Below are positions 1-64,000 of a DNA stretch of 64,000 nucleotides, piece after piece. Source of the DNA: Gloeocapsopsis dulcis (lineage in GTDB: Bacteria; Cyanobacteriota; Cyanobacteriia; Cyanobacteriales; Chroococcidiopsidaceae). The stretch is from NCBI RefSeq assembly GCF_032163395.1, contig NZ_CP119968.1, positions 3,064,001-3,128,000 of the forward strand. Direction: 5' to 3'. A program made the position numbers and the translations under genes. The notes beneath the pieces are model-generated. The model did no database searches and had not been told where the DNA came from. It saw only the letters and a program-made list of their open reading frames with translations. How positions within the stretch are numbered: position 1 is the stretch's first letter; each line of letters begins with the position of its first letter.

Positions 1-378
1 GCCTGCAATGCAAGATGAATGTACATTACGCGGCAGAATAATTTTATCTTCCGCACCACACGTAGCTAAAATTGCGGCTTCTACTCCACACGTAGAACCG
101 TTGACTAAAAACCAAGTTTGTTCGGCACCGAAGGCATCTGCTGCTAATTCTTGTGCTTGCTGAATTACACCTTGAGGCGCAAATAAATTATCTAATTCGG
201 GTAGTTCTGGTAAATCGAAGTTAAATAGGCTTGAACCAAAATCATGCGCTAGCTGTGGAGAAATACCTTGTCCTCGCTTATGTCCTGGCGTGTAAAAAGC
301 TGCATGGTTTTTATGGGCACACTCGCGTAAAGCATCTAATAATGGTAATTTTGCTTGGTGTTGATCGGGAAGATGCAT
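1..378 (-). CDS. Orn/Lys/Arg decarboxylase family PLP enzyme, N-terminal part (cut by window edge)
   Basis: The minus-strand frame opens with ATG at 378 (MHLPDQHQAK) and runs off the left edge after 126 codons, so only the N-terminal part is visible. The stretch FYTPGHKRG near residues 29-37, followed by FNFDLPELPELDNLF and later the FLVNGSTCG segment around residues 90-98, is typical of the group I PLP-dependent decarboxylases (arginine, lysine or ornithine decarboxylase; the cyanobacterial members are usually annotated as arginine decarboxylase or aminotransferase class I/II-fold enzymes). The PLP lysine lies outside the window. Substrate cannot be decided here. Its codon use and base composition match the host, unlike the GC-rich genes that follow. 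Confidence 0.8.
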   Translation of the reverse strand, partial: MHLPDQHQAKLPLLDALRECAHKNHAAFYTPGHKRGQGISPQLAHDFGSSLFNFDLPELPELDNLFAPQGVIQQAQELAADAFGAEQTWFLVNGSTCGVEAAILATCGAEDKIILPRNVHSSCIAG

Positions 379-499
379 AAAACAAAATCACATTGTCAAG
401 TTATCGTCTTAGAAAAATCTAGTTGAGAATAATGAATTACCCCTGCCGTCTAGGTACTCAATCGCCTGCTCCCGCGTAAGTCCTGGATATAGCTCTGTT

Positions 500-1555
500 T
501 CATTTGCTGCCTATCGTCTGTAGCGTCCAAGTTGGTCCGTTGGAGCGCGGTCCATCCGGCATCCAGATGAGCCGATCCAAGAACATTTGCCGTGCCTCCA
601 TGTTCGCACCCCAGGCATGGTAAACAATGTACTCGGTCTGACCATCCGGACCAACAATGACCGAGTTATGACCAGGACCGAGAACATGATCAGGAACAGA
701 CCGCAAAACGCGCGGTCCCGCCTCACTACCCGAGCCAGAGTAGGGTCCCATTACGTTATCTGCAACTCCATAGTCTACGCCGTAGTTTTCAGTTTCCCAG
801 CGCCCACCGCTGTATAAGCAGTAGTAGCGACCTGCATACTTGCGGACACAGGGTCCTTCCAAAGTGTGCCAGTCATAAATGCCACCGTACATAGGACGGT
901 TCGCTAGAAATCGTTGCCAATCATAGCGGGCACGCAAGACAACTTTCCCAACGCCTGCCAGCTTTGTCATGCCTTCCAATCGGTCTACCATTAGCGCAGT
1001 GCCAGCACGCACGTTGCCCTCAGTGTCTAGAAAATCGCGGGCATAGAATAGGTACCACTGCCCATCGTCATCACGGAAGGGGTGCGGATCAATAGCGAAA
1101 GGGCAATCCGAAGGATCTAGCAGCGACTCGCCAACGTCCTGATACGGTCCCAGTGGGCGATCGCTTATGGCAACGCGCAACTGATGATCCTTGTCCCCGT
1201 GACCCACTGAGTAATATAGATAGAACTTGCCGTCACAGTAGGCAACTTCGGGTGCCCAAAAGTTATCACCGAGGGCAGGATCTGGTCTTAGCAACGCGTT
1301 ACCAGCAAAGTGCCAGTTCAGAAAATCGTCGGAGCGTAGCAGGGGAAAGACGCGCAATTCGTCTGTAGAGTTATCGCCATGTACCACCGCGATTTTATCC
1401 ATTTGTCCTTCTGCTTCCGCTGCACCTGTGCCGATCGCGTAGTATACACCCTGGTATTCCCAAACGAAAGGATCGGCAAAATAGCCTGTATAGACAGGAT
1501 TAGTGTAGGTTCGCTTTTCAGTAGAGATTTCAGGCATAGGCTCGGTATGAGGCAT
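500..1555 (-). CDS. Glycoside hydrolase family 43 protein (beta-xylosidase/arabinanase type)
   Basis: The 351-residue protein has the five-bladed propeller signature of GH43. The catalytic triad is readable: general base D28 in YFADPFVW, the pKa-modulating D156 in AIDPHPF and the general acid E233 in TLEGP. WAPEV around residue 100 and FYLYYS just after are also typical blade motifs. These enzymes hydrolyse arabino- or xylo-oligosaccharides; the exact substrate cannot be read from sequence. No signal peptide is visible, so it is probably cytoplasmic. Start 1555 has no clear Shine-Dalgarno, and a second Met seven codons in is possible. Sampled lines are about 53-57% G+C against about 40% in ychF, and a PhyH-type gene of similar composition lies 97 bp upstream on the same strand. 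This suggests a co-acquired pair (inference). Confidence 0.85.
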   Translation of the reverse strand: MPHTEPMPEISTEKRTYTNPVYTGYFADPFVWEYQGVYYAIGTGAAEAEGQMDKIAVVHGDNSTDELRVFPLLRSDDFLNWHFAGNALLRPDPALGDNFWAPEVAYCDGKFYLYYSVGHGDKDHQLRVAISDRPLGPYQDVGESLLDPSDCPFAIDPHPFRDDDGQWYLFYARDFLDTEGNVRAGTALMVDRLEGMTKLAGVGKVVLRARYDWQRFLANRPMYGGIYDWHTLEGPCVRKYAGRYYCLYSGGRWETENYGVDYGVADNVMGPYSGSGSEAGPRVLRSVPDHVLGPGHNSVIVGPDGQTEYIVYHAWGANMEARQMFLDRLIWMPDGPRSNGPTWTLQTIGSK

Positions 1556-1652
1556 CGGGCGGTGTTCCAGTGGCGGTTGTCTATAATTTAAACACCAGAT
1601 TTAGAACACTACCATTTTTTGCACAGCCAAGCCGAGTCCGTGCTGCTTTTGG

Positions 1653-2492
1653 TCAGGTATCACCCATCAGCAACCCTTCAATGCTGTGTGCCTGCACGAG
1701 CGGCTCCAGTTGATCGACAAGGCGACATGCTAGATGTCGATGCACCTGATCGGGTAGTGACTCGTAGAACGTCCTAGTAACCTGCAGGTTGTGCTGCACC
1801 GCCTGGGTAGCGTCCGGTGCTTCGACGCCAAGGACAAGCACCGGACGGAACTTGTTCGAGAGATTGGCCGTACCACGGTGGATCGTGAGAGACGATCGCG
1901 CCGAAATGTCGCCCATCTTCGGCATCTTCTGCTGTGCGCGCTCTTTATAGCGCCCGTAGAGGGACTTGGGTGGGAACATGCCGTGCTCGAATTCGCTTAG
2001 ATCGTCCCACTGCGTACCAGGTGCGATCTCGAATGGTCCCATGTCCTCGTACACGTCAACGGTGGTGACGTTGAACGCCAAAGAACTCAAACGCCGACCG
2101 ATCAGCGTCTCTGGCGGAGTAGGGAAATCGCGGTGCCACGGCTGGTTGACGGCACCAGGACCCGGCACGTCAAAGCCAATCTCGACGATTTTGTACTCTG
2201 GACCAAGCACCGCCTCGCATACGGCAACTACCCAGGAGTGTGAGACCAAGTCGACGAAGCCACGTAACCGCTCTGGGTGAGTTTCCACATAGTAGCGGTT
2301 GGGTCCTCGGTTGAGCGTACCACCTGGGCGCTGCAGCGCCTCCTGAAACAAGACCTCGATGTCCTCTGCCACTTCCTGCACCCAGCTGCGGTCGAAGGCT
2401 CCTTTGAGACCGATGATACCATCCCCGTAGAGTCCGCCCATGATGCTTGCGATGTCAAACTGCTGGGTCTGCGCCTGAATGCTTGCGAGCAT
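1653..2492 (-). CDS. Phytanoyl-CoA dioxygenase (PhyH) family Fe(II)/2-oxoglutarate oxygenase
   Basis: The product resembles PhyH-family non-haem iron oxygenases, which hydroxylate small substrates using 2-oxoglutarate and O2. With the start used here (279 residues), the iron ligands would be H120 and D122 in QPWHRDFP and H205 in LTIHRGTAN, with R216 placed to bind 2-oxoglutarate. The frame is open back to 2594. I chose the ATG at 2492 because GAGG stands five bases upstream and because the extra upstream codons are AT-rich, unlike the body at about 57-58% G+C in sampled lines. The gene precedes the GH43 gene on the same strand and may be co-transcribed. Substrate unknown. The composition contrast suggests horizontal acquisition. 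Confidence 0.8.
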   Translation of the reverse strand: MLASIQAQTQQFDIASIMGGLYGDGIIGLKGAFDRSWVQEVAEDIEVLFQEALQRPGGTLNRGPNRYYVETHPERLRGFVDLVSHSWVVAVCEAVLGPEYKIVEIGFDVPGPGAVNQPWHRDFPTPPETLIGRRLSSLAFNVTTVDVYEDMGPFEIAPGTQWDDLSEFEHGMFPPKSLYGRYKERAQQKMPKMGDISARSSLTIHRGTANLSNKFRPVLVLGVEAPDATQAVQHNLQVTRTFYESLPDQVHRHLACRLVDQLEPLVQAHSIEGLLMGDT

Positions 2493-2594
2493 AATATCCT
2501 CATTAAAATTACTCAACCGATCAGTAGCCGTATTAGCCGTTCCTAAGCTTTGAATCCTCTTTCTATTCTCCCAATCTATAACTCTGGCTTTCAA

Positions 2595-3015
2595 AAGCAG
2601 ACCAGGCTGAAACAGATGGGTAAATTCACAAGCCTTGGCTTTACAAATTCTTGAAGTTTAATGAACCCTCTAATAGTGGTTTTTCATTCTTAAAGCATAA
2701 AAGTAGCTCTGTATACTATTTTAATTGTTCTTTTACCGGAATTTAGAAAAATTTTCCAAATTCAAGTTTTCTATAACCAAAGATAGTTGACTTAAAAATC
2801 TTAGCCAGCGTTACTTCTTTTCGCAACTTTCACAAGACTTACGCGCACGACCAGTCGATTGACTACCCAGATGGGGGTAGAAAGAGCAAACGGGATGCAC
2901 CCCACCTGATCATCTGATGCTCTTGTTTTTGCAACACAATTAATATTTAGACAGATGCATGATGTATTGGTTGTTATATAGGGTGGTAAGGTCTAAAGAA
3001 ACAAACTAAACTACT
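2595..3015. other. Intergenic stretch, no gene seen
   Basis: This AT-rich stretch separates the GC-rich dioxygenase gene from the proline-rich ORF. I see no convincing ORF, tRNA or terminator in it. It presumably carries the promoter of the minus-strand dioxygenase/GH43 pair. Confidence 0.5.
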
Positions 3016-3207
3016 ATGATCAACCCCACTCCTAATCCCTTGCCACAGCCAGAAATTCCCGCACCAATCCCCAATCCCTTGCCAGATCCCACACCACCTA
3101 CACCAACACCGCAGCCAGTACCAGGTCCCATTCCTCAGCCTATACCAGGACCTGCACCAGAACCAGTACCCGCACCAATTCCCCAACCAATTCCTGAACC
3201 AGTCTAA
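3016..3207 (+). CDS. Very proline-rich 63-residue hypothetical protein
   Basis: The ORF begins MINPTPNPLPQPEIPAP and continues as an almost perfect alternation of proline with N, L, Q, I, T, V, G, A or E. There are essentially no basic residues and no hydrophobic core. The P-x-P register would give an extended polyproline-II rod. There is no signal peptide, membrane segment or clear Shine-Dalgarno. The complementary strand is also open (a Trp/Cys-rich frame at 2974-3213), which is expected opposite proline codons and is rejected as a shadow. It could be a small structural or adaptor protein, or a chance ORF in a CCA/CCT-rich tract. The clean ATG and stop with proline filling every codon make a real gene somewhat more likely. 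Function unknown. Confidence 0.45.
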   Translation: MINPTPNPLPQPEIPAPIPNPLPDPTPPTPTPQPVPGPIPQPIPGPAPEPVPAPIPQPIPEPV

Positions 3208-3421
3208 AACCAACTGTAGATTTTGGATTTGGAAAAGATAACTGCATAAGAGTTTGAGCTACTTATTGCCTCAAACACCTCACAGTTGCAGAAATCAGGT
3301 TTAACTTTGGATGGTTCGTAGGTTTAGTAAACCTAAACTAAGTTCAGGTTCTGCCACAGACAACACTTATCCAAACTTCGTTAAACTAGATTATTCATGA
3401 CCGTTCATCTGCAAGAATTAT

Positions 3422-4513
3422 ATGCTCAGAGCCGGAATAGTAGGGCTACCCAACGTTGGTAAATCGACTTTATTTAATGCTTTGGTTGCTAATGCCAAGG
3501 CAGAAGCTGCTAACTTCCCTTTCTGTACAATTGAACCAAATGTTGGTGTAGTCGCAGTTCCAGATGAACGGTTACAAGTTCTTGGGGAAATTTCATCTTC
3601 AGCGCAAATTGTGCCAGCGCGGGTTGAGTTTGTCGATATTGCGGGTTTAGTTAAAGGTGCAAGCCAAGGAGAAGGTTTAGGCAATCAGTTTTTATCACAT
3701 ATTCGCGAAGTAGATGCGATCGCTCATGTCGTACGTTGTTTTGAAAACGACGACATTATTCATGTAGCGGGTTCAGTTGATCCGCAGCGAGATATTGAGA
3801 TTATTAACTTAGAACTCGCTTTAGCAGATTTAGCTCAAATAGAAAAACGGATTGAACGCACGAGAAAACAAGCCCGTACAAGTAAAGATGCGCAGTTTGA
3901 AGTTACAGTTTTAGAAAAACTTACTGCTGCATTAAATGAAGGCAAGTCGGTACGACAAGTTGATTTAAATGAAGAAGAAGTCGCAACAATTAAAGGACTT
4001 GGACTACTAAGTAGTAAACCAATAATTTATGCTGCAAATGTCTCGGAAGATGACTTAGCAACGGGTAATGAATATGTCGAACAAGTGCGGCAAATTGCTT
4101 CTCAAGAAAATGCTCAAGTTGTGATTGTTTCTGCCCAAGTTGAAGCCGAATTGGTAGAATTACCTGAAGAAGATAAAGCTGAGTTTCTAGCATCTTTAGG
4201 CGTCGAAGAAGGCGGATTAAAATCATTAATTCGCGCAACTTATGAACTTTTAGGATTGCGTACCTATTTCACGTCAGGACCTAAAGAAACCCGCGCTTGG
4301 ACAATTCATGCAGGAATGTCAGCACCCCAAGCCGCAGGTGTAATTCACTCTGATTTTGAACGTGGATTTATTCGGGCAGAGACGGTTGCATACAAAGATT
4401 TAGTTGCAACAGGTTCAATGAATGCCGCAAAAGAAAAAGGTTTAGTTCGCAGTGAAGGAAAAGATTACGTTGTTCAAGAAGGCGATGTAATGCTATTCCG
4501 ATTTAATGTATAG
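3422..4513 (+). CDS. ychF: Redox-regulated ATPase YchF (Obg-family P-loop protein)
   Basis: At 363 residues this matches the normal YchF length. The Walker A/G1 motif GLPNVGKST lies at residues 8-16, G3 is in [12 protein letters not shown], and AANVSED stands where GTPases have NKxD, the substitution that makes YchF prefer ATP. The C-terminal TGS-like domain is present ([15 protein letters not shown] onward, ending in [11 protein letters not shown]). YchF binds ribosomes and is linked to translation and oxidative-stress control. ATG at 3422 begins MLRAGIVG as in homologues. The gene stands alone and converges on the broken membrane gene ending at 4531, only 17 bp away. Confidence 0.97.
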
Positions 4514-4530
4514 CAGGTAATTAATTCATT

Positions 4531-5223
4531 TTATGAAGCATTACTATTTTCTGGTGCATCTTCGCTAGCATTGTGATTTAGCACTGATGAATAATTTATG
4601 GTACCTAAAGTCGATTCTATCTTTTCTAAATAATTCCTGCCATGTTCAGTTATTCTCAAATACTTTTTTAAATTTCCGCGTTCTGGCATATGAGATATCG
4701 ATTTTCCAGGTATATTCTCAATGAATCCTAATGCACGTAAATGTCTAAGCTCGCGTTCAAACGAGGGTTGTCTCCTATAATTAAAGGGAGCATCACTTGC
4801 TAATTTACGCAGGTGGTATAATTCATAGTTATCAATTAAGCTTCGGTTAAGTAAGTGAGTCTCTTTTTTACTATTGGCAATTTCTGATTCTAATAATGTT
4901 AAACGTTGAAGTATATCCGTTACAGCTTCAATATTAGCTTTATTTGTTTCTATATTGTCTCTTTAATTTTTTTGCTCTGCCTGGATTTGATCAAGCTCAA
5001 AAGTTATACCATCTTTGTTAATCCCAAGTTTTCTGAGCCGTTCAAGCAACTCTGAATTAATTAATAAGATAATCGTAAAAATAATTATTTCTGTTAGTTC
5101 AAATCTTGTGCGTATCCAGCCGAAGGGAATTGCTATTAAGTAGAAAAGACTAAAGCAAGTAACAACTACTAATAGAAAAGAATCCCACTTACTTTGATTG
5201 ATAAATTGCCGTATCCTTGTCAT
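4531..5223 (-). pseudogene. Membrane-anchored coiled-coil/winged-helix-like protein interrupted by in-frame TAA
   Basis: The first part (4963-5223, 86 residues) has two hydrophobic segments: SFLLVVVTCFSLFYLIAIPF near residues 15-34 and EIIIFTIILLI near 45-55. It stops at a TAA at 4963-4965. The same frame continues with no further stop to 4531, giving about 143 more residues: a helical stretch (TDILQRLTLLESEIANSKKE) and then a winged-helix-like domain with FERELRHLRALGFIEN and KKYLRITEHGRNYLEKIE. The two halves share one frame, so a single substitution (for example CAA to TAA) explains the split. Upstream of the second half there is no in-frame ATG, GTG or TTG soon after the stop. The family is not recognised. 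It is a recent pseudogene, a read-through gene or a sequencing error. Confidence 0.65.
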
Positions 5224-5390
5224 AAATAGTTTAACCTAAAGAAATTGCTCGTGAGGGGTTACAGACCAATTCAACACTTAGGAAGGATATTCCGGAAAAG
5301 CCACATGATATATTGAGGCAAATAAATGAAAAATGAGGGTTAAACCCCTCGTGATCCAAAGTGCGATCGCAAATTACATCAGAGTAAGAT

Positions 5391-6594
5391 TTAGTTCGGT
5401 GGATCGAGGCGATTTACAAATATCGACCAAGGAATCATTGGTAAACCAACAGCTAGACAGAATAACCACTGCTGAAAACTAAGTGGTGCGGTTGAGAAGA
5501 TTGTATTGATACGTTGGTACATAACAGAAGACCATCTGCAAAACTACTGCGCCGATAATGCCAACTGCAATGGCGGGAATATCAATGTCTGTGGTTGTGC
5601 CTCGAATTTTAGCAATCAGATTTGGTACAAGTTGGCTCAAACTTAAGAGATAAAAAATTCTCCCAGCAATGAGTGAATTGATTGCCATGGTTCATGCTAG
5701 ATTGATGTCTCCCGTAGTCGCCCGAATATATTCAAAAACACCAAAGATGACAATCCAATTAAACGCCGAAATTGCTAAAATACGCTGAACTCGAGTTTTT
5801 GAGAGTAAAGCTTCATTAGGGCGACGCGGTGCTTGTTGCATGACATTGCGTGATTTAGGCTCAAACGCTAGAGGAACTGTCATAGCGATCGAGTTAATCA
5901 CGTTTAACTAGAGAATTTGCAACGATAAAATTGGTAAATCTCGCGCTAGTAATGTACTCAGCAAAATTGTCATCGATTCTCCACCGTTGACAGGGAGAAT
6001 AAAGCACATTGCTTTGACGATGTTTTTGTATACTGCACGTCCTTCCTTTACTGCCGCTGCAATTGAAGCAAAGTTATCGTCAGTCAGCAACATATCTGCG
6101 GCTTCTTTGGCAACTTCTGTACCAGCACCACCCATTGCAATGCCAATATCAGCTTGTTTTAATGCAGGCACATCGTTGACACCATCGCCCGTCATCGCGA
6201 CGATTTCACCTCTCGATTGCAGCACTTCGACTAAACGTAGCTTTTGTTTAGGTGCAACGCGGGCAAAGACAACTCCTTCTTCGGCAACCGCCGCAAGTTC
6301 GCGCTGATCCATTTTGGCTATTTGAGCACCTGTAAATGCTTTGACTGCGCCATTTTTATTGGTCCCCATGCGAGAAGCGATCGCACCTTCGGCTTTCGAC
6401 TCCTGAACGTATCCAATGAGGGCGTTGGTCGTCGTGACACCCCAAATCACCGCCGCGTTGACAAATTCACCAATGATCGCTTTTGTTGCTCCCGCTGCAA
6501 TTAAGATATATAGCAACGGTTGGTTGTATTGCAGCAGAAACTTTAACCACCAAGGTTTGCTCTTTTTCGCTGTCAGTTCGTTTGCCCCAAACTA
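5391..6594 (-). pseudogene. Cation-transporting P-type ATPase (Ca2+/Na+ type), decayed
   Basis: Homology to P2-type cation ATPases is clear on the minus strand but cannot make an enzyme. Homology starts about 6594 (GANELTAKKSKPWWLKFLL) without the true N-terminus. It runs through YVQESKAEGAI and then jumps directly to MGTNKNGAVKAFTG, so the phosphorylation domain with DKTGT is deleted. The hinge motif TGDGVND is still present. LQIL is followed by TAG where homologues have Trp (about 5910), NLA is followed by TGA where Arg is expected (about 5690), and a one-base shift near 5475-5479 moves the last segment (LSFQQW to NRLDPPN) into another frame, ending at 5391. In total there are one N-terminal truncation, one internal deletion, two nonsense changes and one frameshift. 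Confidence 0.85.
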
Positions 6595-6617
6595 GAGACT
6601 GCTGCTGTAGCAGTCTC
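6595..6617. repeat. Perfect 9-bp inverted repeat at the broken end of the ATPase pseudogene
   Basis: GAGACTGCT at 6595-6603 pairs exactly with AGCAGTCTC at 6609-6617 around the 5-base loop GCTGT. It sits exactly where ATPase homology ends, so it may be the scar of a rearrangement or insertion. It could also be a simple terminator, although no T-run follows on either side. Confidence 0.5.
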
Positions 6618-6847
6618 GGCACTAGCGTCTGCGTCATATTTCTTAATCTTTACTAAAGTGCTATCTATTTTTAGCACTAAAAAATAGTGTTTTTACAAAA
6701 GTAACACTAATAGTTTTTAATAGTAACTATAAACTACCTCAATGCTGGCGCTAGTGTGACAATTGGTTGAAGGCTTGATCGCTGTAAAGACTAACAACGT
6801 GCCAATAAGCTTTTCTCCAATCCAAAATCTAAAATTGGTATAAGTGT

Positions 6848-7930
6848 GTGAATGTGAACTTATCTACTTCTTTAGAAATTGTTGGGCGTTCGGCTCAATT
6901 TCAACGCATCGTGGAAGTTCTTGCCCGCGATGGAGATCTCTTAATTGCCGGAGTACCAGGCTGTGGGCGACGGACTTTAGTGCGAACAGCAGCTTTGGAA
7001 GTGGGAGCGATCGCTTTAGAAGTAGACTGCATCCGCGCCATCGAAGGTAGGCAATTTGTCCAATTACTTGCCGAGGCAATTAGCCAAAACTTTGACTCTA
7101 CGCTGATTCAGACTTGGGTTAACACGATTGCTAAAGATTTGTTTGTCGTCCACGTCGAAGAAAACAGCAATAAACTGAGACTGGCAGATTCTTTAACGCC
7201 AAAACAGCTATGGCAAGCATTTGAACGATTAATTCAACTACCGCAACTTTTAGCGGAAGTGGTGAATAAGCAAGTCTTGTTAATTTTGCAGAGTTTTCCG
7301 CACCTCCGTTTATGGGATCGTAATGGTGAATGGGAAAACACGCTAAGACGAGAAATTCAGTCACAGACGCGTGTCAGCTACGTACTAATTGCAACAATTG
7401 CAGAAATCACACATACAGAGGATTACCCGCTAGAAGTTGTCGAACTAACTCCCTTAGCTGATGAGGTGTTGGCAGTATGGGCACGAGAAATCTTACATAC
7501 CCAGGGACTTACCTTTGATTCGCGATCGCCTGCTTTAGAAATTTTCCTTCATGCAGTTCAAGGACACATTGGCGATGCGATGACACTGATTCGTCGCCTT
7601 GTCATCCATCGTACCGATGAACTCATCCGCGATGAACAAGTATATCAGGCAATTCAGGGGCTGTTACAAGACTTGTCAATCACCTTTGAGTCATTACTAA
7701 TGCTTTTACCTGCGAGTCAAGTACAACTTTTAGAGTGTCTTGCTTTAGATCCCACAAGTAAACCACAAAGCCGAGAATACATTCAAAAACACGGGCTTTC
7801 TCGTGGTGGAAGCCTTCAAGGTGCATTGACAGCATTACAGCACAAAGGCTTAATCTACGGTTCCGAGCAAAATTATCGTCTGGCGCTTCCCTTTTTTGCT
7901 TTATGGCTGCGCCAACGGTTAAGTGAGTAG
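6848..7930 (+). CDS. ATP-binding protein (AAA/Orc1-like P-loop NTPase), cyanobacterial hypothetical
   Basis: The 360-residue product starts with GTG (6848; a second GTG lies at 6854). The N-terminal VGRSAQFQRIVEVL motif and Walker A GVPGCGRRT at residues 35-43 indicate a STAND/Orc1-like P-loop domain. The expected Walker B strand, LLILQSF, lacks acidic residues, so hydrolysis may be weak or use other residues. The C-terminal part (QAIQGLLQDL, then LLECLALDP and GLSRGGSLQGALTALQHKGLIYG) looks like a winged-helix domain, so it may bind DNA or protein partners. It stands alone, between the ATPase pseudogene and trpS. Function not known. Confidence 0.75.
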   Translation: MNVNLSTSLEIVGRSAQFQRIVEVLARDGDLLIAGVPGCGRRTLVRTAALEVGAIALEVDCIRAIEGRQFVQLLAEAISQNFDSTLIQTWVNTIAKDLFVVHVEENSNKLRLADSLTPKQLWQAFERLIQLPQLLAEVVNKQVLLILQSFPHLRLWDRNGEWENTLRREIQSQTRVSYVLIATIAEITHTEDYPLEVVELTPLADEVLAVWAREILHTQGLTFDSRSPALEIFLHAVQGHIGDAMTLIRRLVIHRTDELIRDEQVYQAIQGLLQDLSITFESLLMLLPASQVQLLECLALDPTSKPQSREYIQKHGLSRGGSLQGALTALQHKGLIYGSEQNYRLALPFFALWLRQRLSE

Positions 7931-8115
7931 CAGTTCCAATACATGATGTTTGCCTTGGCAGTCATAGTAAGAGTTAACAGTAGAACAAAATGAGGCATTG
8001 GCGCAGCAGGGTCATCGGATTTGAGGAAGATTGAGTCATAATTGGAAACTAGTAACTAAAAAGATACCTACTATAATTTTTGGGCAGTTATTGCGTAAAC
8101 AATCAATTAAAATCA

Positions 8116-9123
8116 ATGGCTAAGCAGCGGGTTTTATCTGGAGTTCAACCAACTGGTAATTTACACTTAGGGAATTATCTAGGTGCAGTTCGCAATTGGG
8201 TAGAAGGGCAAAGCGAATACGAGAATTTCTTTTGTGTCGTAGATCTACACGCAATCACAGTTCCGCATAACCCAGCAACCTTAGCAGCAGATACCTATAC
8301 GATCGCTGCGTTGTATCTTGCCTGTGGCATTGACTTAGAATACTCCAATATCTTCGTCCAATCCCATGTTTGCGCCCACAGTGAACTTACATGGCTACTC
8401 AATTGCATCACGCCCTTGAACTGGCTACAAGACATGATTCAATTTAAGGAAAAGGCAATCAAGCAGGGAGAAAATGTCAATACGGGCTTACTCGATTATC
8501 CAGTATTAATGGCAGCAGATATTTTGCTGTATCAAGCGGATAAAGTACCGGTGGGTGACGATCAAAAGCAACACTTGGAACTTACCCGCGATATTGCAGC
8601 GCGGTTTAACTACCAGTTTGCCAGAGAAAATCCAGTTCTTAAGTTGCCAGACCCACTCATTCGCAAAGAAGGGGCGCGGGTAATGAGTCTGACAGATGGT
8701 ACCCGCAAAATGTCTAAATCCGATCCTGCTGATGCTAGTCGGATTAATTTGCTCGATACTCCAGAACAAATTCAACAAAAAATTAAGCGTTGTAAAACTG
8801 ATCCGATACGGGGTTTAACATTTGACGATCCAGACCGACCCGAATGTCATAATTTGTTAACACTCCATATGCTGCTTTCGGGTAAGTCAAAGCAAGAAGT
8901 TGCTGCGGAGTGTCAAGATATGGGCTGGGGACAATTTAAGCCACTACTCACAGAAACAGCGATCGCTGCCCTCAAGCCTATTCAAGACAAATATCATGCT
9001 GTCATAAACGACAAAGGCTATTTAGAGTCAGTATTACGTTCAGGACGAGAAAAAGCAGAAGTGATCGCAAGCCAAACCCTGAACAAAGTGAAATCATCTT
9101 TGGGCTATTCTATGCCAGTTTAA
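8116..9123 (+). CDS. trpS: Tryptophan--tRNA ligase (TrpRS)
   Basis: This class I aminoacyl-tRNA synthetase charges tRNA-Trp. The HIGH-like motif TGNLHLGNY is at residues 13-21 and the KMSKS loop is intact in TRKMSKSDP. The frame is open to 8080, but ATG at 8116 (MAKQRVLSGVQPTG) gives 335 residues, the normal family length, and aligns with family N-termini. A second, badly decayed trpS of a different subtype lies at 28834-29477, so this gene is the functional copy. It is followed after 37 bp by the MTHFR-like gene on the same strand. Confidence 0.97.
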   Translation: MAKQRVLSGVQPTGNLHLGNYLGAVRNWVEGQSEYENFFCVVDLHAITVPHNPATLAADTYTIAALYLACGIDLEYSNIFVQSHVCAHSELTWLLNCITPLNWLQDMIQFKEKAIKQGENVNTGLLDYPVLMAADILLYQADKVPVGDDQKQHLELTRDIAARFNYQFARENPVLKLPDPLIRKEGARVMSLTDGTRKMSKSDPADASRINLLDTPEQIQQKIKRCKTDPIRGLTFDDPDRPECHNLLTLHMLLSGKSKQEVAAECQDMGWGQFKPLLTETAIAALKPIQDKYHAVINDKGYLESVLRSGREKAEVIASQTLNKVKSSLGYSMPV

Positions 9124-9160
9124 TTGCTAGACAAATGTAAAAGCTAACTTGCACGATCTA

Positions 9161-10099
9161 ATGCTAAATAATTTAAACGGAACTTCTTTAAACTTATTAC
9201 GCACTGCCATTATTCGCGGTGACTTTCTCATCACGGCTGAAGTTGCACCACCAAAAGGTAGCAACCCCTCGCATATGGTGCAAATGGCACAACAACTCAA
9301 AGATCGCGTCCACGCGGTGAATATTACTGATGGTAGTAGGGCAGTACTGCGGATGTCTTCGTTAGCTGCTTCGGTAATATTGTTGCAACATGAAATTGAG
9401 CCAATTTGTCAAATTGCTTGTCGCGATCGCAACCGCATTGGACTCCAAGCAGATCTCATGGGTGCTTATGCTCTCGGCATCCGCAATATTTTAGCACTCA
9501 CAGGCGACCCTGTAAAAGCAGGCGATCATGTTGATGCCAAAAGTGTTTTTGACCTTGAATCTATCCGACTCCTCAAATTAATTCATAAAATGAATTCTGG
9601 AATAGATTGTTGCGATCAACCTCTCAGTGATGGTGCAACAGATTTATTTCCTGGTGCAGCAGTCGATCCACAATTAGCAAGCTGGTCAGGGTTACAAAGT
9701 CGGTTTGAGCGTAAACTTGAAGCTGGAGCGCAGTTTTTCCAAAGTCAGCTAATTACAGATTTTGACCGCTTAGAAAAATTTATGGATCAAATAGCCAATG
9801 GTTGTGGTAAGCCAATCATGGCAGGTATCTTTTTATTAAAATCTGCTAAAAATGCGCAATTTATTAATCGCTGCGTCCCTGGTGTGAATATTCCACAACA
9901 TATTATTGACCGCTTAGAACAAGCAAAAGATCCTCTACAAGAAGGAGTCAAAATAGCAGCAGAACAAGTACAAATCGCTCGTGAATTGTGTCAAGGTATC
10001 CACATGATGGCAGTCAAGCGTGAAGATTTAATTCCGCAAATTTTAGACTTAGCTGGCGTTGCACCAGTAAAAAGACCAATAATGTCAATGAAGACTTAG
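9161..10099 (+). CDS. metF: Methylenetetrahydrofolate reductase family protein
   Basis: The TIM-barrel flavoprotein family reduces 5,10-methylene-THF to 5-methyl-THF for methionine synthesis. ITAEVAPPKGSNP at the N-terminus, VNITDGSRAVLRMS, QIACRDRNRIGLQADL and NILALTGDP are the characteristic strand and folate/FAD-binding motifs. The AEVxPPKG form resembles the MTHFR domains of YitJ-like proteins. ATG at 9161 gives 312 residues; the frame also allows a TTG at 9149, four codons upstream. It follows trpS closely and may be co-transcribed. The product ends with a conserved GIHMMAVKRED segment that closes the barrel. Confidence 0.85.
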   Translation: MLNNLNGTSLNLLRTAIIRGDFLITAEVAPPKGSNPSHMVQMAQQLKDRVHAVNITDGSRAVLRMSSLAASVILLQHEIEPICQIACRDRNRIGLQADLMGAYALGIRNILALTGDPVKAGDHVDAKSVFDLESIRLLKLIHKMNSGIDCCDQPLSDGATDLFPGAAVDPQLASWSGLQSRFERKLEAGAQFFQSQLITDFDRLEKFMDQIANGCGKPIMAGIFLLKSAKNAQFINRCVPGVNIPQHIIDRLEQAKDPLQEGVKIAAEQVQIARELCQGIHMMAVKREDLIPQILDLAGVAPVKRPIMSMKT

Positions 10100-10173
10100 A
10101 CAACAAGGGAACAATCAAGGTTATTTTCTCATTAGTAATTCCACCTCCGTGGACTTCGTTTGTTTAGGCGAAT

Positions 10174-11088
10174 TTATTCGTGCTGTGATCCAACGATTGC
10201 ACAAGCTACTCCCACTAATAAGATAGCTGCACCTAGGAGTGTTAATCTTCCTGGTAATTCGTCCAATAGGAAATAAGCCAGAAAACTTGCGCCGACAGGT
10301 TCAAATAAAGCAGCAAGGGTGACAAAAGTTGGTGAAAGCCAGCGCATCCCCCAGTTAAGGCTGGTATGCCCAATCATTTGCGAGAAAATCGCAATCAATA
10401 GTATGTAAACATATACGATTAATGGGTAGCCTGTATACGATGCACTAAATAATCCTGGCAGCGGAAGTAAGATGAAGGCTCCTGTAGTGTAAGCAATTGT
10501 GATATAGCTGCCTAATCCTAAACCTTCTTGTTGGGCTTTACGTCCGAGGAGTAAGTATAAGCCGTACATCCAAGCACCAAAAAGCGCCAGAAAGGTCCCC
10601 AGTAAGGGACGACTAGCAACATCTACCCCAGAACTTCCTAGTGCAATGACAATACCGCCTGCAAGTGCAACACCAACTCCAATCAGAGTTATCAGTGATA
10701 GTTTTTCGCGAAGCCATAACCATGAAAGTAAAGCAACCCAAATGGGTGTGCTACTAACTAAAGTCGATGCAGCAGCAATTGAAGTGAAAGCAAGCGAGGT
10801 AATCCATGTCGCAAAGTGTAGCGCTAAGCAAACGCCTGCTACTAATGCATAGTATACAGATGTACGACTAGGTGGAGATGAGCGCAGATGTCGCCAAGCT
10901 GGCAGTAGTAGTATTGCAGAAATTGTCAAACGCGTTGCGGATAGAACGAGACTAAATCCAACACTAGGAACACCTGGTACTGCTGCAAAGGCTAACCGAA
11001 CAAAAATTGCCGCAGTTGAAATTCCAAATACCCCGATGATTAAAACTAACCCGATTTGCCAAGGTTTAGGTACTTGCCAAATTTGCAT
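10174..11088 (-). CDS. DMT-superfamily (EamA) transporter
   Basis: The 304-residue protein has ten predicted membrane helices arranged as two EamA repeats, the first around LILLPAWRH and the second beginning near PLLGTFLALFGAWMYGLYLLLG. The family exports amino acids, metabolites or drugs; substrate is not predictable. The first helix starts just after MQIWQVPKPWQIG. It converges on the MTHFR-like gene, with 74 bp between the stop codons, and lies downstream of the isochorismatase-like gene on the same strand (74 bp gap). Confidence 0.88.
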   Translation of the reverse strand: MQIWQVPKPWQIGLVLIIGVFGISTAAIFVRLAFAAVPGVPSVGFSLVLSATRLTISAILLLPAWRHLRSSPPSRTSVYYALVAGVCLALHFATWITSLAFTSIAAASTLVSSTPIWVALLSWLWLREKLSLITLIGVGVALAGGIVIALGSSGVDVASRPLLGTFLALFGAWMYGLYLLLGRKAQQEGLGLGSYITIAYTTGAFILLPLPGLFSASYTGYPLIVYVYILLIAIFSQMIGHTSLNWGMRWLSPTFVTLAALFEPVGASFLAYFLLDELPGRLTLLGAAILLVGVACAIVGSQHE

Positions 11089-11162
11089 TGCGCGATCTTA
11101 CATTTTTCTCAAGGCTACTGAAGGTATTGTAGATAACACTAATAGATAGCAATTAGCTGCTG

Positions 11163-12194
11163 TCAAGCTAACCAATCACTTGCTTGACTCGATTTAACCA
11201 GATGCATTCCTGCCTTAGCAAACCTTTCAAAAGCGGCTTCAGCTTGTTCGGTGTAATCTACTATATCAGGAATAACAACGGGAGAAGTGCAGTCTTCTAG
11301 CAAATAAATTTTTTGCGCTAGGCTGGAATCAACCGATTTAATTTCTGTTAATAAATCATCAATTGTCCAAGCAACACAGTGACTTTTAGCTTGACCTGCA
11401 ACAATGAGTTTGTCAAACTCTAATAAGTCCTGAATTAATTCTGTATTTTTTCGCGCAATTGCTTGACCGTCAACACCTGTTAATACTTCTGGATGCAGTA
11501 CTGAATAATTTTCAGTTAACGGATTGTTACCTTTAATTTCAAATCTTGTTTGGGCGTTACGGGCAATTGTATGGAAAAACACGGCTTCTTCTACCGCAGA
11601 AACCAAAGCATGACTAATACCGCCCAGCATGGCATGGTAAGGCCATACCGTTAAGGGATATTTACCGCGATTTGTTAACTGATTAACATAGTGTAAGGCA
11701 TGGTTTTGTAGGGCTTGATAATCTCCGTTACTAATACTCGCCGCGACAGCAGGATTGACTTTCCAGATTCCTTGTTCTACTTCATCTGGCATAATTAATG
11801 TTGCGGGTGTGGGATGATCGCCAGAAGAATTAATCCAAAATACAGGATGGAAAATTTGCATTGCGGTGTGCGTATCCATTGTCGCAGCGATCGTACTAAT
11901 CACACCTAAGTGGCGATAGATAAATTCACACAAACGTGTATTATCTTCAACTGCACCTGTACCGGATCTTCCTCCCACAAATAGTTCAAAGCCAGGAATG
12001 CAAAAAGTATTCTGTACATCAATTAAAAGTAAACCAACGCGAATTTTATCTTCACTTGCTGGTGTAATGTTGTATCGCTGTGCCCAAGTTGCTGCTTCTA
12101 CTGCACGTTGTTGGTAAGGAACACGCCATACTTCATTAACTTTACTAGGAGCAAAGAAAGTAGGGATTGGGAGTTGATGAGTATTCATAAGCAT
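11163..12194 (-). CDS. Isochorismatase-like cysteine hydrolase
   Basis: The product (343 residues; start at 12194, or the Met two codons later) belongs to the nicotinamidase/isochorismatase fold. The aspartate is in LLIDVQNTFC and the nucleophilic cysteine in VAGQAKSHCVAW, with DTHT and HP downstream of the first motif as in nicotinamidases. It is much longer than typical 180-220 residue nicotinamidases, with an extended N-terminal region and insertions, a form seen in cyanobacteria. The reaction is unproven. It may be co-transcribed with the EamA transporter downstream. Confidence 0.8.
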   Translation of the reverse strand: MLMNTHQLPIPTFFAPSKVNEVWRVPYQQRAVEAATWAQRYNITPASEDKIRVGLLLIDVQNTFCIPGFELFVGGRSGTGAVEDNTRLCEFIYRHLGVISTIAATMDTHTAMQIFHPVFWINSSGDHPTPATLIMPDEVEQGIWKVNPAVAASISNGDYQALQNHALHYVNQLTNRGKYPLTVWPYHAMLGGISHALVSAVEEAVFFHTIARNAQTRFEIKGNNPLTENYSVLHPEVLTGVDGQAIARKNTELIQDLLEFDKLIVAGQAKSHCVAWTIDDLLTEIKSVDSSLAQKIYLLEDCTSPVVIPDIVDYTEQAEAAFERFAKAGMHLVKSSQASDWLA

Positions 12195-12413
12195 GAGTTT
12201 TTATTCTCATTATGATCAACTCCATCAATTCATGTGTGTTGTTAATCTTTGCTCAATCGAAAGCATTATTAGATATCTCAGCTCATCCACCTGCAAAAAT
12301 AAGTTGTATGTTAAGCTGGTAGGCGAGAAGTAAATTCGGCGGTAGTTGTTTGTTTTTTTCACAAGCGCCTCTCCGGATCGAACTCTCTAGTCATTCGATG
12401 CAGGAGAGATTTA

Positions 12414-12719
12414 ATGTCAATTTATGTAGGTAACTTATCCTTTGAAGTTACTCAAGACGATCTAACCAGTATTTTTGCTGAGTATGGCACTGTAAAACGC
12501 GTACAACTACCAACAGATCGTGAATCTGGTCTTCCTCGGGGCTTCGGATTTGTAGAAATGGAAAGTGAAGCTGCCGAATCTACTGCAATCGAAGCTCTCG
12601 ATGGTGCAGAATGGATGGGAAGAACAATGAAAGTAAATAAAGCAAAACCACGCGAAGACAGACGTTCAGATGGCGGAAACTGGGGTAACAGCAACCAAAA
12701 TTACTCGAAACGCTACTAA
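12414..12719 (+). CDS. rbp: RRM-domain RNA-binding protein (cyanobacterial Rbp)
   Basis: One RNA-recognition motif fills residues 1-82: RNP2 is IYVGNL at residues 3-8 and RNP1 is RGFGFVEM about 45 residues later. A short polar tail with DRRSDGGNWGNSN follows rather than a long glycine-rich tail. The family in cyanobacteria is cold- or light-regulated and binds mRNA. A Shine-Dalgarno GGAGAG precedes ATG 12414. rpsU lies 396 bp downstream on the same strand; a rbp-rpsU association is known in Anabaena, so linked expression is plausible. Confidence 0.95.
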   Translation: MSIYVGNLSFEVTQDDLTSIFAEYGTVKRVQLPTDRESGLPRGFGFVEMESEAAESTAIEALDGAEWMGRTMKVNKAKPREDRRSDGGNWGNSNQNYSKRY

Positions 12720-13115
12720 GCACGTACGTATACCTAAGTATTCTCACACTTAAGTGGAGCAAGTAAGTCGAGTGAGCTGCTATCAGCATTAATGCCAAGA
12801 AGTGCATTCACAATAGTTGTGAATGTCGCTCATATAAGCTCCCGATTATAGAGTTAAAAAACTGAATGACATCTGAATAGGTAAAGATCAGGGAAAAAGG
12901 AGCAATGTTCCTTTAGTTCTTTATTAGTTACTGGTATCTTTTTCAGAAATCATATTAAGTTGAATTAGGTTAATTAACTATAGCTAGTGTTTTTCATAGT
13001 TCATTATTCGTCAGTGACAAACTATTGATATTACTTCAACAGCAGTAACTTAGTAATAGTTTTTTAAATTGGCGGTCGTAACAAAAGCCAGATATTGTAG
13101 TTAAGAGGAAATAGA
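12720..13115. other. Gap between rbp and rpsU
   Basis: There is no ORF of note. It contains the palindrome CACTTAAGTG near 12748 and the stem-loop at 12805-12825, then AT-rich sequence that probably holds the rpsU promoter and leader. Confidence 0.5.
12805..12825. repeat. Stem-loop downstream of rbp
   Basis: CATTCACAA (12805-12813) pairs perfectly with TTGTGAATG (12817-12825) around the loop TAG. No T-run follows, so it is more likely an mRNA 3'-end stabiliser or processing site than a canonical terminator. Confidence 0.5.
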
Positions 13116-13301
13116 ATGACCCAAGTTGTTGTAGGGGAAAATGAAAATTTTGAGTCAGCATTAAGGAGATTTAAGCGTCAAGTCTCTAAAGCAGGGATTC
13201 TACCAGATATTAAGAGCAAACGTCACTTTGAAACTCCTATTGAAAAGCGTAAGCGTAAAGCAGTTGCCAGAAGAAGGAAACGCCGTTTCCGGAGCAACTA
13301 A
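13116..13301 (+). CDS. rpsU: 30S ribosomal protein S21
   Basis: The 61-residue, strongly basic protein starts [22 protein letters not shown] and ends in a run of lysine and arginine ([16 protein letters not shown]), the usual S21 pattern and length for cyanobacteria. S21 binds the small subunit near the 3' end of 16S rRNA and assists initiation. Shine-Dalgarno AAGAGG stands about seven bases before the ATG. A strong hairpin follows the stop directly. Confidence 0.97.
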
Positions 13302-13308
13302 TTTAATG

Positions 13309-13345
13309 ATAAGCAGACTAAGCAAGTATGTCTGCTTATTTTCAT
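13309..13345 (+). terminator. Rho-independent terminator of rpsU
   Basis: ATAAGCAGAC (13309-13318) and GTCTGCTTAT (13330-13339) form a perfect 10-bp stem with an 11-base loop, followed by TTTTCATTATT. It begins seven bases after the rpsU stop. Confidence 0.85.
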
Positions 13346-13638
13346 TATTAGCATTTAATGTTATAAAGTCAGGTTTTATTTAACAAAGTGCGATCGCAAG
13401 CTCTATTAGGACAAGCTGCTTAACGGTAAAGTTGTGCAGCGAATAGCCTTGGAAATAAGTAAGCATACGCCTAAAAACTCCTCAACTGCCCCTCATCGCT
13501 CCATAGAGGAAAAGGTTCATTACATGCTTCTAAAGGGTCAATTCAGTCTAACGAATGCCATGTTAGCTGGAACCAAGTATTACCGAGAAAGCGATCGCCC
13601 TAGCTCCTGAAAGTAGTGCACTGAAGTCTGGACTTACA
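13346..13638. other. Gap between rpsU and merR; possible remnant ORF
   Basis: The plus-strand frame from a GTG at 13434 to the TGA at 13610 encodes 58 residues (VQRIALEISKHTPKN..., ending YYRESDRPSS). The composition looks protein-like and it contains a HIP1 site, but there is no ribosome-binding site and I recognise no family. I treat it as a possible gene fragment rather than a gene. Confidence 0.3.
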
Positions 13639-14001
13639 TCAAGCTTTATGGCAATTTTGTAACTGCTGAAGCTTACTCATGATGAAGTTCCGAGACTCTT
13701 GCAGCACCTCAAACTGTCTGTCTAGGCGCTTTAGTTGCTGATGCCAAATTTCAGCTTTCTGCTCCTCACTAAGCTTTCCTGATTCCCATAACTCAATACC
13801 AGAACGCAATTCGGCGAGACCGAAGTTGGCAATTTGTCCAAGACGAATCAGGCGGATGCGTCCAAGTGCTGCTTCAGTGTATTCACGGTAGCCGTTTGTT
13901 CGGCGACGGACATGCTTTTCAGTCAGTAATCCTTGTTTCTCATAGTATCTCACCGTATCTGCTGTGATGGCGAAATACTCAGCAACTTCGTGAATCAGCA
14001 T
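13639..14001 (-). CDS. MerR-family transcriptional regulator
   Basis: The 120-residue protein has the N-terminal MerR winged helix (MLIHEVAEYFAITADTVRYY, then GLLTEKHVRRRTNGYREYT) and a C-terminal coiled-coil dimerisation helix (LKRLDRQFEVLQESRNFIM). The only cysteine is in the last few residues, so the metal-binding Cys pair of CueR/ZntR-type sensors is missing. The inducer is therefore probably organic or redox-related (inference). It diverges from a small membrane protein gene across a 75-bp spacer that holds a MerR-style promoter. Confidence 0.92.
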   Translation of the reverse strand: MLIHEVAEYFAITADTVRYYEKQGLLTEKHVRRRTNGYREYTEAALGRIRLIRLGQIANFGLAELRSGIELWESGKLSEEQKAEIWHQQLKRLDRQFEVLQESRNFIMSKLQQLQNCHKA

Positions 14002-14010
14002 AACTGCTTC

Positions 14011-14041
14011 TTGACCTTAGAGTTACTCCATAGTTTAGTCT
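14011..14041 (+). promoter_or_regulatory. MerR-type promoter/operator with 19-bp spacer
   Basis: A -35 hexamer TTGACC at 14011-14016 and a -10-like TAGTCT at 14036-14041 are 19 bp apart, the overlong spacing typical of MerR-controlled promoters. An imperfect dyad (CTTAGAGT ... ACTCCATAG) fills the spacer. It points toward the membrane protein gene at 14077 and away from merR. Confidence 0.55.
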
Positions 14042-14076
14042 AATGGTGCTGGAAAAAGTCTCAAGAGTAAGAAAAA

Positions 14077-14412
14077 GTGAAAGACAGAATTTTACTCATA
14101 TCTCGCACCTTCGCAGTTTTGGTTGGAGCAATCACCATTATGTTTATCGTTTTGGGACTGACTCAAAATGTAGACTTGTTTGGACCCGCTGATATTGTGT
14201 TAGGTTTTATTCTGATTACCGCAGCCATCATACCTAGACCCAAACTCGCATGTTTAGGAATGCTCATCGGCTATTCATACACGGCTGGCGTCTTTTCCTT
14301 ATCGATAACAGCAACCTTCCTGGATGGAACTGTCAACATAGCTTCAACTCTAGGATTAATTGTATGTATTATATTTATCTATGTTTTATGTCGATGGTTA
14401 CTTAAGAAGTAG
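14077..14412 (+). CDS. Small four-helix membrane protein, likely MerR target
   Basis: The 111-residue protein starts at GTG 14077 (MKDRILLISRTFAVL) and has four hydrophobic segments: about residues 8-28, 36-52, 58-78 and 86-108, the last followed by the positively charged end RWLLKK. No family motif is recognisable. Being divergent from merR with a MerR-style promoter in between suggests it is the regulated gene. Its 3' end overlaps the LysR gene by 11 bp, on opposite strands. Confidence 0.65.
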   Translation: MKDRILLISRTFAVLVGAITIMFIVLGLTQNVDLFGPADIVLGFILITAAIIPRPKLACLGMLIGYSYTAGVFSLSITATFLDGTVNIASTLGLIVCIIFIYVLCRWLLKK

Positions 14413-15331
14413 AAAATTGTTTAGCAGCATCGAGTAAATATTCCAAGTAAGTACGCGCCACAACTGAAAGCTGCTTACCATTGGGATATACGACATACCA
14501 GTTTCGATGAATTGGAAAATCTTCTACGTCTAATACTGTCAATTCACTAGTAGCTCCGTCTGGTGTTAAAGTATGGCGAGATAAAACAGAAAGTCCCAAA
14601 CCACCAGCGATCGCTTGCTTGATAGCTTCGTTACTACCAAGTTCCAATTTTACTTTCACCGCAATATCGTGCGCGGCAAAGAGTTTTTGAACTGCCTTTC
14701 GTGTTCCAGAACCAGGTTCGCGCATAATAAAAGGTTCTTCAGCAAGCCGTGAAAGCGAGATATTTTTTTCATTGGCTAAAGGATGATTCGCTGGTGCTAG
14801 CACGACAAGCGGATTATCCAAAAATGGTTGAAACACTACGTCTAAGTGTTCTGGAACCTGACTCATAACGTATAAATCGTCGAGATTATCCGTCAATCGT
14901 TCGAGAATGCCAGAGTGGTTAGTGACCTGCAACGAAATATCAATACCAGGATAACGCTGACAAAATGGACCTAACAAACGTGGTACAAAATACTTAGCTG
15001 TTGTAATAACAGCTAGGCGTAATTGTCCTTGCTTTAAGCCCTTGAGGTCAGCCACAGTCATTTCTAACTGAGCTAACTGCTCAAAAATGGCTCGACAGGT
15101 TGTAAATAATTCTCTACCAGCTTCTGTTAAGTAAAGACGTTTACCTACTTGTTCAAATAGAGGTAATCCTACTGCCTTTGTCAGTTGTTTGACTTGCATC
15201 GAGACAGTAGGTTGAGTCAGAAACAATTCTTCAGCTGCCCGTGTAAAGCTACCATGTCGTGCAGCAGCTTCAAATACCTTCAATTGATGAAGCGTTGCTT
15301 GCTTCAAGGTTCCCTCTCCTTCAAAGTACAA
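14402..15331 (-). CDS. cmpR: LysR-family regulator of CmpR/RbcR type
   Basis: The N-terminal winged helix reads LHQLKVFEAAARHGSFTRAA then FLTQPTVSMQVKQL, which is the CmpR/CbbR-like signature, and a full periplasmic-binding-like effector domain follows. Members control inorganic-carbon genes in cyanobacteria and respond to photorespiratory or Calvin-cycle metabolites. The ATG at 15331 gives 309 residues. A TTG eight codons later, preceded by GGAGAGG, would start at LKQATLHQL like the homologues and is a real alternative. It lies 353 bp downstream of ccmO on the same strand, which supports a role in carbon concentration. The symbol is by similarity; rbcR/ccmR-like paralogues cannot be excluded. 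Confidence 0.85.
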   Translation of the reverse strand: MYFEGEGTLKQATLHQLKVFEAAARHGSFTRAAEELFLTQPTVSMQVKQLTKAVGLPLFEQVGKRLYLTEAGRELFTTCRAIFEQLAQLEMTVADLKGLKQGQLRLAVITTAKYFVPRLLGPFCQRYPGIDISLQVTNHSGILERLTDNLDDLYVMSQVPEHLDVVFQPFLDNPLVVLAPANHPLANEKNISLSRLAEEPFIMREPGSGTRKAVQKLFAAHDIAVKVKLELGSNEAIKQAIAGGLGLSVLSRHTLTPDGATSELTVLDVEDFPIHRNWYVVYPNGKQLSVVARTYLEYLLDAAKQFSTS

Positions 15332-15684
15332 GGAGGATCTATAAATAATATTCTATTCTTACTATTAGAAATAATGGCTTTTCTTTATAAGAATTTGCGG
15401 TTATTATCAAAACAACAACAAGAGCGTAAGATCCCTTCTGTCAGAGCGTTGCACATCTACAAGATAGTTTGTGCGAGCAATAACTACTTCCTTCTGCACT
15501 TGTGGTTTTTCACCATACTAAGCGAGTGTATCACTCTTATCATACTATTCAGTGTGCAGCGCTTTTCTTTTTCTGGCATCCAGGGTACCAATCAAATTCG
15601 ATCCAAGGCTGTTACTTCGGTTTGACTCCATCAATAAGTAAACGTTACAGAAAAGGAGATTATACGATAGAAAGATTTTAGAAT
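15332..15684. other. Gap between LysR gene and ccmO
   Basis: I find no convincing gene. An open plus-strand frame covering part of it starts inside the LysR gene, has poor coding character and is rejected. The stretch presumably carries the LysR promoter and the 3' untranslated end of the ccm operon. Confidence 0.45.
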
Positions 15685-16467
15685 TTACTCATCCTGATGA
15701 ATTTCTACTGGAATTGTTGCCAAATCTGGTAGCTCAATTAATTCAGCTTCGGGTAACTTATCTTTAATTGCTACTGGTAACTTCAATGGCTTAGGTTGCT
15801 CTTCAATTAAGCAACTTGCTAGAGGTAAGTTCTGCTCCAAGTCATCTAAAGGTCTAGGAATGATGGTGATTGCATTTAACGAGTTTGCGTCAATGCGTAA
15901 AGCCTCCTGCATTCCTGCTTCTACTGCTACCACGACATCTGCAACTGCTCCGCGAATGATTGCGGTACATAGCCCCGCGCCGATCTTTTCGTATGACATC
16001 AATTGTACATCAGCAGCTTTGAGCATCGCATCAGCTGCCCCGACCATGACTGGGAAGCCGCGCGTTTCTAGTAAACCAATTGCTTGACTACTAACGCGAA
16101 TGTCGCGCTCAAACTGAGCGAGGTCAGACAAGCGGTTACCAATTGGAAATACTACATCCAAATTAGGTAAAGGTCGTGGTATAACCAGCTTTGAAACAAG
16201 CTGACCAAATTCTGCAGCTGTCTGGGCACCCGCTTCAACTGCCAAGCGAATGCTAGCGACTTTACCACGCACGATCGCAGTACAGTGACCACTGCCAATC
16301 TTCTCGAATCCTACTAAAGTCACTTCAGAGGACTTCAGCATAGCATCAGCCGTTTGGATAATTGCCGGAAAGCTCAAGGTTGAAACTAAACCCAAGGCAC
16401 TTTCCCGAAGATCATCTTTTCTGCTGAACTGCTCCCTGGGAGCGTATCCTTGGTTTGGTGTCTCCAT
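15685..16467 (-). CDS. ccmO: Carboxysome shell protein CcmO (tandem BMC domains)
   Basis: The 260-residue protein has two bacterial-microcompartment domains in tandem: the first contains LVGFEKIGSGHCTAIVRG and the second LMSYEKIGAGLCTAIIRG, each followed by a VAVEAG or LAVEAG helix. Tandem BMC proteins form pseudohexameric trimers in the shell facets. The short N-terminal arm and acidic C-terminal tail (about 45 residues) are outside the fold. GGAGG lies just upstream of ATG 16467. It is the last gene of the ccmK2-K1-L-M-N-O run, 35 bp after ccmN. Confidence 0.95.
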   Translation of the reverse strand: METPNQGYAPREQFSRKDDLRESALGLVSTLSFPAIIQTADAMLKSSEVTLVGFEKIGSGHCTAIVRGKVASIRLAVEAGAQTAAEFGQLVSKLVIPRPLPNLDVVFPIGNRLSDLAQFERDIRVSSQAIGLLETRGFPVMVGAADAMLKAADVQLMSYEKIGAGLCTAIIRGAVADVVVAVEAGMQEALRIDANSLNAITIIPRPLDDLEQNLPLASCLIEEQPKPLKLPVAIKDKLPEAELIELPDLATIPVEIHQDE

Positions 16468-16502
16468 CTTAGACCTCCATGCAAACTGACCAGAATATAG
16501 AG

Positions 16503-17138
16503 TTAAGGCTGATCAGAAGGAGACTGACCATCTTGCAGAGGGCGGTTCAAGGCTTGGCGGTAGGGAAACATTGTTGACAGCATACGATTTAATTGTGCTT
16601 GTCCATAGACTTTTTGACCTGTAGGTTGCTGCAAAGGCGTTGTCTCACTAGGTTCAGGAGTCTCTGGCGTTGGCGGTGGTGAATTATTCATAGGAAGAGA
16701 ATTATCACCATTTGTTTCTTCAGGAGAAAAGGAGGCGGTTTCATTGATTGTATCAATGCCCGCCACAGTTTTCTGTACCACAACTATACGACTTTTGTCT
16801 CCTATCAGCGAACCTGGTAAGACAATTTGTTGTGGTTCGATAGAAGAACTAAGAATCGTAGCGGTGGAACCAATACATGCATTTGCCCCAATTTTCCCTT
16901 TGCCTAGTATCAAAACGCCAGATCCTAAATTTGCTCCTGTCTCTATTTCTAATATGCCTTCATAAGCATGAAGAATTGAACCCATACCAATACAAACCCC
17001 TGCACCAATAATGATTTGGCTGTTGGGACTTGCTTGCAAGAGCACTCCTGGTGCGATCGCCGCACTCGGATCAATGGTTACTTCGCCACTGATGTAGGTA
17101 TCATCATGATTAGGCGGACGCAGTGGCGGCACATACAT
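16503..17138 (-). CDS. ccmN: Carboxysome assembly protein CcmN
   Basis: The N-terminal half (about residues 10-125) is a left-handed beta-helix of hexapeptide repeats (ISGEVTIDPSAAIAPGV, later GSGVLILGKGKIG). A disordered Pro/Thr/Glu-rich linker follows, then a C-terminal amphipathic helix (VYGQAQLNRMLSTMFPYR) that corresponds to the encapsulation peptide recruiting shell protein CcmK2. CcmN bridges CcmM and the shell. At 211 residues it has an ordinary family length, but there are about 15 residues after the peptide helix. It lies between ccmM and ccmO in the operon. Confidence 0.93.
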   Translation of the reverse strand: MYVPPLRPPNHDDTYISGEVTIDPSAAIAPGVLLQASPNSQIIIGAGVCIGMGSILHAYEGILEIETGANLGSGVLILGKGKIGANACIGSTATILSSSIEPQQIVLPGSLIGDKSRIVVVQKTVAGIDTINETASFSPEETNGDNSLPMNNSPPPTPETPEPSETTPLQQPTGQKVYGQAQLNRMLSTMFPYRQALNRPLQDGQSPSDQP

Positions 17139-17236
17139 TGGAATTGGAACCTCGATCGCCGGATAAAATGTAATTAGGCTGTTTCAAGCTACCCACAAGT
17201 CTAGCGAAATTGTCATTGTCGTAGCCTACAGTGAGT

Positions 17237-18886
17237 CTAAGGACGCTGAATAATCGTTTCTAAGAGCCGTCGCTTATTTGCATCAATGCCAATCAAGCGG
17301 ATGTATTCTCCTTCATACTCAGATAGAAATGATTCAATTGCCGCGATCGCTGCGGATGCATTGGTACTATCAACCTGTTCGCAACTTGCCCAGGAACCTG
17401 TGCGGAAGCGCCTTTGATCGACATGTTCGGCACTGACTCGATTGCCTTGAGCAATCAGTTGGCGAATTTGTTCAACGACTTCTGGCTGTAAACGTGTACT
17501 GCTTGCTGAAGATTTGTTGTAAGTTGGTGCTGATTGCTGCTGGCGATCGCTGCTATGACTTTTTGAGCTAGCTGGTTGTACTTCTTTACTGTTAGGACGT
17601 TGAATAATACTTTCCATCACGCGGCGCTTGCCTTTAGGATCAATCCCAAACATCCGCACATATTCGCCTGCATGATTTGCCATACACGTTTCGAGTTCAG
17701 CGATCGCTTGTGATTCACTGCTGGCAGTAATTGGAGTACAGCTTTGCCAAGAACCCGTGCGGAATCTCCGTTCATCAACGTGTTCGGTGCCGATTTTATA
17801 GCCTTGCTGAATTAAGTGGCGGACTTGTGAGGCTGTATCTTGATTTACCTGTCCACTCGATGTCGAGGCAGCTGATGATTGGTAACTGCTGCGTTTTGCC
17901 GAAGTTGTTGCTGGTTTTGCCGCTTGCGAACCATCAGGGCGCTGAACAATGCTTTCCATCACGCGGCGCTTGCCTTTAGGATCAATCCCAAACATCCGTA
18001 CATATTCGCCTGCATGATTTGCCATGCACGCTTCAAGTTCGGCGATCACTTCAGATTCACGAGTGCTATTAATTGGACTACAGCTTTGCCAAGAACCCGT
18101 GCGGAATTTCCGTTCATTAACGTGTTCGGTACCGATCTTGTAGCCTTGCTGTAATAATTGTCGGATTTGTGCTACGGTGTCTTGGCTAAGGTAAGGACTT
18201 GTCATCATAGAAGAAGTAGAGAAACTGCGGCTGGAACCATTTGAACTAGTTGAGCTTGAGGTATTGACAAGCTCATTACGAATTGGTGTAGTGCTTTCGC
18301 TAGCACTTTCATATACTGCTTTTCGGGCATCATTCATACCCAACACCAGACTGGTGAACTCCAGATCTTCTGATTCAACATCAGGTAGGTAATCGGCTTG
18401 CTGTTGATTCGTGATAACTGCGCCTGAAGGGACGTACTTACCTGCAGGAATTTCTACATCTTGAATCAAGGCGTGCATCATAATAATGCAACCATGACCA
18501 ACTCGGGCGTTAAACACCGTCGAACGAAAGCCAATAAAACAGTCATCCCCGATATAAGCAGGACCGTGAATCAGTGACATGTGGGTAATCGTGGTATTTT
18601 TTCCGATCCACACAGAGTACTGTTTTTCATCGTCTCCGATCACGCGACCTTGTTCTAGACCGTGAATGACAACACCATCTTGTATATTAGTTCCTTCACT
18701 AATATAGAAAGGGGCGCCTTCATCAGCAATGATAGAAGTTCCAGGAGCAATGACCACATTTGCTCCAATAGTTACATCTCCACTCAGGTTAGACAGTGAA
18801 TGCACGTATGCACTTGGTTCAATCTTCGGCTCCACTAAACTTTTTGACCAAGGTGTCGGGGGGGCAGCTGGGCTGCTGACTACCAT
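17237..18886 (-). CDS. ccmM: Carboxysome core scaffold CcmM (gamma-CA domain plus three SSU-like repeats)
   Basis: The 549-residue protein has a gamma-carbonic-anhydrase domain (about residues 20-200) with three candidate zinc histidines, H75, H102 and H107. Three Rubisco-small-subunit-like repeats follow, starting near residues 235, 355 and 465, each with [17 protein letters not shown] or a variant. They condense Rubisco. The first two repeats keep the paired cysteines used for redox control; the third keeps only one. The region after the gamma-CA domain (about 180-230) has no cysteine, so the C-terminal disulfide described for active CcmM in Thermosynechococcus is absent. A Met-Met at residues 227-228 (about 18208) could start the short form, though no Shine-Dalgarno is evident there. 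GGAGG precedes ATG 18886. Confidence 0.97.
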
Positions 18887-18990
18887 CGGTAATTTCCTCC
18901 TAATTACTGCAGAACTTAGAATTCAGAATGCAGAACCTACAAGCGAAGTATCTGTCATTCTGTATTCGTCGTTCATCTCAAGCGCTTTAC

Positions 18991-19293
18991 TTAACGGTAT
19001 TGATCCTTTTTGCTGTAAATTAGACGATCTTCAAGGCGGACACTGTCAATAATCGCTACCACCACAGCATCAAGCGGTCGTTGCTCGTTTCCCTGAACAA
19101 TGCGAGCAGCACTACCGCAACTCACCAATACCCACTCGTCTACTCCTGCACCTACGTTGTCCGCTGCAACTTCGTATTTCGGTAAGGGATTTCCTTCTTC
19201 GTCTACAAGTTGTAGCAAAAGCAGTTTTGCCCCTCGAAGACTGGGTTCTTTTTGAGTGCTGACTACGTTACCACGAACTTTTGCAATTTGCAT
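18991..19293 (-). CDS. ccmL: Carboxysome vertex protein CcmL
   Basis: The 100-residue product (MQIAKVRGNVVSTQKEPSL) is a typical BMV/EutN-CcmL pentamer subunit, with KLLLLQ, a GAGVDEWVLVSCGSAAR core and the final helix RPLDAVVVAIIDSV. Pentamers cap the carboxysome vertices. It lies 11 bp after ccmK1 and about 104 bp before ccmM. The ccmL-ccmM spacer contains a short AT-rich repeat (AGAATTCAGAATGCAGAA) like others scattered in this genome. Confidence 0.97.
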   Translation of the reverse strand: MQIAKVRGNVVSTQKEPSLRGAKLLLLQLVDEEGNPLPKYEVAADNVGAGVDEWVLVSCGSAARIVQGNEQRPLDAVVVAIIDSVRLEDRLIYSKKDQYR

Positions 19294-19304
19294 TACGCCT
19301 TACA

Positions 19305-19649
19305 TCACATTCTATTTCCGTAGGGGCGAATCGCATTTGTACTTTCGCGGAACTGTTCTACCGCTTCGGTATAACGAATTGGTAGGACATACTCTAAGTT
19401 TTCGTGAGGGCGAGCAATAATATGAGTTGATAGCACCTGCCCGCCATTGACGCGCTTGACATTATCAACTCCAGCCGCAACTGAAGCTTGTACTTCAGAA
19501 ACATCTCCCCGCACAATTACAGTGACGCGACCACTACCGATTTTTTCGTAGCCCACAAGTGTAACACGTGCAGCTTTCACCATGGCATCAGCTGCTTCTA
19601 CTACTGCTGGGAAACCCAGTGTTTCTACCATTCCGACGGCAATTGACAT
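19305..19649 (-). CDS. ccmK1: Carboxysome shell hexamer protein CcmK1
   Basis: One BMC domain covers residues 1-100 ([20 protein letters not shown]), with the pore loop KIGS at residues 36-39 and the ending [21 protein letters not shown] 12-residue C-terminal tail ([13 protein letters not shown]) makes it 114 residues, longer than the upstream paralogue, as in CcmK1 of Synechocystis. AAGGAG precedes the ATG. The second gene of the operon. The assignment K1 versus K2 rests on order and length. Confidence 0.93.
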
Positions 19650-19711
19650 CGGTTTTACTCCTTAAATGTATTTAGCAAAAAAATTGACGTATCTCAAACA
19701 TAACTCCTAAG

Positions 19712-20020
19712 TTACATTCGGAATTGTTCAACGGCTTCTGTATAACGAATCGGCAGCACGTACTCTAAGTTTTCGTGAGGACGCGCAATAATGTGAGTTG
19801 AGAGAACTTCACCTCCATTAACTCGTCTTGCAGCATCAACTCCAGCCGCAACAGAGGCTTGCACTTCAGAAACGTCTCCCCGCACAATCACTGTGACCCG
19901 AGCACTACCAATCTTTTCGTAACCCACAAGCGTAACACGAGCAGCTTTCACCATGGCGTCGGCTGCTTCCACCACTGCTGGAAAGCCCTTCGTCTCAATC
20001 ATTCCCACTGCAATTGGCAT
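19712..20020 (-). CDS. ccmK2: Carboxysome shell hexamer protein CcmK2
   Basis: The 102-residue BMC-domain protein ([20 protein letters not shown]) is the major facet hexamer, with pore residues KIGS at 36-39 and the same C-terminal strand as its neighbour. The strong similarity to ccmK1 shows local duplication. AGGAGG lies eight bases upstream of ATG 20020. It is the first gene of the ccmK2-K1-L-M-N-O operon, and its promoter must lie in the 577-bp divergent gap toward ndhF4. Confidence 0.95.
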
Positions 20021-20597
20021 CGCAGACCTCCTATGTAATTAAAGCAATAACTAGTACCAATCAGGCTGTCACAGAAAATTTGACGGGGATGCCATTTGTA
20101 ACCTACAAAAGCATCTCCAAATTAAGCATAGGAAAGCTTGGCTCTCTTGACAATATTAATTTCTATTATAATTTAAAATAGGATAGTTTAAAAAAACTTA
20201 ACACCTAATGATTAGTTGCTTTTACTTCATTGAAGTTTCTCTGTTTCTAGAGGTGTAACTTCTGTTTTATAATTTCTTTATTACTTTGGGATCTGGCAAA
20301 ATGATAAAACCAAACCTTCAGTCTGTAGCAGTATGACAGGAGAAAAATATTCGCTGTCTAATAGGCTCTATTTGCACCGCTCTTTGACCAAAGTATACTT
20401 CGAGCGAGATAACAAAAGTTTTAATAAAACTGAATCTCTCACTTTAACCAAAAACTACTGAAGAGGTTTATGTAGATTAAAAGCAATGATATAACAAATT
20501 TAATTTCCATTAATTTTCCGCAATTATTGTAGTTGTTTCAGACTGTTGATCCCCTTTAAATTAATATTTAAATCGCAAGTTTGTTTGGAAACCTGGA
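20021..20597. promoter_or_regulatory. Divergent control region between ccmK2 and ndhF4
   Basis: This 577-bp AT-rich stretch contains no ORF. By position it must hold the promoters of the carboxysome operon (minus) and of ndhF4-ndhD4-cupB (plus), the natural target for the LysR regulator at 14402-15331. I see several TTA/TAA-rich half-sites but no single operator I could defend. Confidence 0.55.
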
Positions 20598-22475
20598 ATG
20601 AATCAGACATTATTTTTAACAAGTTGGTGGGTGCCATTTTATGGATTGATTGGCGCTATTTTGACACTACCTTGGGCAACTGGAATAGTGCGGCGAACAG
20701 GTCCTCGACCTGCGGCTTACTTAAATTTGTTGATGACAGGTGTCGCTTTTCTACATAGTTTATTTGTTTGGAAAGACATCTGGAACCAAGAACCACAGAT
20801 TTTGCTATTTACCTGGCTCAAAGCTGCAGATCTAGACTTATCAATCGCAGTAGAACTGTCGCCCGTAACTATGGGAGCAGCTGTTTTGATTGCTGGTTTA
20901 AGCCTTTTAGCTCAAGTGTATGCCTTGGGATACATGGAAAAAGATTGGGCTTTGGCAAGATTTTTTGCGCTGATTGGTTTTTTTGAGGCGGCACTGAGTG
21001 GTTTGGCATTGAGTGATTCCTTATTTCTCAGTTATGTGTTATTGGAGTTGCTGACGCTCTCAACTTATTTGTTAGTAGGATTTTGGTATGCACAGCCTCT
21101 TGTCGTGACTGCAGCACGCGATGCATTTTTAACCAAACGTGTAGGAGATATTCTTTTATTGATGGGAGTTGTGACGCTCTCAGTAATGGCAGGTAGCTTG
21201 AACTTTTCTGAATTGAACCAATGGGCGCAAACTGCTGAACTATCTCCATTAACCGCAACATTATTGGGTTTAGCCTTAATTGCAGGACCTGCGGGTAAAT
21301 GCGCGCAGTTTCCACTCCATCTGTGGCTTGACGAAGCAATGGAAGGTCCTAACCCTGCTTCAGTATTGCGCAACTCAATGGTGGTAGCAGGTGGTGCTTA
21401 TGTGTTGTTTAAACTACAACCAGTTTTAGTCTTATCACCTGTTGCGCTCAACGCCTTAGTGATTCTAGGCACAGTTACGGCAATTGGTGCATCGTTGGTT
21501 TCGCTAGCACAAATCGATATCAAGCGAGCATTATCGCATTCTACAAGTGCATACATGGGTTTAGTTTTCATTGCAGTAGGAATGGAGCAAGGCGGGGTAG
21601 CACTAGTACTGTTATTTACCCATGCGATCGCCAAAGCATTATTATTCATGAGTGCAGGTTCAGTCATTCTCACGACCCATACCCAAGATTTAACTGAAAT
21701 GGGTGGTTTGTGGTCGCGGATGCCCGCAACAACGACAGCTTACCTCGTGGGAGCCGCAGGTATGGTTACACTAATACCTTTGGGGAGTTTTTGGGCAAAG
21801 CTGCAATGGGCTGATGGCTTTTGGAACAGCAATCCTTGGGTAGTCGGAATCTTATTTTTAACAAATGGGTTAACAACCTTAAACCTTACCCGCGTGTTCC
21901 GATTAGTGTTTTGGGGCGAACCACAAGCAAAAACGCGCCGCGCACCGGAAGTTGGTTGGCAAATGGCAGTACCAATGGTGAGTTTAACGGTGACAACACT
22001 GCTAGTACCACTTTTATTACAACAATGGCAACTACTTCCTAGTTGGGAAGAGGTGAATTCGTATGCAGTGTTAGTTCTTGTCCTATCAAGCGTCTTAGGA
22101 TTAACCATCGGCTTGACGATCTACCTCCATAAAGCATGGTCGAGATCAATTCAGCTTCCGTGGAGATTCATTCAAGATTTATTAGGCTATGACTTCTATA
22201 TTGATCGTCTGTATCGCATAACGGTTGTGAGTGCCGTTGACTTCATGTCGCGACTGAGTTCGTGGGTTGATCGCTATTTAGTTGATGGCTTCGTTAATTT
22301 AGTTGGCATCGCGACAATTATTAGCGGACAAGGCTTGAAATACAGCAGTTTTGGGCAATCACAGCTTAATCTGTTGACAATTGTCTTTGGAGTGAGTCTG
22401 CTTGGTTTTTTGATTAGCTGGTCTTTTGGTCTACTCGATCACTGGCAATTATTTTGGGAAGCAATGAGGAGATAG
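20598..22475 (+). CDS. ndhF4: NDH-1 subunit NdhF4 (CO2-uptake complex)
   Basis: The 625-residue multi-helix membrane protein belongs to the NuoL/NdhF family. LPLHLWLDEAMEGPNPASVL and the long run ending in the lateral-helix-like C-terminal part (about 500-625) are diagnostic, and HSTSAYMGLVFIAVG is the conserved proton-channel segment. The F3/F4 versus F1 distinction rests on context: it is followed by an ndhD and by a CO2 hydration protein. No cupS gene follows, and the carboxysome operon is adjacent, which favours F4 over F3. ATG 20598 fits MNQTLFLTSWWVPFYG. Confidence 0.88.
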   Translation: MNQTLFLTSWWVPFYGLIGAILTLPWATGIVRRTGPRPAAYLNLLMTGVAFLHSLFVWKDIWNQEPQILLFTWLKAADLDLSIAVELSPVTMGAAVLIAGLSLLAQVYALGYMEKDWALARFFALIGFFEAALSGLALSDSLFLSYVLLELLTLSTYLLVGFWYAQPLVVTAARDAFLTKRVGDILLLMGVVTLSVMAGSLNFSELNQWAQTAELSPLTATLLGLALIAGPAGKCAQFPLHLWLDEAMEGPNPASVLRNSMVVAGGAYVLFKLQPVLVLSPVALNALVILGTVTAIGASLVSLAQIDIKRALSHSTSAYMGLVFIAVGMEQGGVALVLLFTHAIAKALLFMSAGSVILTTHTQDLTEMGGLWSRMPATTTAYLVGAAGMVTLIPLGSFWAKLQWADGFWNSNPWVVGILFLTNGLTTLNLTRVFRLVFWGEPQAKTRRAPEVGWQMAVPMVSLTVTTLLVPLLLQQWQLLPSWEEVNSYAVLVLVLSSVLGLTIGLTIYLHKAWSRSIQLPWRFIQDLLGYDFYIDRLYRITVVSAVDFMSRLSSWVDRYLVDGFVNLVGIATIISGQGLKYSSFGQSQLNLLTIVFGVSLLGFLISWSFGLLDHWQLFWEAMRR

Positions 22476-22521
22476 TAGCCGCTTCTAGTCACTATTGTTG
22501 TATTGAGGATCTCGTTTATCA

Positions 22522-24030
22522 ATGCTAAGTGCTTTGATTTTAGTGCCGTTGATTGGTGCAGCAATTGTCGGATTTTTCCCTAAAGCGATCGCACCTAATA
22601 ATTCGCGTAATATCGCTTTAATCTTCGCTAGTATTCCATTCTTGCTGACAGTTGTCCTCGCATCGCAGTTTAATCCTACCAACGTCAGCCAACAATTTTC
22701 CGAGTTTATACCTTGGATCACTGTCATTGGCTTAAACTATCATCTGGGAGTTGATGGTTTATCGTTACCCCTGCTGGTATTAAATGGTCTACTTACCTGT
22801 ATTGCAATTTACAGCAGCGATGAAGAAGTCCACCGTTCGCGCTTCTACTACTCGCTTATCCTGGTTCTAAGTGGGGCAGTTAGCGGAGCATTTTTAGCAC
22901 AAGACTTGCTTTTGTTTTTCCTCTTTTATGAAATAGAACTTATTCCGCTGTATTTGTTGATTGCCATTTGGGGAGGACAACGGCGGGGATATGCAGCAAC
23001 GAAGTTTTTAATTTATACCGCAACCTCTGGAATATTACTTTTAGCGAGTTTCTTGGGTTTGGTTTGGTTAAGTGGCGCTTCCAGTTTTGCGTTAGCTACT
23101 CTAGATACCAACGCGTTACCATTGGCAACGCAGATTATTCTCCTAGGGGGAATCTTACTCGCTTTTGGAATTAAGATTCCGTTAGTGCCCTTGCATACCT
23201 GGCTACCAGATGCCCACGTAGAAGCTTCTACACCAATTTCTGTATTGCTAGCGGGTGTACTCCTTAAGCTAGGTACATATGGCTTACTGCGCTTTGGTTT
23301 GGGCTTATTACCACAAGCATGGGAGGTGTTAGCACCAGGGTTAGCAATTTGGGCAGTTGTGAGTGTATTGTATGGTGCTTCGTGTGCGATCGCTCAAACT
23401 GATATGAAAAAAATGGTTGCCTACAGTTCAATTGGACATATGGGCTACATTCTCTTAGCGGCCGCCGCTGCAACTCCACTGAGTATCTTGGCAAGTGTTT
23501 TGCAAATGGTCAGCCACGGGTTAATTTCGGCATTACTGTTTCTGTTAGTGGGCGTTGTCTACAAAAAAACTGGCAGTCGCGATATTGAAACTTTGCGTGG
23601 TTTACTCAACCCTGAACGCGGTTTACCCCTGATTGGCAGTTTAATGGTGTTGGGTGTGATGGCAAGCGCCGGTATCCCTGGCATGGTAGGATTCATATCT
23701 GAATTTCTCGTATTTCGGGGTAGTTTTCCCGTATTTCCTACAGAAACTGTGCTGTCAATGGTTGGAACTGGCTTAACTGCGGTTTACTTTTTATTACTCA
23801 TTAACCGCGTGTTTTTTGGTCGCCTTTCAGCGCAAGTTATCGATTTACCCCGCGTGTATTTTCGCGATCGCGCCCCTGCTGTTGTATTAGCAGTTTTGAT
23901 TGTCATTTTCGGATTGCAGCCAACTTGGTTAACCCGTTGGAGTGAAACTGCAACGACAGCTATGAGTGCGAGTCCAGTCATTGCCCAGCGAACACAATTA
24001 GCCAGCGACATAGGAGATTCAAAGTTTTGA
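22522..24030 (+). CDS. ndhD4: NDH-1 subunit NdhD4 (CO2-uptake complex)
   Basis: The 502-residue NuoM-type antiporter-like subunit has FFLFYEIELIPLYLLIAIWG, VPLHTWLPDAHVEA and MKKMVAYSSIGHMGYI, all standard for NdhD. It sits 46 bp after ndhF4 in the same operon and is followed by cupB. The last residues (GDSKF-stop) are written by a dispersed repeat that starts at 24018, so the natural C-terminus may have been replaced. Subtype 4 follows from the neighbourhood. Confidence 0.88.
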   Translation: MLSALILVPLIGAAIVGFFPKAIAPNNSRNIALIFASIPFLLTVVLASQFNPTNVSQQFSEFIPWITVIGLNYHLGVDGLSLPLLVLNGLLTCIAIYSSDEEVHRSRFYYSLILVLSGAVSGAFLAQDLLLFFLFYEIELIPLYLLIAIWGGQRRGYAATKFLIYTATSGILLLASFLGLVWLSGASSFALATLDTNALPLATQIILLGGILLAFGIKIPLVPLHTWLPDAHVEASTPISVLLAGVLLKLGTYGLLRFGLGLLPQAWEVLAPGLAIWAVVSVLYGASCAIAQTDMKKMVAYSSIGHMGYILLAAAAATPLSILASVLQMVSHGLISALLFLLVGVVYKKTGSRDIETLRGLLNPERGLPLIGSLMVLGVMASAGIPGMVGFISEFLVFRGSFPVFPTETVLSMVGTGLTAVYFLLLINRVFFGRLSAQVIDLPRVYFRDRAPAVVLAVLIVIFGLQPTWLTRWSETATTAMSASPVIAQRTQLASDIGDSKF

Positions 24031-24060
24031 GTTTTGAATTACAAAGAAGTGTCTTAACTC
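24029..24060. repeat. Copy of a dispersed 31-32 bp intergenic repeat
   Basis: GAGTTTTGAATTACAAAGAA followed by GTGTCTTAACTC starts inside the ndhD4 stop codon and is imperfectly self-complementary. It is a relative of the copies at 51020-51050 and 61116-61146 (opposite orientation). Confidence 0.65.
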
Positions 24061-24144
24061 ATAACTCAGCACTCATAACTTTCCTGCACCTCTGCTGCCT
24101 ATTTGTATCAACATTAAAGTAAAAAGGTATTAGGAGAACTAGAG

Positions 24145-25281
24145 ATGGTCAGCATCACTAATGAGCCCATCAACCATCCCTTTGCTACATATATTACTCG
24201 CATAGAAACTGGAAAAACCTTGGTTCCTGATTCTTCAGAGAATGTTCTCGATGTCGTCGGTATCCTCAAAAGCTATGGTATTGTTCTGGACGCTTACTCT
24301 AAAAATCTGATCTACATTTCTGAAAATCAGTTCCTTGTTTTGTTTCCCTTCTTCAAATACTTTAATGGGGAAATCTCATTACAAAAACTCTTACGGCACT
24401 GGTGGCACGATCGCATTAACTTTGAATATGCTGAGTACTGCATGAAAGCAATGCTATGGCATGGTGGCGGTGGTTTAGATAGCTATTTAGATTCAGCTGA
24501 ATTTAAAACACGCGCAGCAGCAGCGATTCAAGCTAAGTTTAAAAGTAATCCTTTCATGTTGGGATTGAATCAACTGTTTCCTGACTTTCTCACCGAACAA
24601 GTCCGCGTTTTGTCTTATTACAGCGCATTGGGTCAATTTTGGCGCGTTATGAGTGATATGTTTATAGCTTTGTCGGATCGCTATGACAAAGGAGAAATCA
24701 AAACTATTCCTCAAGTTGTCGAGTATATTAAAGCAGGTTTAGTTGCTGCTGCAGCAATACCAATTACCTACTCTATCAAAATTCGCGGCGAAGTCTACGA
24801 TATTGTTCCTAAATCTGTTGGTTTAACATTTCTTGCTGATACCGCTATACCTTACGTCGAAGCAGTTTTCTTTCGTGGTACGCCATTTCAGGGCACAGTT
24901 TCCTACAACGCCCAAGCACATCAAATTCCTCCTGATCAAGCTCGATTTGCTTATGGGGCACTCTATGCTGATCCTCTACCCGTGGGTGGCGCGGGAATTC
25001 CGCCTACATTGTTAATGCAAGATATGCGTCACTTCATCCCAGATTACTTGCACAAGTTGTATCAAAAACGCAGCCGTCGAGGAGAAGACGACTTACGCGT
25101 ACAGATTTGTATCAGTTTTCAAAAGTCAATGTTTTGCGTCACTAACGCAGCAATTTTAGGTTTGATGCCGCATCCAGTTGATACAATAGTTCCCGAAGAG
25201 CAAGCTGCAAATCGGGCATTTTTAGTAACTTGGATGGATCGATTTATGACTTCACGGTTACAAGATGTGCAAGTTGCCTAA
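24145..25281 (+). CDS. cupB: CO2 hydration protein CupB/ChpX
   Basis: The 378-residue protein belongs to the cyanobacteria-specific CO2 hydration family, the carbonic-anhydrase-like subunit of the specialised NDH-1 complexes. HWWHDR at residues 85-90 gives an H-x4-R pair (H85, R90), the spacing reported for the zinc site of CupA. WHGGGG follows shortly after. There is no signal peptide or obvious membrane helix. It is the third gene after ndhF4 and ndhD4, with AGGAGAAC about ten bases before its ATG. The length and the lack of a following cupS favour CupB over CupA. The reaction is vectorial conversion of CO2 to bicarbonate. Confidence 0.88.
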   Translation: MVSITNEPINHPFATYITRIETGKTLVPDSSENVLDVVGILKSYGIVLDAYSKNLIYISENQFLVLFPFFKYFNGEISLQKLLRHWWHDRINFEYAEYCMKAMLWHGGGGLDSYLDSAEFKTRAAAAIQAKFKSNPFMLGLNQLFPDFLTEQVRVLSYYSALGQFWRVMSDMFIALSDRYDKGEIKTIPQVVEYIKAGLVAAAAIPITYSIKIRGEVYDIVPKSVGLTFLADTAIPYVEAVFFRGTPFQGTVSYNAQAHQIPPDQARFAYGALYADPLPVGGAGIPPTLLMQDMRHFIPDYLHKLYQKRSRRGEDDLRVQICISFQKSMFCVTNAAILGLMPHPVDTIVPEEQAANRAFLVTWMDRFMTSRLQDVQVA

Positions 25282-25412
25282 TGTTTACAGACAACATAAT
25301 TAAGTTGTATTTTCTTGTAATGTAGATAAACTCAAATGACGATTTGATAAAAGTTGTTATTATTCAATCGCCTACGATGAGTTTATTCATAAAAACATAA
25401 GATTTTTGCTGA

Positions 25413-26762
25413 ATGTTGGCACAGAAACAGTCATTCACATCGCTCAAAGTTTTTCGTTGCGCTTTCCTCGACTTTGTTGACGATCCATTTTATGTTTCTG
25501 AGATAGAAAGTATTCGCTATATTGCCGATGGTTTACTTGTTGTCGAGAACGGTAAAATTAAGGAATTAGGACATTATCAAAGCTTACAAAGTAAATATGC
25601 AGAAACTCTTATAACTGAGTATCCTGAAATGTTAATCATGCCAGGATTTATTGATACACATATTCATTTTCCTCAAACAGAAATAATTGCTGCATATGGC
25701 GAGCAGCTTTTGGAGTGGTTGAATCAGTATGTATTTCCAACTGAGGCAAAATTTAAAGATAAAGCTTATGCGCAAAAAATTGCCGCAATTTTTCTTGATG
25801 AATTACTAAAGAACGGTACGACAACAGCACTTGTTTTTGCAACAGTTCATCCGCAATCAGTTGATGCTTTTTTTGAAGAAGCGAATCGTCGCAATTTACG
25901 AATGATTGCTGGCAAAGTAATGATGGATCGCAATGCACCAGACGACCTTTCAGATACGGCTGAAACATCTTATCAAGAAAGTAAGCAACTGATTCAAAAG
26001 TGGCATAAAAAAGGACGTTTGCTTTATGCTGTTACACCTCGGTTTGCGATTACATCAACCGATGAGCAATTGCAGTTAGCAGGAAAACTTTTAGCTAAAT
26101 TTCCTGATGTTTATTTACATACACATTTATCAGAAAATGTCAATGAAGTTGAGTGGGTAAAACAGCTATTTCCTGAAAGTCAGGGTTATTTAGATGTTTA
26201 CGATCGCGCAGGATTAGTCGGCGATCGCTCAGTATTTGCCCATGGAGTGCAACTTACTGATGCAGAGTTTCAACGGTTGTCACAAGCCAAGTCAGCGATC
26301 GCATTTTGCCCAACTTCTAATTTGTTTTTGGGGAGTGGACTGTTTAAGCTTGCCAAGGCTAAATGTATAGAACATCCAGTAAAGCTTGGTTTAGGAACCG
26401 ATATTGGCGCGGGAACGAGCTTTTCACTGTTAGAAACTGCAAGTGAAGCTTATAAAGTAGCACAACTGCAGAATCAGAAGCTATCTCCATTTCAAGCACT
26501 ATTTTTAGCAACGCTTGGCGGTGCAAAAGCGCTGTCTTTAGAAGATAAGATTGGTAACTTTGACGTTGGCAAAGAAGCCGACTTTGTTGTTCTTAATGTG
26601 CGCGCAACTCCACTCATGGCACTGCGGAATCCTGCGATAACCCCAACTTCGTTAGCAGAACTTGCAGAACAAGCATTTGCACTCATCATGCTAGGTGACG
26701 ATCGCGCAATTCATGCCACATATATTATGGGAGAAGCTTACGAGCCAAAATCAGGCAGGTGA
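25413..26762 (+). CDS. guaD: Guanine deaminase
   Basis: This 449-residue amidohydrolase converts guanine to xanthine. The zinc motif is in PGFIDTHIHFPQ, and ERHxE-type later ligands are represented by YLHTHLSE, FAHGVQL and GLGTDIGAGTSFS. EEWLNQYVFPTE-like residues (LLEWLNQYVFPTEAKF) specify the guanine deaminase branch. ATG 25413 gives the usual N-terminus. It stands alone 131 bp after cupB and probably has its own promoter. Confidence 0.93.
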   Translation: MLAQKQSFTSLKVFRCAFLDFVDDPFYVSEIESIRYIADGLLVVENGKIKELGHYQSLQSKYAETLITEYPEMLIMPGFIDTHIHFPQTEIIAAYGEQLLEWLNQYVFPTEAKFKDKAYAQKIAAIFLDELLKNGTTTALVFATVHPQSVDAFFEEANRRNLRMIAGKVMMDRNAPDDLSDTAETSYQESKQLIQKWHKKGRLLYAVTPRFAITSTDEQLQLAGKLLAKFPDVYLHTHLSENVNEVEWVKQLFPESQGYLDVYDRAGLVGDRSVFAHGVQLTDAEFQRLSQAKSAIAFCPTSNLFLGSGLFKLAKAKCIEHPVKLGLGTDIGAGTSFSLLETASEAYKVAQLQNQKLSPFQALFLATLGGAKALSLEDKIGNFDVGKEADFVVLNVRATPLMALRNPAITPTSLAELAEQAFALIMLGDDRAIHATYIMGEAYEPKSGR

Positions 26763-26784
26763 AGAGAACTGGGGAAGTACTCCT

Positions 26785-27273
26785 TTACTTACTGCTACAG
26801 TAATTTGCTCGTATCAACACGATAAACTCCATTCGATCGCTCTCTCGCTCAAACGAGTGCTGATGCTCAAATTCCAACTTCTGCCATACCCGTAGCGCAC
26901 GCTTGTTGAATGCCGCGATTGTTACTCGAAACGTCTTCGGCTTAAATAAAGTATCTGCAAACTCTAAAACAGCATTAGCATACTCAGCGCCTTTTCCTCT
27001 TCCGGTCAAATCAGGGCGAATTCCAAAACCAATATCCAATGCCTCATCACAGTAATCACCACCACTGACCTGTCCATCCTGTCCAAACGAACAATAAGCC
27101 ACTAACTCGCTATTTTCATCCAAAATACTGTAGAAGTTGTTCTGTGGGTGCAGCAGATATTGTATTAGTCCAGTGTCCTCATCAGAGTTGTTGTAGAAAT
27201 CGTAAGGTGGCTGATATCGCCAACTGAGGATAGCGCGTGCATTACTCTCATCAATTAGATGAAACGCGAACAT
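26785..27273 (-). CDS. GNAT-family N-acetyltransferase
   Basis: This 162-residue protein has the GNAT fold, with the acetyl-CoA loop in GIRPDLTGRGKGAEYANAV and the later strand FRVTIAAFNKRALRVWQKLEF. The acceptor substrate is unknown. It converges on guaD, with 22 bp between them. ATG 27273 gives MFAFHLIDESNARAIL. Expression is probably monocistronic. Confidence 0.88.
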   Translation of the reverse strand: MFAFHLIDESNARAILSWRYQPPYDFYNNSDEDTGLIQYLLHPQNNFYSILDENSELVAYCSFGQDGQVSGGDYCDEALDIGFGIRPDLTGRGKGAEYANAVLEFADTLFKPKTFRVTIAAFNKRALRVWQKLEFEHQHSFERESDRMEFIVLIRANYCSSK

Positions 27274-27517
27274 TACTTGCTGTGCTGCTTGTACGATCTT
27301 TAACTACCCTACCTTCTAAGTGTGCTTCTTTACTTAGCCTCATAGCCTATACCATTTTGGATTTTAGATTGAGATGCATCGAATGGGAATTGAATTGTGT
27401 TTAACTTATTTGGATTGATAACTGCAAAGATTAACTGAATACATTCACAAACTTAAAGCTAAAGTCGAACTGACGTAACAGTACTTACAATTGAGACACG
27501 TGCTTGGTAGGGCATTT

Positions 27518-27742
27518 ATGGATAGAATCTCGGTTAACCCTCAAATTCACTTCGGTAAGCCATGCATAGCAAATACACGCATCTCTGTGCAAAGCGTACT
27601 TGAATTGCTGAATGAAGAGCTGTCCCTTTGAAGAAATTATTCAAGATTACTATCCCGACTTACAAGTTGAAGATATTCGCACTTGTTTCAATACGAGATC
27701 GCGTTGGTAGCTGCTGAAGATGTTTGCCTCATATCTGCTTGA
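27518..27742 (+). pseudogene. DUF433 (antitoxin-like) gene broken by two frameshifts
   Basis: The reading starts MDRISVNPQIHFGKPCIANT, a clear DUF433 N-terminus, and continues to LLNEELS. A one-base shift at about 27632 moves the rest, FEEIIQDYYPDLQVEDIRTC, to another frame, and a second shift near 27690 leads to YEIALVAAEDVCLISA and the stop at 27742. DUF433 proteins are often antitoxins paired with a PIN-like DUF5615 toxin, but no such toxin follows. The gene is dead or a sequencing artefact; two shifts in 225 bp favour decay. Confidence 0.75.
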
Positions 27743-27809
27743 GGGGCGATCCTAAGGGTATAATTTGAAATTAATTTCGATGTTTGCAGTCAAAGCGGAG
27801 AAGCAGATA

Positions 27810-28052
27810 ATGCATTTCAGCGATGAAGATCGACAAGCAATGCTCAAACTCAAAGGTGTAGGAACAACGGTAATTAGTAGGTTGGAACAAATTAGGTATG
27901 ATTCACTAACGGCGTTACGGGATCAAGACGCTGCAAAAGTCACAAAAGAAATATCTGAGATGATGGGTTCGACATGCTGGCACATTAGTCCTCAAGCTCG
28001 ATCAGCGATTCAAGCGATCGTTGATTTGGCAAAGCGTGGAGCCTTCAGCTAA
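27810..28052 (+). CDS. Helix-hairpin-helix small protein
   Basis: The 80-residue protein contains one HhH motif (LKGVGTTVISRLEQI, residues 12-26), the fold used for non-specific DNA binding, and resembles the short Cdd1-like pathogenicity-locus family. The frame stays open to a TTG at 27765, but ATG 27810 is preceded by GGAG and is preferred. It follows the DUF433 remnant by 67 bp. A role in DNA binding is inference. Confidence 0.6.
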   Translation: MHFSDEDRQAMLKLKGVGTTVISRLEQIRYDSLTALRDQDAAKVTKEISEMMGSTCWHISPQARSAIQAIVDLAKRGAFS

Positions 28053-28128
28053 CAAGGCATTGGGGCAGATTGGCTCAAGTTGCTTTCTGCTTCGTTCGCA
28101 GTTGGTTTGTCGCGGCTCAATTTTGCCG

Positions 28129-28746
28129 TTATCGTGCTAGAGGATTTTTGTTTTGTGCTGCTGAGTTGATAGTTTGTTCGATTCGCTTCAATCTTGTCTC
28201 TAAACGTTTAGCACTGGCAATCCAAAAGAGTATATTCTTTTTAGTGGTATTACTAAATGCTGCAAAATGTTTATTAGCAGTTTCATTTGCTTCTAATGCT
28301 TGCTGCAAATCTGTTGGAATTATCAAAGCTTCAGTGTCATCTAACGTAGTCCACGATCCATCTTGTTTTGCAGTTTCAATTTTTTTAAGACCAGCCTGAG
28401 TCATCAAATCTTGTTCTATCAATTCTTCGATATATTGCTTATTTAATTTTGACCATACGCTTTTTGATTTTCGAGGTGTGAAAACCTGCATATATGATTC
28501 TGCGTCTAAAGATTTGACTTTACTGTCAATCCAACCAAAGCATAAAGCTTCTTTTACGGCTTCACTGTATCGAATGCTTGGCTTACCACTTTTTACTTTG
28601 TAGTAGATAAGCCAAACACCACTAGAGGTACAATGATTTTTCTCCAACCATTCTCGCCACTGTTTGCGATCTTTATCTGACAGATTAAACATTAATTTGT
28701 ATTCTTCCAGCGTTCTGCCCCAAGGCACAACTTCATTTAGTTTCAT
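28129..28746 (-). CDS. YdeI/OmpD-associated family protein
   Basis: This 205-residue protein has the family start MKLNEVVPWGRTLEEYKLMF, then WLEKNHCTSSGVWLIYYK, CFGWIDSKV and FTPRKSKSVWSKLNK, the conserved core (DUF1801-like and bacteriocin-protection annotation). The frame is open five more codons to 28761, but ATG 28746 matches homologues. It is cytoplasmic and its exact function is not established. It converges on the HhH gene with 76 bp between the stops. Confidence 0.88.
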   Translation of the reverse strand: MKLNEVVPWGRTLEEYKLMFNLSDKDRKQWREWLEKNHCTSSGVWLIYYKVKSGKPSIRYSEAVKEALCFGWIDSKVKSLDAESYMQVFTPRKSKSVWSKLNKQYIEELIEQDLMTQAGLKKIETAKQDGSWTTLDDTEALIIPTDLQQALEANETANKHFAAFSNTTKKNILFWIASAKRLETRLKRIEQTINSAAQNKNPLAR

Positions 28747-28833
28747 AAGTGTATATGACAATTCTGGTCAAGTGTTGCGATACCAACCAATTTTTGGTAA
28801 GTAGATCTAGCAGCTCTAAAGCGCTATAAGTTA

Positions 28834-29477
28834 TTAACTACTAAGCCTGAAATAACGAACTTTCATAGCTGAACGTACAGCATTCATGACTTCTTGAGCA
28901 CGAATACGGCCACGGACAGTTCCCTCCCGTAACACATCCCAGATATAGTCTTCTTCCTGCTCAAATTCGGCTCGTCTTGCTCGAATTGGCTCCAAAAATT
29001 GATTAAGCACTGTTGAGAGTTCGCGTTTGACTTGTACATCTCCCAAAATGGGCTTTCCCTGTGGTGTGGCACCACCACGACGATAAAGCTCTTTCAATTG
29101 TGCTACACGCTCTTGCTCTGAATTAAAGGCATCATGGTAGATAAACACCGGATTGCCCTCAACTTGCCCTGGCTCAGTTCCATGAACGCGATTAGGGTCA
29201 GTGAACATACCCATGACTTTGCGCGTGACTGTACCACGAAACAGCACCGATTGGGATCAAGCCCGACAGCTAGGTAGTCGAGCATAACCTCACGGATGTT
29301 GGCTTGGAGGCGTTCTGGGGTCGCAAAATTGTCAGTCAGTGCCTGGACATCAGCAATCAAGATGTATGTTTCGTAGTCATGCTGAAGCTTGACACGATTT
29401 TGCAGGCTGCCAAGATAATGCCCCAAATGCAATCTCCCAGTGGGGCGATCGCCGGTCAAAATTCTCTTATGCGTCAT
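28834..29477 (-). pseudogene. trpS: Second tryptophanyl-tRNA synthetase (trpS2), internally deleted
   Basis: The N-terminal part reads [20 protein letters not shown] with an intact HIGH-type motif, and runs to about DPNRC near 29246. It then jumps, out of frame, to [17 protein letters not shown], which in full proteins lies far downstream, after the KMSKS loop. The remaining C-terminal part continues to the stop at 28834. Roughly the middle third, including KMSKS, is gone. It resembles the longer TrpRS subtype rather than the functional trpS at 8116 and is only about 60% identical or less by eye over the N-terminal motif. Confidence 0.85.
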
Positions 29478-29793
29478 GGCTGATAAGTTGTCTAAATTTT
29501 ATTGAGTCAATTAGGCAGAAGCGCGAACGATAGTTTAGATACGCCATCGCCACAGCTGCAAATTTCCAGCCATGTTGTACTCAATCAAATTTCGATTCAA
29601 CTTTTCACTCATGCTCAGAATATATACAAGCTCTAGAACGTTATGGTAATCCTAAAAGAAGCACATTGCAATAATTAACTTGAGACAAATTCCTCACCCT
29701 TCATCAAGTTCGTCAAAAGTTTAGCTCAATGAAGAAGCTTAGCTAGATACGGAATCTTCTGTAGCAGTAGTGCGTAAATCCAAAATCATTTGC
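29478..29793. other. Gap upstream of the trpS2 remnant
   Basis: I find no gene or clear signal. It lies between the decayed trpS2 start and the second copy of the priA 3' end that begins at 29794. Confidence 0.4.
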
Positions 29794-29850
29794 TTACATA
29801 AAATTCAGCGGATCGACATCAATGGTGATTACCGATGTAAGAATCAGCGA
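29794..29850. repeat. Displaced second copy of the priA 3' end
   Basis: These 57 bp match 30286-30345 (the last codons and stop of priA) with four substitutions and one three-base gap, which preserves the reading frame. Read on the minus strand it still ends SLILTSV...DVDPLNFM-stop. The DUF2283 gene's last ten or so codons and stop are also written in this copy, in another frame. Confidence 0.85.
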
Positions 29851-30025
29851 CAGATTGAGGAAAGTTTTTAATTCGCTTTGAGGCATCTAAAATTTCCAGC
29901 CCTACAACATTACCCTGCTTGTCATAATCCACAATCACACCAGGTTCAGTTTCATCACTCTCATCAATCTCATGACTCCAACGAATCCAAAGCACATCAT
30001 CTTCTTGGTTATACGTTGCTTTCAT
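29819..30025 (-). CDS. DUF2283 protein (putative antitoxin)
   Basis: The 68-residue product, MKATYNQEDDVLWIRWS, then EIDESDETEPGVIVDYD and VVGLEILDASKRI, is a standard DUF2283 protein, usually the antitoxin partner of a DUF4258 gene. GGAGG stands upstream of ATG 30025. It overlaps the end of the DUF4258 gene by 17 bp. The last residues (DSYIGNHH) are encoded inside a displaced copy of the priA 3' end, so the native C-terminus may have been replaced. Longer starts exist in frame, but only the Met used here matches the family. Confidence 0.8.
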   Translation of the reverse strand: MKATYNQEDDVLWIRWSHEIDESDETEPGVIVDYDKQGNVVGLEILDASKRIKNFPQSVADSYIGNHH

Positions 30026-30284
30026 CCTCTGCCCTCCAATACTTTTTGAGCCTACTTGTTTTGTACAGAGATTTAACTCGTGGTAGAGCAACGCTATCGT
30101 TGATAAAGGCTCTCAGTAAGTAAACTTTACCGTTTGTTGCTAGAAACCTTGACTGATAGACTTTTGTTCCGTCTTCTTGTATGAGAACTTGCTCTGGTGA
30201 TTCTAAAAGAAGCTGTAAAATTTGGATGGGTATGTCTCGCTCCTCTAGACGCTCGTAAACATGGATAGAAAGTTCAAAATTCAC
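30009..30284 (-). CDS. DUF4258 protein (putative toxin)
   Basis: The 91-residue protein starts at GTG 30284, one base after the priA stop codon. It shows the DUF4258 pattern, HVYERLEERDIP and later KVYLLRAFINDS. These small RelE/BrnT-like proteins commonly act as toxins beside DUF2283 antitoxins. Activity is inferred, not shown. The ORF has 17 bp of overlap with the following DUF2283 gene, consistent with translational coupling. The upstream ribosome-binding site would lie inside the priA 3' end. Confidence 0.75.
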   Translation of the reverse strand: MNFELSIHVYERLEERDIPIQILQLLLESPEQVLIQEDGTKVYQSRFLATNGKVYLLRAFINDSVALPRVKSLYKTSRLKKYWRAEDESNV

Positions 30285-30285
30285 T

Positions 30286-32781
30286 TTACATAAAATTCAG
30301 TGGATCGACATCAATAGTGAGGCTTACCGAAGTAGGAATCAGCGATCGCACATCTTCCCAATCAGGCAATTCGGGTTGTGCATCAGACACAAACTTAAGT
30401 AAAATTTGCCAACGGTAGCGGTTAGAAACTCGTAGAATACTTGCTGGTGCGGGTCCTAAGACCTCACATTCTGAGATAGCATTCAACTGAGTGGCGATTT
30501 GTTGTGCTGTATTCTCTACCGTAGCTGGATCAGTGCTACTCAAACGCAACAAAATCAATCTGCCGTGCGGTGGATAATTCAATGCGGCACGTTGTTCTAA
30601 TTCTGCTGTGGTAAAAGCCTCGTAGGCGTGTTGTTGCACTGCTTGAATCACAGGATGTTCTGGCGAATACGTTTGTACAATCACTCTTCCTGGATCTTCA
30701 CCCCGACCAGCACGACCTGCGACTTGTGTCAAAGTTTGAAATGCGCGTTCGGCGGCGCAATAATCTGCTAGATGCAACAATCCATCCGCAGCAACAACAC
30801 CAACCAAGGTAACTTGCGGCAAATCGAGTCCTTTCGTCAGCATTTGCGTTCCTACCAATAAATCAGCTTCTCGGTTAGCAAATCGTGTCAATAGCGTGCG
30901 ATGCGCTCCTTTAGTACGAGTCGTGTCACTATCGAACCGAATTATTCGTAGTTGAGGAAACTGTCGCGCTAACTCCTGCGTAACTCGCTGTGTTCCACTC
31001 CCAAAAAACTTCAAATAAGGCGAACCACATTCAGGACAATTGCGCGGATGTGACTGTGCATAATTACAGTAATGACACCGCAAGATTTCTGGCGCTTTTT
31101 CCTCGGTTTGATGATACGCCAAGGAAACATCACAGTGCGGACACTCAATGACATATCCACAACTGCGACAAGAAACAAACGTACTATGTCCCCGACGGTG
31201 GATAAATAAAATTCCCTGCTGTTCGCGTTCCTGCAACTGCTGTAAAGCACTTTGTAGCGATCGGCTAAAAATTGAACGATTTCCCTGCTGCAACTCTTGG
31301 CGCATATCTACTATTTCTACTGGCGGAAGAGGGCGCGATTGGATGCGTTCGGGAAGCGATAGGTAATGGGTAATTGCTGTAGATTCGTTGCTCCTGATCT
31401 CTACCCAAGTCTCTAACGAAGGAGTCGCAGAACCTAAGACTAGGGGGCAATTTTCTAATTCTGCCCGCCAGGTGGCTACAGTACGGGCATGATAGGTAGG
31501 AATTGGTTGGTCTTGCTTAAAGCTGCTATCGTGTTCTTCATCGAGGATGATTAAGCCTAAATGCGGTAAAGGAGCAAATACCGCCGAACGAGTTCCAATA
31601 ACGACTTGTGGTTCGCCTGCGAGCATTTGTCGCCAGGTGTCATAACGTTCTCCATCGGATAATGCGCTGTGGTAGACACAGACTTTATTACCAAAACGCG
31701 CGCGGAAACGATCTGTTAATTGTGGCGTCAGTCCGATTTCGGGAACGAGAACTAAAGCAGATTTACCTTGGTTGAGTAATGGTGCGATCGCTTGTAAATA
31801 AACTTCGGTTTTTCCTGAACCTGTAACTCCATGTAGCAAGACTTGGGCGTAGCCATCCAACTCGATAATTGTTTCTAAAGCTTGTGACTGTGCTTGTGTT
31901 AAGGTTTTGGGTTGATCTTGTGCAATCGAATCGCGTTCGATGCGTAAAACCTCGCGCTCTTGGATGACAATATAACCTTTTTGTTCTAATGCTTTGAGCG
32001 TTGCTGAACTCGTACTACAAATCTGCAACAACTCACTTAACCACACGTCGCCACCACGGCGTCGCAATACTTCTAAGATTTCGCGTTGGCGGGAAGTGAC
32101 ATCACTTTCAATTCCAATACCCACCAAAGTAACGGCTTTTTGTCGCTTTGGTTTAGATAACCGTGGCGGTTCTAAGTAACTTTCTACCAAGTGCGATCGC
32201 AACAATTCCCGTACTCCGCGATACGCTCCTTTGACTTGGCGTTGGATATGGGTAAAGCTATAGTCTCCCTGATTTTGAGTTTGCAACAGTTCGAGAATTT
32301 GTCGCGCTGCGGGAGTTAAAAATTGAGTTGAGGCAGTTTGTTTGAGCAGCCGAATTCGGCGCTGCGATCGCCCTAATAACCCTGGCGGTAAGGCGACTCG
32401 AATCACTTGTATTAGTGGTGTGTAGTAGTACTCCGCGATGCGATTGAGTAACTGCCAATATCCCTTAGGGAAAAAGCCCGCGCTGACGACATCTGTCACC
32501 TCTTTGATTTTGTCTTGGGGTAAATCTGCTGGCGGTTGTGAAACTAGACGAATGGCGATCGCCCCGACTTGAGACGTACCAAATGGCACACTCAAAATAT
32601 CTCCTGGTTGTACGTCTAATGCTGATAATTTGTAAGTATAAATACCTTGTGTTCCTGGACAATCTACCAGCACTTCAATCCAACGTGAGGAACATTGAAA
32701 AGGAACTCTTGCCTCTGCTACTACAATCGATGATTCCAAACCAGAAAGATACATAGAAGCCATTCTAAAGGTCAAATACAT
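30286..32781 (-). CDS. priA: Primosomal protein N' (replication restart helicase PriA)
   Basis: The 831-residue protein contains Walker A GVTGSGKTEVYLQ, the DEEH box LDEEHDSSFKQ, and two zinc-binding clusters (CRSCGYVIECPHC and CHYCNYAQSHPRNCPEC) as in PriA. The N-terminal 3'-DNA-binding region starts around WIEVLVDCPG. PriA loads the replication machinery at stalled forks. ATG 32781 is the longest start; Met at 32763 or 32754 is possible, and no Shine-Dalgarno decides. Its 3' end is flanked by a partial duplicate at 29794-29850 with the DUF4258/DUF2283 pair between. Confidence 0.96.
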   Translation of the reverse strand: MYLTFRMASMYLSGLESSIVVAEARVPFQCSSRWIEVLVDCPGTQGIYTYKLSALDVQPGDILSVPFGTSQVGAIAIRLVSQPPADLPQDKIKEVTDVVSAGFFPKGYWQLLNRIAEYYYTPLIQVIRVALPPGLLGRSQRRIRLLKQTASTQFLTPAARQILELLQTQNQGDYSFTHIQRQVKGAYRGVRELLRSHLVESYLEPPRLSKPKRQKAVTLVGIGIESDVTSRQREILEVLRRRGGDVWLSELLQICSTSSATLKALEQKGYIVIQEREVLRIERDSIAQDQPKTLTQAQSQALETIIELDGYAQVLLHGVTGSGKTEVYLQAIAPLLNQGKSALVLVPEIGLTPQLTDRFRARFGNKVCVYHSALSDGERYDTWRQMLAGEPQVVIGTRSAVFAPLPHLGLIILDEEHDSSFKQDQPIPTYHARTVATWRAELENCPLVLGSATPSLETWVEIRSNESTAITHYLSLPERIQSRPLPPVEIVDMRQELQQGNRSIFSRSLQSALQQLQEREQQGILFIHRRGHSTFVSCRSCGYVIECPHCDVSLAYHQTEEKAPEILRCHYCNYAQSHPRNCPECGSPYLKFFGSGTQRVTQELARQFPQLRIIRFDSDTTRTKGAHRTLLTRFANREADLLVGTQMLTKGLDLPQVTLVGVVAADGLLHLADYCAAERAFQTLTQVAGRAGRGEDPGRVIVQTYSPEHPVIQAVQQHAYEAFTTAELEQRAALNYPPHGRLILLRLSSTDPATVENTAQQIATQLNAISECEVLGPAPASILRVSNRYRWQILLKFVSDAQPELPDWEDVRSLIPTSVSLTIDVDPLNFM

Positions 32782-33503
32782 GAAGATTTATCTAGACACC
32801 GATGACAAAAATCAGCGAGCGCTATGTTATCGCGTATACCATTGTTACCTAAATTTCACTAAGTAGGGCTTTACTGCACTGACACTATTTAATTGAAGCA
32901 CCATTTTTGTGTAGCCTACTATACTAAAATCTTATGCAAAGTGTTTTTGTTAGTTAGTATACCTATCCTCATTCTTGTAATATAGGTGTCCTTTACAGGA
33001 TTTTCTCCCTATTGATAGACAACAAACAATCACAGAATATGAGATCCTTGCTTCATGGTAGGGAATACACCAAAAAATCTTCAGCAGATTAACAAGGATT
33101 TACAATTTAAGCATCTCAGGTGCAAGGTTGCAAACATGTTATTTTTCTGGGTCAGAGAAGCAAAATAATAACAAAATTTGGATAAGTCATTTCAGAGCTA
33201 AAAGAACTGCCAAGTTAGAGAAGAGTTAGCTAGTAATTGTATTATTTTGATTTTGCTTATTCTGCAAATATAAAATTAATTTGTTAACATAGCAAAGAAG
33301 GATTTACTACTGCAAAAAAATATAAAAAACATTAATTAGTATGAAAAAATCAGCATAAGTAATTGAAAAGGAAAAAGTTTGTTTAATACATATGAGTGAT
33401 TCAACATAAAAGCCAAAAGAAAAGTATTTCTTCTTTAGTCAAAAATTCAAACAGCACAACGTAGTAAGCCAATCATCTATCAGTTCTGAAACTAACATAA
33501 AGT
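32782..33503. other. Long divergent gap between priA and the sigma factor gene
   Basis: No ORF of consequence is present in these 722 bp. It is AT-rich and must hold the promoters of priA (minus) and the sigma factor (plus), the latter probably with a long leader. I saw no tRNA or small-RNA structure that I could defend. Confidence 0.45.
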
Positions 33504-34655
33504 ATGAATATTGCTGAATTAGACGCAATCGATTCCTTGTTAACAACACCAAAAGATAGTGATATTAACGGTGCTGATTTATTAGAAGAACCATCTCCAG
33601 AAAATTTAGCAGCAGTAGTATCAGACATATCATCAATAGATCAGATAGAACTAGAAGAAAAAGACGAACTAGCTGTAGCAAAGCCTTCAGGATATCAGAA
33701 AACAAAATCTGACGATGCTGTAGGTGCCTTTTTTAAAGAAATGGCACGCTATCCCCTGCTAAAACCAGATGAAGAAGTAGAACTAGCACGGCGAGTTAAG
33801 TTCATAGTAGAGTTTGAAGAGCTACAGCAACGTCTGCAAGCAGAAATAAATCGCAAGCCAAGTAAAGCAGAAGTTGCAGCTTTGCTAGGAGTTTCAGAGC
33901 GCCAGTTAGAACACCGTCTTTATCAAGGTCGTGTGGCAAAGCGAAAGATGATTCGCTCTAATCTAAGATTGGTAGTGTCAATTGCTAAGCGATATTTGAA
34001 TCGAGGTTTGCCCTTCCTAGATTTAATTCAAGAAGGAGCAATGGGATTGAATCGAGCGGCAGAAAAGTTTGACGCAGATAAAGGATACAAGTTTTCTACT
34101 TATGCTTATTGGTGGATTAGACAAGCAATTACACGCGCGATCGCTAATGATGCCCGAACAATTCGATTACCAATTCACATAGTAGAAAAATTAAATAAGC
34201 TTAAAAAAGCACAAAGAGAACTCAAACAACAACTCCAACGTAATCCTTCTGAAGTAGAAATTGCTCAAGTCCTAGAAATTTCAGCAGAACATTTACGTCA
34301 ACTGCTACAACTACGACGCAAATCACTTTCTTTAAACCACCGCGTTGGCAAAGAAGAAGATACTGAATTAGTAGATTTGTTGGAAGATGAGGATAGTCAA
34401 TCTCCAGAACAACAAATGAGTGAAACCATGATGCGTCAGGAGATTTGGGATGTTTTAGGAGATGTGTTAACTCCTAGAGAAAAAGATGTCATCTCTCTAC
34501 GCTATGGTTTGATTACAAGTGAACCGTGTACCTTAGAGGAGGTAGGCAGTATCTTTAATCTTTCACGCGAAAGAGTCCGTCAAATTCAAAGCAAAGCAAT
34601 GCGCAAACTACGTCGTCCTCAGATCGCCAAACGCTTAAAGGGATGGTTGTTTTAG
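33504..34655 (+). CDS. RNA polymerase sigma factor, group 2 (RpoD/SigA family)
   Basis: The 383-residue protein has a low-complexity acidic N-terminus (about 1-70), then region 1.2 (DDAVGAFFKEMARYPLLKPDEEVELARRV), region 2 with RSNLRLVVSIAKRYLNRG and STYAYWWIRQAITRA, region 3 and region 4.2 (RERVRQIQSKAMRKLRRP). It has no long region 1.1 and is a non-essential group 2 sigma, which in cyanobacteria adjust transcription to stress, carbon and light. SigC is one candidate name, but the subtype is not certain. ATG 33504 begins MNIAELDAI. Confidence 0.9.
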   Translation: MNIAELDAIDSLLTTPKDSDINGADLLEEPSPENLAAVVSDISSIDQIELEEKDELAVAKPSGYQKTKSDDAVGAFFKEMARYPLLKPDEEVELARRVKFIVEFEELQQRLQAEINRKPSKAEVAALLGVSERQLEHRLYQGRVAKRKMIRSNLRLVVSIAKRYLNRGLPFLDLIQEGAMGLNRAAEKFDADKGYKFSTYAYWWIRQAITRAIANDARTIRLPIHIVEKLNKLKKAQRELKQQLQRNPSEVEIAQVLEISAEHLRQLLQLRRKSLSLNHRVGKEEDTELVDLLEDEDSQSPEQQMSETMMRQEIWDVLGDVLTPREKDVISLRYGLITSEPCTLEEVGSIFNLSRERVRQIQSKAMRKLRRPQIAKRLKGWLF

Positions 34656-34755
34656 AAGCAATTAGTGGTTAGCAACTAGCTGGTTTTGGTTGCGCTTTGA
34701 TGGAGTAGTATGGCATTGTTAAATTTAGTTTTTACCCCTAAAACCTGCAATTCGC

Positions 34756-35259
34756 GTGATAAATTCTGAATTAAGGTTGCGTCCTGCTACTCCAGATGAT
34801 GTAACAGTACTGTTTGATTTGATTCAAGCACTCGCTGAGTATGAGACATTGTCCCATGCTGTAACAGGTAGTGCTGAGGCTTTGCAGGAACACTTGTTTA
34901 GTACTCATCCATATGTAGAGGCAATTATTGCTGAGGTACAAGGGAAAGCTGTAGGTTTTGCGTTATTCTTTCACAACTACTCGACTTTTCTGACTCAGCC
35001 TGGAATCTATTTGGAAGACTTATTTGTACTTCCAGAATATCGACGCCAAGGTATCGGTAAAGCCTTGATAAGATACTTAGCACAACTTGCTGTAGAGCGT
35101 GGTTGTGGGCGGCTAGAGTGGAGTGTGTTGGATTGGAATGAACCAGCGCTCGCTTTTTATCGTCGCATGGGAGCATCAATTTTACCCGACTGGCGTATTT
35201 GTCGCGTCACTGGTGAGGCGATCGCAGCGATCGCAACTACTGAGGTTTCAAAGTTTTGA
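34756..35259 (+). CDS. GNAT-family N-acetyltransferase
   Basis: The 167-residue protein starts at GTG 34756 (MINSELRLRPATPDDV). Motif A with the acetyl-CoA loop is in LFVLPEYRRQGIGKALIRYL, and the later ending with NEPALAFYRRMGA is the typical GNAT motif B region seen in spermidine-type acetyltransferases. The substrate is unknown. The C-terminal SKF-stop comes from a dispersed repeat (TTCAAAGTTTTGAGTT at 35247-35262) that also ends ndhD4. Confidence 0.88.
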   Translation: MINSELRLRPATPDDVTVLFDLIQALAEYETLSHAVTGSAEALQEHLFSTHPYVEAIIAEVQGKAVGFALFFHNYSTFLTQPGIYLEDLFVLPEYRRQGIGKALIRYLAQLAVERGCGRLEWSVLDWNEPALAFYRRMGASILPDWRICRVTGEAIAAIATTEVSKF

Positions 35260-35358
35260 GTTAACCTCATTCGTAATTCAAAATTCATAACCTTACGAAG
35301 CGGTAAGCTATCAATGGTCAGGTTTTAATCATTGATTTCCAAGTGGAGGAGCTATCTG

Positions 35359-35565
35359 ATGAAGATCTGGGTAAATGAGCAAATTGATCCTTCAGGTATG
35401 ATTCATGCTTGTATTGCTTGCTATAACGAGGAACAAGCAAACGATTGTCATGTTTCCTACGAACGTAATTTAACTGATACGCAAAAAGCAGCAGGTTGGA
35501 TCGCGCGTATCCGCACAGTTGATTCGTGGGATGAAGTACCAGTCAACGCCCTCAAACTCGATTAG
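35359..35565 (+). CDS. Conserved cyanobacterial small protein
   Basis: The 68-residue protein MKIWVNEQIDPSGMIHACIACYN has a strong Shine-Dalgarno GGAGGAG about eight bases before ATG 35359, so I preferred this over the longer open frame from 35332. It is acidic-neutral with two nearby cysteines (CIACYN), no membrane segment and no recognised family. It is followed by a probable terminator. Likely expressed alone. Function unknown. Confidence 0.7.
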   Translation: MKIWVNEQIDPSGMIHACIACYNEEQANDCHVSYERNLTDTQKAAGWIARIRTVDSWDEVPVNALKLD

Positions 35566-35620
35566 ACTCACTTTAAAATTAAGGATCGTCCAAATATAAT
35601 ACCCCATGAGGGTTAAAAAT

Positions 35621-35672
35621 AAAGGAGCTAGTAGAAATATGATGAATTTCACTTTTAATCACTAGCCTTTTT
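35621..35672 (+). terminator. Probable terminator with stem GCTAGT/ACTAGC
   Basis: AAAGGAGCTAGT pairs with ACTAGCCTTTTT across a long loop, with one bulge, and ends in a T-run. It lies between the small conserved gene and the O-methyltransferase gene. Confidence 0.5.
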
Positions 35673-35698
35673 GTTATCTTCCTTTAAGTGAAAGCCAG

Positions 35699-36364
35699 AT
35701 GGGTGTTCAAACGTTAAAACTTGATGAACAGCTTTACAACTATATGCGATCAGTTTCTTTAAACGAAGCAGAAGTATTAACTCAACTGCGACAAGAAACT
35801 GCAAAACATCCAATGGGTAATATGCAAATTGCACCAGAACAAGGGCAATTTATAGCATTGCTTGTGCAACTAATGCAAGCCCAAAAAACCCTCGATATCG
35901 GCGTGTTTACCGGCTATAGTGCACTTGCTGTAGCATTAGCCTTACCGCCTACGGGTAAAGTTGTTGCCTGTGATGTCAGCGAGGAATATACCAGTATCGC
36001 ACGTCGTTGGTGGAGCCAAGCTGGTGTTAGTAATAAGATTGAGTTGCATATTGCACCTGCTCAAGATACCTTAACGCAATTATTTGCAACAGATGGAGCA
36101 AATACTTTTGATTTTGCTTTGATTGATGCCGACAAAAGTAACTACGACACTTACTACGAGCTAGCATTACAACTAATTCGCCCTGGTGGATTAATTGCGG
36201 TTGATAATGTATTGTGGTCAGGACGAGTTGCCGATCCCCAAGTGCAGGATAATAGAACGAATAAAATCCGCGCTTTCAATCAAAAACTGCATCAAGATTC
36301 GCGAGTCGCCATCAGCTTAATTCCGATTGGTGATGGATTGACTTTGGCTTGGAAACGCCCTTAG
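35699..36364 (+). CDS. Class I SAM-dependent O-methyltransferase
   Basis: The 221-residue enzyme of the caffeoyl-CoA/catechol O-methyltransferase type has the SAM-binding motif [15 protein letters not shown], the acidic residue in [10 protein letters not shown] and [14 protein letters not shown] for metal and substrate. Its substrate is unknown. ATG at 35699 precedes [11 protein letters not shown]. The last 53 bp overlap the 3' end of trhO on the opposite strand, so the two mRNAs can pair at their ends. Confidence 0.92.
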
Positions 36365-37247
36365 TTTTGTTCTTAGCTAACTCCATCTGCTTTAGTTTCT
36401 CTTGCTGACGTTTGCGTTTTTCTTCAGTGAGATCCGCGAAACAGTGCGGACAAGAAACGCCTTCTTCATACTGCGTTGATGCTTTATCAGCTTCAGAAAT
36501 TGGATGTCCACAACTACGGCACATATCATACGTTCCGAGTTCTAAATCGTGAACTACCGCAACTCGTTCGTCAAAAACAAAACACTCACCTTCCCACAAA
36601 CTCTCTTCGGCTGGAACTTCCTCTAAATATTTCAAAATGCCGCCTTTGAGGTGATAAACTTCAGCGAAACCTTGAGCTAATAAAAAAGATGAAGCTTTTT
36701 CGCAGCGAATACCACCTGTACAAAACATAGCAACTTTTTTGTGCTTGCTCGGATTGAGGTTCTGCTCAACGTATTCAGGAAACTGGCGAAACGATCGCGT
36801 TTGCGGATTTTGGGCGCGTTGAAAACTGCCAATATTCACCTCGTAATCGTTGCGGGTATCAATCACAGTCACTTCAGGATCGCTAATTAAAGCATTCCAT
36901 TCTTGCGGAAATACATACGTTCCTACTTGTTCGTTGGGATCGACTTCTGGCACTCCCAATGTCACAATTTCTTTCTTGAGGCGTACCTTCATGCGCTCGA
37001 AAGGTGGAGAATCTGCGCTAGATTCTTTATGCTCTAAGTCGGCAAAACGAACATCAGCGCGGAGAAACGATAAAACTGCATCAATTCCATCGCGTGTAGC
37101 GGCAATTGTACCGTTAATTCCTTCGGCTGCCAGCAGAATTGTCCCCTTGACATTGTGCGCTAAGCAGTAAGACAACAAAGGTTCTTGTGTTTCTGCAGCG
37201 TCTGGTAAACTAACGAACTTATAGAATGTTGCAACAATTTGGGTCAT
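36312..37247 (-). CDS. trhO: tRNA uridine(34) hydroxylase TrhO (rhodanese-like)
   Basis: The 311-residue protein has the N-terminal acylphosphatase-like segment ([14 protein letters not shown]), a rhodanese domain with the catalytic loop CTGGIRCEK, and two C-terminal zinc-like CxxC pairs (CRSCGHP and CPHC). TrhO makes the 5-hydroxyuridine intermediate at the wobble position of tRNAs. The C-terminal tail ends in [12 protein letters not shown]-like polar sequence. Its end overlaps the O-methyltransferase gene by 53 bp. The 5' end is 105 bp upstream of the tRNA-Ala gene (divergent). Confidence 0.93.
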
Positions 37248-37352
37248 TGTACTGACAATTGTTGAAATTTGATCAACAAGGTACTTGATTTAATCTGAAT
37301 CTATAGGTTAGAATAGCAAAGGCAAATCAATCAAGCCACTTCTCAAGTTTTC

Positions 37353-37425
37353 GGGGGTATAGCTCAGTTGGTAGAGCGCCTGCTTTGCAAGCAGGATGTC
37401 AGCGGTTCGAGTCCGCTTACCTCCA
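37353..37425 (+). tRNA. trnA-UGC: tRNA-Ala (UGC)
   Basis: The 73-nt cloverleaf is GGGGGTATAGCTC at the start with the TACCTCCA acceptor end, stem paired with one G-T. The D arm contains AGTTGGTAGA, the anticodon loop has TTTGCAA with anticodon TGC, and the T arm is GGTTCGAGTCC. CCA is not encoded. No other tRNA genes are visible in this window. Confidence 0.97.
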
Positions 37426-37567
37426 TTCAATAAGATAACGACTATATCATAGTTACCTATCACACCGATTCTGACTTCATTCAAAGCAAATCACGTGAGC
37501 GATATTTCCGAGTAAAGTTAATACTTGGGGAGAATTCTCTATCAATTTCTAACCTATAACTTATTCG

Positions 37568-38161
37568 CTACGGATTTAAAATAAGAAACAAATCTAGAAC
37601 AAAACCAGGTAAAGTGTCCTCACCAGAAAGTTGAGGAGGATGATCAAAAGTGAAATTCAAAACTTCTACTTCTTGTCCTGGTCGATAAATTTCTACTAGA
37701 GGTGTTTGCGGATCAATTAACCAACCTAAACTCGCACCGTTGGCTTGATATTCTTGCATTTTAGTACGTATATCTAAAACATCACTTTCTGAACACAGTT
37801 CAATCACAAAATCAGGACAAATAGGTGGAAAACGTCGTTTTTCATCTTTCGTTAATGCTTCCCAACGTTCTAACTTCACCCAAGCAGCATCAGGACAGCG
37901 ATAAGCACCACTTGGTAATTTAAACTCAGTAGAAGAGTCAAAAACTTTCCCTAATTTAGTTTTACGGTTCCATAAGTTTAAATCTGTTATTAAATCAGAA
38001 TTTCTAATTCCGCTTTCTCCACCTGTTGGCGGCATAATAATTAATTCCCCAGTCTGGGTAAGTTCTAGTTGCCAAGGTTCATTAGCAATGCAGAGTTGAT
38101 AGAACTGCTCATCAGTTAAACCTACAGATGGAGGTACGTTTAAGGTGAGGGCTTCCATCAT
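37568..38161 (-). CDS. Uma2-family endonuclease-like protein (DUF820)
   Basis: The 197-residue protein has the PD-(D/E)XK restriction-like pattern: GGESGIRNSDLI near residue 55, PDAAWVKLERW at about 95 and PDFVIELCSESD at about 121, with the final VDIYRPG-type turn (VEIYRPGQEVEVL). Uma2 genes are multi-copy in cyanobacteria and of unclear role, possibly derived from transposon-linked nucleases. Start ATG 38161 overlaps the stop of an upstream small ORF, suggesting coupling. Confidence 0.88.
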   Translation of the reverse strand: MMEALTLNVPPSVGLTDEQFYQLCIANEPWQLELTQTGELIIMPPTGGESGIRNSDLITDLNLWNRKTKLGKVFDSSTEFKLPSGAYRCPDAAWVKLERWEALTKDEKRRFPPICPDFVIELCSESDVLDIRTKMQEYQANGASLGWLIDPQTPLVEIYRPGQEVEVLNFTFDHPPQLSGEDTLPGFVLDLFLILNP

Positions 38162-38304
38162 AATTTTTTACGCAAAAGGTTGATTCTATTATCGTGGATG
38201 ATATTTTCATTTCGTGCTTTAGGTAGTGTAGACAAAGCTTTACAATTTTGCTCGTTTTCTTGCCCTAGTTCATTCCAGTCTAGGTTGGTGATAATTTTTG
38301 TCAT
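38158..38304 (-). CDS. Small hypothetical upstream of Uma2 (coupled)
   Basis: The 48-residue ORF MTKIITNLDWNELGQENEQ ends in TGA at 38158-38160, overlapping ATG 38161 of the Uma2 gene, as expected for translational coupling. The open frame extends to 38394, but those codons come from a common intergenic repeat (ATCCTTTGTGGTTCGTC type) and are probably not coding. No family is recognised. It may be an antitoxin-like small protein, or a chance ORF. Confidence 0.3.
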   Translation of the reverse strand: MTKIITNLDWNELGQENEQNCKALSTLPKARNENIIHDNRINLLRKKL

Positions 38305-38573
38305 CGTTTGATTAGTAGTTGGTGTTATTAAAGCTTGAGATAGATTTTTTTGACGAACCACAAAGGATACTAAGGACACAAAGAGAAGCATCAAGAGAGG
38401 TTGTTGAAGATTAATATATTAATAATTATTGGCAATAAGGATGTTATAATTCAGCATGAATGAGCTAGAAAAACTTGGATAAACACTGACACGGTTTTGT
38501 TTAGGTAGTTTATGGTGATTCGCAACTATACTAAAAACAAGCTGACCTCATACAATGACTTGGTTTGAGCTTG

Positions 38574-39206
38574 ATGTTTACAGTTGTGACAGCAGAAAGA
38601 ATTCAATTATCCCCTGGTGCAGTTCTGCGGGTTCCTGGAAATTGGCAGGACTATCAAAAGTTATGTCAGCAATTAGGCGATCGCACTTCACCGCGCATCA
38701 AATATCGACCAGGGGAAATTTTGCTCATGTCACCGCTGCCACAACATGGACGCGAAGCGCATATTATTGCAATGGTAGTGATCGCTTTACTAGATTACCT
38801 GCAACTAGATTACGAAGCATTTACCCCAATAACAATAGAATTACCAGAAGAACGGGGTATTGAACCGGATTACTGCTTTTATATTCAAAATTGGGTAGCA
38901 GTTGCAGGTAAGAATCGGATTAACTGGGGTGTAGATCCCTCACCGGATTTAGTTATAGAAATAGATGTCACTAGCTACACTGATATAAATGATTATCTAC
39001 CCTATCAAGTTCCAGAAGTCTGGTTGTTTAGAAAAAATCAATTGTTAGTATTCTTTCTAGAAGCTCAGGATTATAAACTGCAAACTAGTAGCCGGATTTT
39101 TCCTGATATTGATGTATCAAAAATAGTTGCTGAAACTTTGAAAATAGCAGGCGATCGCAATACAAGTACAGCTATTCGAGAATTGCGACAGAAATTAGCG
39201 AACTAG
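38574..39206 (+). CDS. Uma2-family endonuclease-like protein (DUF820), second copy
   Basis: The 210-residue product shows the same restriction-endonuclease-like fold as 37568-38161 but is only distantly related to it. PLPQHGREAHIIAM near residue 60, GIEPDYCFYIQN and PDLVIEIDVTS give the catalytic PD...ExK-like arrangement. ATG 38574 (MFTVVTAERIQL) is preferred over the in-frame TTG at 38565. The two Uma2 genes diverge, separated by about 400 bp. Confidence 0.85.
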   Translation: MFTVVTAERIQLSPGAVLRVPGNWQDYQKLCQQLGDRTSPRIKYRPGEILLMSPLPQHGREAHIIAMVVIALLDYLQLDYEAFTPITIELPEERGIEPDYCFYIQNWVAVAGKNRINWGVDPSPDLVIEIDVTSYTDINDYLPYQVPEVWLFRKNQLLVFFLEAQDYKLQTSSRIFPDIDVSKIVAETLKIAGDRNTSTAIRELRQKLAN

Positions 39207-39224
39207 AATGTCATTGAAGTATCA

Positions 39225-39437
39225 TTAGATACTATCTTCACAAATTGTCAGTTCTTTTGGCTGACAGCGTTGAATAACAATAATGATTCCTTTTGCTCCC
39301 TCGCCATCAAGATCTTTCACATATCCTGGGTAAGCTGCTCTAGCTTCGTCAATCGTTTCAAATGGTCCAAAATAATAAACACAGCGTGGTGACATTGTCG
39401 TTATCTCCGCCCACCAATTTATAGCAGCTTCTTCCAT
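39225..39437 (-). CDS. DUF1816-family protein
   Basis: The 70-residue protein carries the DUF1816 pattern INWWAEITTMSPRCVYYFGPF, then EARAAYPGYVKDLDGEGAKGI. The family occurs only in cyanobacteria and is linked in a general way with phycobilisome or light-acclimation proteins (CpcD-like fold suspected, not proven). ATG 39437. It converges on the second Uma2 gene, with 18 bp between the stops. Confidence 0.82.
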   Translation of the reverse strand: MEEAAINWWAEITTMSPRCVYYFGPFETIDEARAAYPGYVKDLDGEGAKGIIIVIQRCQPKELTICEDSI

Positions 39438-39612
39438 TTTTAATCAATAACTTCCGAGTAAAAGTGAGATTGAGCCAACGAACAATCTGTAACAATACTT
39501 AATCTACTACGGTTAGTAGCCGCTACTTACTGCCAAAAGACGGAAATAGGGTAAGTAAAGCGTATTTACTTGAGAAATCAGTACTAAATTGACCAATAAA
39601 GGCAGAAATTGT

Positions 39613-40701
39613 TTAATTGTGCTTAGGTGGACGGGGAAGTTTAGAACTGATTGGTCCAAGAATTTGATTAAGCCGTCGTAATTGTTCAGCAGTTCCCATA
39701 CAAATAAGTAAATCTCCTGCCATCAGACGCGTATCCGCTGTCGGACCACCAATTAATGTTCCATCACTGCGACGAATGGCGAGAACTAATGCACCAGTTT
39801 GCGATCGCAATCGGGCTGCGCCTAAACTTTGACCAATACAAGGACAAGTATCAGCGTCGAGTCGCACTTCTTCCATGTATAGTTCACGACCTGCTCCCGT
39901 GAGGATGCCATCAACAAAATCCATAACTTGTGGTCTGAGTGCTGCGGCTGCCATGCGTCTACCACCTGTAATATAAGGAGATACAACCGCATCTGCTCCA
40001 GCGCGTTGGAGTTTTTGTAAAGCTTCTTGAGTGCTAGCTCGTGCGATCGCCCGAATTTGAGGATTCAGTGTTTTTGCGGAAAGGACAGTATAAAGATTTT
40101 CTGCATCTGAAGGAAGTGCCGCCACTAAACAAGTCGCGCGTTCAATACCTACTTTTAATAAAACCTCATCGAGCGTAGCGTCACCTTCCACTACGGTATA
40201 ACCCAATTTCTGCGCCGCTTGCACAGATTCGGAATTGGAGTCAACCGTCACAAAAGGAATCGCCTCAGTTGCAAACTCCAAAGCAATCTGCCGACCAGTA
40301 CGTCCAAATCCACAGATAATATAGTGATCCGATAAAGAGTCAATCAATTGTCGCTGTTGCCGAAGTTGAAAACCAATTTGGAAGTAGCCCTGAACCAAAG
40401 CATCAGTAAATCGATTAACGATATAACCGATACTCACTACTCCCATAATAATCAGCGTTACAGTAAACAAGCGACCGCGATCGCCCAACGGACGAGTTTC
40501 GCCGTAGCCAACTGTAGCTAAAGTAATCACGGTCATATAAGCTGCGTCTATCCACGACCAGCCTTCAATCAACCAATACCAGAGAGTACCAACGAGGATA
40601 ACTCCCCCCAGGGTGAGGGTTGATAAAATTAAGTCTCTGCGAATACGGCGATATTTCTGTTCAATCTCTACTTGAGAGTTAGAAAAATTGCGAATGCTCA
40701 C
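39613..40701 (-). CDS. Two-helix potassium channel with RCK domain
   Basis: The 362-residue protein has two membrane helices (about 24-44 and 75-97) flanking the selectivity filter TVGYG at residues 63-67, followed by an RCK/TrkA-N domain with the Rossmann motif GFGRTGRQ and a C-terminal TrkA-C-like domain. This is an MthK-type K+ channel that opens on ligand binding at the RCK ring; the ligand is not certain. Its neighbour across the divergent 172-bp gap is another RCK protein. Confidence 0.9.
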   Translation of the reverse strand: MSIRNFSNSQVEIEQKYRRIRRDLILSTLTLGGVILVGTLWYWLIEGWSWIDAAYMTVITLATVGYGETRPLGDRGRLFTVTLIIMGVVSIGYIVNRFTDALVQGYFQIGFQLRQQRQLIDSLSDHYIICGFGRTGRQIALEFATEAIPFVTVDSNSESVQAAQKLGYTVVEGDATLDEVLLKVGIERATCLVAALPSDAENLYTVLSAKTLNPQIRAIARASTQEALQKLQRAGADAVVSPYITGGRRMAAAALRPQVMDFVDGILTGAGRELYMEEVRLDADTCPCIGQSLGAARLRSQTGALVLAIRRSDGTLIGGPTADTRLMAGDLLICMGTAEQLRRLNQILGPISSKLPRPPKHN

Positions 40702-40873
40702 ACCCGTAGAGCCTTAGTATAGGGATTTTGATCAGGACACACTTGTTAGAATACGATATTTATTACTCACCCTACAGCCGCAAAGCATGTTACTGCACGC
40801 ATTGGTTAATATTACAACAGAGTTAAATAGACAGTAATAAAGTAAAACTGAAAGCAATTATTAAACAAAAGCA

Positions 40874-41548
40874 ATGTACGTACTTATTGGCGGCGCAGGA
40901 CTTGTGGGGCTAAGTTTGGCACAAAGACTGATCGAACTAGGGCATACCGTCGCGATAATTGATATTGATCCTACAGCTTGTCGTTATGCCCGCGAACAAG
41001 TAGGAGCCATGGCGTTTGAAGGTAGCGCGGTAAGTACCGAAGTTTTATTAGAAGCCGGAATTCGCAAAGCCGACTCGGTAGCAGCTGTTTTAAGACACGA
41101 TGCGTTGAATTTAGCGCTGGTGACGCTTGCTAAACACTACGGAGTTCCCCACATTTTGACACGGATGCGCCATCGTGATTTTACCGAACCACTGCGCCTT
41201 GTTGGAGCACATCACATTGTTAGCACCGTCGATCTTGCGGTTTCCACAATGGTAAATGCAATTGAATATCCGCAAGTCGAATCAATGATGCATTTTGAGC
41301 AAGGACAAATCGAAGTCTTAAAGCTTTCCATACCAGAACACTGTAATGTTTCAGGCAGAAGTGTTGCAGAAGTCGCGCAAGATCCGCGCTTTCCGAGTGG
41401 ATCGTTAATTATTGGCTATCAAGCGCATCCTCACGAAGACTTAAAGATTCCCAACGGCAGTACTATCCTCGAACCTGATTCCACCGTACTAATTGTGACC
41501 AAACCAGGAACATTACATCAAGTAATTGATTTCGTAGAAGGCTGCTAG
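40874..41548 (+). CDS. TrkA-like potassium uptake regulatory protein
   Basis: This 224-residue cytosolic protein is a stand-alone RCK/TrkA: Rossmann GGAGLVG at residues 6-12, the acidic end of strand 2 in IIDIDPTACRY, and a C-terminal TrkA-C part (NCNVSGRSVAEV-like region). It gates a Trk/Ktr transporter elsewhere or the divergent channel. Its TAG stop overlaps the start region of the DUF3124 gene, so the two are likely coupled. ATG 40874. Confidence 0.88.
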   Translation: MYVLIGGAGLVGLSLAQRLIELGHTVAIIDIDPTACRYAREQVGAMAFEGSAVSTEVLLEAGIRKADSVAAVLRHDALNLALVTLAKHYGVPHILTRMRHRDFTEPLRLVGAHHIVSTVDLAVSTMVNAIEYPQVESMMHFEQGQIEVLKLSIPEHCNVSGRSVAEVAQDPRFPSGSLIIGYQAHPHEDLKIPNGSTILEPDSTVLIVTKPGTLHQVIDFVEGC

Positions 41549-41550
41549 TG

Positions 41551-42108
41551 ATGTCTGAGGAAATATCCCGTGTTTTGGCAATTGTTACAATGATTGTCCT
41601 GAGTGCTTGTACCTCACCCACAACGACACCACACCAAGGCGATCGCAACCCAGTCAATCAGCCCCAACAATTCACTTTAGATGAAAATTCCAAAATAGCG
41701 ACTGGTCAAACACTTTATGTCCCTGTTTATTCGTACATCTATCATGACGATGGAAGACGGATTTTCAATTTAGCGACTACTCTGAGTATTCGTAACACTG
41801 ATTTAGCTAACCCAATTATCATTACCTGCGTGCGTTACTATAATTCGAGTGGTCAGTTGGTGAGGCAGTATTTAGAGCGTCCTATTCAAGTTGCAGCCCT
41901 AGCTTCTACAGAGTTTTTTATCAATACAACTGACAATAGTGGAGGTTTAGGAGCGAACTTTATTGTCGATTGGGTAGCTCAAACAAACGTTTCTGAACCG
42001 ATAATCGAAGCGGTGATGATCGGGACTGGCTTTCAGCAAGGCATTTCTTTTATTAGTCCTGGCAAAGTAATTCAAAGTCAAACAAATTATACTTGCTCGT
42101 CGTCTTAA
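41551..42108 (+). CDS. DUF3124 lipoprotein
   Basis: MSEEISRVLAIVTMIVLSAC gives a lipobox with the lipid-modified cysteine C20, so the product is probably anchored in the outer face of the membrane. The mature part carries the DUF3124 core (LYVPVYSYIYHDDGRRIFNL, then LSIRNTD). A GTG at 41548 is also possible. The gene starts right after the TrkA-like gene, with the stop and start sharing bases, so a joint operon is likely. The role is unknown; the pairing with RCK proteins is the only hint. Confidence 0.85.
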   Translation: MSEEISRVLAIVTMIVLSACTSPTTTPHQGDRNPVNQPQQFTLDENSKIATGQTLYVPVYSYIYHDDGRRIFNLATTLSIRNTDLANPIIITCVRYYNSSGQLVRQYLERPIQVAALASTEFFINTTDNSGGLGANFIVDWVAQTNVSEPIIEAVMIGTGFQQGISFISPGKVIQSQTNYTCSSS

Positions 42109-43710
42109 TCAATCATCTTCGAGTCGCAGCAGTTGTTCATCAATTTTTTTGATTCGTTCTCGCACTACTTCCTCAGAGAGAATTCGCTTGCGCAGTGCTT
42201 CATTCAACGTTCCCTTTTCCGCTAACAGCAAGCGGCGTCGAATTGGATCGAGTTTAGTATGGTCGTCACCAGTAATTGCAAACTGATCGGGACGGCGGTT
42301 GTACAGGTTCCGCAAAGCTTTTTCTGCACCAGCGACTCGCACTTGATACGCCGCGCGTAGTTCTTCATAAATCGCCTTTGGTAAAACTCCTCCTTTCAAT
42401 AAAGCTTCTAACTCGTCTTGTGCAGCTTTCGCAGTCATGAGTTGGGCTTGCAATTCTTCAATTTGTTGTAGCGAGGAAGACAAGTGCGTAATTTTTAATT
42501 GTTTGACGATCCAGGATAAGCTTGTTGCTTGAACTACCAACGATAACAGGACAGCGCCAAATACCAAAGCAATCAGTTGTTCGCGTCCAACCAAGGCGAT
42601 CGGTAAACTTAAAGGAAGCGCCATCGAAAGCGATCCCTTAATGTTGCCAAAAAACAATACGTGCTGCCAACGTAGCGGTACTGGACGATCAAACCATTTT
42701 ACAAGTGCCAATAGTGGATAAACCGTCAGTAGTCGTCCGACTTGGAACGCTAAAACGGCTAGGAGAACAGCTGGTAATGTTTGCCAAAAGATTGTCAAGT
42801 TTATTTCTACACCAATCAGCAGAAAAATAAACGTGTTGACCCCAAAACCAGCATATTCCCAGAAACTCAATAAAGTGATCCGGCTGGAAGCCGAAATACT
42901 GCGGGAAAGTCCAATATTTCCAAAAATTAATCCAGCAACGACTACCGCCACAGCCCCCGATACATTCAAAAATTGCCCAGCTTGAAACGTTCCCAAGGCA
43001 ACGGCAACTGTGAGTAACATACTGCTAAGAGGATCGTCTAAACGCTTAAATAAACCTACACTGAGGTAGCCCAAGGCTAAGCCAACAAGGACACCGCCCA
43101 CGGAGACAACGACTAATTCTTGAAGTCCCCCCAAAAAGGTGAAAGAACCAGTAAAATACGCATTCAAAACTAAGTTAAATGAAACAAGCGCTACCGCATC
43201 ATTGAATAGCGTTTCTCCTTCAACAATTGTGGAAAGTCGAGAAGGGACAGGGATTTCCTTAAAAACAGCCAAAACAGATACTGTATCAGTGTTTGCCAAA
43301 ATTACTCCCGCAAGTAAAGCTGGTATCCAAGCTAATCCCAGTCCAAATTTCAACAGAATTGCAATAATGCCCGCAGCAATCATCGCCCCTGGACCTGCCA
43401 AAAGCGCGATCGGTTTAAACGTGCTTCTCAGGCGGCTAATGTCTGTGCTGATTCCAGCCTCAAAGATGAGAATGGGCAGGAAAAGATTCAAGACTAAGGA
43501 AGGATCTAAACCAATGCGACGGGGCAAAATCTCAGTAAATGCGAGTCCAGCAAGAACTAAGCCAGTGACATAGGAAACACGAAATCGACGCGATAATAAA
43601 GCAACGCCCGTTGCAACTAACAATAGAATAATTAGCGCAATGACTAACTCACCAAAACTTCCTGGAGGCTGCAAAGTAGTATCCTGAACCGGTAGATAAT
43701 TGTTAGCCAA
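42109..43710 (-). CDS. Na+/H+ antiporter (CPA1 family)
   Basis: The 533-residue protein has about 12 membrane helices up to residue 400, with NTDTVSVLAVFKEI and FNDAVALVSFNLVL carrying the antiporter ND site, followed by a cytosolic helical tail of about 130 residues (EELQAQLMTAKAAQDELEAL...). The tail is probably regulatory. CPA1 members exchange Na+ (or K+) for H+. It converges on the DUF3124 gene, with the two stop codons adjacent. ATG 43710. Confidence 0.92.
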   Translation of the reverse strand: MANNYLPVQDTTLQPPGSFGELVIALIILLLVATGVALLSRRFRVSYVTGLVLAGLAFTEILPRRIGLDPSLVLNLFLPILIFEAGISTDISRLRSTFKPIALLAGPGAMIAAGIIAILLKFGLGLAWIPALLAGVILANTDTVSVLAVFKEIPVPSRLSTIVEGETLFNDAVALVSFNLVLNAYFTGSFTFLGGLQELVVVSVGGVLVGLALGYLSVGLFKRLDDPLSSMLLTVAVALGTFQAGQFLNVSGAVAVVVAGLIFGNIGLSRSISASSRITLLSFWEYAGFGVNTFIFLLIGVEINLTIFWQTLPAVLLAVLAFQVGRLLTVYPLLALVKWFDRPVPLRWQHVLFFGNIKGSLSMALPLSLPIALVGREQLIALVFGAVLLSLVVQATSLSWIVKQLKITHLSSSLQQIEELQAQLMTAKAAQDELEALLKGGVLPKAIYEELRAAYQVRVAGAEKALRNLYNRRPDQFAITGDDHTKLDPIRRRLLLAEKGTLNEALRKRILSEEVVRERIKKIDEQLLRLEDD

Positions 43711-43894
43711 GCATTACCATAAAGCTATTATCATCGATAAATAGTATCACGCGCACTTATACAATTTTTTGAACTCTGGTAATGCGTATTAAAAATTCTT
43801 GCCCTCGCCCCTTTACAATCTGAGTCAGATGCGACAAAAGATTTTTCAGAGTTTGATTAAGCTTACAGATAATTAAAAATTTGAGGAGTAACGA

Positions 43895-45178
43895 GTGAGT
43901 ATAGAAACTCTTATTCAAGACCCAGCCATACCAGCCGAAGCAGGAGCGGTATTATCTGATCCATACGATGCTGCTGGCTTCGATCAGTGCGTGATGACAA
44001 CTTACGGGCGGTTTCCTCTAGCTTTGGAACGAGGATCGGGCTGTCGTGTTTGGGATACTCAAGGTAAAGAGTATCTTGACTTTGTAGCGGGCATTGCGAC
44101 TTGTACTTTAGGACACGCACACCCTGCAATGGTGGAAACTGTCACCCAGCAAATTCAAAAGCTGCATCATGTTTCTAATTTGTACTACATCCCCGAACAA
44201 GCGCAACTTGCCAAGTGGCTAATTGAGCATTCTTGTGCAGACCGCGTCTTTTTCTGCAATTCTGGCGCAGAAGCTAACGAAGGTGCAATCAAATTAGCAC
44301 GGAAGTACGCACATCAGGTATTAAAGATCGATCAGCCGATTATTTTAACCGCACACGCGAGTTTTCACGGGCGGACGCTAGCAACGATTACCGCGACAGG
44401 ACAACCAAAATATCAAAAAGACTTTAGCCCGCTTGTTCCTGGTTTTCATTACGTACCCTACAACGATATTAAAGCAATAGAAACCGCCATTTCTGAACTT
44501 GATGAAGGCGATCGCGCAGTTGCAGCAATTCTCCTCGAACCATTGCAAGGTGAGGGTGGCGTGCGTCCTGGCGACAAAGCATACTTCCAGAAGATCCGCC
44601 AAATATGCGATGAAACAGGGATCTTATTAATCCTCGACGAAGTACAAGTTGGGATGGGACGCAGTGGTAAGTACTGGGGCTATGAAAACCTTGGTATTGA
44701 GCCGGATATCTTTACGAGTGCGAAAGGCTTAGGTGGTGGTATCCCAATTGGTGCAGTGATGTGCAAAGCTTTCTGCAACTTGTTCCAACCTGGAGATCAT
44801 GCAAGTACATTTGGTGGCAATCCATTTGCATGTGCTACTGCCCTCAGTGTCTGCGAAACACTAGAACGGGAAAATATCTTAGAAAATGTTCGGCAACGCG
44901 GCGAACAACTACGGCAAGGTTTACGCGCGATCGCTGTGAAATATCCCGAACACATCGCCGAGGTGCGCGGCTGGGGTTTGATTAATGGTATGGAATTAAA
45001 AGTCGATATTCCATTAACTTCTGCGGAGGTCGTCAAAGCGGCGATCGCTGAAGGTTTGTTACTGGTTCCAGCTGGACCAAAAGTCATCCGCTTTGTTCCA
45101 CCATTAATTGTCTTAGCACAAGAGATCGATACAGCATTGCAAGTTTTGGAAAAAGCAATGGCAGCTGTGGTTGGTTAG
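43895..45178 (+). CDS. argD: Acetylornithine aminotransferase
   Basis: The 427-residue PLP enzyme has the class III pattern: CNSGAEANEGAIKLARKY, LILDEVQVGMGRSGKYW and the lysine in TSAKGLGGGIPIG. Substrate specificity for N-acetylornithine is by similarity. It starts at GTG 43895, preceded by GAGGAG. It is probably expressed alone and ends in a bidirectional terminator. Confidence 0.95.
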   Translation: MSIETLIQDPAIPAEAGAVLSDPYDAAGFDQCVMTTYGRFPLALERGSGCRVWDTQGKEYLDFVAGIATCTLGHAHPAMVETVTQQIQKLHHVSNLYYIPEQAQLAKWLIEHSCADRVFFCNSGAEANEGAIKLARKYAHQVLKIDQPIILTAHASFHGRTLATITATGQPKYQKDFSPLVPGFHYVPYNDIKAIETAISELDEGDRAVAAILLEPLQGEGGVRPGDKAYFQKIRQICDETGILLILDEVQVGMGRSGKYWGYENLGIEPDIFTSAKGLGGGIPIGAVMCKAFCNLFQPGDHASTFGGNPFACATALSVCETLERENILENVRQRGEQLRQGLRAIAVKYPEHIAEVRGWGLINGMELKVDIPLTSAEVVKAAIAEGLLLVPAGPKVIRFVPPLIVLAQEIDTALQVLEKAMAAVVG

Positions 45179-45216
45179 GGAAAATAGGTAATGGGTAATT
45201 GGTAAGTATTTTCTAC

Positions 45217-45260
45217 AAATGCACGGAGAGTTCCCAATCAGTCTTCGTGCATTTTCTCGT
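45217..45260. terminator. Bidirectional terminator between argD and ruvC
   Basis: AAATGCACGGAGA pairs with TCTTCGTGCATTT (13 bp, one G-T) around a 12-base loop, with a T-rich end on the plus strand. It lies between convergent argD and ruvC. Confidence 0.8.
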
Positions 45261-45335
45261 TATTGCCTTACTTTAGTTTTTCGCGCCGACTAGTGTAACT
45301 TGTCCTTTAGGTGCTGTAGGTAATAATATCTAAAC

Positions 45336-45869
45336 TTACAACTGATACCACGCTGTTAGTGCGACAGCAAGCGCATCTGCAGCATCATCAGGACGCGGAA
45401 TATAATCTAAGTCTAATTCTTGAGCAACAGCTTGTTGGACTTCGTACTTCTTGGCATTACCCCAACCAGTGAGTGCTTGTTTAATTTGGGCTGGCGTAAA
45501 CTCGACAAAAGGGATATCATGCTGTGCCAACACCAGCATAATCACACCACGAGCTTGAGCTACACTAATCGTGCTTGCCATGCGGTAGAAAAATAGCTTC
45601 TCAATCGCAACTAGGTCAGGTTGCGACTGTTCCAGCAAGGTATTTAAGTCTTCGTAAATCGTACACAGCCGTTTTCCCATCTCGATATCGGCAGAAGTCT
45701 GAATCACACCAAAATCAAGTAAAGTTAATTCCTGTTTGACGATCGCTGCTGAGTTGGTAGCTGTGGGTGCGATCGCCCTAGGAGAATTGAAATCTTGCTG
45801 TATTGCACTAATTGTACCGAATCCCAAAATAGCTAGACCAGGATCTATTCCTAAAATTCGCTTTTCCAT
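45336..45869 (-). CDS. ruvC: Crossover junction endonuclease RuvC
   Basis: The 177-residue RNase H-fold nuclease shows the acidic catalytic residues in [24 protein letters not shown] and [13 protein letters not shown]. RuvC resolves Holliday junctions. Between the first strand and the second there is an insertion of about 25 residues ([20 protein letters not shown]), which makes it slightly longer than typical RuvC. ATG at 45869. It converges on argD. Confidence 0.95.
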
Positions 45870-46129
45870 ATTGATTTCCTGATCGTTAGGCGATCGCTAA
45901 CACCTAGTACCCAACTTGTGTAAAAGTAGATGCAACTTTAATGACAAAGTACTAGTCAAATACGGTGAATTCCATCGATATTACATGAAAATACATAAAA
46001 TTATGAGTTCTCAAATCTTAATTAGAGATATAAATTCCCTTAGTCAAGCTATTTGACAAAGTCAGATCAGCTACTAAAGTAACAAGGGTTTGGTTTACAT
46101 CTTGGTATCTCCCTGCTGAAGAGTTGCAT

Positions 46130-47515
46130 ATGCCATTTGCTCCTTTTAAAACCTTACGAAGCATTAAGCAGGAATCACTCCATCGCGCCCCTCATCGAGT
46201 CGGTCAGTGGTTTAAGTGGTTAGCGCCTGGGCTATTTGTCAAACGCTGGTTACTTTTAAGCGCTGGTGGAGTGTTGTTAGTTGGCTTAGGTTTAGCAATT
46301 TGGGTCAAACTTACGCCCATTTTTTATGCATTGCAGTTAATGCAGGACATTGTGGGTACGATTGCTAATGTTGTTCCTAACTATATTAGCGGTCCTTTGG
46401 TACTGCTCATCGGAGCTTTATTGATCTTCTGGGGACAAACCCGTACAGTAGGTTCGATCACTGAGGTACTACGACCAGAAGGTGGCGATGAAGAACTCAT
46501 CGATGTCTTGTTAACACACCGTCGCTTGCATCGCGGACCCAAAATTGTTGCAATTGGTGGCGGGACAGGATTATCAACGTTGCTGCGGGGACTCAAGGCA
46601 TACAGCGCAAATATTACTGCAATTGTAACTGTAGCTGATGATGGTGGATCTTCAGGACGACTGCGACGCGAAATTGGCGTTCTTCCCCCAGGAGATATTC
46701 GCAACTGTCTAGCCGCACTTGCTTCTGAGGAAAAACTGTTAACGGAACTCTTTCAATACCGATTTCAAGCTGGTGATGGTTTAATTGGTCATAGTTTTGG
46801 TAATTTATTCCTCACCGCAATGAGTGAAATTACCGGAGATTTAGAACAGGGGATTGCAGCGAGTTCCCAAGTACTTGCTATTCGCGGACAAGTTTTTCCC
46901 GCAACGCTGAGTGATGTGCGTTTATGGGCAGAGTTAGCAGATGGTCGTCGCATTGAAGGTGAATCTAATATTACCAAAGCGGGCGGCTGTATTCTCAAAA
47001 TTGGCTGTACTCCCGCCGAACCGCCAGCATTACCCAAAGCACTCCAAGCAATCAAGGAAGCTGACTATATTATTATTGGTCCTGGAAGTCTTTATACAAG
47101 CGTGATTCCTAATTTATTAGTACCAGAAATTGCTCAAGCGATCGCGGCACGGTGTAAAGGAGGCAAAACACCACCTGTTCCTTGTATCTACGTCTGTAAC
47201 GTGATGACGCAACCAGGAGAAACACAAGGCTACACTGTCTCCGATCACATTCGTGCGATCGACGCTGCATGTGGACAAAAATTATTTAGCGCAGTCTTAG
47301 TCCACAAAAAAGCTCCCTCGGAAAAAAGCCTTTTGCGCTATGCACAAGAAAACTCTCATCCTGTATTTCTAGATCGCGATGTTGTCGCCCGTTTGGGAAG
47401 GCGAATTGTTTTAGCAAATGTCATGGATGAGGATGAAGACACAGGACTGGTGCGACATAATCCTCAAGCATTAGCGCGGGTGTTACTACGCTGGTATGGT
47501 CGCGCTCATGGGTAA
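46130..47515 (+). CDS. yvcK: YvcK/CofD-like gluconeogenesis factor with N-terminal membrane helices
   Basis: The 461-residue protein has two hydrophobic segments in its N-terminal 110 residues ([20 protein letters not shown] and [15 protein letters not shown]) and then the YvcK domain: [27 protein letters not shown] and PPGDIRNCL. YvcK binds UDP-sugars and affects cell shape and carbon metabolism in Bacillus. TTG 46124 also opens the frame; ATG 46130 is preferred. It is followed by tsaE after 38 bp on the same strand. Confidence 0.93.
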
Positions 47516-47553
47516 TTATTTTTATAATGTCTACCGAGGTTACGCGCTAACTT

Positions 47554-48027
47554 ATGACAGTTGATAGTCTTAATTTTATACTTGCAGACACAGAAGCTAC
47601 AACACACTTAGGTATTCTCCTAGGACAATTTTTAAATACAGGCATTGTTCTTCTATTAGAAGGCAATTTAGGTACTGGCAAAACAACTTTAGTTCAAGGT
47701 ATTGGTAGAGGATTAGGAATCACTGAACCAATTGTTAGTCCTACTTTTACTTTAATTAATGAGTATACAGAAGGACGCTTACCGCTTTATCATTTAGATT
47801 TGTATCGTCTAGAAGCAGAAGAAGTGACTGCATTGCACCCAGAAATTTACTGGGAAGGTATTGATGTAGATTTGGGTATCATGGCAATCGAATGGGCAGA
47901 ACGCTTGCCGTATTTGCCACCAACCTATATTAGTATCTGCCTACGTCATCACAATACATGCGGTCGTCAAGTTGATTTATCTGCTGTTGGCGTTCAACTC
48001 GATTTTTTAGAGAATTTAACAAAATAA
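47554..48027 (+). CDS. tsaE: tRNA threonylcarbamoyladenosine biosynthesis ATPase TsaE
   Basis: The 157-residue ATPase has Walker A EGNLGTGKTTLVQGI and the conserved SPTFTLINEY and HLDLYRL motifs. TsaE acts with TsaB and TsaD to make the t6A modification at A37 in tRNAs. ATG 47554. It is coupled in position with yvcK upstream (38-bp gap), and a long gene-free stretch follows. Confidence 0.95.
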   Translation: MTVDSLNFILADTEATTHLGILLGQFLNTGIVLLLEGNLGTGKTTLVQGIGRGLGITEPIVSPTFTLINEYTEGRLPLYHLDLYRLEAEEVTALHPEIYWEGIDVDLGIMAIEWAERLPYLPPTYISICLRHHNTCGRQVDLSAVGVQLDFLENLTK

Positions 48028-48668
48028 AGCAGCATTTCTATTACTGTAGTGGAGCGATCGCCTTTTAATTTCATACTAGTATTTAGTCTCTATCAAAAGT
48101 AATAGATGCAAACACTTTGTTTTAAACGCATTGATTGTTCGCTCAAATGTATCTAGATATTATTTTTGCAGAGTTATAAAGTTATATGTAATTAGTTGAT
48201 TTTCCTTTTCAAAATAGCTTACAAGAAATATAGGTAGAAATTATATTTCTATCTCTTATATATTTATATCTCACCAATTTGCATAAGACTTCTAGTAGTT
48301 AGTTTGGCATTAATCCGAATATGAGTGTCATATTTTGGGTTTATTTATGCTCACAAGTAACAGTCATACTATTATTTTAAAGCACTCTTTTCTTACTTAA
48401 ATTAAGAGAAGTTAAAACCAAACTACTGACTTAATCTGAACTTTAGGGTATTAACACCCAAGTTCAACCAACTTAACATAAAGGAGATGTTCTAATAAGT
48501 TTACATTATATTTGTGCCTAACAGGTTTCAGCTTTTATATCTATTCTACTTTCTCTTTTATTTTTTTAATTCGTACAAAGATTTAGATCTCTGCATCTAA
48601 ACCTACTCATTGTGGTAAAAGTTTGACTAATTCACCATAGTCCTAACTTTCCATACCTAGCTTTTGGC

Positions 48669-48699
48669 AAAATTAGTGGACACGTTGTCCCTAATTTTT
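48669..48699 (+). terminator. Terminator-like hairpin in the gap before the FG-GAP gene
   Basis: AAAATTAG pairs with CTAATTTT and, after one bulged T, GGACA pairs with TGTCC around the loop CGT; a short T-run follows. It could end an unannotated transcript or act as an attenuator. The motif GGACACGTTG reappears near 48806. Confidence 0.5.
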
Positions 48700-48750
48700 C
48701 GGCTCGTCTATTCGTTTATTAGCTATTTATATATCTCTGCTTTGAAGAGA

Positions 48751-48767
48751 CAGCAGCTAAGCTGCTG
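48751..48767. repeat. Short perfect hairpin
   Basis: CAGCAGC pairs with GCTGCTG around the loop TAA. It follows the larger hairpin by about 50 bp. Confidence 0.45.
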
Positions 48768-48889
48768 GCTGAGCAGTTGAGCCCTAAACTATGACTTTTT
48801 TGTTTAGGGACACGTTGCTTTGTAACAAATTCCGCCTTCATTTTTAACACGATATAGAACTGCTGTCAAGCTCAGCAGAAGGGGGGCAT

Positions 48890-50944
48890 GTGCGACTTCA
48901 TAAACAGCTAAAAATGCTGTTATGCTTTGGCATAGCAACACTAGTTTTTAGTCTTACAGCTAAAGTTAGCCTCAGTTTTACTAACCAGAATAATTCTACA
49001 ATAAAGTTCCAAGATTCCACCGCAAATGCTGGAATACTATCAACTAAAGACGAGACTCATGGTGTTTCTTGGCTAGATTTCAACAGTGACGGTAAGCCGG
49101 ATTTATGGATTACACCTCATGGTTACAGAAGCCCAAATCAACCTAAGGGAGCAAAATTTCCTAGTCTTTATCTCAATATTGGTGGTGGTAAATTCAAGAA
49201 TATCATTTCACAAGTTTGGCCACAAAGTGGTGTAACTGGTGATTCACACGGTTCAGCTTGGAGTGATTTTGATAATGATGGCGATCCCGATTTGTTTGTC
49301 GTAACAGGAGCACAGGCTGGATATGGTCAAGAAAAAAACTTTTTCCTTGTCAATAATAAAGGAAAGTTGCAAGAGCAAGCGACTGCTTGGGGTTTAGATT
49401 TCCCCTTAGGAAGAGGTCGCGCCCCGCTGTGGTTGGACTGGAATAAGGATGGAGTATTGGACGTTCTTCAGTTAAATGATATCCGACCAGACGGAAGAGC
49501 ACCCACTACCTTATTCAGACGACTTAAAAGTGCTTTTCAGAATGCCAATGCAGTAGTTGGTTTACAAACGAACCAAGCCTCAGACTTTGCTCAACTTGCA
49601 GATGTGTCCGGTGATGGTAAACAGGATATAGTTATCCACAGCCCAGCCAAGTATCCACAAAAAATCTACGATACAACCACAGTACCTTTTCGAGATATTA
49701 CTGGTAGATTACCCGCTCATCAGTTTGCTTCCGACGCCGTCATTGCTGACTTTAACAACGACTCGTACCCAGACATTTTTCTACCTAGAAATCGTTTAGT
49801 TCGCGTTCCCAGCGTACATCAGACAAATGCAAATTTAACATTAGCAAAGCTAGTAGCTTTCCAACGAGAAGTAGGAGTCAGTTTTAAGACAAGTGGAAAC
49901 GTTACTTTTGATTTTCGTACCTCACCTGTTACAGAGATAATTACAGAAATAGGTAGATCGGAAATATTTATCGGTTCTCAAGGAAAACAACCAGGAAAGT
50001 TAGGATTTTCGCTATCTCCACAAGATCCAACAGTTAGAGGTATGAAACCACATACTGCTGGTGTTGATGCTGGTTTATATATTGGTTACGAGCCAGCTAC
50101 TCAGACTTGGACAGTGCGGCTTTCTTCTCCTAAATATAAGTTAGTTCATTTAGTCATTGAAACAGCTCAGCCAGCGTCTAACTTAAATCGAATTGGTTTT
50201 AGTCAACTTAATCTATCCCAATTTGATTTACCAGATGTGTTACTTCTTTATAATCCTACAACCAAACAATATGTCAATCGGACGCAGGGTTCTGGAATTG
50301 GTAATCCACTGCTAGCACACACTGTTGTTGCTGGAGATTTTGATAATGATATGGATGTTGATTTGTATGTGTTACGCGGTTATGAATCTTACAGCTTACC
50401 AAGTGTTCTGTATGAAAATTTAGGGAATGGAACCTTTAAAGTCGTTCCTAATGCAGGTGGGGCGGCGGGACGTCATCCAGGATTTCATGTTGTTACCCAG
50501 ATGTCAAAAACTATCTTTGGTCCATGTGTTGCAGTAGCGGATTATAACGTTGATGGTTTTTTGGATTTGTTTATGGGTAGTACTGTATTAAGAGCTACAC
50601 AAAAAACTTACACAGGAACTCCACATCAACTCTTCCGTAATCTTGGCAATAAAAACCATTGGGTGGAAATTGATTTGCAAGGAGTAGCGTCTAATCGCGA
50701 TGGCATTGGTGCTAAAGTCTTACTTACAGCAGGTGGTGTTACTCAAGTGCGAGAACAGGGAGGAGGAATGCACTTGTATGGTCAAGATGATCAACGCGTT
50801 CATTTTGGGCTAAAAAACAATACTCTCATTAACTCAATTGAAGTTTATTGGCCATCAGGAGTTGTCCAAAAAATGTACAATCTCCCTGTTGATCGTGTGA
50901 TGAAGATTGTTGAGGGTAATGGCATGTTGCGACGTGGTGGATAA
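48890..50944 (+). CDS. Secreted FG-GAP/ASPIC-UnbV (CRTAC1-like) protein
   Basis: The 684-residue protein starts with GTG 48890 and a signal peptide (MRLHKQLKMLLCFGIATLVF, cleavage after about residue 30). FG-GAP repeats with calcium-binding loops of the type DxNxDGxxD follow: DFNSDGKPDLW, DFDNDGDPDLF, DWNKDGVLDVL, DVSGDGKQDI, DFNNDSYPDIF, DFDNDMDVDLY and DYNVDGFLDLF. The final part (NHWVEIDLQGVASNRDGIG onward) is the ASPIC/UnbV domain. It is probably an extracellular or outer-surface beta-propeller. Function unknown. Confidence 0.88.
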   Translation: MRLHKQLKMLLCFGIATLVFSLTAKVSLSFTNQNNSTIKFQDSTANAGILSTKDETHGVSWLDFNSDGKPDLWITPHGYRSPNQPKGAKFPSLYLNIGGGKFKNIISQVWPQSGVTGDSHGSAWSDFDNDGDPDLFVVTGAQAGYGQEKNFFLVNNKGKLQEQATAWGLDFPLGRGRAPLWLDWNKDGVLDVLQLNDIRPDGRAPTTLFRRLKSAFQNANAVVGLQTNQASDFAQLADVSGDGKQDIVIHSPAKYPQKIYDTTTVPFRDITGRLPAHQFASDAVIADFNNDSYPDIFLPRNRLVRVPSVHQTNANLTLAKLVAFQREVGVSFKTSGNVTFDFRTSPVTEIITEIGRSEIFIGSQGKQPGKLGFSLSPQDPTVRGMKPHTAGVDAGLYIGYEPATQTWTVRLSSPKYKLVHLVIETAQPASNLNRIGFSQLNLSQFDLPDVLLLYNPTTKQYVNRTQGSGIGNPLLAHTVVAGDFDNDMDVDLYVLRGYESYSLPSVLYENLGNGTFKVVPNAGGAAGRHPGFHVVTQMSKTIFGPCVAVADYNVDGFLDLFMGSTVLRATQKTYTGTPHQLFRNLGNKNHWVEIDLQGVASNRDGIGAKVLLTAGGVTQVREQGGGMHLYGQDDQRVHFGLKNNTLINSIEVYWPSGVVQKMYNLPVDRVMKIVEGNGMLRRGG

Positions 50945-51019
50945 TCTTTAGAGAGTTTTGAGTTTTGGAAAGCGCAGCGTGCCGGAGGCATTTATTCTAA
51001 GTTTTGAGTTTTGAATTTT

Positions 51020-51050
51020 GAGTTTTGAATTAAAAGAATTTTCTTAACTC
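51020..51050. repeat. Copy of the dispersed 31-bp repeat
   Basis: GAGTTTTGAATTAAAAGAAT then TTTCTTAACTC matches the reverse complement of 61116-61146 at 30 of 31 positions. It lies in a GAGTTTTGA/AACTCATAACTC tract (50956-51117) with an imperfect inverted-repeat character. Confidence 0.75.
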
Positions 51051-51129
51051 ATAACTCAACACTTATAACTCATAACTCTCTTAGGCTCAACACTTCACGA
51101 CTCATAACTCTCTTAAACTCCTCCGTAAC

Positions 51130-52467
51130 TTAAAGGCAAAGAGCATCAAAGCGCAGCGCTTTGCCTCTAACGTTTGGATCAATTTTACCTTTGTTGTAGA
51201 CAATTTGACCGCCGACAATTGTCGTGACAGCCCATCCCGTAAGTTCCCACCCTTCAAAAGGACTCCAGCGACACTTGGTTTGTAACTCTTCGCGTAAAAC
51301 AGGGTGATAGGTGTTGAGATCGACTAAGACAACATCCGCATCATAACCAGCAGCGATCGCACCTTTATTCGGGATCCGATAAGCTTGAGCAACCGCAGTA
51401 GACATCCAGTGAGAGACTTGCGCTATGGTACAACGTCCTGCCATCGCTTGCGTTAGCATCAATGCTAACGATGTTTCAACACCTGGCATTCCTGAAGGTG
51501 TATTCGGGTACTCTTGAGATTTTTCTTCTAAAGTATGTGGTGCGTGATCGGTGGCAATAAAGTCAATCACGCCATCAAGTAAAGCTTGCCACAATACTTC
51601 ATTGTCATGGGGCGATCGCAATGGTGGGTTCATCTGTGCTAAAGTGCCAATCTTGGCATAAGCATCGGTATTCAACAATAAATGCTGTGGTGTGACTTCC
51701 GCCGTTACCCAACTGGGTTTATCCTGACGCAGTAATTCGGCTTCATCTGCGGTTGACATATGCAAAATATGTAATCGCCGCTGATATTTTTTAGAAAGTT
51801 TTAAGGCAAGTTGCGTCGCATTTAAAGCTGCTGCAGCATCCTGAATTTGCGAATGAATTGCCGGATCTTTAATTCCAGCAAACTCTTGTCTTCTTTGATT
51901 GATTCGGGCTTGATCTTCTGCATGAACTGCAATTAAGCGATCGCCTTGCGAAAAAATATTCTCTAGGGCAGCTTCTTGATCAACTAATAATTGACCGTGC
52001 ATCGAACCCATAAAAATTTTAATTCCTGGGGTAGGATTTACTGCGAGTAAATCAGGTGTATTATCTCCAGTAGCCCCAATAAAAAAGCCGTAATTGACTA
52101 CACACTTTTGCTGTGCCCGTTGCAGTTTATCATCCAAAGCTTGCTGATTTGTCGTTAATGGGCGAGTGTTGGGCATTTCTAGAAAGGAAGTGACGCCGCC
52201 TCTGGCACACGCACAGCTGGCGGTGAACAAATCTTCTTTGTGTTCTAAGCCTGGTTCGCGAAAATGGACTTGAGGATCGATAACACCTGGCAACAAAGTT
52301 AAACCTGACGCGTCTATTTCAGTAAGATTTGTTGCATCCTCTGGTGGCAGGATTTCTGGTGCGACTTGCGCAATTTGGCGATCGCGTATCAGCACATCCC
52401 CACTTAAAAAGTCACCATTAGGTAAAAGAATTTTGGCACGGCGGATGAGAAGATTTGTAGATGACAT
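51130..52467 (-). CDS. pyrC: Dihydroorotase (amidohydrolase)
   Basis: The 445-residue amidohydrolase shows PGVIDPQVHFREPGLEH, FLEMPNTRPLT, GIKIFMGS (carboxylated-lysine position), LHILHMSTADEAEL and DHAPHT. Dihydroorotase closes dihydroorotate in pyrimidine synthesis. The first histidine of the usual HxH zinc motif is glutamine here (QVH), a variant I recall from dihydroorotases of other phyla such as Bacteroidetes. Whether it is fully active is a fair question. ATG 52467. The final residues lie by the AACTCATAACTC repeats. Confidence 0.9.
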   Translation of the reverse strand: MSSTNLLIRRAKILLPNGDFLSGDVLIRDRQIAQVAPEILPPEDATNLTEIDASGLTLLPGVIDPQVHFREPGLEHKEDLFTASCACARGGVTSFLEMPNTRPLTTNQQALDDKLQRAQQKCVVNYGFFIGATGDNTPDLLAVNPTPGIKIFMGSMHGQLLVDQEAALENIFSQGDRLIAVHAEDQARINQRRQEFAGIKDPAIHSQIQDAAAALNATQLALKLSKKYQRRLHILHMSTADEAELLRQDKPSWVTAEVTPQHLLLNTDAYAKIGTLAQMNPPLRSPHDNEVLWQALLDGVIDFIATDHAPHTLEEKSQEYPNTPSGMPGVETSLALMLTQAMAGRCTIAQVSHWMSTAVAQAYRIPNKGAIAAGYDADVVLVDLNTYHPVLREELQTKCRWSPFEGWELTGWAVTTIVGGQIVYNKGKIDPNVRGKALRFDALCL

Positions 52468-52795
52468 GACAATTAAGAAGGACAGCTGAGGTTAAGTGTG
52501 ATGTGTGGCTATACTTTAGAAAATAGCAAGACTTACATAAAAACTAACAAAATAGCACAACAAGTTATTTGGACACGACCTTGTGACTCTCTATACTTCT
52601 ACAATAAAAGCAAAGGGTAGCTTAAAACCACACAGTCCTCACGTCTTTTACCCAAGTCCGAAAACTTGAACACAACTTTTCAGGATACCAGTGTTACATT
52701 GATGTAAGATTTTTCTAGTTAGAATTAATAAATCAAAGTATTTTCGCTCGTTAGATTAGTTATTAGCGTCTTTCCGTTGTTTTAATCAAAGCTCT
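52468..52795. other. Gap between pyrC and lepB
   Basis: No gene is seen in these 328 bp. The stretch must contain the divergent promoters of pyrC and lepB. Confidence 0.4.
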
Positions 52796-53374
52796 ATGTC
52801 TCGTGTGCCAGATCAAGCATCGCATAAAAATTCGCGACAAGACAACGAAGGTTCTTGGATCGGCGAACTAGGAAGAACAATCTTTTTGAGTATTGTTCTT
52901 GCGTTGGGAATTCGTACTTTTGTAGCTGAAGCGCGTTGGATACCTTCCGAATCGATGCTACCAACACTACAAAAGTATGACAAGTTGATTGTCGATAAAT
53001 TGAGTTATCGTTTCACAAACCCACAACGGGGAGACATTGTCGTATTTTCTCCTACTGAAGGGATTATTCAAGAAAACCCAAATCTCAAAGACGCCTTTAT
53101 TAAAAGAATTGTAGGGCTTCCAGGAGATAAGGTAGAAGTTAGGGGTGGACGAGTTTACATTGACGACCAGCCGTTACGAGAGAACTATATCGAAGCTCCT
53201 CCCCAGTACGTGTACGGACCTGTGTTCGTGCCAGAAGACTCTTATCTAGTCTTGGGTGATAACCGAAACAATAGCTATGATAGCCATTTTTGGGGCTTTG
53301 TCCCGCGCGAAAACATTATCGGTCGTGCAGTAGTTCGCTTTTGGCCTCCTAATCGAGTCGGGGAATTAAATTAA
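52796..53374 (+). CDS. lepB: Signal peptidase I
   Basis: The 192-residue membrane protease has one N-terminal helix (about 27-42), the nucleophile S53 in PSESMLPTL and the general base K103 in [11 protein letters not shown]. The C-terminal [14 protein letters not shown] box is typical. It cleaves Sec and Tat signal peptides. ATG 52796. The gene is followed by the IS1-like remnant. Confidence 0.95.
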
Positions 53375-53414
53375 GAGGAACTATCCAATTCTCTGCGTAT
53401 ATTTGGGTTGTGCA

Positions 53415-54247
53415 TCAGGCAAGCGTGGAATAAACAGCAATATCCAGCCAAGTCCAGGGTTCTGCCGTTAGGTCTGCACGTTGAGCTGCCGTAGTGCCTA
53501 AACGGGAATGTACCCAAATCCAGTTGAAGTAGGTAATGACTAAGCGCAAGGTAATTTTCGTCTGCTCCCAGACCTTACCAAACTTGTTCTGTTGTCGATG
53601 CCAACGTCCGGTCTGTTGCCGTAAGATGCCATTGGTTCGCTCTAACTGTTGTGTCAAGGCTTTACTGATGTAATGGTCAACATCATCGTTACGCAGTACT
53701 CGCTCATATCCTCCCCAACCATCGGTGTTCCACTCTTTGCAGTTGGTCTTGCCTTCAGTACGGGTGACTAGCTCAATAGCTAAGGAGTCAGTATGCTTGC
53801 CCAGACGACCTGTGAGAACTAAACCATTCAACTGCGCCAAGCTTAACGCTATCCAACAATCTCCGGTTTCGACTTCTTTTGGCAAGCAGTGCTTTTGTTT
53901 TTTTGGACAAACGACCACAATTCGTCAGCAGCGATCGCATCTGTATCCACAGAAGATACTTCGGCGTTGTGTACCATCTGTGCTTTTTGACTTGCGGCTC
54001 GAATCAAGCTAACCCCGGTATTGTAGGACAATCCGCTAATCCGACTAATGCCACGTAAACTGGTTCCCTCGCAATGAGATTGTCATACAATCCGTACTTC
54101 TTCAAAGCTTACTTGCCGTCGATAATCAATGCTGTCAAAGGTGCTGGTATACGTTTGTTTGCAGTTTAGACATCAGTAGCGTTGGCTACCCGAACTTGTT
54201 TTACCGTGTTGAGAGGTTTTATCGTGAGTGCCTAGTGGGCAAGGCAT
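53415..54247 (-). pseudogene. IS1-family transposase remnant
   Basis: Read on the minus strand from ATG 54247, the zinc-ribbon start (CPLGTHDKTSQHGKT, then CLNCKQTYTSTF) is an IS1/InsA-like N-terminus. Stop codons after SSGSQRY and after EEVRIV, and a frameshift near 53900, interrupt it. The catalytic DDE region is still legible: TDAIAADELW, then NTDGWGGYERVLRND and QQLERTNGILRQQTGRWHRQQNKFGKVWE. No terminal inverted repeats could be recognised, so element ends are undetermined. The element is inactive. Confidence 0.8.
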
Positions 54248-54282
54248 GGCTTCTTAGAACAGGAGTAATTTTCTACCTCTGT

Positions 54283-54745
54283 ATAATATCATTCCACGTT
54301 TTCCTGACGCACGATCAAAACTTACAGATTACTGCGGACTTAGCGGATGCGCCACCAAAAGTCATCACCGACGCATTGCGTTTTCAGCAAATTGTGACGA
54401 ATCTTGTGAGTAATGCCATTCGTTATACTCCCTCAGGAAGGGTAGCAGTAAAATGTTATGTAGTAGAAAATTAAGTGGGCGATCGCAGTCAGTAATACTG
54501 GCATTGGCATCGCACCAGAAGATCAACCACAAGTTTTTGAACCATACTATCGCATCGGCGACATTCCCAAATCCCACCTACCAGATAGTACTGGTTTAGG
54601 ACTAGCAATTTCTCGCTTAGTTAAACTCCTATAAGGTAAAATCGACCTCATTTCTGAAATTGGAGTTGGTTCAACATTCACGGTAATCTTACCAATAGAA
54701 GTTAATGAGGGATTAGGAGCGAGTGTAACAAGTTTATACTCATAA
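54283..54745 (+). pseudogene. Sensor histidine kinase, C-terminal remnant
   Basis: Only the ATP-binding end of a histidine kinase remains: the N box (FQQIVTNLVSNAIRYTPSG), then a frameshift after VVEN, then the G1 box NTGIGIAPEDQPQVFE and G2 box GTGLGLAISRLVKLL, then a stop (TAA) where homologues continue GKIDLISE, and the final GSTFTVILPI. The start and the H box are missing, apparently lost when the IS1-like element entered upstream. It cannot make a kinase. Confidence 0.8.
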
Positions 54746-54840
54746 GATTTGCAGATTCACTTTGTGGGTTTTTACGTTCTAAAATAGCCCCAAGCCTCAT
54801 TTGCTCAAAATTTACCCAAAGATTATCTCTAAACTCTTCT

Positions 54841-54895
54841 TTCTTCGTGTCCTTTGTGTCCTTTGTGGTTCGTTACCGCTGCCTTAAGCCCTACT
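54841..54895. repeat. Intergenic TCCTTTGTG-type repeat
   Basis: CTTCGTGTCCTTTGTGTCCTTTGTGGTTCG is a tandem-like tract; a reverse-related copy of its core lies near 38345-38395. Such tracts recur between genes in cyanobacteria. Confidence 0.45.
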
Positions 54896-54905
54896 AGTAA
54901 AAACA

Positions 54906-56906
54906 ATGCCTGTACTTAGTAACTCCCCAGTCGTGACAGCGTTTCCATTAGCCGCTGTTGTTGGTCAAGAAGCAATAAAATTAGCGCTGCTACTTGCAGC
55001 AGTCGATCCAGGATTGGGAGGAGTCGCGATCGCAGGTCGTCGCGGTACGGCAAAATCCGTCATGGCGCGCGCACTTCATGCACTTTTACCCCCCATTGAA
55101 GTCGTAAAAGATTCGATTTGTAACTGCGATCCCAACCGTCCAGAAGAGTGGGACGATCAGTTGGCAGAAGTCGGCCGCACACAACTAGAAGAAGTCATTC
55201 CCGCACCATTTGTCCAAATTCCTTTAGGAGTAACCGAAGATAGGCTATTAGGTTCCGTGGATGTCGAACAGTCTGTTAAACAAGGGGAAAGTGTCTTTCA
55301 ACCAGGATTACTCGCCCAAGCACATCGCGGCGTTTTGTACGTAGATGAAATTAATTTACTAGATGACAATATTGGTAATCAGTTACTAACCGTTTTAACC
55401 GAAGGACGCAACCAGATTGAGCGCGAGGGTATTAGTTTTCAACATCCTTGTAAACCTCTATTTATTGCCACTTACAACCCCGAAGAAGGCGCACTGCGCG
55501 AACACCTCCTCGATCGCATTGCGATCGCCCTTTCAGCAGATGAAGTACTAGGAATTGACGAACGCGTCCAAGCCGTCGAACAAGCTATTGCCTATGCGCG
55601 ATCGCCCCAAGAATTTCTGCAGCAATACAGCGAAGATATCGACAGTCTCAAAACTCAGATTATTCTAGCGAGAGAATGGTTAAAAGATGTCAGCATTAGC
55701 CATGAGCAAATCGCTTATCTTGTTGATGAAGCAATTCGCGCCGGAGTTCAAGGACATCGTGCTGAATTATTTGCCCTCCGCGTCGCCAAAGCCGCCGCCG
55801 CACTCGATGGACGCACCGCAGTTAGCGCAGAAGATTTACGTCGGGCAGTGGAATTAGTCATTGTTCCACGAGCAACAATTGTGCAAATGCCTCCTGAAGA
55901 GGAAACACCACCGCCACCACCGCCACCACCACAAGATCAATCCGAACAACCCCAAGAAGAACAGGAAGAAGACGAACAGGAAGAACAAGAACAAACACCA
56001 CCAAGTATTCCTGAAGAATTTGTGTTTGATGCCGAAGGAGTCATTCTCGATCCGAGTGTGCTGTATTTTGCCCAAATGGCTAAACGCCAAGGTAAAGCAG
56101 GGAGTCGCAGTGTCATTTTCTCGGAAGATCGCGGGCGTTACGTTAAGCCGATGTTACCTAAAGGTAAAGTTCGACGCATTGCCGTTGATGCGACACTCCG
56201 CGCTGCAGCCCCCTATCAAAAAGCACGTCACGAACGCTATCCCTACCGTAAAGTCATTGTCGAACAAGGTGATATTCGCGCCAAACGCTTGGTTCGCAAA
56301 GCTGGCGCATTAGTTGTATTTGTCGTTGATGCTTCCGGTTCAATGGCACTCAACCGAATGCAAGCCGCAAAAGGTGCCGTGATGCGGTTACTCACAGAAG
56401 CATACGAAAATCGCGATCAAGTTGCGTTGATTCCCTTTCGAGGTGAACAAGCCGAGGTTCTCTTACCACCAACACGTTCAATCGCCGCAGCCCGAAAAAG
56501 ATTAGAAAGATTACCTTGTGGGGGTGGTTCGCCGTTAGCGCATGGTTTAACGCAGGCAGTCCGTGCCGGAATGAATGCCCAAATGTCTGGCGATATTGGT
56601 CAAGTTGTGCTCGTCGCAATTACCGATGGACGTGCAAATATTCCTTTGTCGCGATCGCTGGGTGAACCGCAAATCGAAGGCGAAAAACCTGATATTAAAG
56701 GCGAACTACTAGATATTGCAGCAAGAATCCGTGCTTTAGGAATGCAGCTACTCGTTATTGATACCGAAAGTAAATTTATTTCTACAGGCTTTGCCAAAGA
56801 ACTTGCTCAAAAAGCTGGAGGAACGTATTATCACCTACCAAAAGCAACCGATCAGGCGATCGCCGCGATGACGAAGAATGCGATATCAAGTTTGAAGTCT
56901 CGTTGA
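54906..56906 (+). CDS. chlD: Magnesium chelatase subunit D
   Basis: The 666-residue protein has an N-terminal AAA+ module (residues about 10-330, with [14 protein letters not shown] and [11 protein letters not shown]), an acidic proline-rich linker ([18 protein letters not shown] and following E/Q stretch), and a C-terminal von Willebrand A domain with the MIDAS motif [11 protein letters not shown]. With ChlI and ChlH it inserts Mg2+ into protoporphyrin IX for chlorophyll. ATG 54906. The next gene, a GNAT, follows 26 bp later and may be co-transcribed. Confidence 0.96.
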
Positions 56907-56932
56907 AATGAGGGGCGAGTGAGAGGTAATTG

Positions 56933-57412
56933 GTGAAAGTGAGACAGCATGAATTGCCATCAGAATGTTCGCTTCGTCCCGCCCGCAAAGATGACATTTG
57001 GACGCTGCGGAAATTGGTGCTAAGTGCCAAACTCGATCCGACTCAATTACACTGGGCACAGTTTTGGGTGATTGAGTGTCATCAAAAAATTGTTGCTTGT
57101 GGGCAGTTGCGTAGCTTCAAGACAGCACAAGAACTTGGTAGTTTAGTTGTCTCACCAGCTTGGCGCGATCGCGGTTTAGGAAGTTATTTAGTCAAGTACT
57201 TGATTGCACAAGCAACACAGCCTCTTTATTTAGAATGTGTCGGTAGCAGACTAGCCGAATACTACACTCGCTTTGGTTTTGTGCCGATTTCTTGGCAGGC
57301 GTTACCCCAAAGCCTTAAACTCAAGTTTGGTATCTCACAGCTAGCTGCCAAGCTGATTCCTTTTTTGTCGGTAACTATTATGCAGTATCAAGATAGTGCT
57401 AACGAAGAGTAG
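56933..57412 (+). CDS. GNAT-family N-acetyltransferase
   Basis: The product of 159 residues, from GTG 56933 (VKVRQHELPSE), has the acetyl-CoA motif SPAWRDRGLGSYLVKYL and the later YYTRFGFVPISW. A TTG at 56930 also fits. Its acceptor is unknown; similar small GNATs lie near chlorophyll genes in some cyanobacteria, but I infer no role. GAGAGG precedes the start. Confidence 0.85.
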   Translation: MKVRQHELPSECSLRPARKDDIWTLRKLVLSAKLDPTQLHWAQFWVIECHQKIVACGQLRSFKTAQELGSLVVSPAWRDRGLGSYLVKYLIAQATQPLYLECVGSRLAEYYTRFGFVPISWQALPQSLKLKFGISQLAAKLIPFLSVTIMQYQDSANEE

Positions 57413-57449
57413 CAAGCGATCACTAGAAAACTATTTAGTAATTTATCTA

Positions 57450-58589
57450 TTATGCACTCACTTCCAGTAACGAGGTAAATTTTTCTGGCAAAAATAAAGT
57501 TTGCTTTAACTCTTCTTGAATAATATTAGTGACATTTCCTGCATGCTCCATACTATCAAATAACACTCTAGACAACTCAGAGTACTGCTGTAATATCTGC
57601 TTTTGAGAAACACTAAAACGGCATTTCTGTAGTTCTAAAAATATATCATTTAATTTAGTAGAATTAGCAGTTAAGTCAATAGATAAGTTATGATCTAAAC
57701 CACAAGAAATTTCAGTCTCAATTCCTAGAATGCACTCTATACAAAAAGCTCGAAATGCTGCCGGACTATAGATATTATTAATACTAACAGATTTTTCTTC
57801 TAGCCATGTTAAAAAGGGCTGAACAGATAGTTTCTTCTCAATAAATACATCGATTTTTTGTTTTATCAATATCAGTAGGTAATCTGCATTAGGTAGCATA
57901 GCAGCGACCAAGACACCAATTTGATGCCAACGATTTTCTGTTAATTGCTCAACAAGATACTTAAGAGATTGCTCTATTTTTTTAAAAGCGTAGCCTTCCA
58001 CAATTGCTTTGGCAGCCAAATATTCATGAAAAGAAAGGTCAGAAAATGCATAAATTCCTGGCGTCCATTCACTAAATAGCCTGTGTTGTGCTTGAAGAGA
58101 CTGTAGCACTTGCTTGCTTTGTCTGGTTGCTAACTCTGGTTGAATTTTAGTTTTAGATATTTTTTGGATATATTGAGTAATATACTGCTCTAGTTGCTGC
58201 TGCTTAACAAAGTATTCTCCCTCTACATAAGTCATCCAAGCAAGGTAACTTAATAGACCTTCTTTTTGGTTGAGTGTCATTTTCTTGTAGGTTTCATCTC
58301 CTACATCTTTAGCATCGTCCCACTGCGTTAAAAGAATTTGTAGCCCTGCATCATATAACCGAACGCGACTTGGAGGGATTTCACCTGTTTCCTCAAAGAC
58401 TAAACGCAGTAAAGTTAATAACAAAGGATTACTAATTATTTGTTGAACTATTTCATTTCCTTGAATTTTGGAAGACAAATTCCTCTTTTGATTTTTGAGC
58501 CAATAATATTTGTTTTTTATCTGAATTTGTTCATCAAATTTGATGCTTTTCTTTAAATTTAAAGTTGGCTCTAAGCTGATATTGAGCAT
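57450..58589 (-). CDS. NACHT-family protein lacking its NTPase domain
   Basis: The 379-residue ORF starts MLNISLEPTLNLKKS and joins about residue 45 the post-NTPase part of bacterial NACHT proteins: NPLLLTLLRLVFEETGEIPP, RVRLYDAGLQILLTQWDD, then the winged-helix and helical stretch ending FSDLSFHEYLAAKAIVEG, and a C-terminal helical region. There is no Walker A or B. Only 85 bp separate it from the sigF stop upstream, so the missing NTPase part is not simply out of frame. It is a truncated relic or a protein acting in trans with a partner elsewhere. ATG 58589 has no good ribosome-binding site. Confidence 0.7.
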   Translation of the reverse strand: MLNISLEPTLNLKKSIKFDEQIQIKNKYYWLKNQKRNLSSKIQGNEIVQQIISNPLLLTLLRLVFEETGEIPPSRVRLYDAGLQILLTQWDDAKDVGDETYKKMTLNQKEGLLSYLAWMTYVEGEYFVKQQQLEQYITQYIQKISKTKIQPELATRQSKQVLQSLQAQHRLFSEWTPGIYAFSDLSFHEYLAAKAIVEGYAFKKIEQSLKYLVEQLTENRWHQIGVLVAAMLPNADYLLILIKQKIDVFIEKKLSVQPFLTWLEEKSVSINNIYSPAAFRAFCIECILGIETEISCGLDHNLSIDLTANSTKLNDIFLELQKCRFSVSQKQILQQYSELSRVLFDSMEHAGNVTNIIQEELKQTLFLPEKFTSLLEVSA

Positions 58590-58674
58590 AGTATGTTTAC
58601 TGCTTTAATAATAACTCTATTTTTTAAGCTGCTAACTGTGGTTGCAATTGATGAAAGAACGAACAAGATAGGTG

Positions 58675-59460
58675 TTAAGCACCTGCTGCTAAAGCTGGTG
58701 ATTGTAATAAAGATACTAATTGAGCTTTACCTCTTTGAAGGTAGCGTGTTACTGTCATTGGGCTAGTACCAATATGTTGAGCTGCTTCTTTGCGTGAAAG
58801 TTCTTTTAAGAACACTAATTCAACTGCAATTCTTGTTTTCTCTTCCATCTGACTCATTGCACCTTGGAGCTGTTGACGCTCTTCTTCTTGTTGACGCAAG
58901 CTAGTAGAACGCGGATCAGCAAGTGCTTCACCTAACGTAATTGGACAATCAACATGATGTACAACAGTAGTATCTAAGCTTAAAGTAATGCGGTTTTGAA
59001 TTGCTAACTTACAATCGAGCCATTCTTGTACAGGCACTTGTAAAAAACGAGCAATTTCTAAATCAGTTGGACAACGCCCTAAAGAGGAAGTTAGCTTTTT
59101 ACGAACTTTTTGTCCTTGGTTGTAAATCTCTTGCCAACGGCGAGGAATTTTAACGGCACACGAGCGATCGCGTAAGTAATGAAGAATTTCACCTCGAATA
59201 TAAGGTACAGCAAAAGAGCTGAATGCATATCCTTGCTCAGGGTCAAATCTCTCAATTGCCCGAATCAAACCCAAATAACCTATTTGCTCTAAATCTTCAT
59301 ATGGTTCAGTGCATTGATGACTAAATCGGTGTGCCATTTTTCGCACTAGACCACTATGTAATTTGACTAGTTTATTGCGTAATCTAACTGAGGGCTGTTG
59401 ATGATATGAAATTAGAACTTCCCGTGCTTCTGAGTAGTTAGAATATTGAGTTTTAGGCAT
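58675..59460 (-). CDS. sigF: Group 3 sigma factor SigF
   Basis: The 261-residue sigma factor starts MPKTQYSNYSEAREVLISYH. Region 2 has LVRKMAHRFSHQCTEPYEDL and QIGYLGLIRAIERFD, then RGEILHYLRDRSCAVKIPRR. Region 4 (SRKEAAQHIGTSPMTVTRYL) ends with AQLVSLLQSPALAAGA. This matches SigF, which controls motility and pilus genes in Synechocystis. ATG 59460. Confidence 0.92.
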   Translation of the reverse strand: MPKTQYSNYSEAREVLISYHQQPSVRLRNKLVKLHSGLVRKMAHRFSHQCTEPYEDLEQIGYLGLIRAIERFDPEQGYAFSSFAVPYIRGEILHYLRDRSCAVKIPRRWQEIYNQGQKVRKKLTSSLGRCPTDLEIARFLQVPVQEWLDCKLAIQNRITLSLDTTVVHHVDCPITLGEALADPRSTSLRQQEEERQQLQGAMSQMEEKTRIAVELVFLKELSRKEAAQHIGTSPMTVTRYLQRGKAQLVSLLQSPALAAGA

Positions 59461-59890
59461 AAAAACTCCTAAGAGAAAACAAATGACGTTTTAGAAAAAT
59501 CTGTAAAAAATGGGCTAAACTTTTATCCAAGCTGAAATTATTTTCCGTAGATAAGCCATAAGAAACCATCGTCATTTCACTGAATTTCTGATGGCTGCCC
59601 ATTGACAGTTCGGCATTTTTACGTATATTCTCTGAGTACTAGAGGTGGTGTGTTGTCTCTACAGCTATACACACTAGATCGCTAAATTATTTGCCTTAAA
59701 GATCAGTTCTTGGGAGATTTGGTTAGATTTGAGATCAGGTGCTTATTTGACGTCACCAGATACTTTCATCCTGTAATCATCACAAGGCTTGGTAAAGACT
59801 CTTGTCGTGAAGTACTCAACAGTCGCTAAAATCGAAAATACAAATCAAACAGCGATCGCCCTTGTAAAAGTTCTTGTCTACTCAGATAAT
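59461..59890. other. Divergent gap between sigF and prfB
   Basis: These 430 bp contain no credible gene. Promoters of sigF (minus) and prfB (plus) must lie here. A HIP1 site stands near 59855. Confidence 0.4.
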
Positions 59891-61013
59891 ATGGAAGTCT
59901 TAGAAATTAAACGCGAAGTCGAAAGGTTATCTCATCGCCTGGGTAAAACCCAGGACTATCTTTGACGTACCAGCACTGACAGCAAAAATTCAAGATCTGG
60001 AACAGATTGCAGCCCAACCAGAGTTTTGGGACGATCAAGCAAGTGCCCAGCAAACGCTCCAAGAAATGAATGACCTGAAAGCGCATCTGCAACAGCACGA
60101 ACAATGGCAAGCGAGTTTAGAAGACACAAAAGCAGTGCTGGAACTTTTAGAGCTAGAAGTTGATGAAGCACTGCTAAATGAAGCTGAATCAAATGTAGTG
60201 CAGCTGAATCGAGAACTCGATCAATGGGAGCTACAACAGTTGTTATCTGGTCTTTATGACGAAAAAGGTGCAGTTCTGACAATTAATGCTGGCGCAGGAG
60301 GAACTGACGCCCAAGATTGGGCAGAAATGCTACTACGGATGTACACTCGCTGGGGAGAAAATCAAGGTTATAAGGTGAATCTTGCCGAACTTTCTGAAGG
60401 AGATGAAGCCGGAATTAAATCTGCTACGCTGGAAATCTCAGGTCGTTATGCTTACGGATACTTACAAGGCGAAAAAGGAACGCATCGCTTAGTTCGGATT
60501 TCTCCGTTTAATGCTAACGGCAAGCGGCAAACGAGTTTTGCTGGTGTAGAAGTTATGCCCCAAATAGATAATTCGGTACATCTAGAAATACCAGAAAAAG
60601 ATTTAGAAGTCACAACATCTAGGGCTGGCGGTAAAGGTGGGCAAAACGTCAACAAAGTAGAAACAGCAGTACGGATTGTCCATATTCCTACCGGTATCGC
60701 AGTCCGCTGTACTCAAGAGCGCAGTCAGTTGCAAAACAAAGAAAAAGCATTGGTGATTCTCAAGGCAAAACTACTTATTGTTGCCCAAGAACAACGTGCC
60801 CAAGAAATTGCCCAAATTCGGGGCGATATGGTAGAAGCTGCCTGGGGGAACCAAATTCGTAACTATGTCTTTCATCCCTATCAACTCGTGAAAGATTTGC
60901 GAACTAATGTGGAAACAACTGCGATCGCCGACGTGATGAATGGCGAAATCAATTTGTTTATCCAAGCTTACCTCCGTCAAGAAAATCAACTTGTAGAGAG
61001 CAATATTGCTTAG
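59891..61013 (+). CDS. prfB: Peptide chain release factor 2 with programmed +1 frameshift
   Basis: The first part begins at ATG 59891 ([17 protein letters not shown]) and reaches an in-frame TGA at 59963 inside TATCTTTGAC. Skipping one base, the second frame continues [12 protein letters not shown] and is open to 61013, 373 residues in total. This is the classic prfB autoregulation: when RF2 is scarce, the ribosome slips +1 at CTT-TGA. The Shine-Dalgarno-like AGG (59952-59954) lies five bases before CTT rather than three, so the slip may be weaker. The domain motif [14 protein letters not shown] contains the catalytic GGQ. RF2 recognises UAA and UGA. Gene callers would lose the first 58 residues. 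Confidence 0.95.
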
Positions 61014-61115
61014 TTAAGAAGAGTTTCTTATGTAAGGGAGATGGGGAGTCGTGAAGTGTTGAGCTTAAGAGAGTTTTGATTTGAGAGTGTTGAGTTTAAG
61101 AGAGTTATGAGTGTT

Positions 61116-61146
61116 GAGTTAAGAAGATTCTTTTAATTCAAAACTC
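61116..61146. repeat. Copy of the dispersed 31-bp repeat (opposite orientation)
   Basis: GAGTTAAGAAGATTCTTTTA then ATTCAAAACTC is the reverse complement of 51020-51050 with one mismatch. It lies in a GAGTTTAAGAGAG/AAAACTCAAAATTCAG tract at 61060-61175 downstream of prfB. Confidence 0.75.
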
Positions 61147-61271
61147 AAAATTCAGAATTCAAAACTCAACACTAGCCACTAGTCACTCGCCCCTGGCTCC
61201 TGCTTTCTCAAACTGTTACATTGGGGGAAGAATCGATAACAGTATATTTAACTAAAATCTATAGCAATTTT

Positions 61272-61463
61272 ATGAGCAATTCGTCTGTACCACAAACGGT
61301 AAGTCCTTCCTCTGAATCTACTCCACCCGAGCCGAAGCCAAGCTATGTTAAGCTTGCCATGCGTAATATGGTGCGTAAGCGAGCTACTTCGCTGCAGCAC
61401 TTCATTCTAACTACGGTTGGGCTTTTAGCCGTTCTTATCGGACTTGCTTATCTAACTCGATGA
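61272..61463 (+). CDS. DUF3285 small membrane protein
   Basis: The 63-residue protein starts at ATG 61272 (MSNSSVPQTVS). The conserved core YVKLAMRNMVRKRATSLQHF is followed by one membrane helix (ILTTVGLLAVLIGLAYL). DUF3285 occurs in cyanobacteria, next to ybeY in many genomes. The open frame to 61221 is not needed. It overlaps ybeY by the four bases ATGA. Function unknown. Confidence 0.85.
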   Translation: MSNSSVPQTVSPSSESTPPEPKPSYVKLAMRNMVRKRATSLQHFILTTVGLLAVLIGLAYLTR

Positions 61464-62020
61464 CAAAACAACAAAGCAGTACCAAAGATTTACAACAACT
61501 GCAAATCGAAATCAGCATACAAAATTATTGTTTAGATTCTTCAGAAGTAGAACAGCAAGCTATCTCTAACTTGATTGCGGTAGAAACTTGGGAGACATGG
61601 TTTCAATGCTGGCTCGAAAATCTCCAAGACGATCTTCCCCCAGCCCTCGGATATGAGCTTAGCCTCCGCTTAACTAGTGACGCTGAGATTCAGGTGTTGA
61701 ATGCACAATACCGTCAGCAAGACAAACCTACAGACGTACTAGCATTTGCAGCATTAGAAAATAATTTCCCTCTACCGATTGAGCTGCGATCGCATCTTCC
61801 CTTATATCTTGGTGATATAGTAGTCTCGGTTGACACAGCCGCAAGGCAAGCTCATCAGCAGCAACACACTCTGCAAATTGAACTAGCTTGGCTAGCAGTG
61901 CATGGTTTACTTCATCTGCTGGGCTGGGATCACCCTGACGATGATAGCCTTAACCAAATGCTGACTCAGCAAGCCAACTTACTAGAAAAAGTCAATCTTG
62001 CAATCAATACCCAGCACTAA
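61460..62020 (+). CDS. ybeY: rRNA maturation endoribonuclease YbeY
   Basis: The 186-residue protein has the zinc site in AVHGLLHLLGWDH (HxxxHxxxxxH) and the strand RQQDKPTDVLAFA. YbeY trims 16S rRNA and helps ribosome quality control. The ATG overlaps the TGA of the DUF3285 gene (ATGA), so the two are translationally coupled. A 40-residue N-terminal extension is usual in cyanobacteria. Confidence 0.94.
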   Translation: MTKQQSSTKDLQQLQIEISIQNYCLDSSEVEQQAISNLIAVETWETWFQCWLENLQDDLPPALGYELSLRLTSDAEIQVLNAQYRQQDKPTDVLAFAALENNFPLPIELRSHLPLYLGDIVVSVDTAARQAHQQQHTLQIELAWLAVHGLLHLLGWDHPDDDSLNQMLTQQANLLEKVNLAINTQH

Positions 62021-62111
62021 AATGCACATCGTCACTGAGTTACTTTCATGTGAGATGATAAATCACCTTCAGTTTGTTATCCAATAACTCCCGTGCTCTG
62101 GTTTCGTGTAT

Positions 62112-62558
62112 ATGTCTCAAGAAATTTCCACATCACAGCCGAACAAACCAGAAGCTTCGAGAAAGCGGGAATTTTCTTGGCGAGTTGCTACCAATTTATT
62201 GACTAGTTTTAAATATGCTTGGAGTGGCATAAGTTATACTTTTACGACTCAACGCAACTTTCGCATTCATTTATTAATTGGTGCTTTAGCAATAAGTTTA
62301 GGTGTTTCATTGCATCTACAAGCAATTGAGTTGGCGGTTATTGGGATTACTAGTGGATTAGTGCTGGCGTTAGAAGTCATGAACACAGCAATTGAGTCTG
62401 TTGTCGATCTGACCGTCAAGCAAAATTATCACGAACTTGCCAAAATCGCTAAAGACTGCGCTGCGGGTGCGGTACTTGTTGCAGCATTGGCAGCTGTCCT
62501 CGTCGCCGGAATACTCTTACTACCTCCTTTACTAGTCTTAGTACGTGCCGCTTTATGA
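62112..62558 (+). CDS. dgkA: Diacylglycerol/undecaprenol kinase family protein
   Basis: This 148-residue membrane protein (ATG 62112; an in-frame GTG lies at 62106) has the DagK core: FRIHLLIGALAISLG, VLALEVMNTAIESVVDL with the catalytic Glu pattern, and DCAAGAVLVAALAAVLVAG. The N-terminal 35 residues are soluble. Substrate (diacylglycerol or undecaprenol) not resolved. It lies 91 bp after ybeY on the same strand. Confidence 0.9.
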   Translation: MSQEISTSQPNKPEASRKREFSWRVATNLLTSFKYAWSGISYTFTTQRNFRIHLLIGALAISLGVSLHLQAIELAVIGITSGLVLALEVMNTAIESVVDLTVKQNYHELAKIAKDCAAGAVLVAALAAVLVAGILLLPPLLVLVRAAL

Positions 62559-62589
62559 TAGAGAAGAGTAAGAATGAGGACAAATAGCC

Positions 62590-63186
62590 TTGCTCATAGT
62601 TATCGATAACTACGACAGCTTTACCTATAATTTGGTACAGTACCTCGGGGAACTGGCAACCGAATTTCCTGTTGCAGCAGAAATTCAAGTATACCGCAAC
62701 GATCAGATTACTTTAGAGCAAATCCGTCAGTTGCAACCAGCGGGAATTGTCATCTCTCCAGGTCCTGGACGCCCTGAAGATGCTGGTATTTCTTTAGATA
62801 TCATTCGTCACCTAGGACCTAACTTGCCAATTCTCGGCGTATGTTTGGGACATCAAAGCATTGGTCAAGTCTTTGGCGGTAAGATTGTCTCTGCACCAGA
62901 ACTCATGCATGGTAAAACATCCGATGTTGCTCACATTGGCATTGGTGTTTTTAAAGGATTAGAAAATCCTCTGACCGCAACTCGGTATCATAGTTTAGTA
63001 ATCGATCCGCAAACCTGTCCAGACGTACTAGAAATTACGGCCTGGGTAGACGACGGCACAATTATGGGTGTAAGACACCGAAACTATCCACACATTGAAG
63101 GCGTCCAATTTCACCCAGAGAGTGTGCTAACAAATTCAGGAAAGCAACTACTACGAAATTTCCTGGAACAATTGGAGAAAAGATGA
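62590..63186 (+). CDS. trpG: Anthranilate/aminodeoxychorismate synthase glutamine amidotransferase
   Basis: The 198-residue class I glutaminase has the triad C85 in GVCLGHQ and the H/E pair in VQFHPES. The frame starts at TTG 62590 (MLIVIDNYDSFTYNL); a stop lies directly upstream, so there is no other start. It supplies ammonia to TrpE or PabB; pabA is the alternative name. It overlaps the following MBL gene by four bases. Confidence 0.93.
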   Translation: MLIVIDNYDSFTYNLVQYLGELATEFPVAAEIQVYRNDQITLEQIRQLQPAGIVISPGPGRPEDAGISLDIIRHLGPNLPILGVCLGHQSIGQVFGGKIVSAPELMHGKTSDVAHIGIGVFKGLENPLTATRYHSLVIDPQTCPDVLEITAWVDDGTIMGVRHRNYPHIEGVQFHPESVLTNSGKQLLRNFLEQLEKR

Positions 63187-63953
63187 AACGGCGACAATTA
63201 ATGCAATACGCTGGGGCTGGGTTGCTAACAACTATGGCAACTACCCTAGTCAAATTTCAATCTGCTGTAGCACAAGAGGGTTCGTTATCTGTTAGATGGC
63301 TAGGTCATACGTGCTTTTTATTCACTGGAGGTAGAACCCGCGTCTTAGTCAACCCATTTCAGGCGTTGGGTTGTACTGCTGGCTATCGTCCTCCCAACGT
63401 TGAGGCAGATTTAGTCTTAATCAGCAGTCAGTTACTTGATGAAGGTGCTGTAGCAGCAGTGCCAGGTAATCCTCGTTTGATTTATGAACCAGGAGTATAT
63501 GAGTTTAATAATATCCAATTTCAAGGAATAGCCACAGACCACGATCGCGTCGGAGGAAGACGTTTTGGGACAAATGTTGCATGGCGTTGGACACAAGCAG
63601 GCATTAACATTCTGCACTTAGGAGGTGCTGCAGCGCCAATCACAATTGAGCAGAAAATCTTGATGGGCACTCCTGATATGGTACTTGTTCCCGTGGGAGG
63701 TGGTGCAAAAGCTTACAATTCCCAGGAAGCTCAAGCAGCAGTAAAAATGCTGAATCCCAAGCTAGTCATTCCCACTCATTATCGTACCCAAGCCGCAGAT
63801 GAAGCGAGCTGCGATATCGTTGCTCTTGATGAGTTTCTTACTGTGATGGATGGAATGCCTGTGCGGCGTTCAAACTCTGATTCAGTTACCTTAAGAGCTG
63901 CTGATTTACCACAAAATGGCTCGGCAATTCAAGTGTTAAGCTACCAATTTTAG
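63183..63953 (+). CDS. MBL-fold protein with Tat-like signal and altered metal motif
   Basis: The 256-residue protein starts MKRRQLMQYAGAGLL, a twin-arginine-like signal (RRQLM, hydrophobic stretch, AVA cleavage at about residue 30), and has a metallo-beta-lactamase fold (VRWLGHTCFLF). The canonical HxHxDH is replaced by ISSQLLDEGAV; VIPTHY is kept. It might therefore not bind two zincs or be a pseudoenzyme. The ATG overlaps the trpG stop (ATGA), suggesting coupling. Export is inferred. Confidence 0.85.
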   Translation: MKRRQLMQYAGAGLLTTMATTLVKFQSAVAQEGSLSVRWLGHTCFLFTGGRTRVLVNPFQALGCTAGYRPPNVEADLVLISSQLLDEGAVAAVPGNPRLIYEPGVYEFNNIQFQGIATDHDRVGGRRFGTNVAWRWTQAGINILHLGGAAAPITIEQKILMGTPDMVLVPVGGGAKAYNSQEAQAAVKMLNPKLVIPTHYRTQAADEASCDIVALDEFLTVMDGMPVRRSNSDSVTLRAADLPQNGSAIQVLSYQF

Positions 63954-64000
63954 CGATCGCCTCCTCTTGAGATTACCACCTTGGCAGCCTTGTTCAAGGT

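Follow-up and report, generated by a model that had tools for sequence, protein, structure and literature searches.

Directly behind a sigJ-type sigma factor gene in the window (the whole 64,000-nucleotide stretch of DNA that was analysed) lies an ORF derived from a NACHT protein but lacking the NTPase. This ORF, for which NCP is used as a working name (379 amino acids, 57450-58589), is an intact gene under purifying selection in the window's cyanobacterial family. Its position directly behind sigJ, together with its conservation as an intact gene, makes NCP a candidate regulator of SigJ. As a single gene linked to sigJ, such a candidate would make the question of how SigJ activity is controlled directly testable.

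Table 1. Features of the sigJ-NCP region, in coordinates of the window.
Feature	Position	Strand	Basis or remark
NCP, NTPase-less NACHT-derived protein, 379 aa, ATG start	57450..58589	(-)	ORF, Pfam, profile comparison
NCH2 (PF22727) C-terminal half, profile 49-96 of 96	57486..57629	(-)	Pfam
Asp184 codon, place of the winged-helix His (FSH -> FSD)	58038..58040	(-)	alignment
Pro55 codon, matching the small-domain (GxP-type) proline of NLRs, kept in the window	58425..58427	(-)	alignment
Spacer between sigJ and NCP, 85 bp, sigJ stop to NCP ATG	58590..58674	(-)	
Promoter-like site, 9/12, in or beside the spacer	58635-58608		sites of this kind no more frequent in the region than by chance
Stem of 5 pairs, terminator-like, at the end of sigJ	58684-58670		region has 5 of this kind, 2.0 expected
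sigJ-type group 3 sigma factor gene, 261 aa, first of the pair	58675..59460	(-)	NCBIfam, tree

Anatomy of NCP

Of a NACHT protein, NCP has the end of the small domain, the winged-helix domain and the C-terminal helical region, with NPLLLTLLRLVF representing residues 54-65. When a profile of 15 NCP orthologues was compared with one of 21 full-length NACHT proteins, full-length residues ~323-773 were aligned (hhalign 100%, E 1e-110), and because the alignment begins only at residue ~323, NCP has no counterpart of the sequence up to the NTPase end. For orientation, NACHT spans ~180-343 and NCH2 ~666-769 in the four full-length relatives scanned with Pfam, one of which also has a weak, below cut-off HTH_3 match near the N-terminus. 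The window NCP has no match to Pfam NACHT (PF05729), and a scan for the Walker A pattern only found GxxxxGK[ST] in none of 15 NCPs (the window protein and 14 orthologues); a looser [AG]x4GK pattern matches once in each of two orthologues, near the N-terminus. The preliminary description of a NACHT protein without its NTPase core is thus borne out.

About the second half of the NCH2 profile is matched by the window NCP, at 25.8 bits against a cut-off of 27, and by the three orthologues scanned, at 32.6, 60.7 and 49.2 bits. The loop region that precedes NCH2 is shorter in NCP than in full-length NACHT proteins. No enzymatic motif was seen in NCP, and an Adenyl_transf match of the window protein is weak (E 0.017) and below the Pfam cut-off. 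Searching the NCP profile against PDB sequences returned only two chance matches (E 0.49 and 0.96), PADLOC gave no match for NCP at E 0.1, and AlphaFold2, run on the window NCP and one relative, gave a mean pLDDT of 35.9, too low for a usable structure.

The sigma factor gene upstream of NCP

The preliminary description had placed NCP only 85 bp from sigF. The distance stands, but the gene is of the SigJ type. While the window sigma factor scores 374 bits against the NCBIfam 'SigF' model, a better match (408 bits) is found in the same genome at C1:3921306-3922058, and the two proteins are 48% identical. In a tree of 78 sigma rows, 57 second-paralogue rows that include the window sigma are separated from 21 canonical SigF rows by a 100/100 branch. 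With a stronger SigF elsewhere in the genome and a place in the second clade, identity of the window gene as SigF was rejected. Counterparts at nine loci of another family (f30) are 60.5-70.5% identical to the window sigma.

As no named SigJ reference is among the tree rows, the name SigJ rests on two papers (PMC2758279, PMC6513891). Their available portions describe SigJ as a second SigF-like copy that adjoins SigF in PCC 7120 and PCC 7942 (PMC2758279), and a SigJ from a Gloeocapsopsis strain with 68.58% identity to Anabaena SigJ (PMC6513891).

In the tree, two additional copies of sigJ that have no NCP have long end branches of 0.49 (L075, genome G012) and 0.26 (L076, genome G009); the end branches of the NCP-linked copies of G012 and G009 are 0.009 and 0.094.

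Flanks of the gene pair

The two genes are predicted to form one cotranscribed unit, a prediction that the terminator-like stem at the end of sigJ counts against. The further flank of the pair is rearranged across the family while the pair itself persists. A gene of the window with magnesium-chelatase and VWA domains (Pfam) is presumably chlD. In the window, a convergent GNAT acetyltransferase gene is next after NCP, with no pentapeptide-repeat gene there, and a pentapeptide-repeat gene holds this place in two other genomes, G002 and G014 (L094:5202-6740, L092:3785-5335). Several family genomes (L088, L089, L090, L093) have a divergent 242-aa gene next to sigJ, the L089 copy being Bax1-inhibitor-like by Pfam, and at two loci from other families (L047, L084) the gene adjoining sigJ has an N-terminus similar to that of the 242-aa gene.

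No site resembling the J-Box, the SigJ promoter consensus as given in the available text of PMC6495340, was found upstream of or just behind sigJ at 19 family loci, a set in which two loci come from a genome or species already represented.

Conservation of NCP within the family

An intact, standalone NCP orthologue lies directly 3' of sigJ, on the same strand, in 16 of the 19 family genomes, and in 15 of these carriers the sigJ stop and the first NCP ATG are 39-98 bp apart. In the Gloeocapsopsis crepidinum assembly (G001; loci L012 and L045), an A run near the 5' end of NCP, read in L012, shifts the first ATG from the reading frame, so that a GTG at 133 is the earliest in-frame start; a sequencing error, a real shift or slippage may lie behind it. 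One TAG is flagged in the NCP of G009, yet the frame yields a 364-aa protein that is aligned to its last residue. In G018 (73% complete), NCP is split over three frames, and because a stop is also found in the aligned part of the adjoining sigJ, assembly errors are the likely cause. An NCP match is absent from G008 (65% complete). In G016 (97% complete), NCP is missing beside the sigJ-type gene, and a fragment of 266 aa from another part of that genome groups with full-length NACHT proteins in the tree.

Twelve of 13 close pairs of NCPs have dN/dS values of 0.10-0.22 (Nei-Gojobori); the thirteenth has a value of 0.61, at a dS of only 0.04. The window NCP is 59-62% identical to its orthologues in the nearest genera and 34-38% identical to those in more distant genera, and 42 residues are invariant across 15 NCP rows. 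In an unrooted tree that supports no particular branching order among NCPs, a 100/100 branch has all 16 of them on one side and 38 long NACHT proteins and four other short frames on the other. This grouping is consistent with a single origin of the 16 sigJ-linked NCPs.

With 36 full-length proteins as queries, an NTPase part with a Walker A motif was found at none of the 16 NCP loci, and at 15 of them no match starts before full-length residue 250. At the sixteenth (L032), a match from residue 224 crosses two stops and contains no Walker A. The extended family loci L089-L095 hold no stretch besides NCP that matches full-length NACHT proteins. The preliminary description had held that an intact gene at this place in a related strain, together with a lack of conservation of the window copy itself, would refute its reading; a full-length version was looked for, and none of the 16 loci has one. 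Broken NACHT genes from other families (L114-L116) have a different appearance, with the C-terminal half in a frame of its own and the Walker-A-bearing part upstream (about 1.1 kb upstream in L116), and these true relics retain the FSH winged-helix histidine, unlike NCP. Thus, the 16 intact orthologues, dN/dS values well below 1, the single tree group and the absence of an NTPase part together argue that NCP is not a relic.

Distribution of NCP relative to sigJ

Outside the family, an NCP match was absent from all 37 sigJ-type loci selected from 16 other families, with 5-6 kb fetched for each. At three f30 loci (L046, L047, L052), the ORF that follows sigJ is a convergent chlD-like gene, and it is at this kind of site that an insertion would have placed NCP in the window's family. 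Although chlD lies far from sigJ in G009-G012, NCP still adjoins sigJ there. Extra sigJ copies occur in G009-G012, and the two that were read, in G012 (L075) and G009 (L076), are without NCP. Since these copies, the 37 outside loci and G016 all do without it, SigJ has no general need of NCP. The SigJ proteins of NCP carriers differ from others in three special positions only, and hence there is no visible signature of an interface.

Surveys covered 242 genomes from the order and 194 from the phylum, each set being a selection from a larger group; among the matches listed, only family members score above 384 bits. In the phylum survey (194 genomes, to E 1e-60), no match listed from outside the family scores like the sigJ-linked copies (at best 352 bits, against 589 for the latter), and a few shorter open frames are found outside the family, for instance G365:C47 (302 aa) and G087:C2 (479 aa). 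Among matches listed at 1e-20 from the 242 order genomes, 158 of 172 matching genomes lie outside the window's family. Viral contigs yielded one distant relative of the NCP profile, at 24% identity. Full-length relatives in the same genome, which the preliminary description had proposed looking for, amount to one in a protein search, 32% identical to NCP; at E 0.001 the window genome has 13 NACHT matches, nine of which are above the Pfam cut-off.

Residues at the nucleotide-binding site

The 16 NCPs were compared with 36 full-length proteins at 84 columns, from residue 330 onward, that are conserved in the full-length proteins. Thirty of the 84 are retained in at least 90% of NCPs, nine are lost (retained in at most 10%), and the others fall in between; several of the lost columns belong to the deleted loop or the N-terminal edge. 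The winged-helix histidine of the motif YSFSHLTFHEY is found in 35 of 36 full-length proteins and in none of the 16 NCPs, where its place is taken by D (nine), V (five), L (one) or E (one). The small-domain proline is replaced in six of the 16 NCPs (ten P, five S, one Q). NCP was accordingly ruled out as a member of the NACHT NTPase family, having no Pfam NACHT match, no Walker A and, in 16 of 16 proteins, no such histidine.

In HMMER alignments, the FSH histidine of the full-length relatives aligns to the histidine of NLRC4 FFHKSFQEY, in a second stretch that is weak (2.8 bits) but collinear. This NLRC4 residue is taken as His443 by arithmetic only, from residue 351 of 3jbl_K and a 92-residue offset. 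According to the available portions of two papers, the winged-helix histidine lies beside ADP in a Sensor 2-like role and the small-domain proline touches adenine (PMC8283967, PMC2323615). The same portions of PMC2323615 name NLRs without this histidine (CIITA, NAIP, NALP6, NALP8 and NOD5), so loss of the histidine is by itself no proof of lost function.

Covariation of branch rates

Branch lengths for the 16 carriers were compared on a fixed chlD+prfB tree, which offers few independent branches. Relative rates of NCP and SigJ are correlated with a rho of 0.65 (28 branches), which drops to 0.56 when the two stem branches with the fastest rates are left out. The corresponding value for NCP and prfB is 0.39, and that for NCP and chlD is -0.44, the latter being biased downward because chlD makes up most of the yardstick. 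Under normalisation by chlD, the ranges are 0.57-0.76 for SigJ-NCP, 0.50-0.65 for prfB-NCP and 0.49-0.78 for prfB-SigJ, and under normalisation by prfB the SigJ-NCP value falls to 0.28-0.57. The covariation lends mild backing to a pairing of NCP with SigJ.

Possible functions of NCP

The explanation favored here, although tentatively and from sequence evidence, is that NCP may well be a dedicated, NTP-independent partner of SigJ, of the anti-sigma or sigma-chaperone type. The winged-helix/helical lid of a STAND switch would have been captured behind sigJ without the N-terminal part and the NTPase, and the freed lid would function without nucleotide, the nucleotide-contacting histidine being gone from every copy. 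Its protein-binding surface may then have been redirected to SigJ or to the SigJ holoenzyme, such that NCP would restrain, stabilise or release SigJ under stress, in a direction that is not readable from the sequence. We infer that NCP most likely acts on SigJ. No known anti-sigma domain was found in NCP with Pfam or NCBIfam. According to the available portions of PMC6495340, control of SigJ seems to take place at a post-transcriptional level, through a mechanism left undefined, and SigJ could not be expressed in E. coli, perhaps because a factor was lacking there; a protein-binding lid made beside sigJ would fit an anti-sigma factor or a stabilising partner. In the accessible text of two papers, SigJ is reported to govern both exopolysaccharide and desiccation tolerance in Anabaena, and in Nostoc the development of hormogonia (PMC2758279, PMC6495340).

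A bolder version, conceivable but put forward with reserve, is that an NLR-type autoinhibitory lid was separated from the NTPase, gave up the residues that sense nucleotide and was remodelled into a dedicated clamp or stabiliser of SigJ, which would represent a new class of sigma regulator. If true, a STAND switch of the immune type would have lost the engine that drives it and been retained as a regulator of transcription. A search largely without subscription journals found no paper that joins sigJ with NACHT, and none that has bNACHT, NACHT and cyanobacteria together.

Other roles for NCP have to be weighed against a partnership with SigJ. It is doubtful, although still worth considering, that NCP only shares the sigJ locus, as an effector or a stress protein made together with SigJ (on drying, for instance) but acting elsewhere. 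The same-strand arrangement, with its short distance between the sigJ stop and the first ATG in 15 of 16 carriers, would suit such a protein, as would the absence of an anti-sigma domain and the ties of SigJ to desiccation tolerance and exopolysaccharide in the available portions of PMC2758279 and PMC6513891. However, the region retained is the lid of a protein switch in which no enzymatic motif is seen, and the rates of NCP track those of SigJ somewhat more than those of two other genes. The suggestion in the preliminary description that a truncated NACHT protein regulates its full-length relatives is unlikely for NCP, which would then regulate or titrate them as a dominant-negative or scaffold, with the sigJ locus setting expression only. 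Each of the 16 carriers does have at least one full-length relative, and much of the winged-helix/helical core is kept in NCP. Yet the window genome retains NCP with a single detectable relative of 32% identity, while the two congeners have three each, and such relatives are common in the order outside the family (the 158 of 172 genomes among the matches listed) with no sigJ-linked NCP seen there. Moreover, loci L089-L095 offer no other stretch matching full-length NACHT, and the constant neighbour of NCP is sigJ.

The remaining suggestion, a decaying defence relic, is so improbable that for the family it can be regarded as already refuted. Loss of the NTPase and N-terminal part, the fast divergence toward more distant genera (34-38% identity), the broken copy in G018 and the one close pair with a dN/dS of 0.61 are what might be expected of decay. 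Against this, the frame is open in 16 genomes, dN/dS is low in 12 pairs, 42 residues are invariant, and the real relics L114-L116 differ in keeping both a Walker-A NTPase part upstream and the FSH histidine. The G018 break, in a genome 73% complete and with a stop in the adjoining sigJ as well, is likely an assembly error.

Relation to known systems

The closest likeness of NCP is to full-length cyanobacterial NACHT-NCH2 proteins (PF05729 + PF22727, mostly about 740-870 aa), with which it has the winged-helix and C-terminal helical elements in common. NCP differs from them in having neither the N-terminal part nor the NTPase, in the replacement of the histidine in 16 of 16 proteins, in its shortened loop and in its tie to sigJ. 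Through these full-length relatives, which align with NLRC4 including (in the weak stretch) the FSH histidine, NCP can be compared to animal NLRs of the NBD-HD1-WHD-HD2 arrangement, although NCP is without the nucleotide-binding domain. The anti-phage bNACHT/STAND proteins are distant kin, as PADLOC PDC-S60 is matched by two full-length relatives out of the four scanned, whereas NCP has no PADLOC match and has sigJ as a constant neighbour.

Two sigma factor arrangements offer further parallels, as far as the available text of the sources goes. The SapG gene lies directly downstream of sigG, is cotranscribed with it, and its product interacts with SigG (PMC2758279), which gives a cyanobacterial precedent for a sigma partner encoded downstream. 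NCP too comes right after the gene of a group 3 sigma factor, a likeness of position; NCP derives from a NACHT protein, and its binding to SigJ is presumed. In a SigR-type sigma factor of PCC 73102, region 4.2, NB-ARC and TPR_MalT occur in one protein (PMC11119718), and here as well a sigma domain is paired with a STAND module. That protein is a fusion with NB-ARC, whereas the sigJ-NCP pairing has no NTPase and consists of two separate genes.
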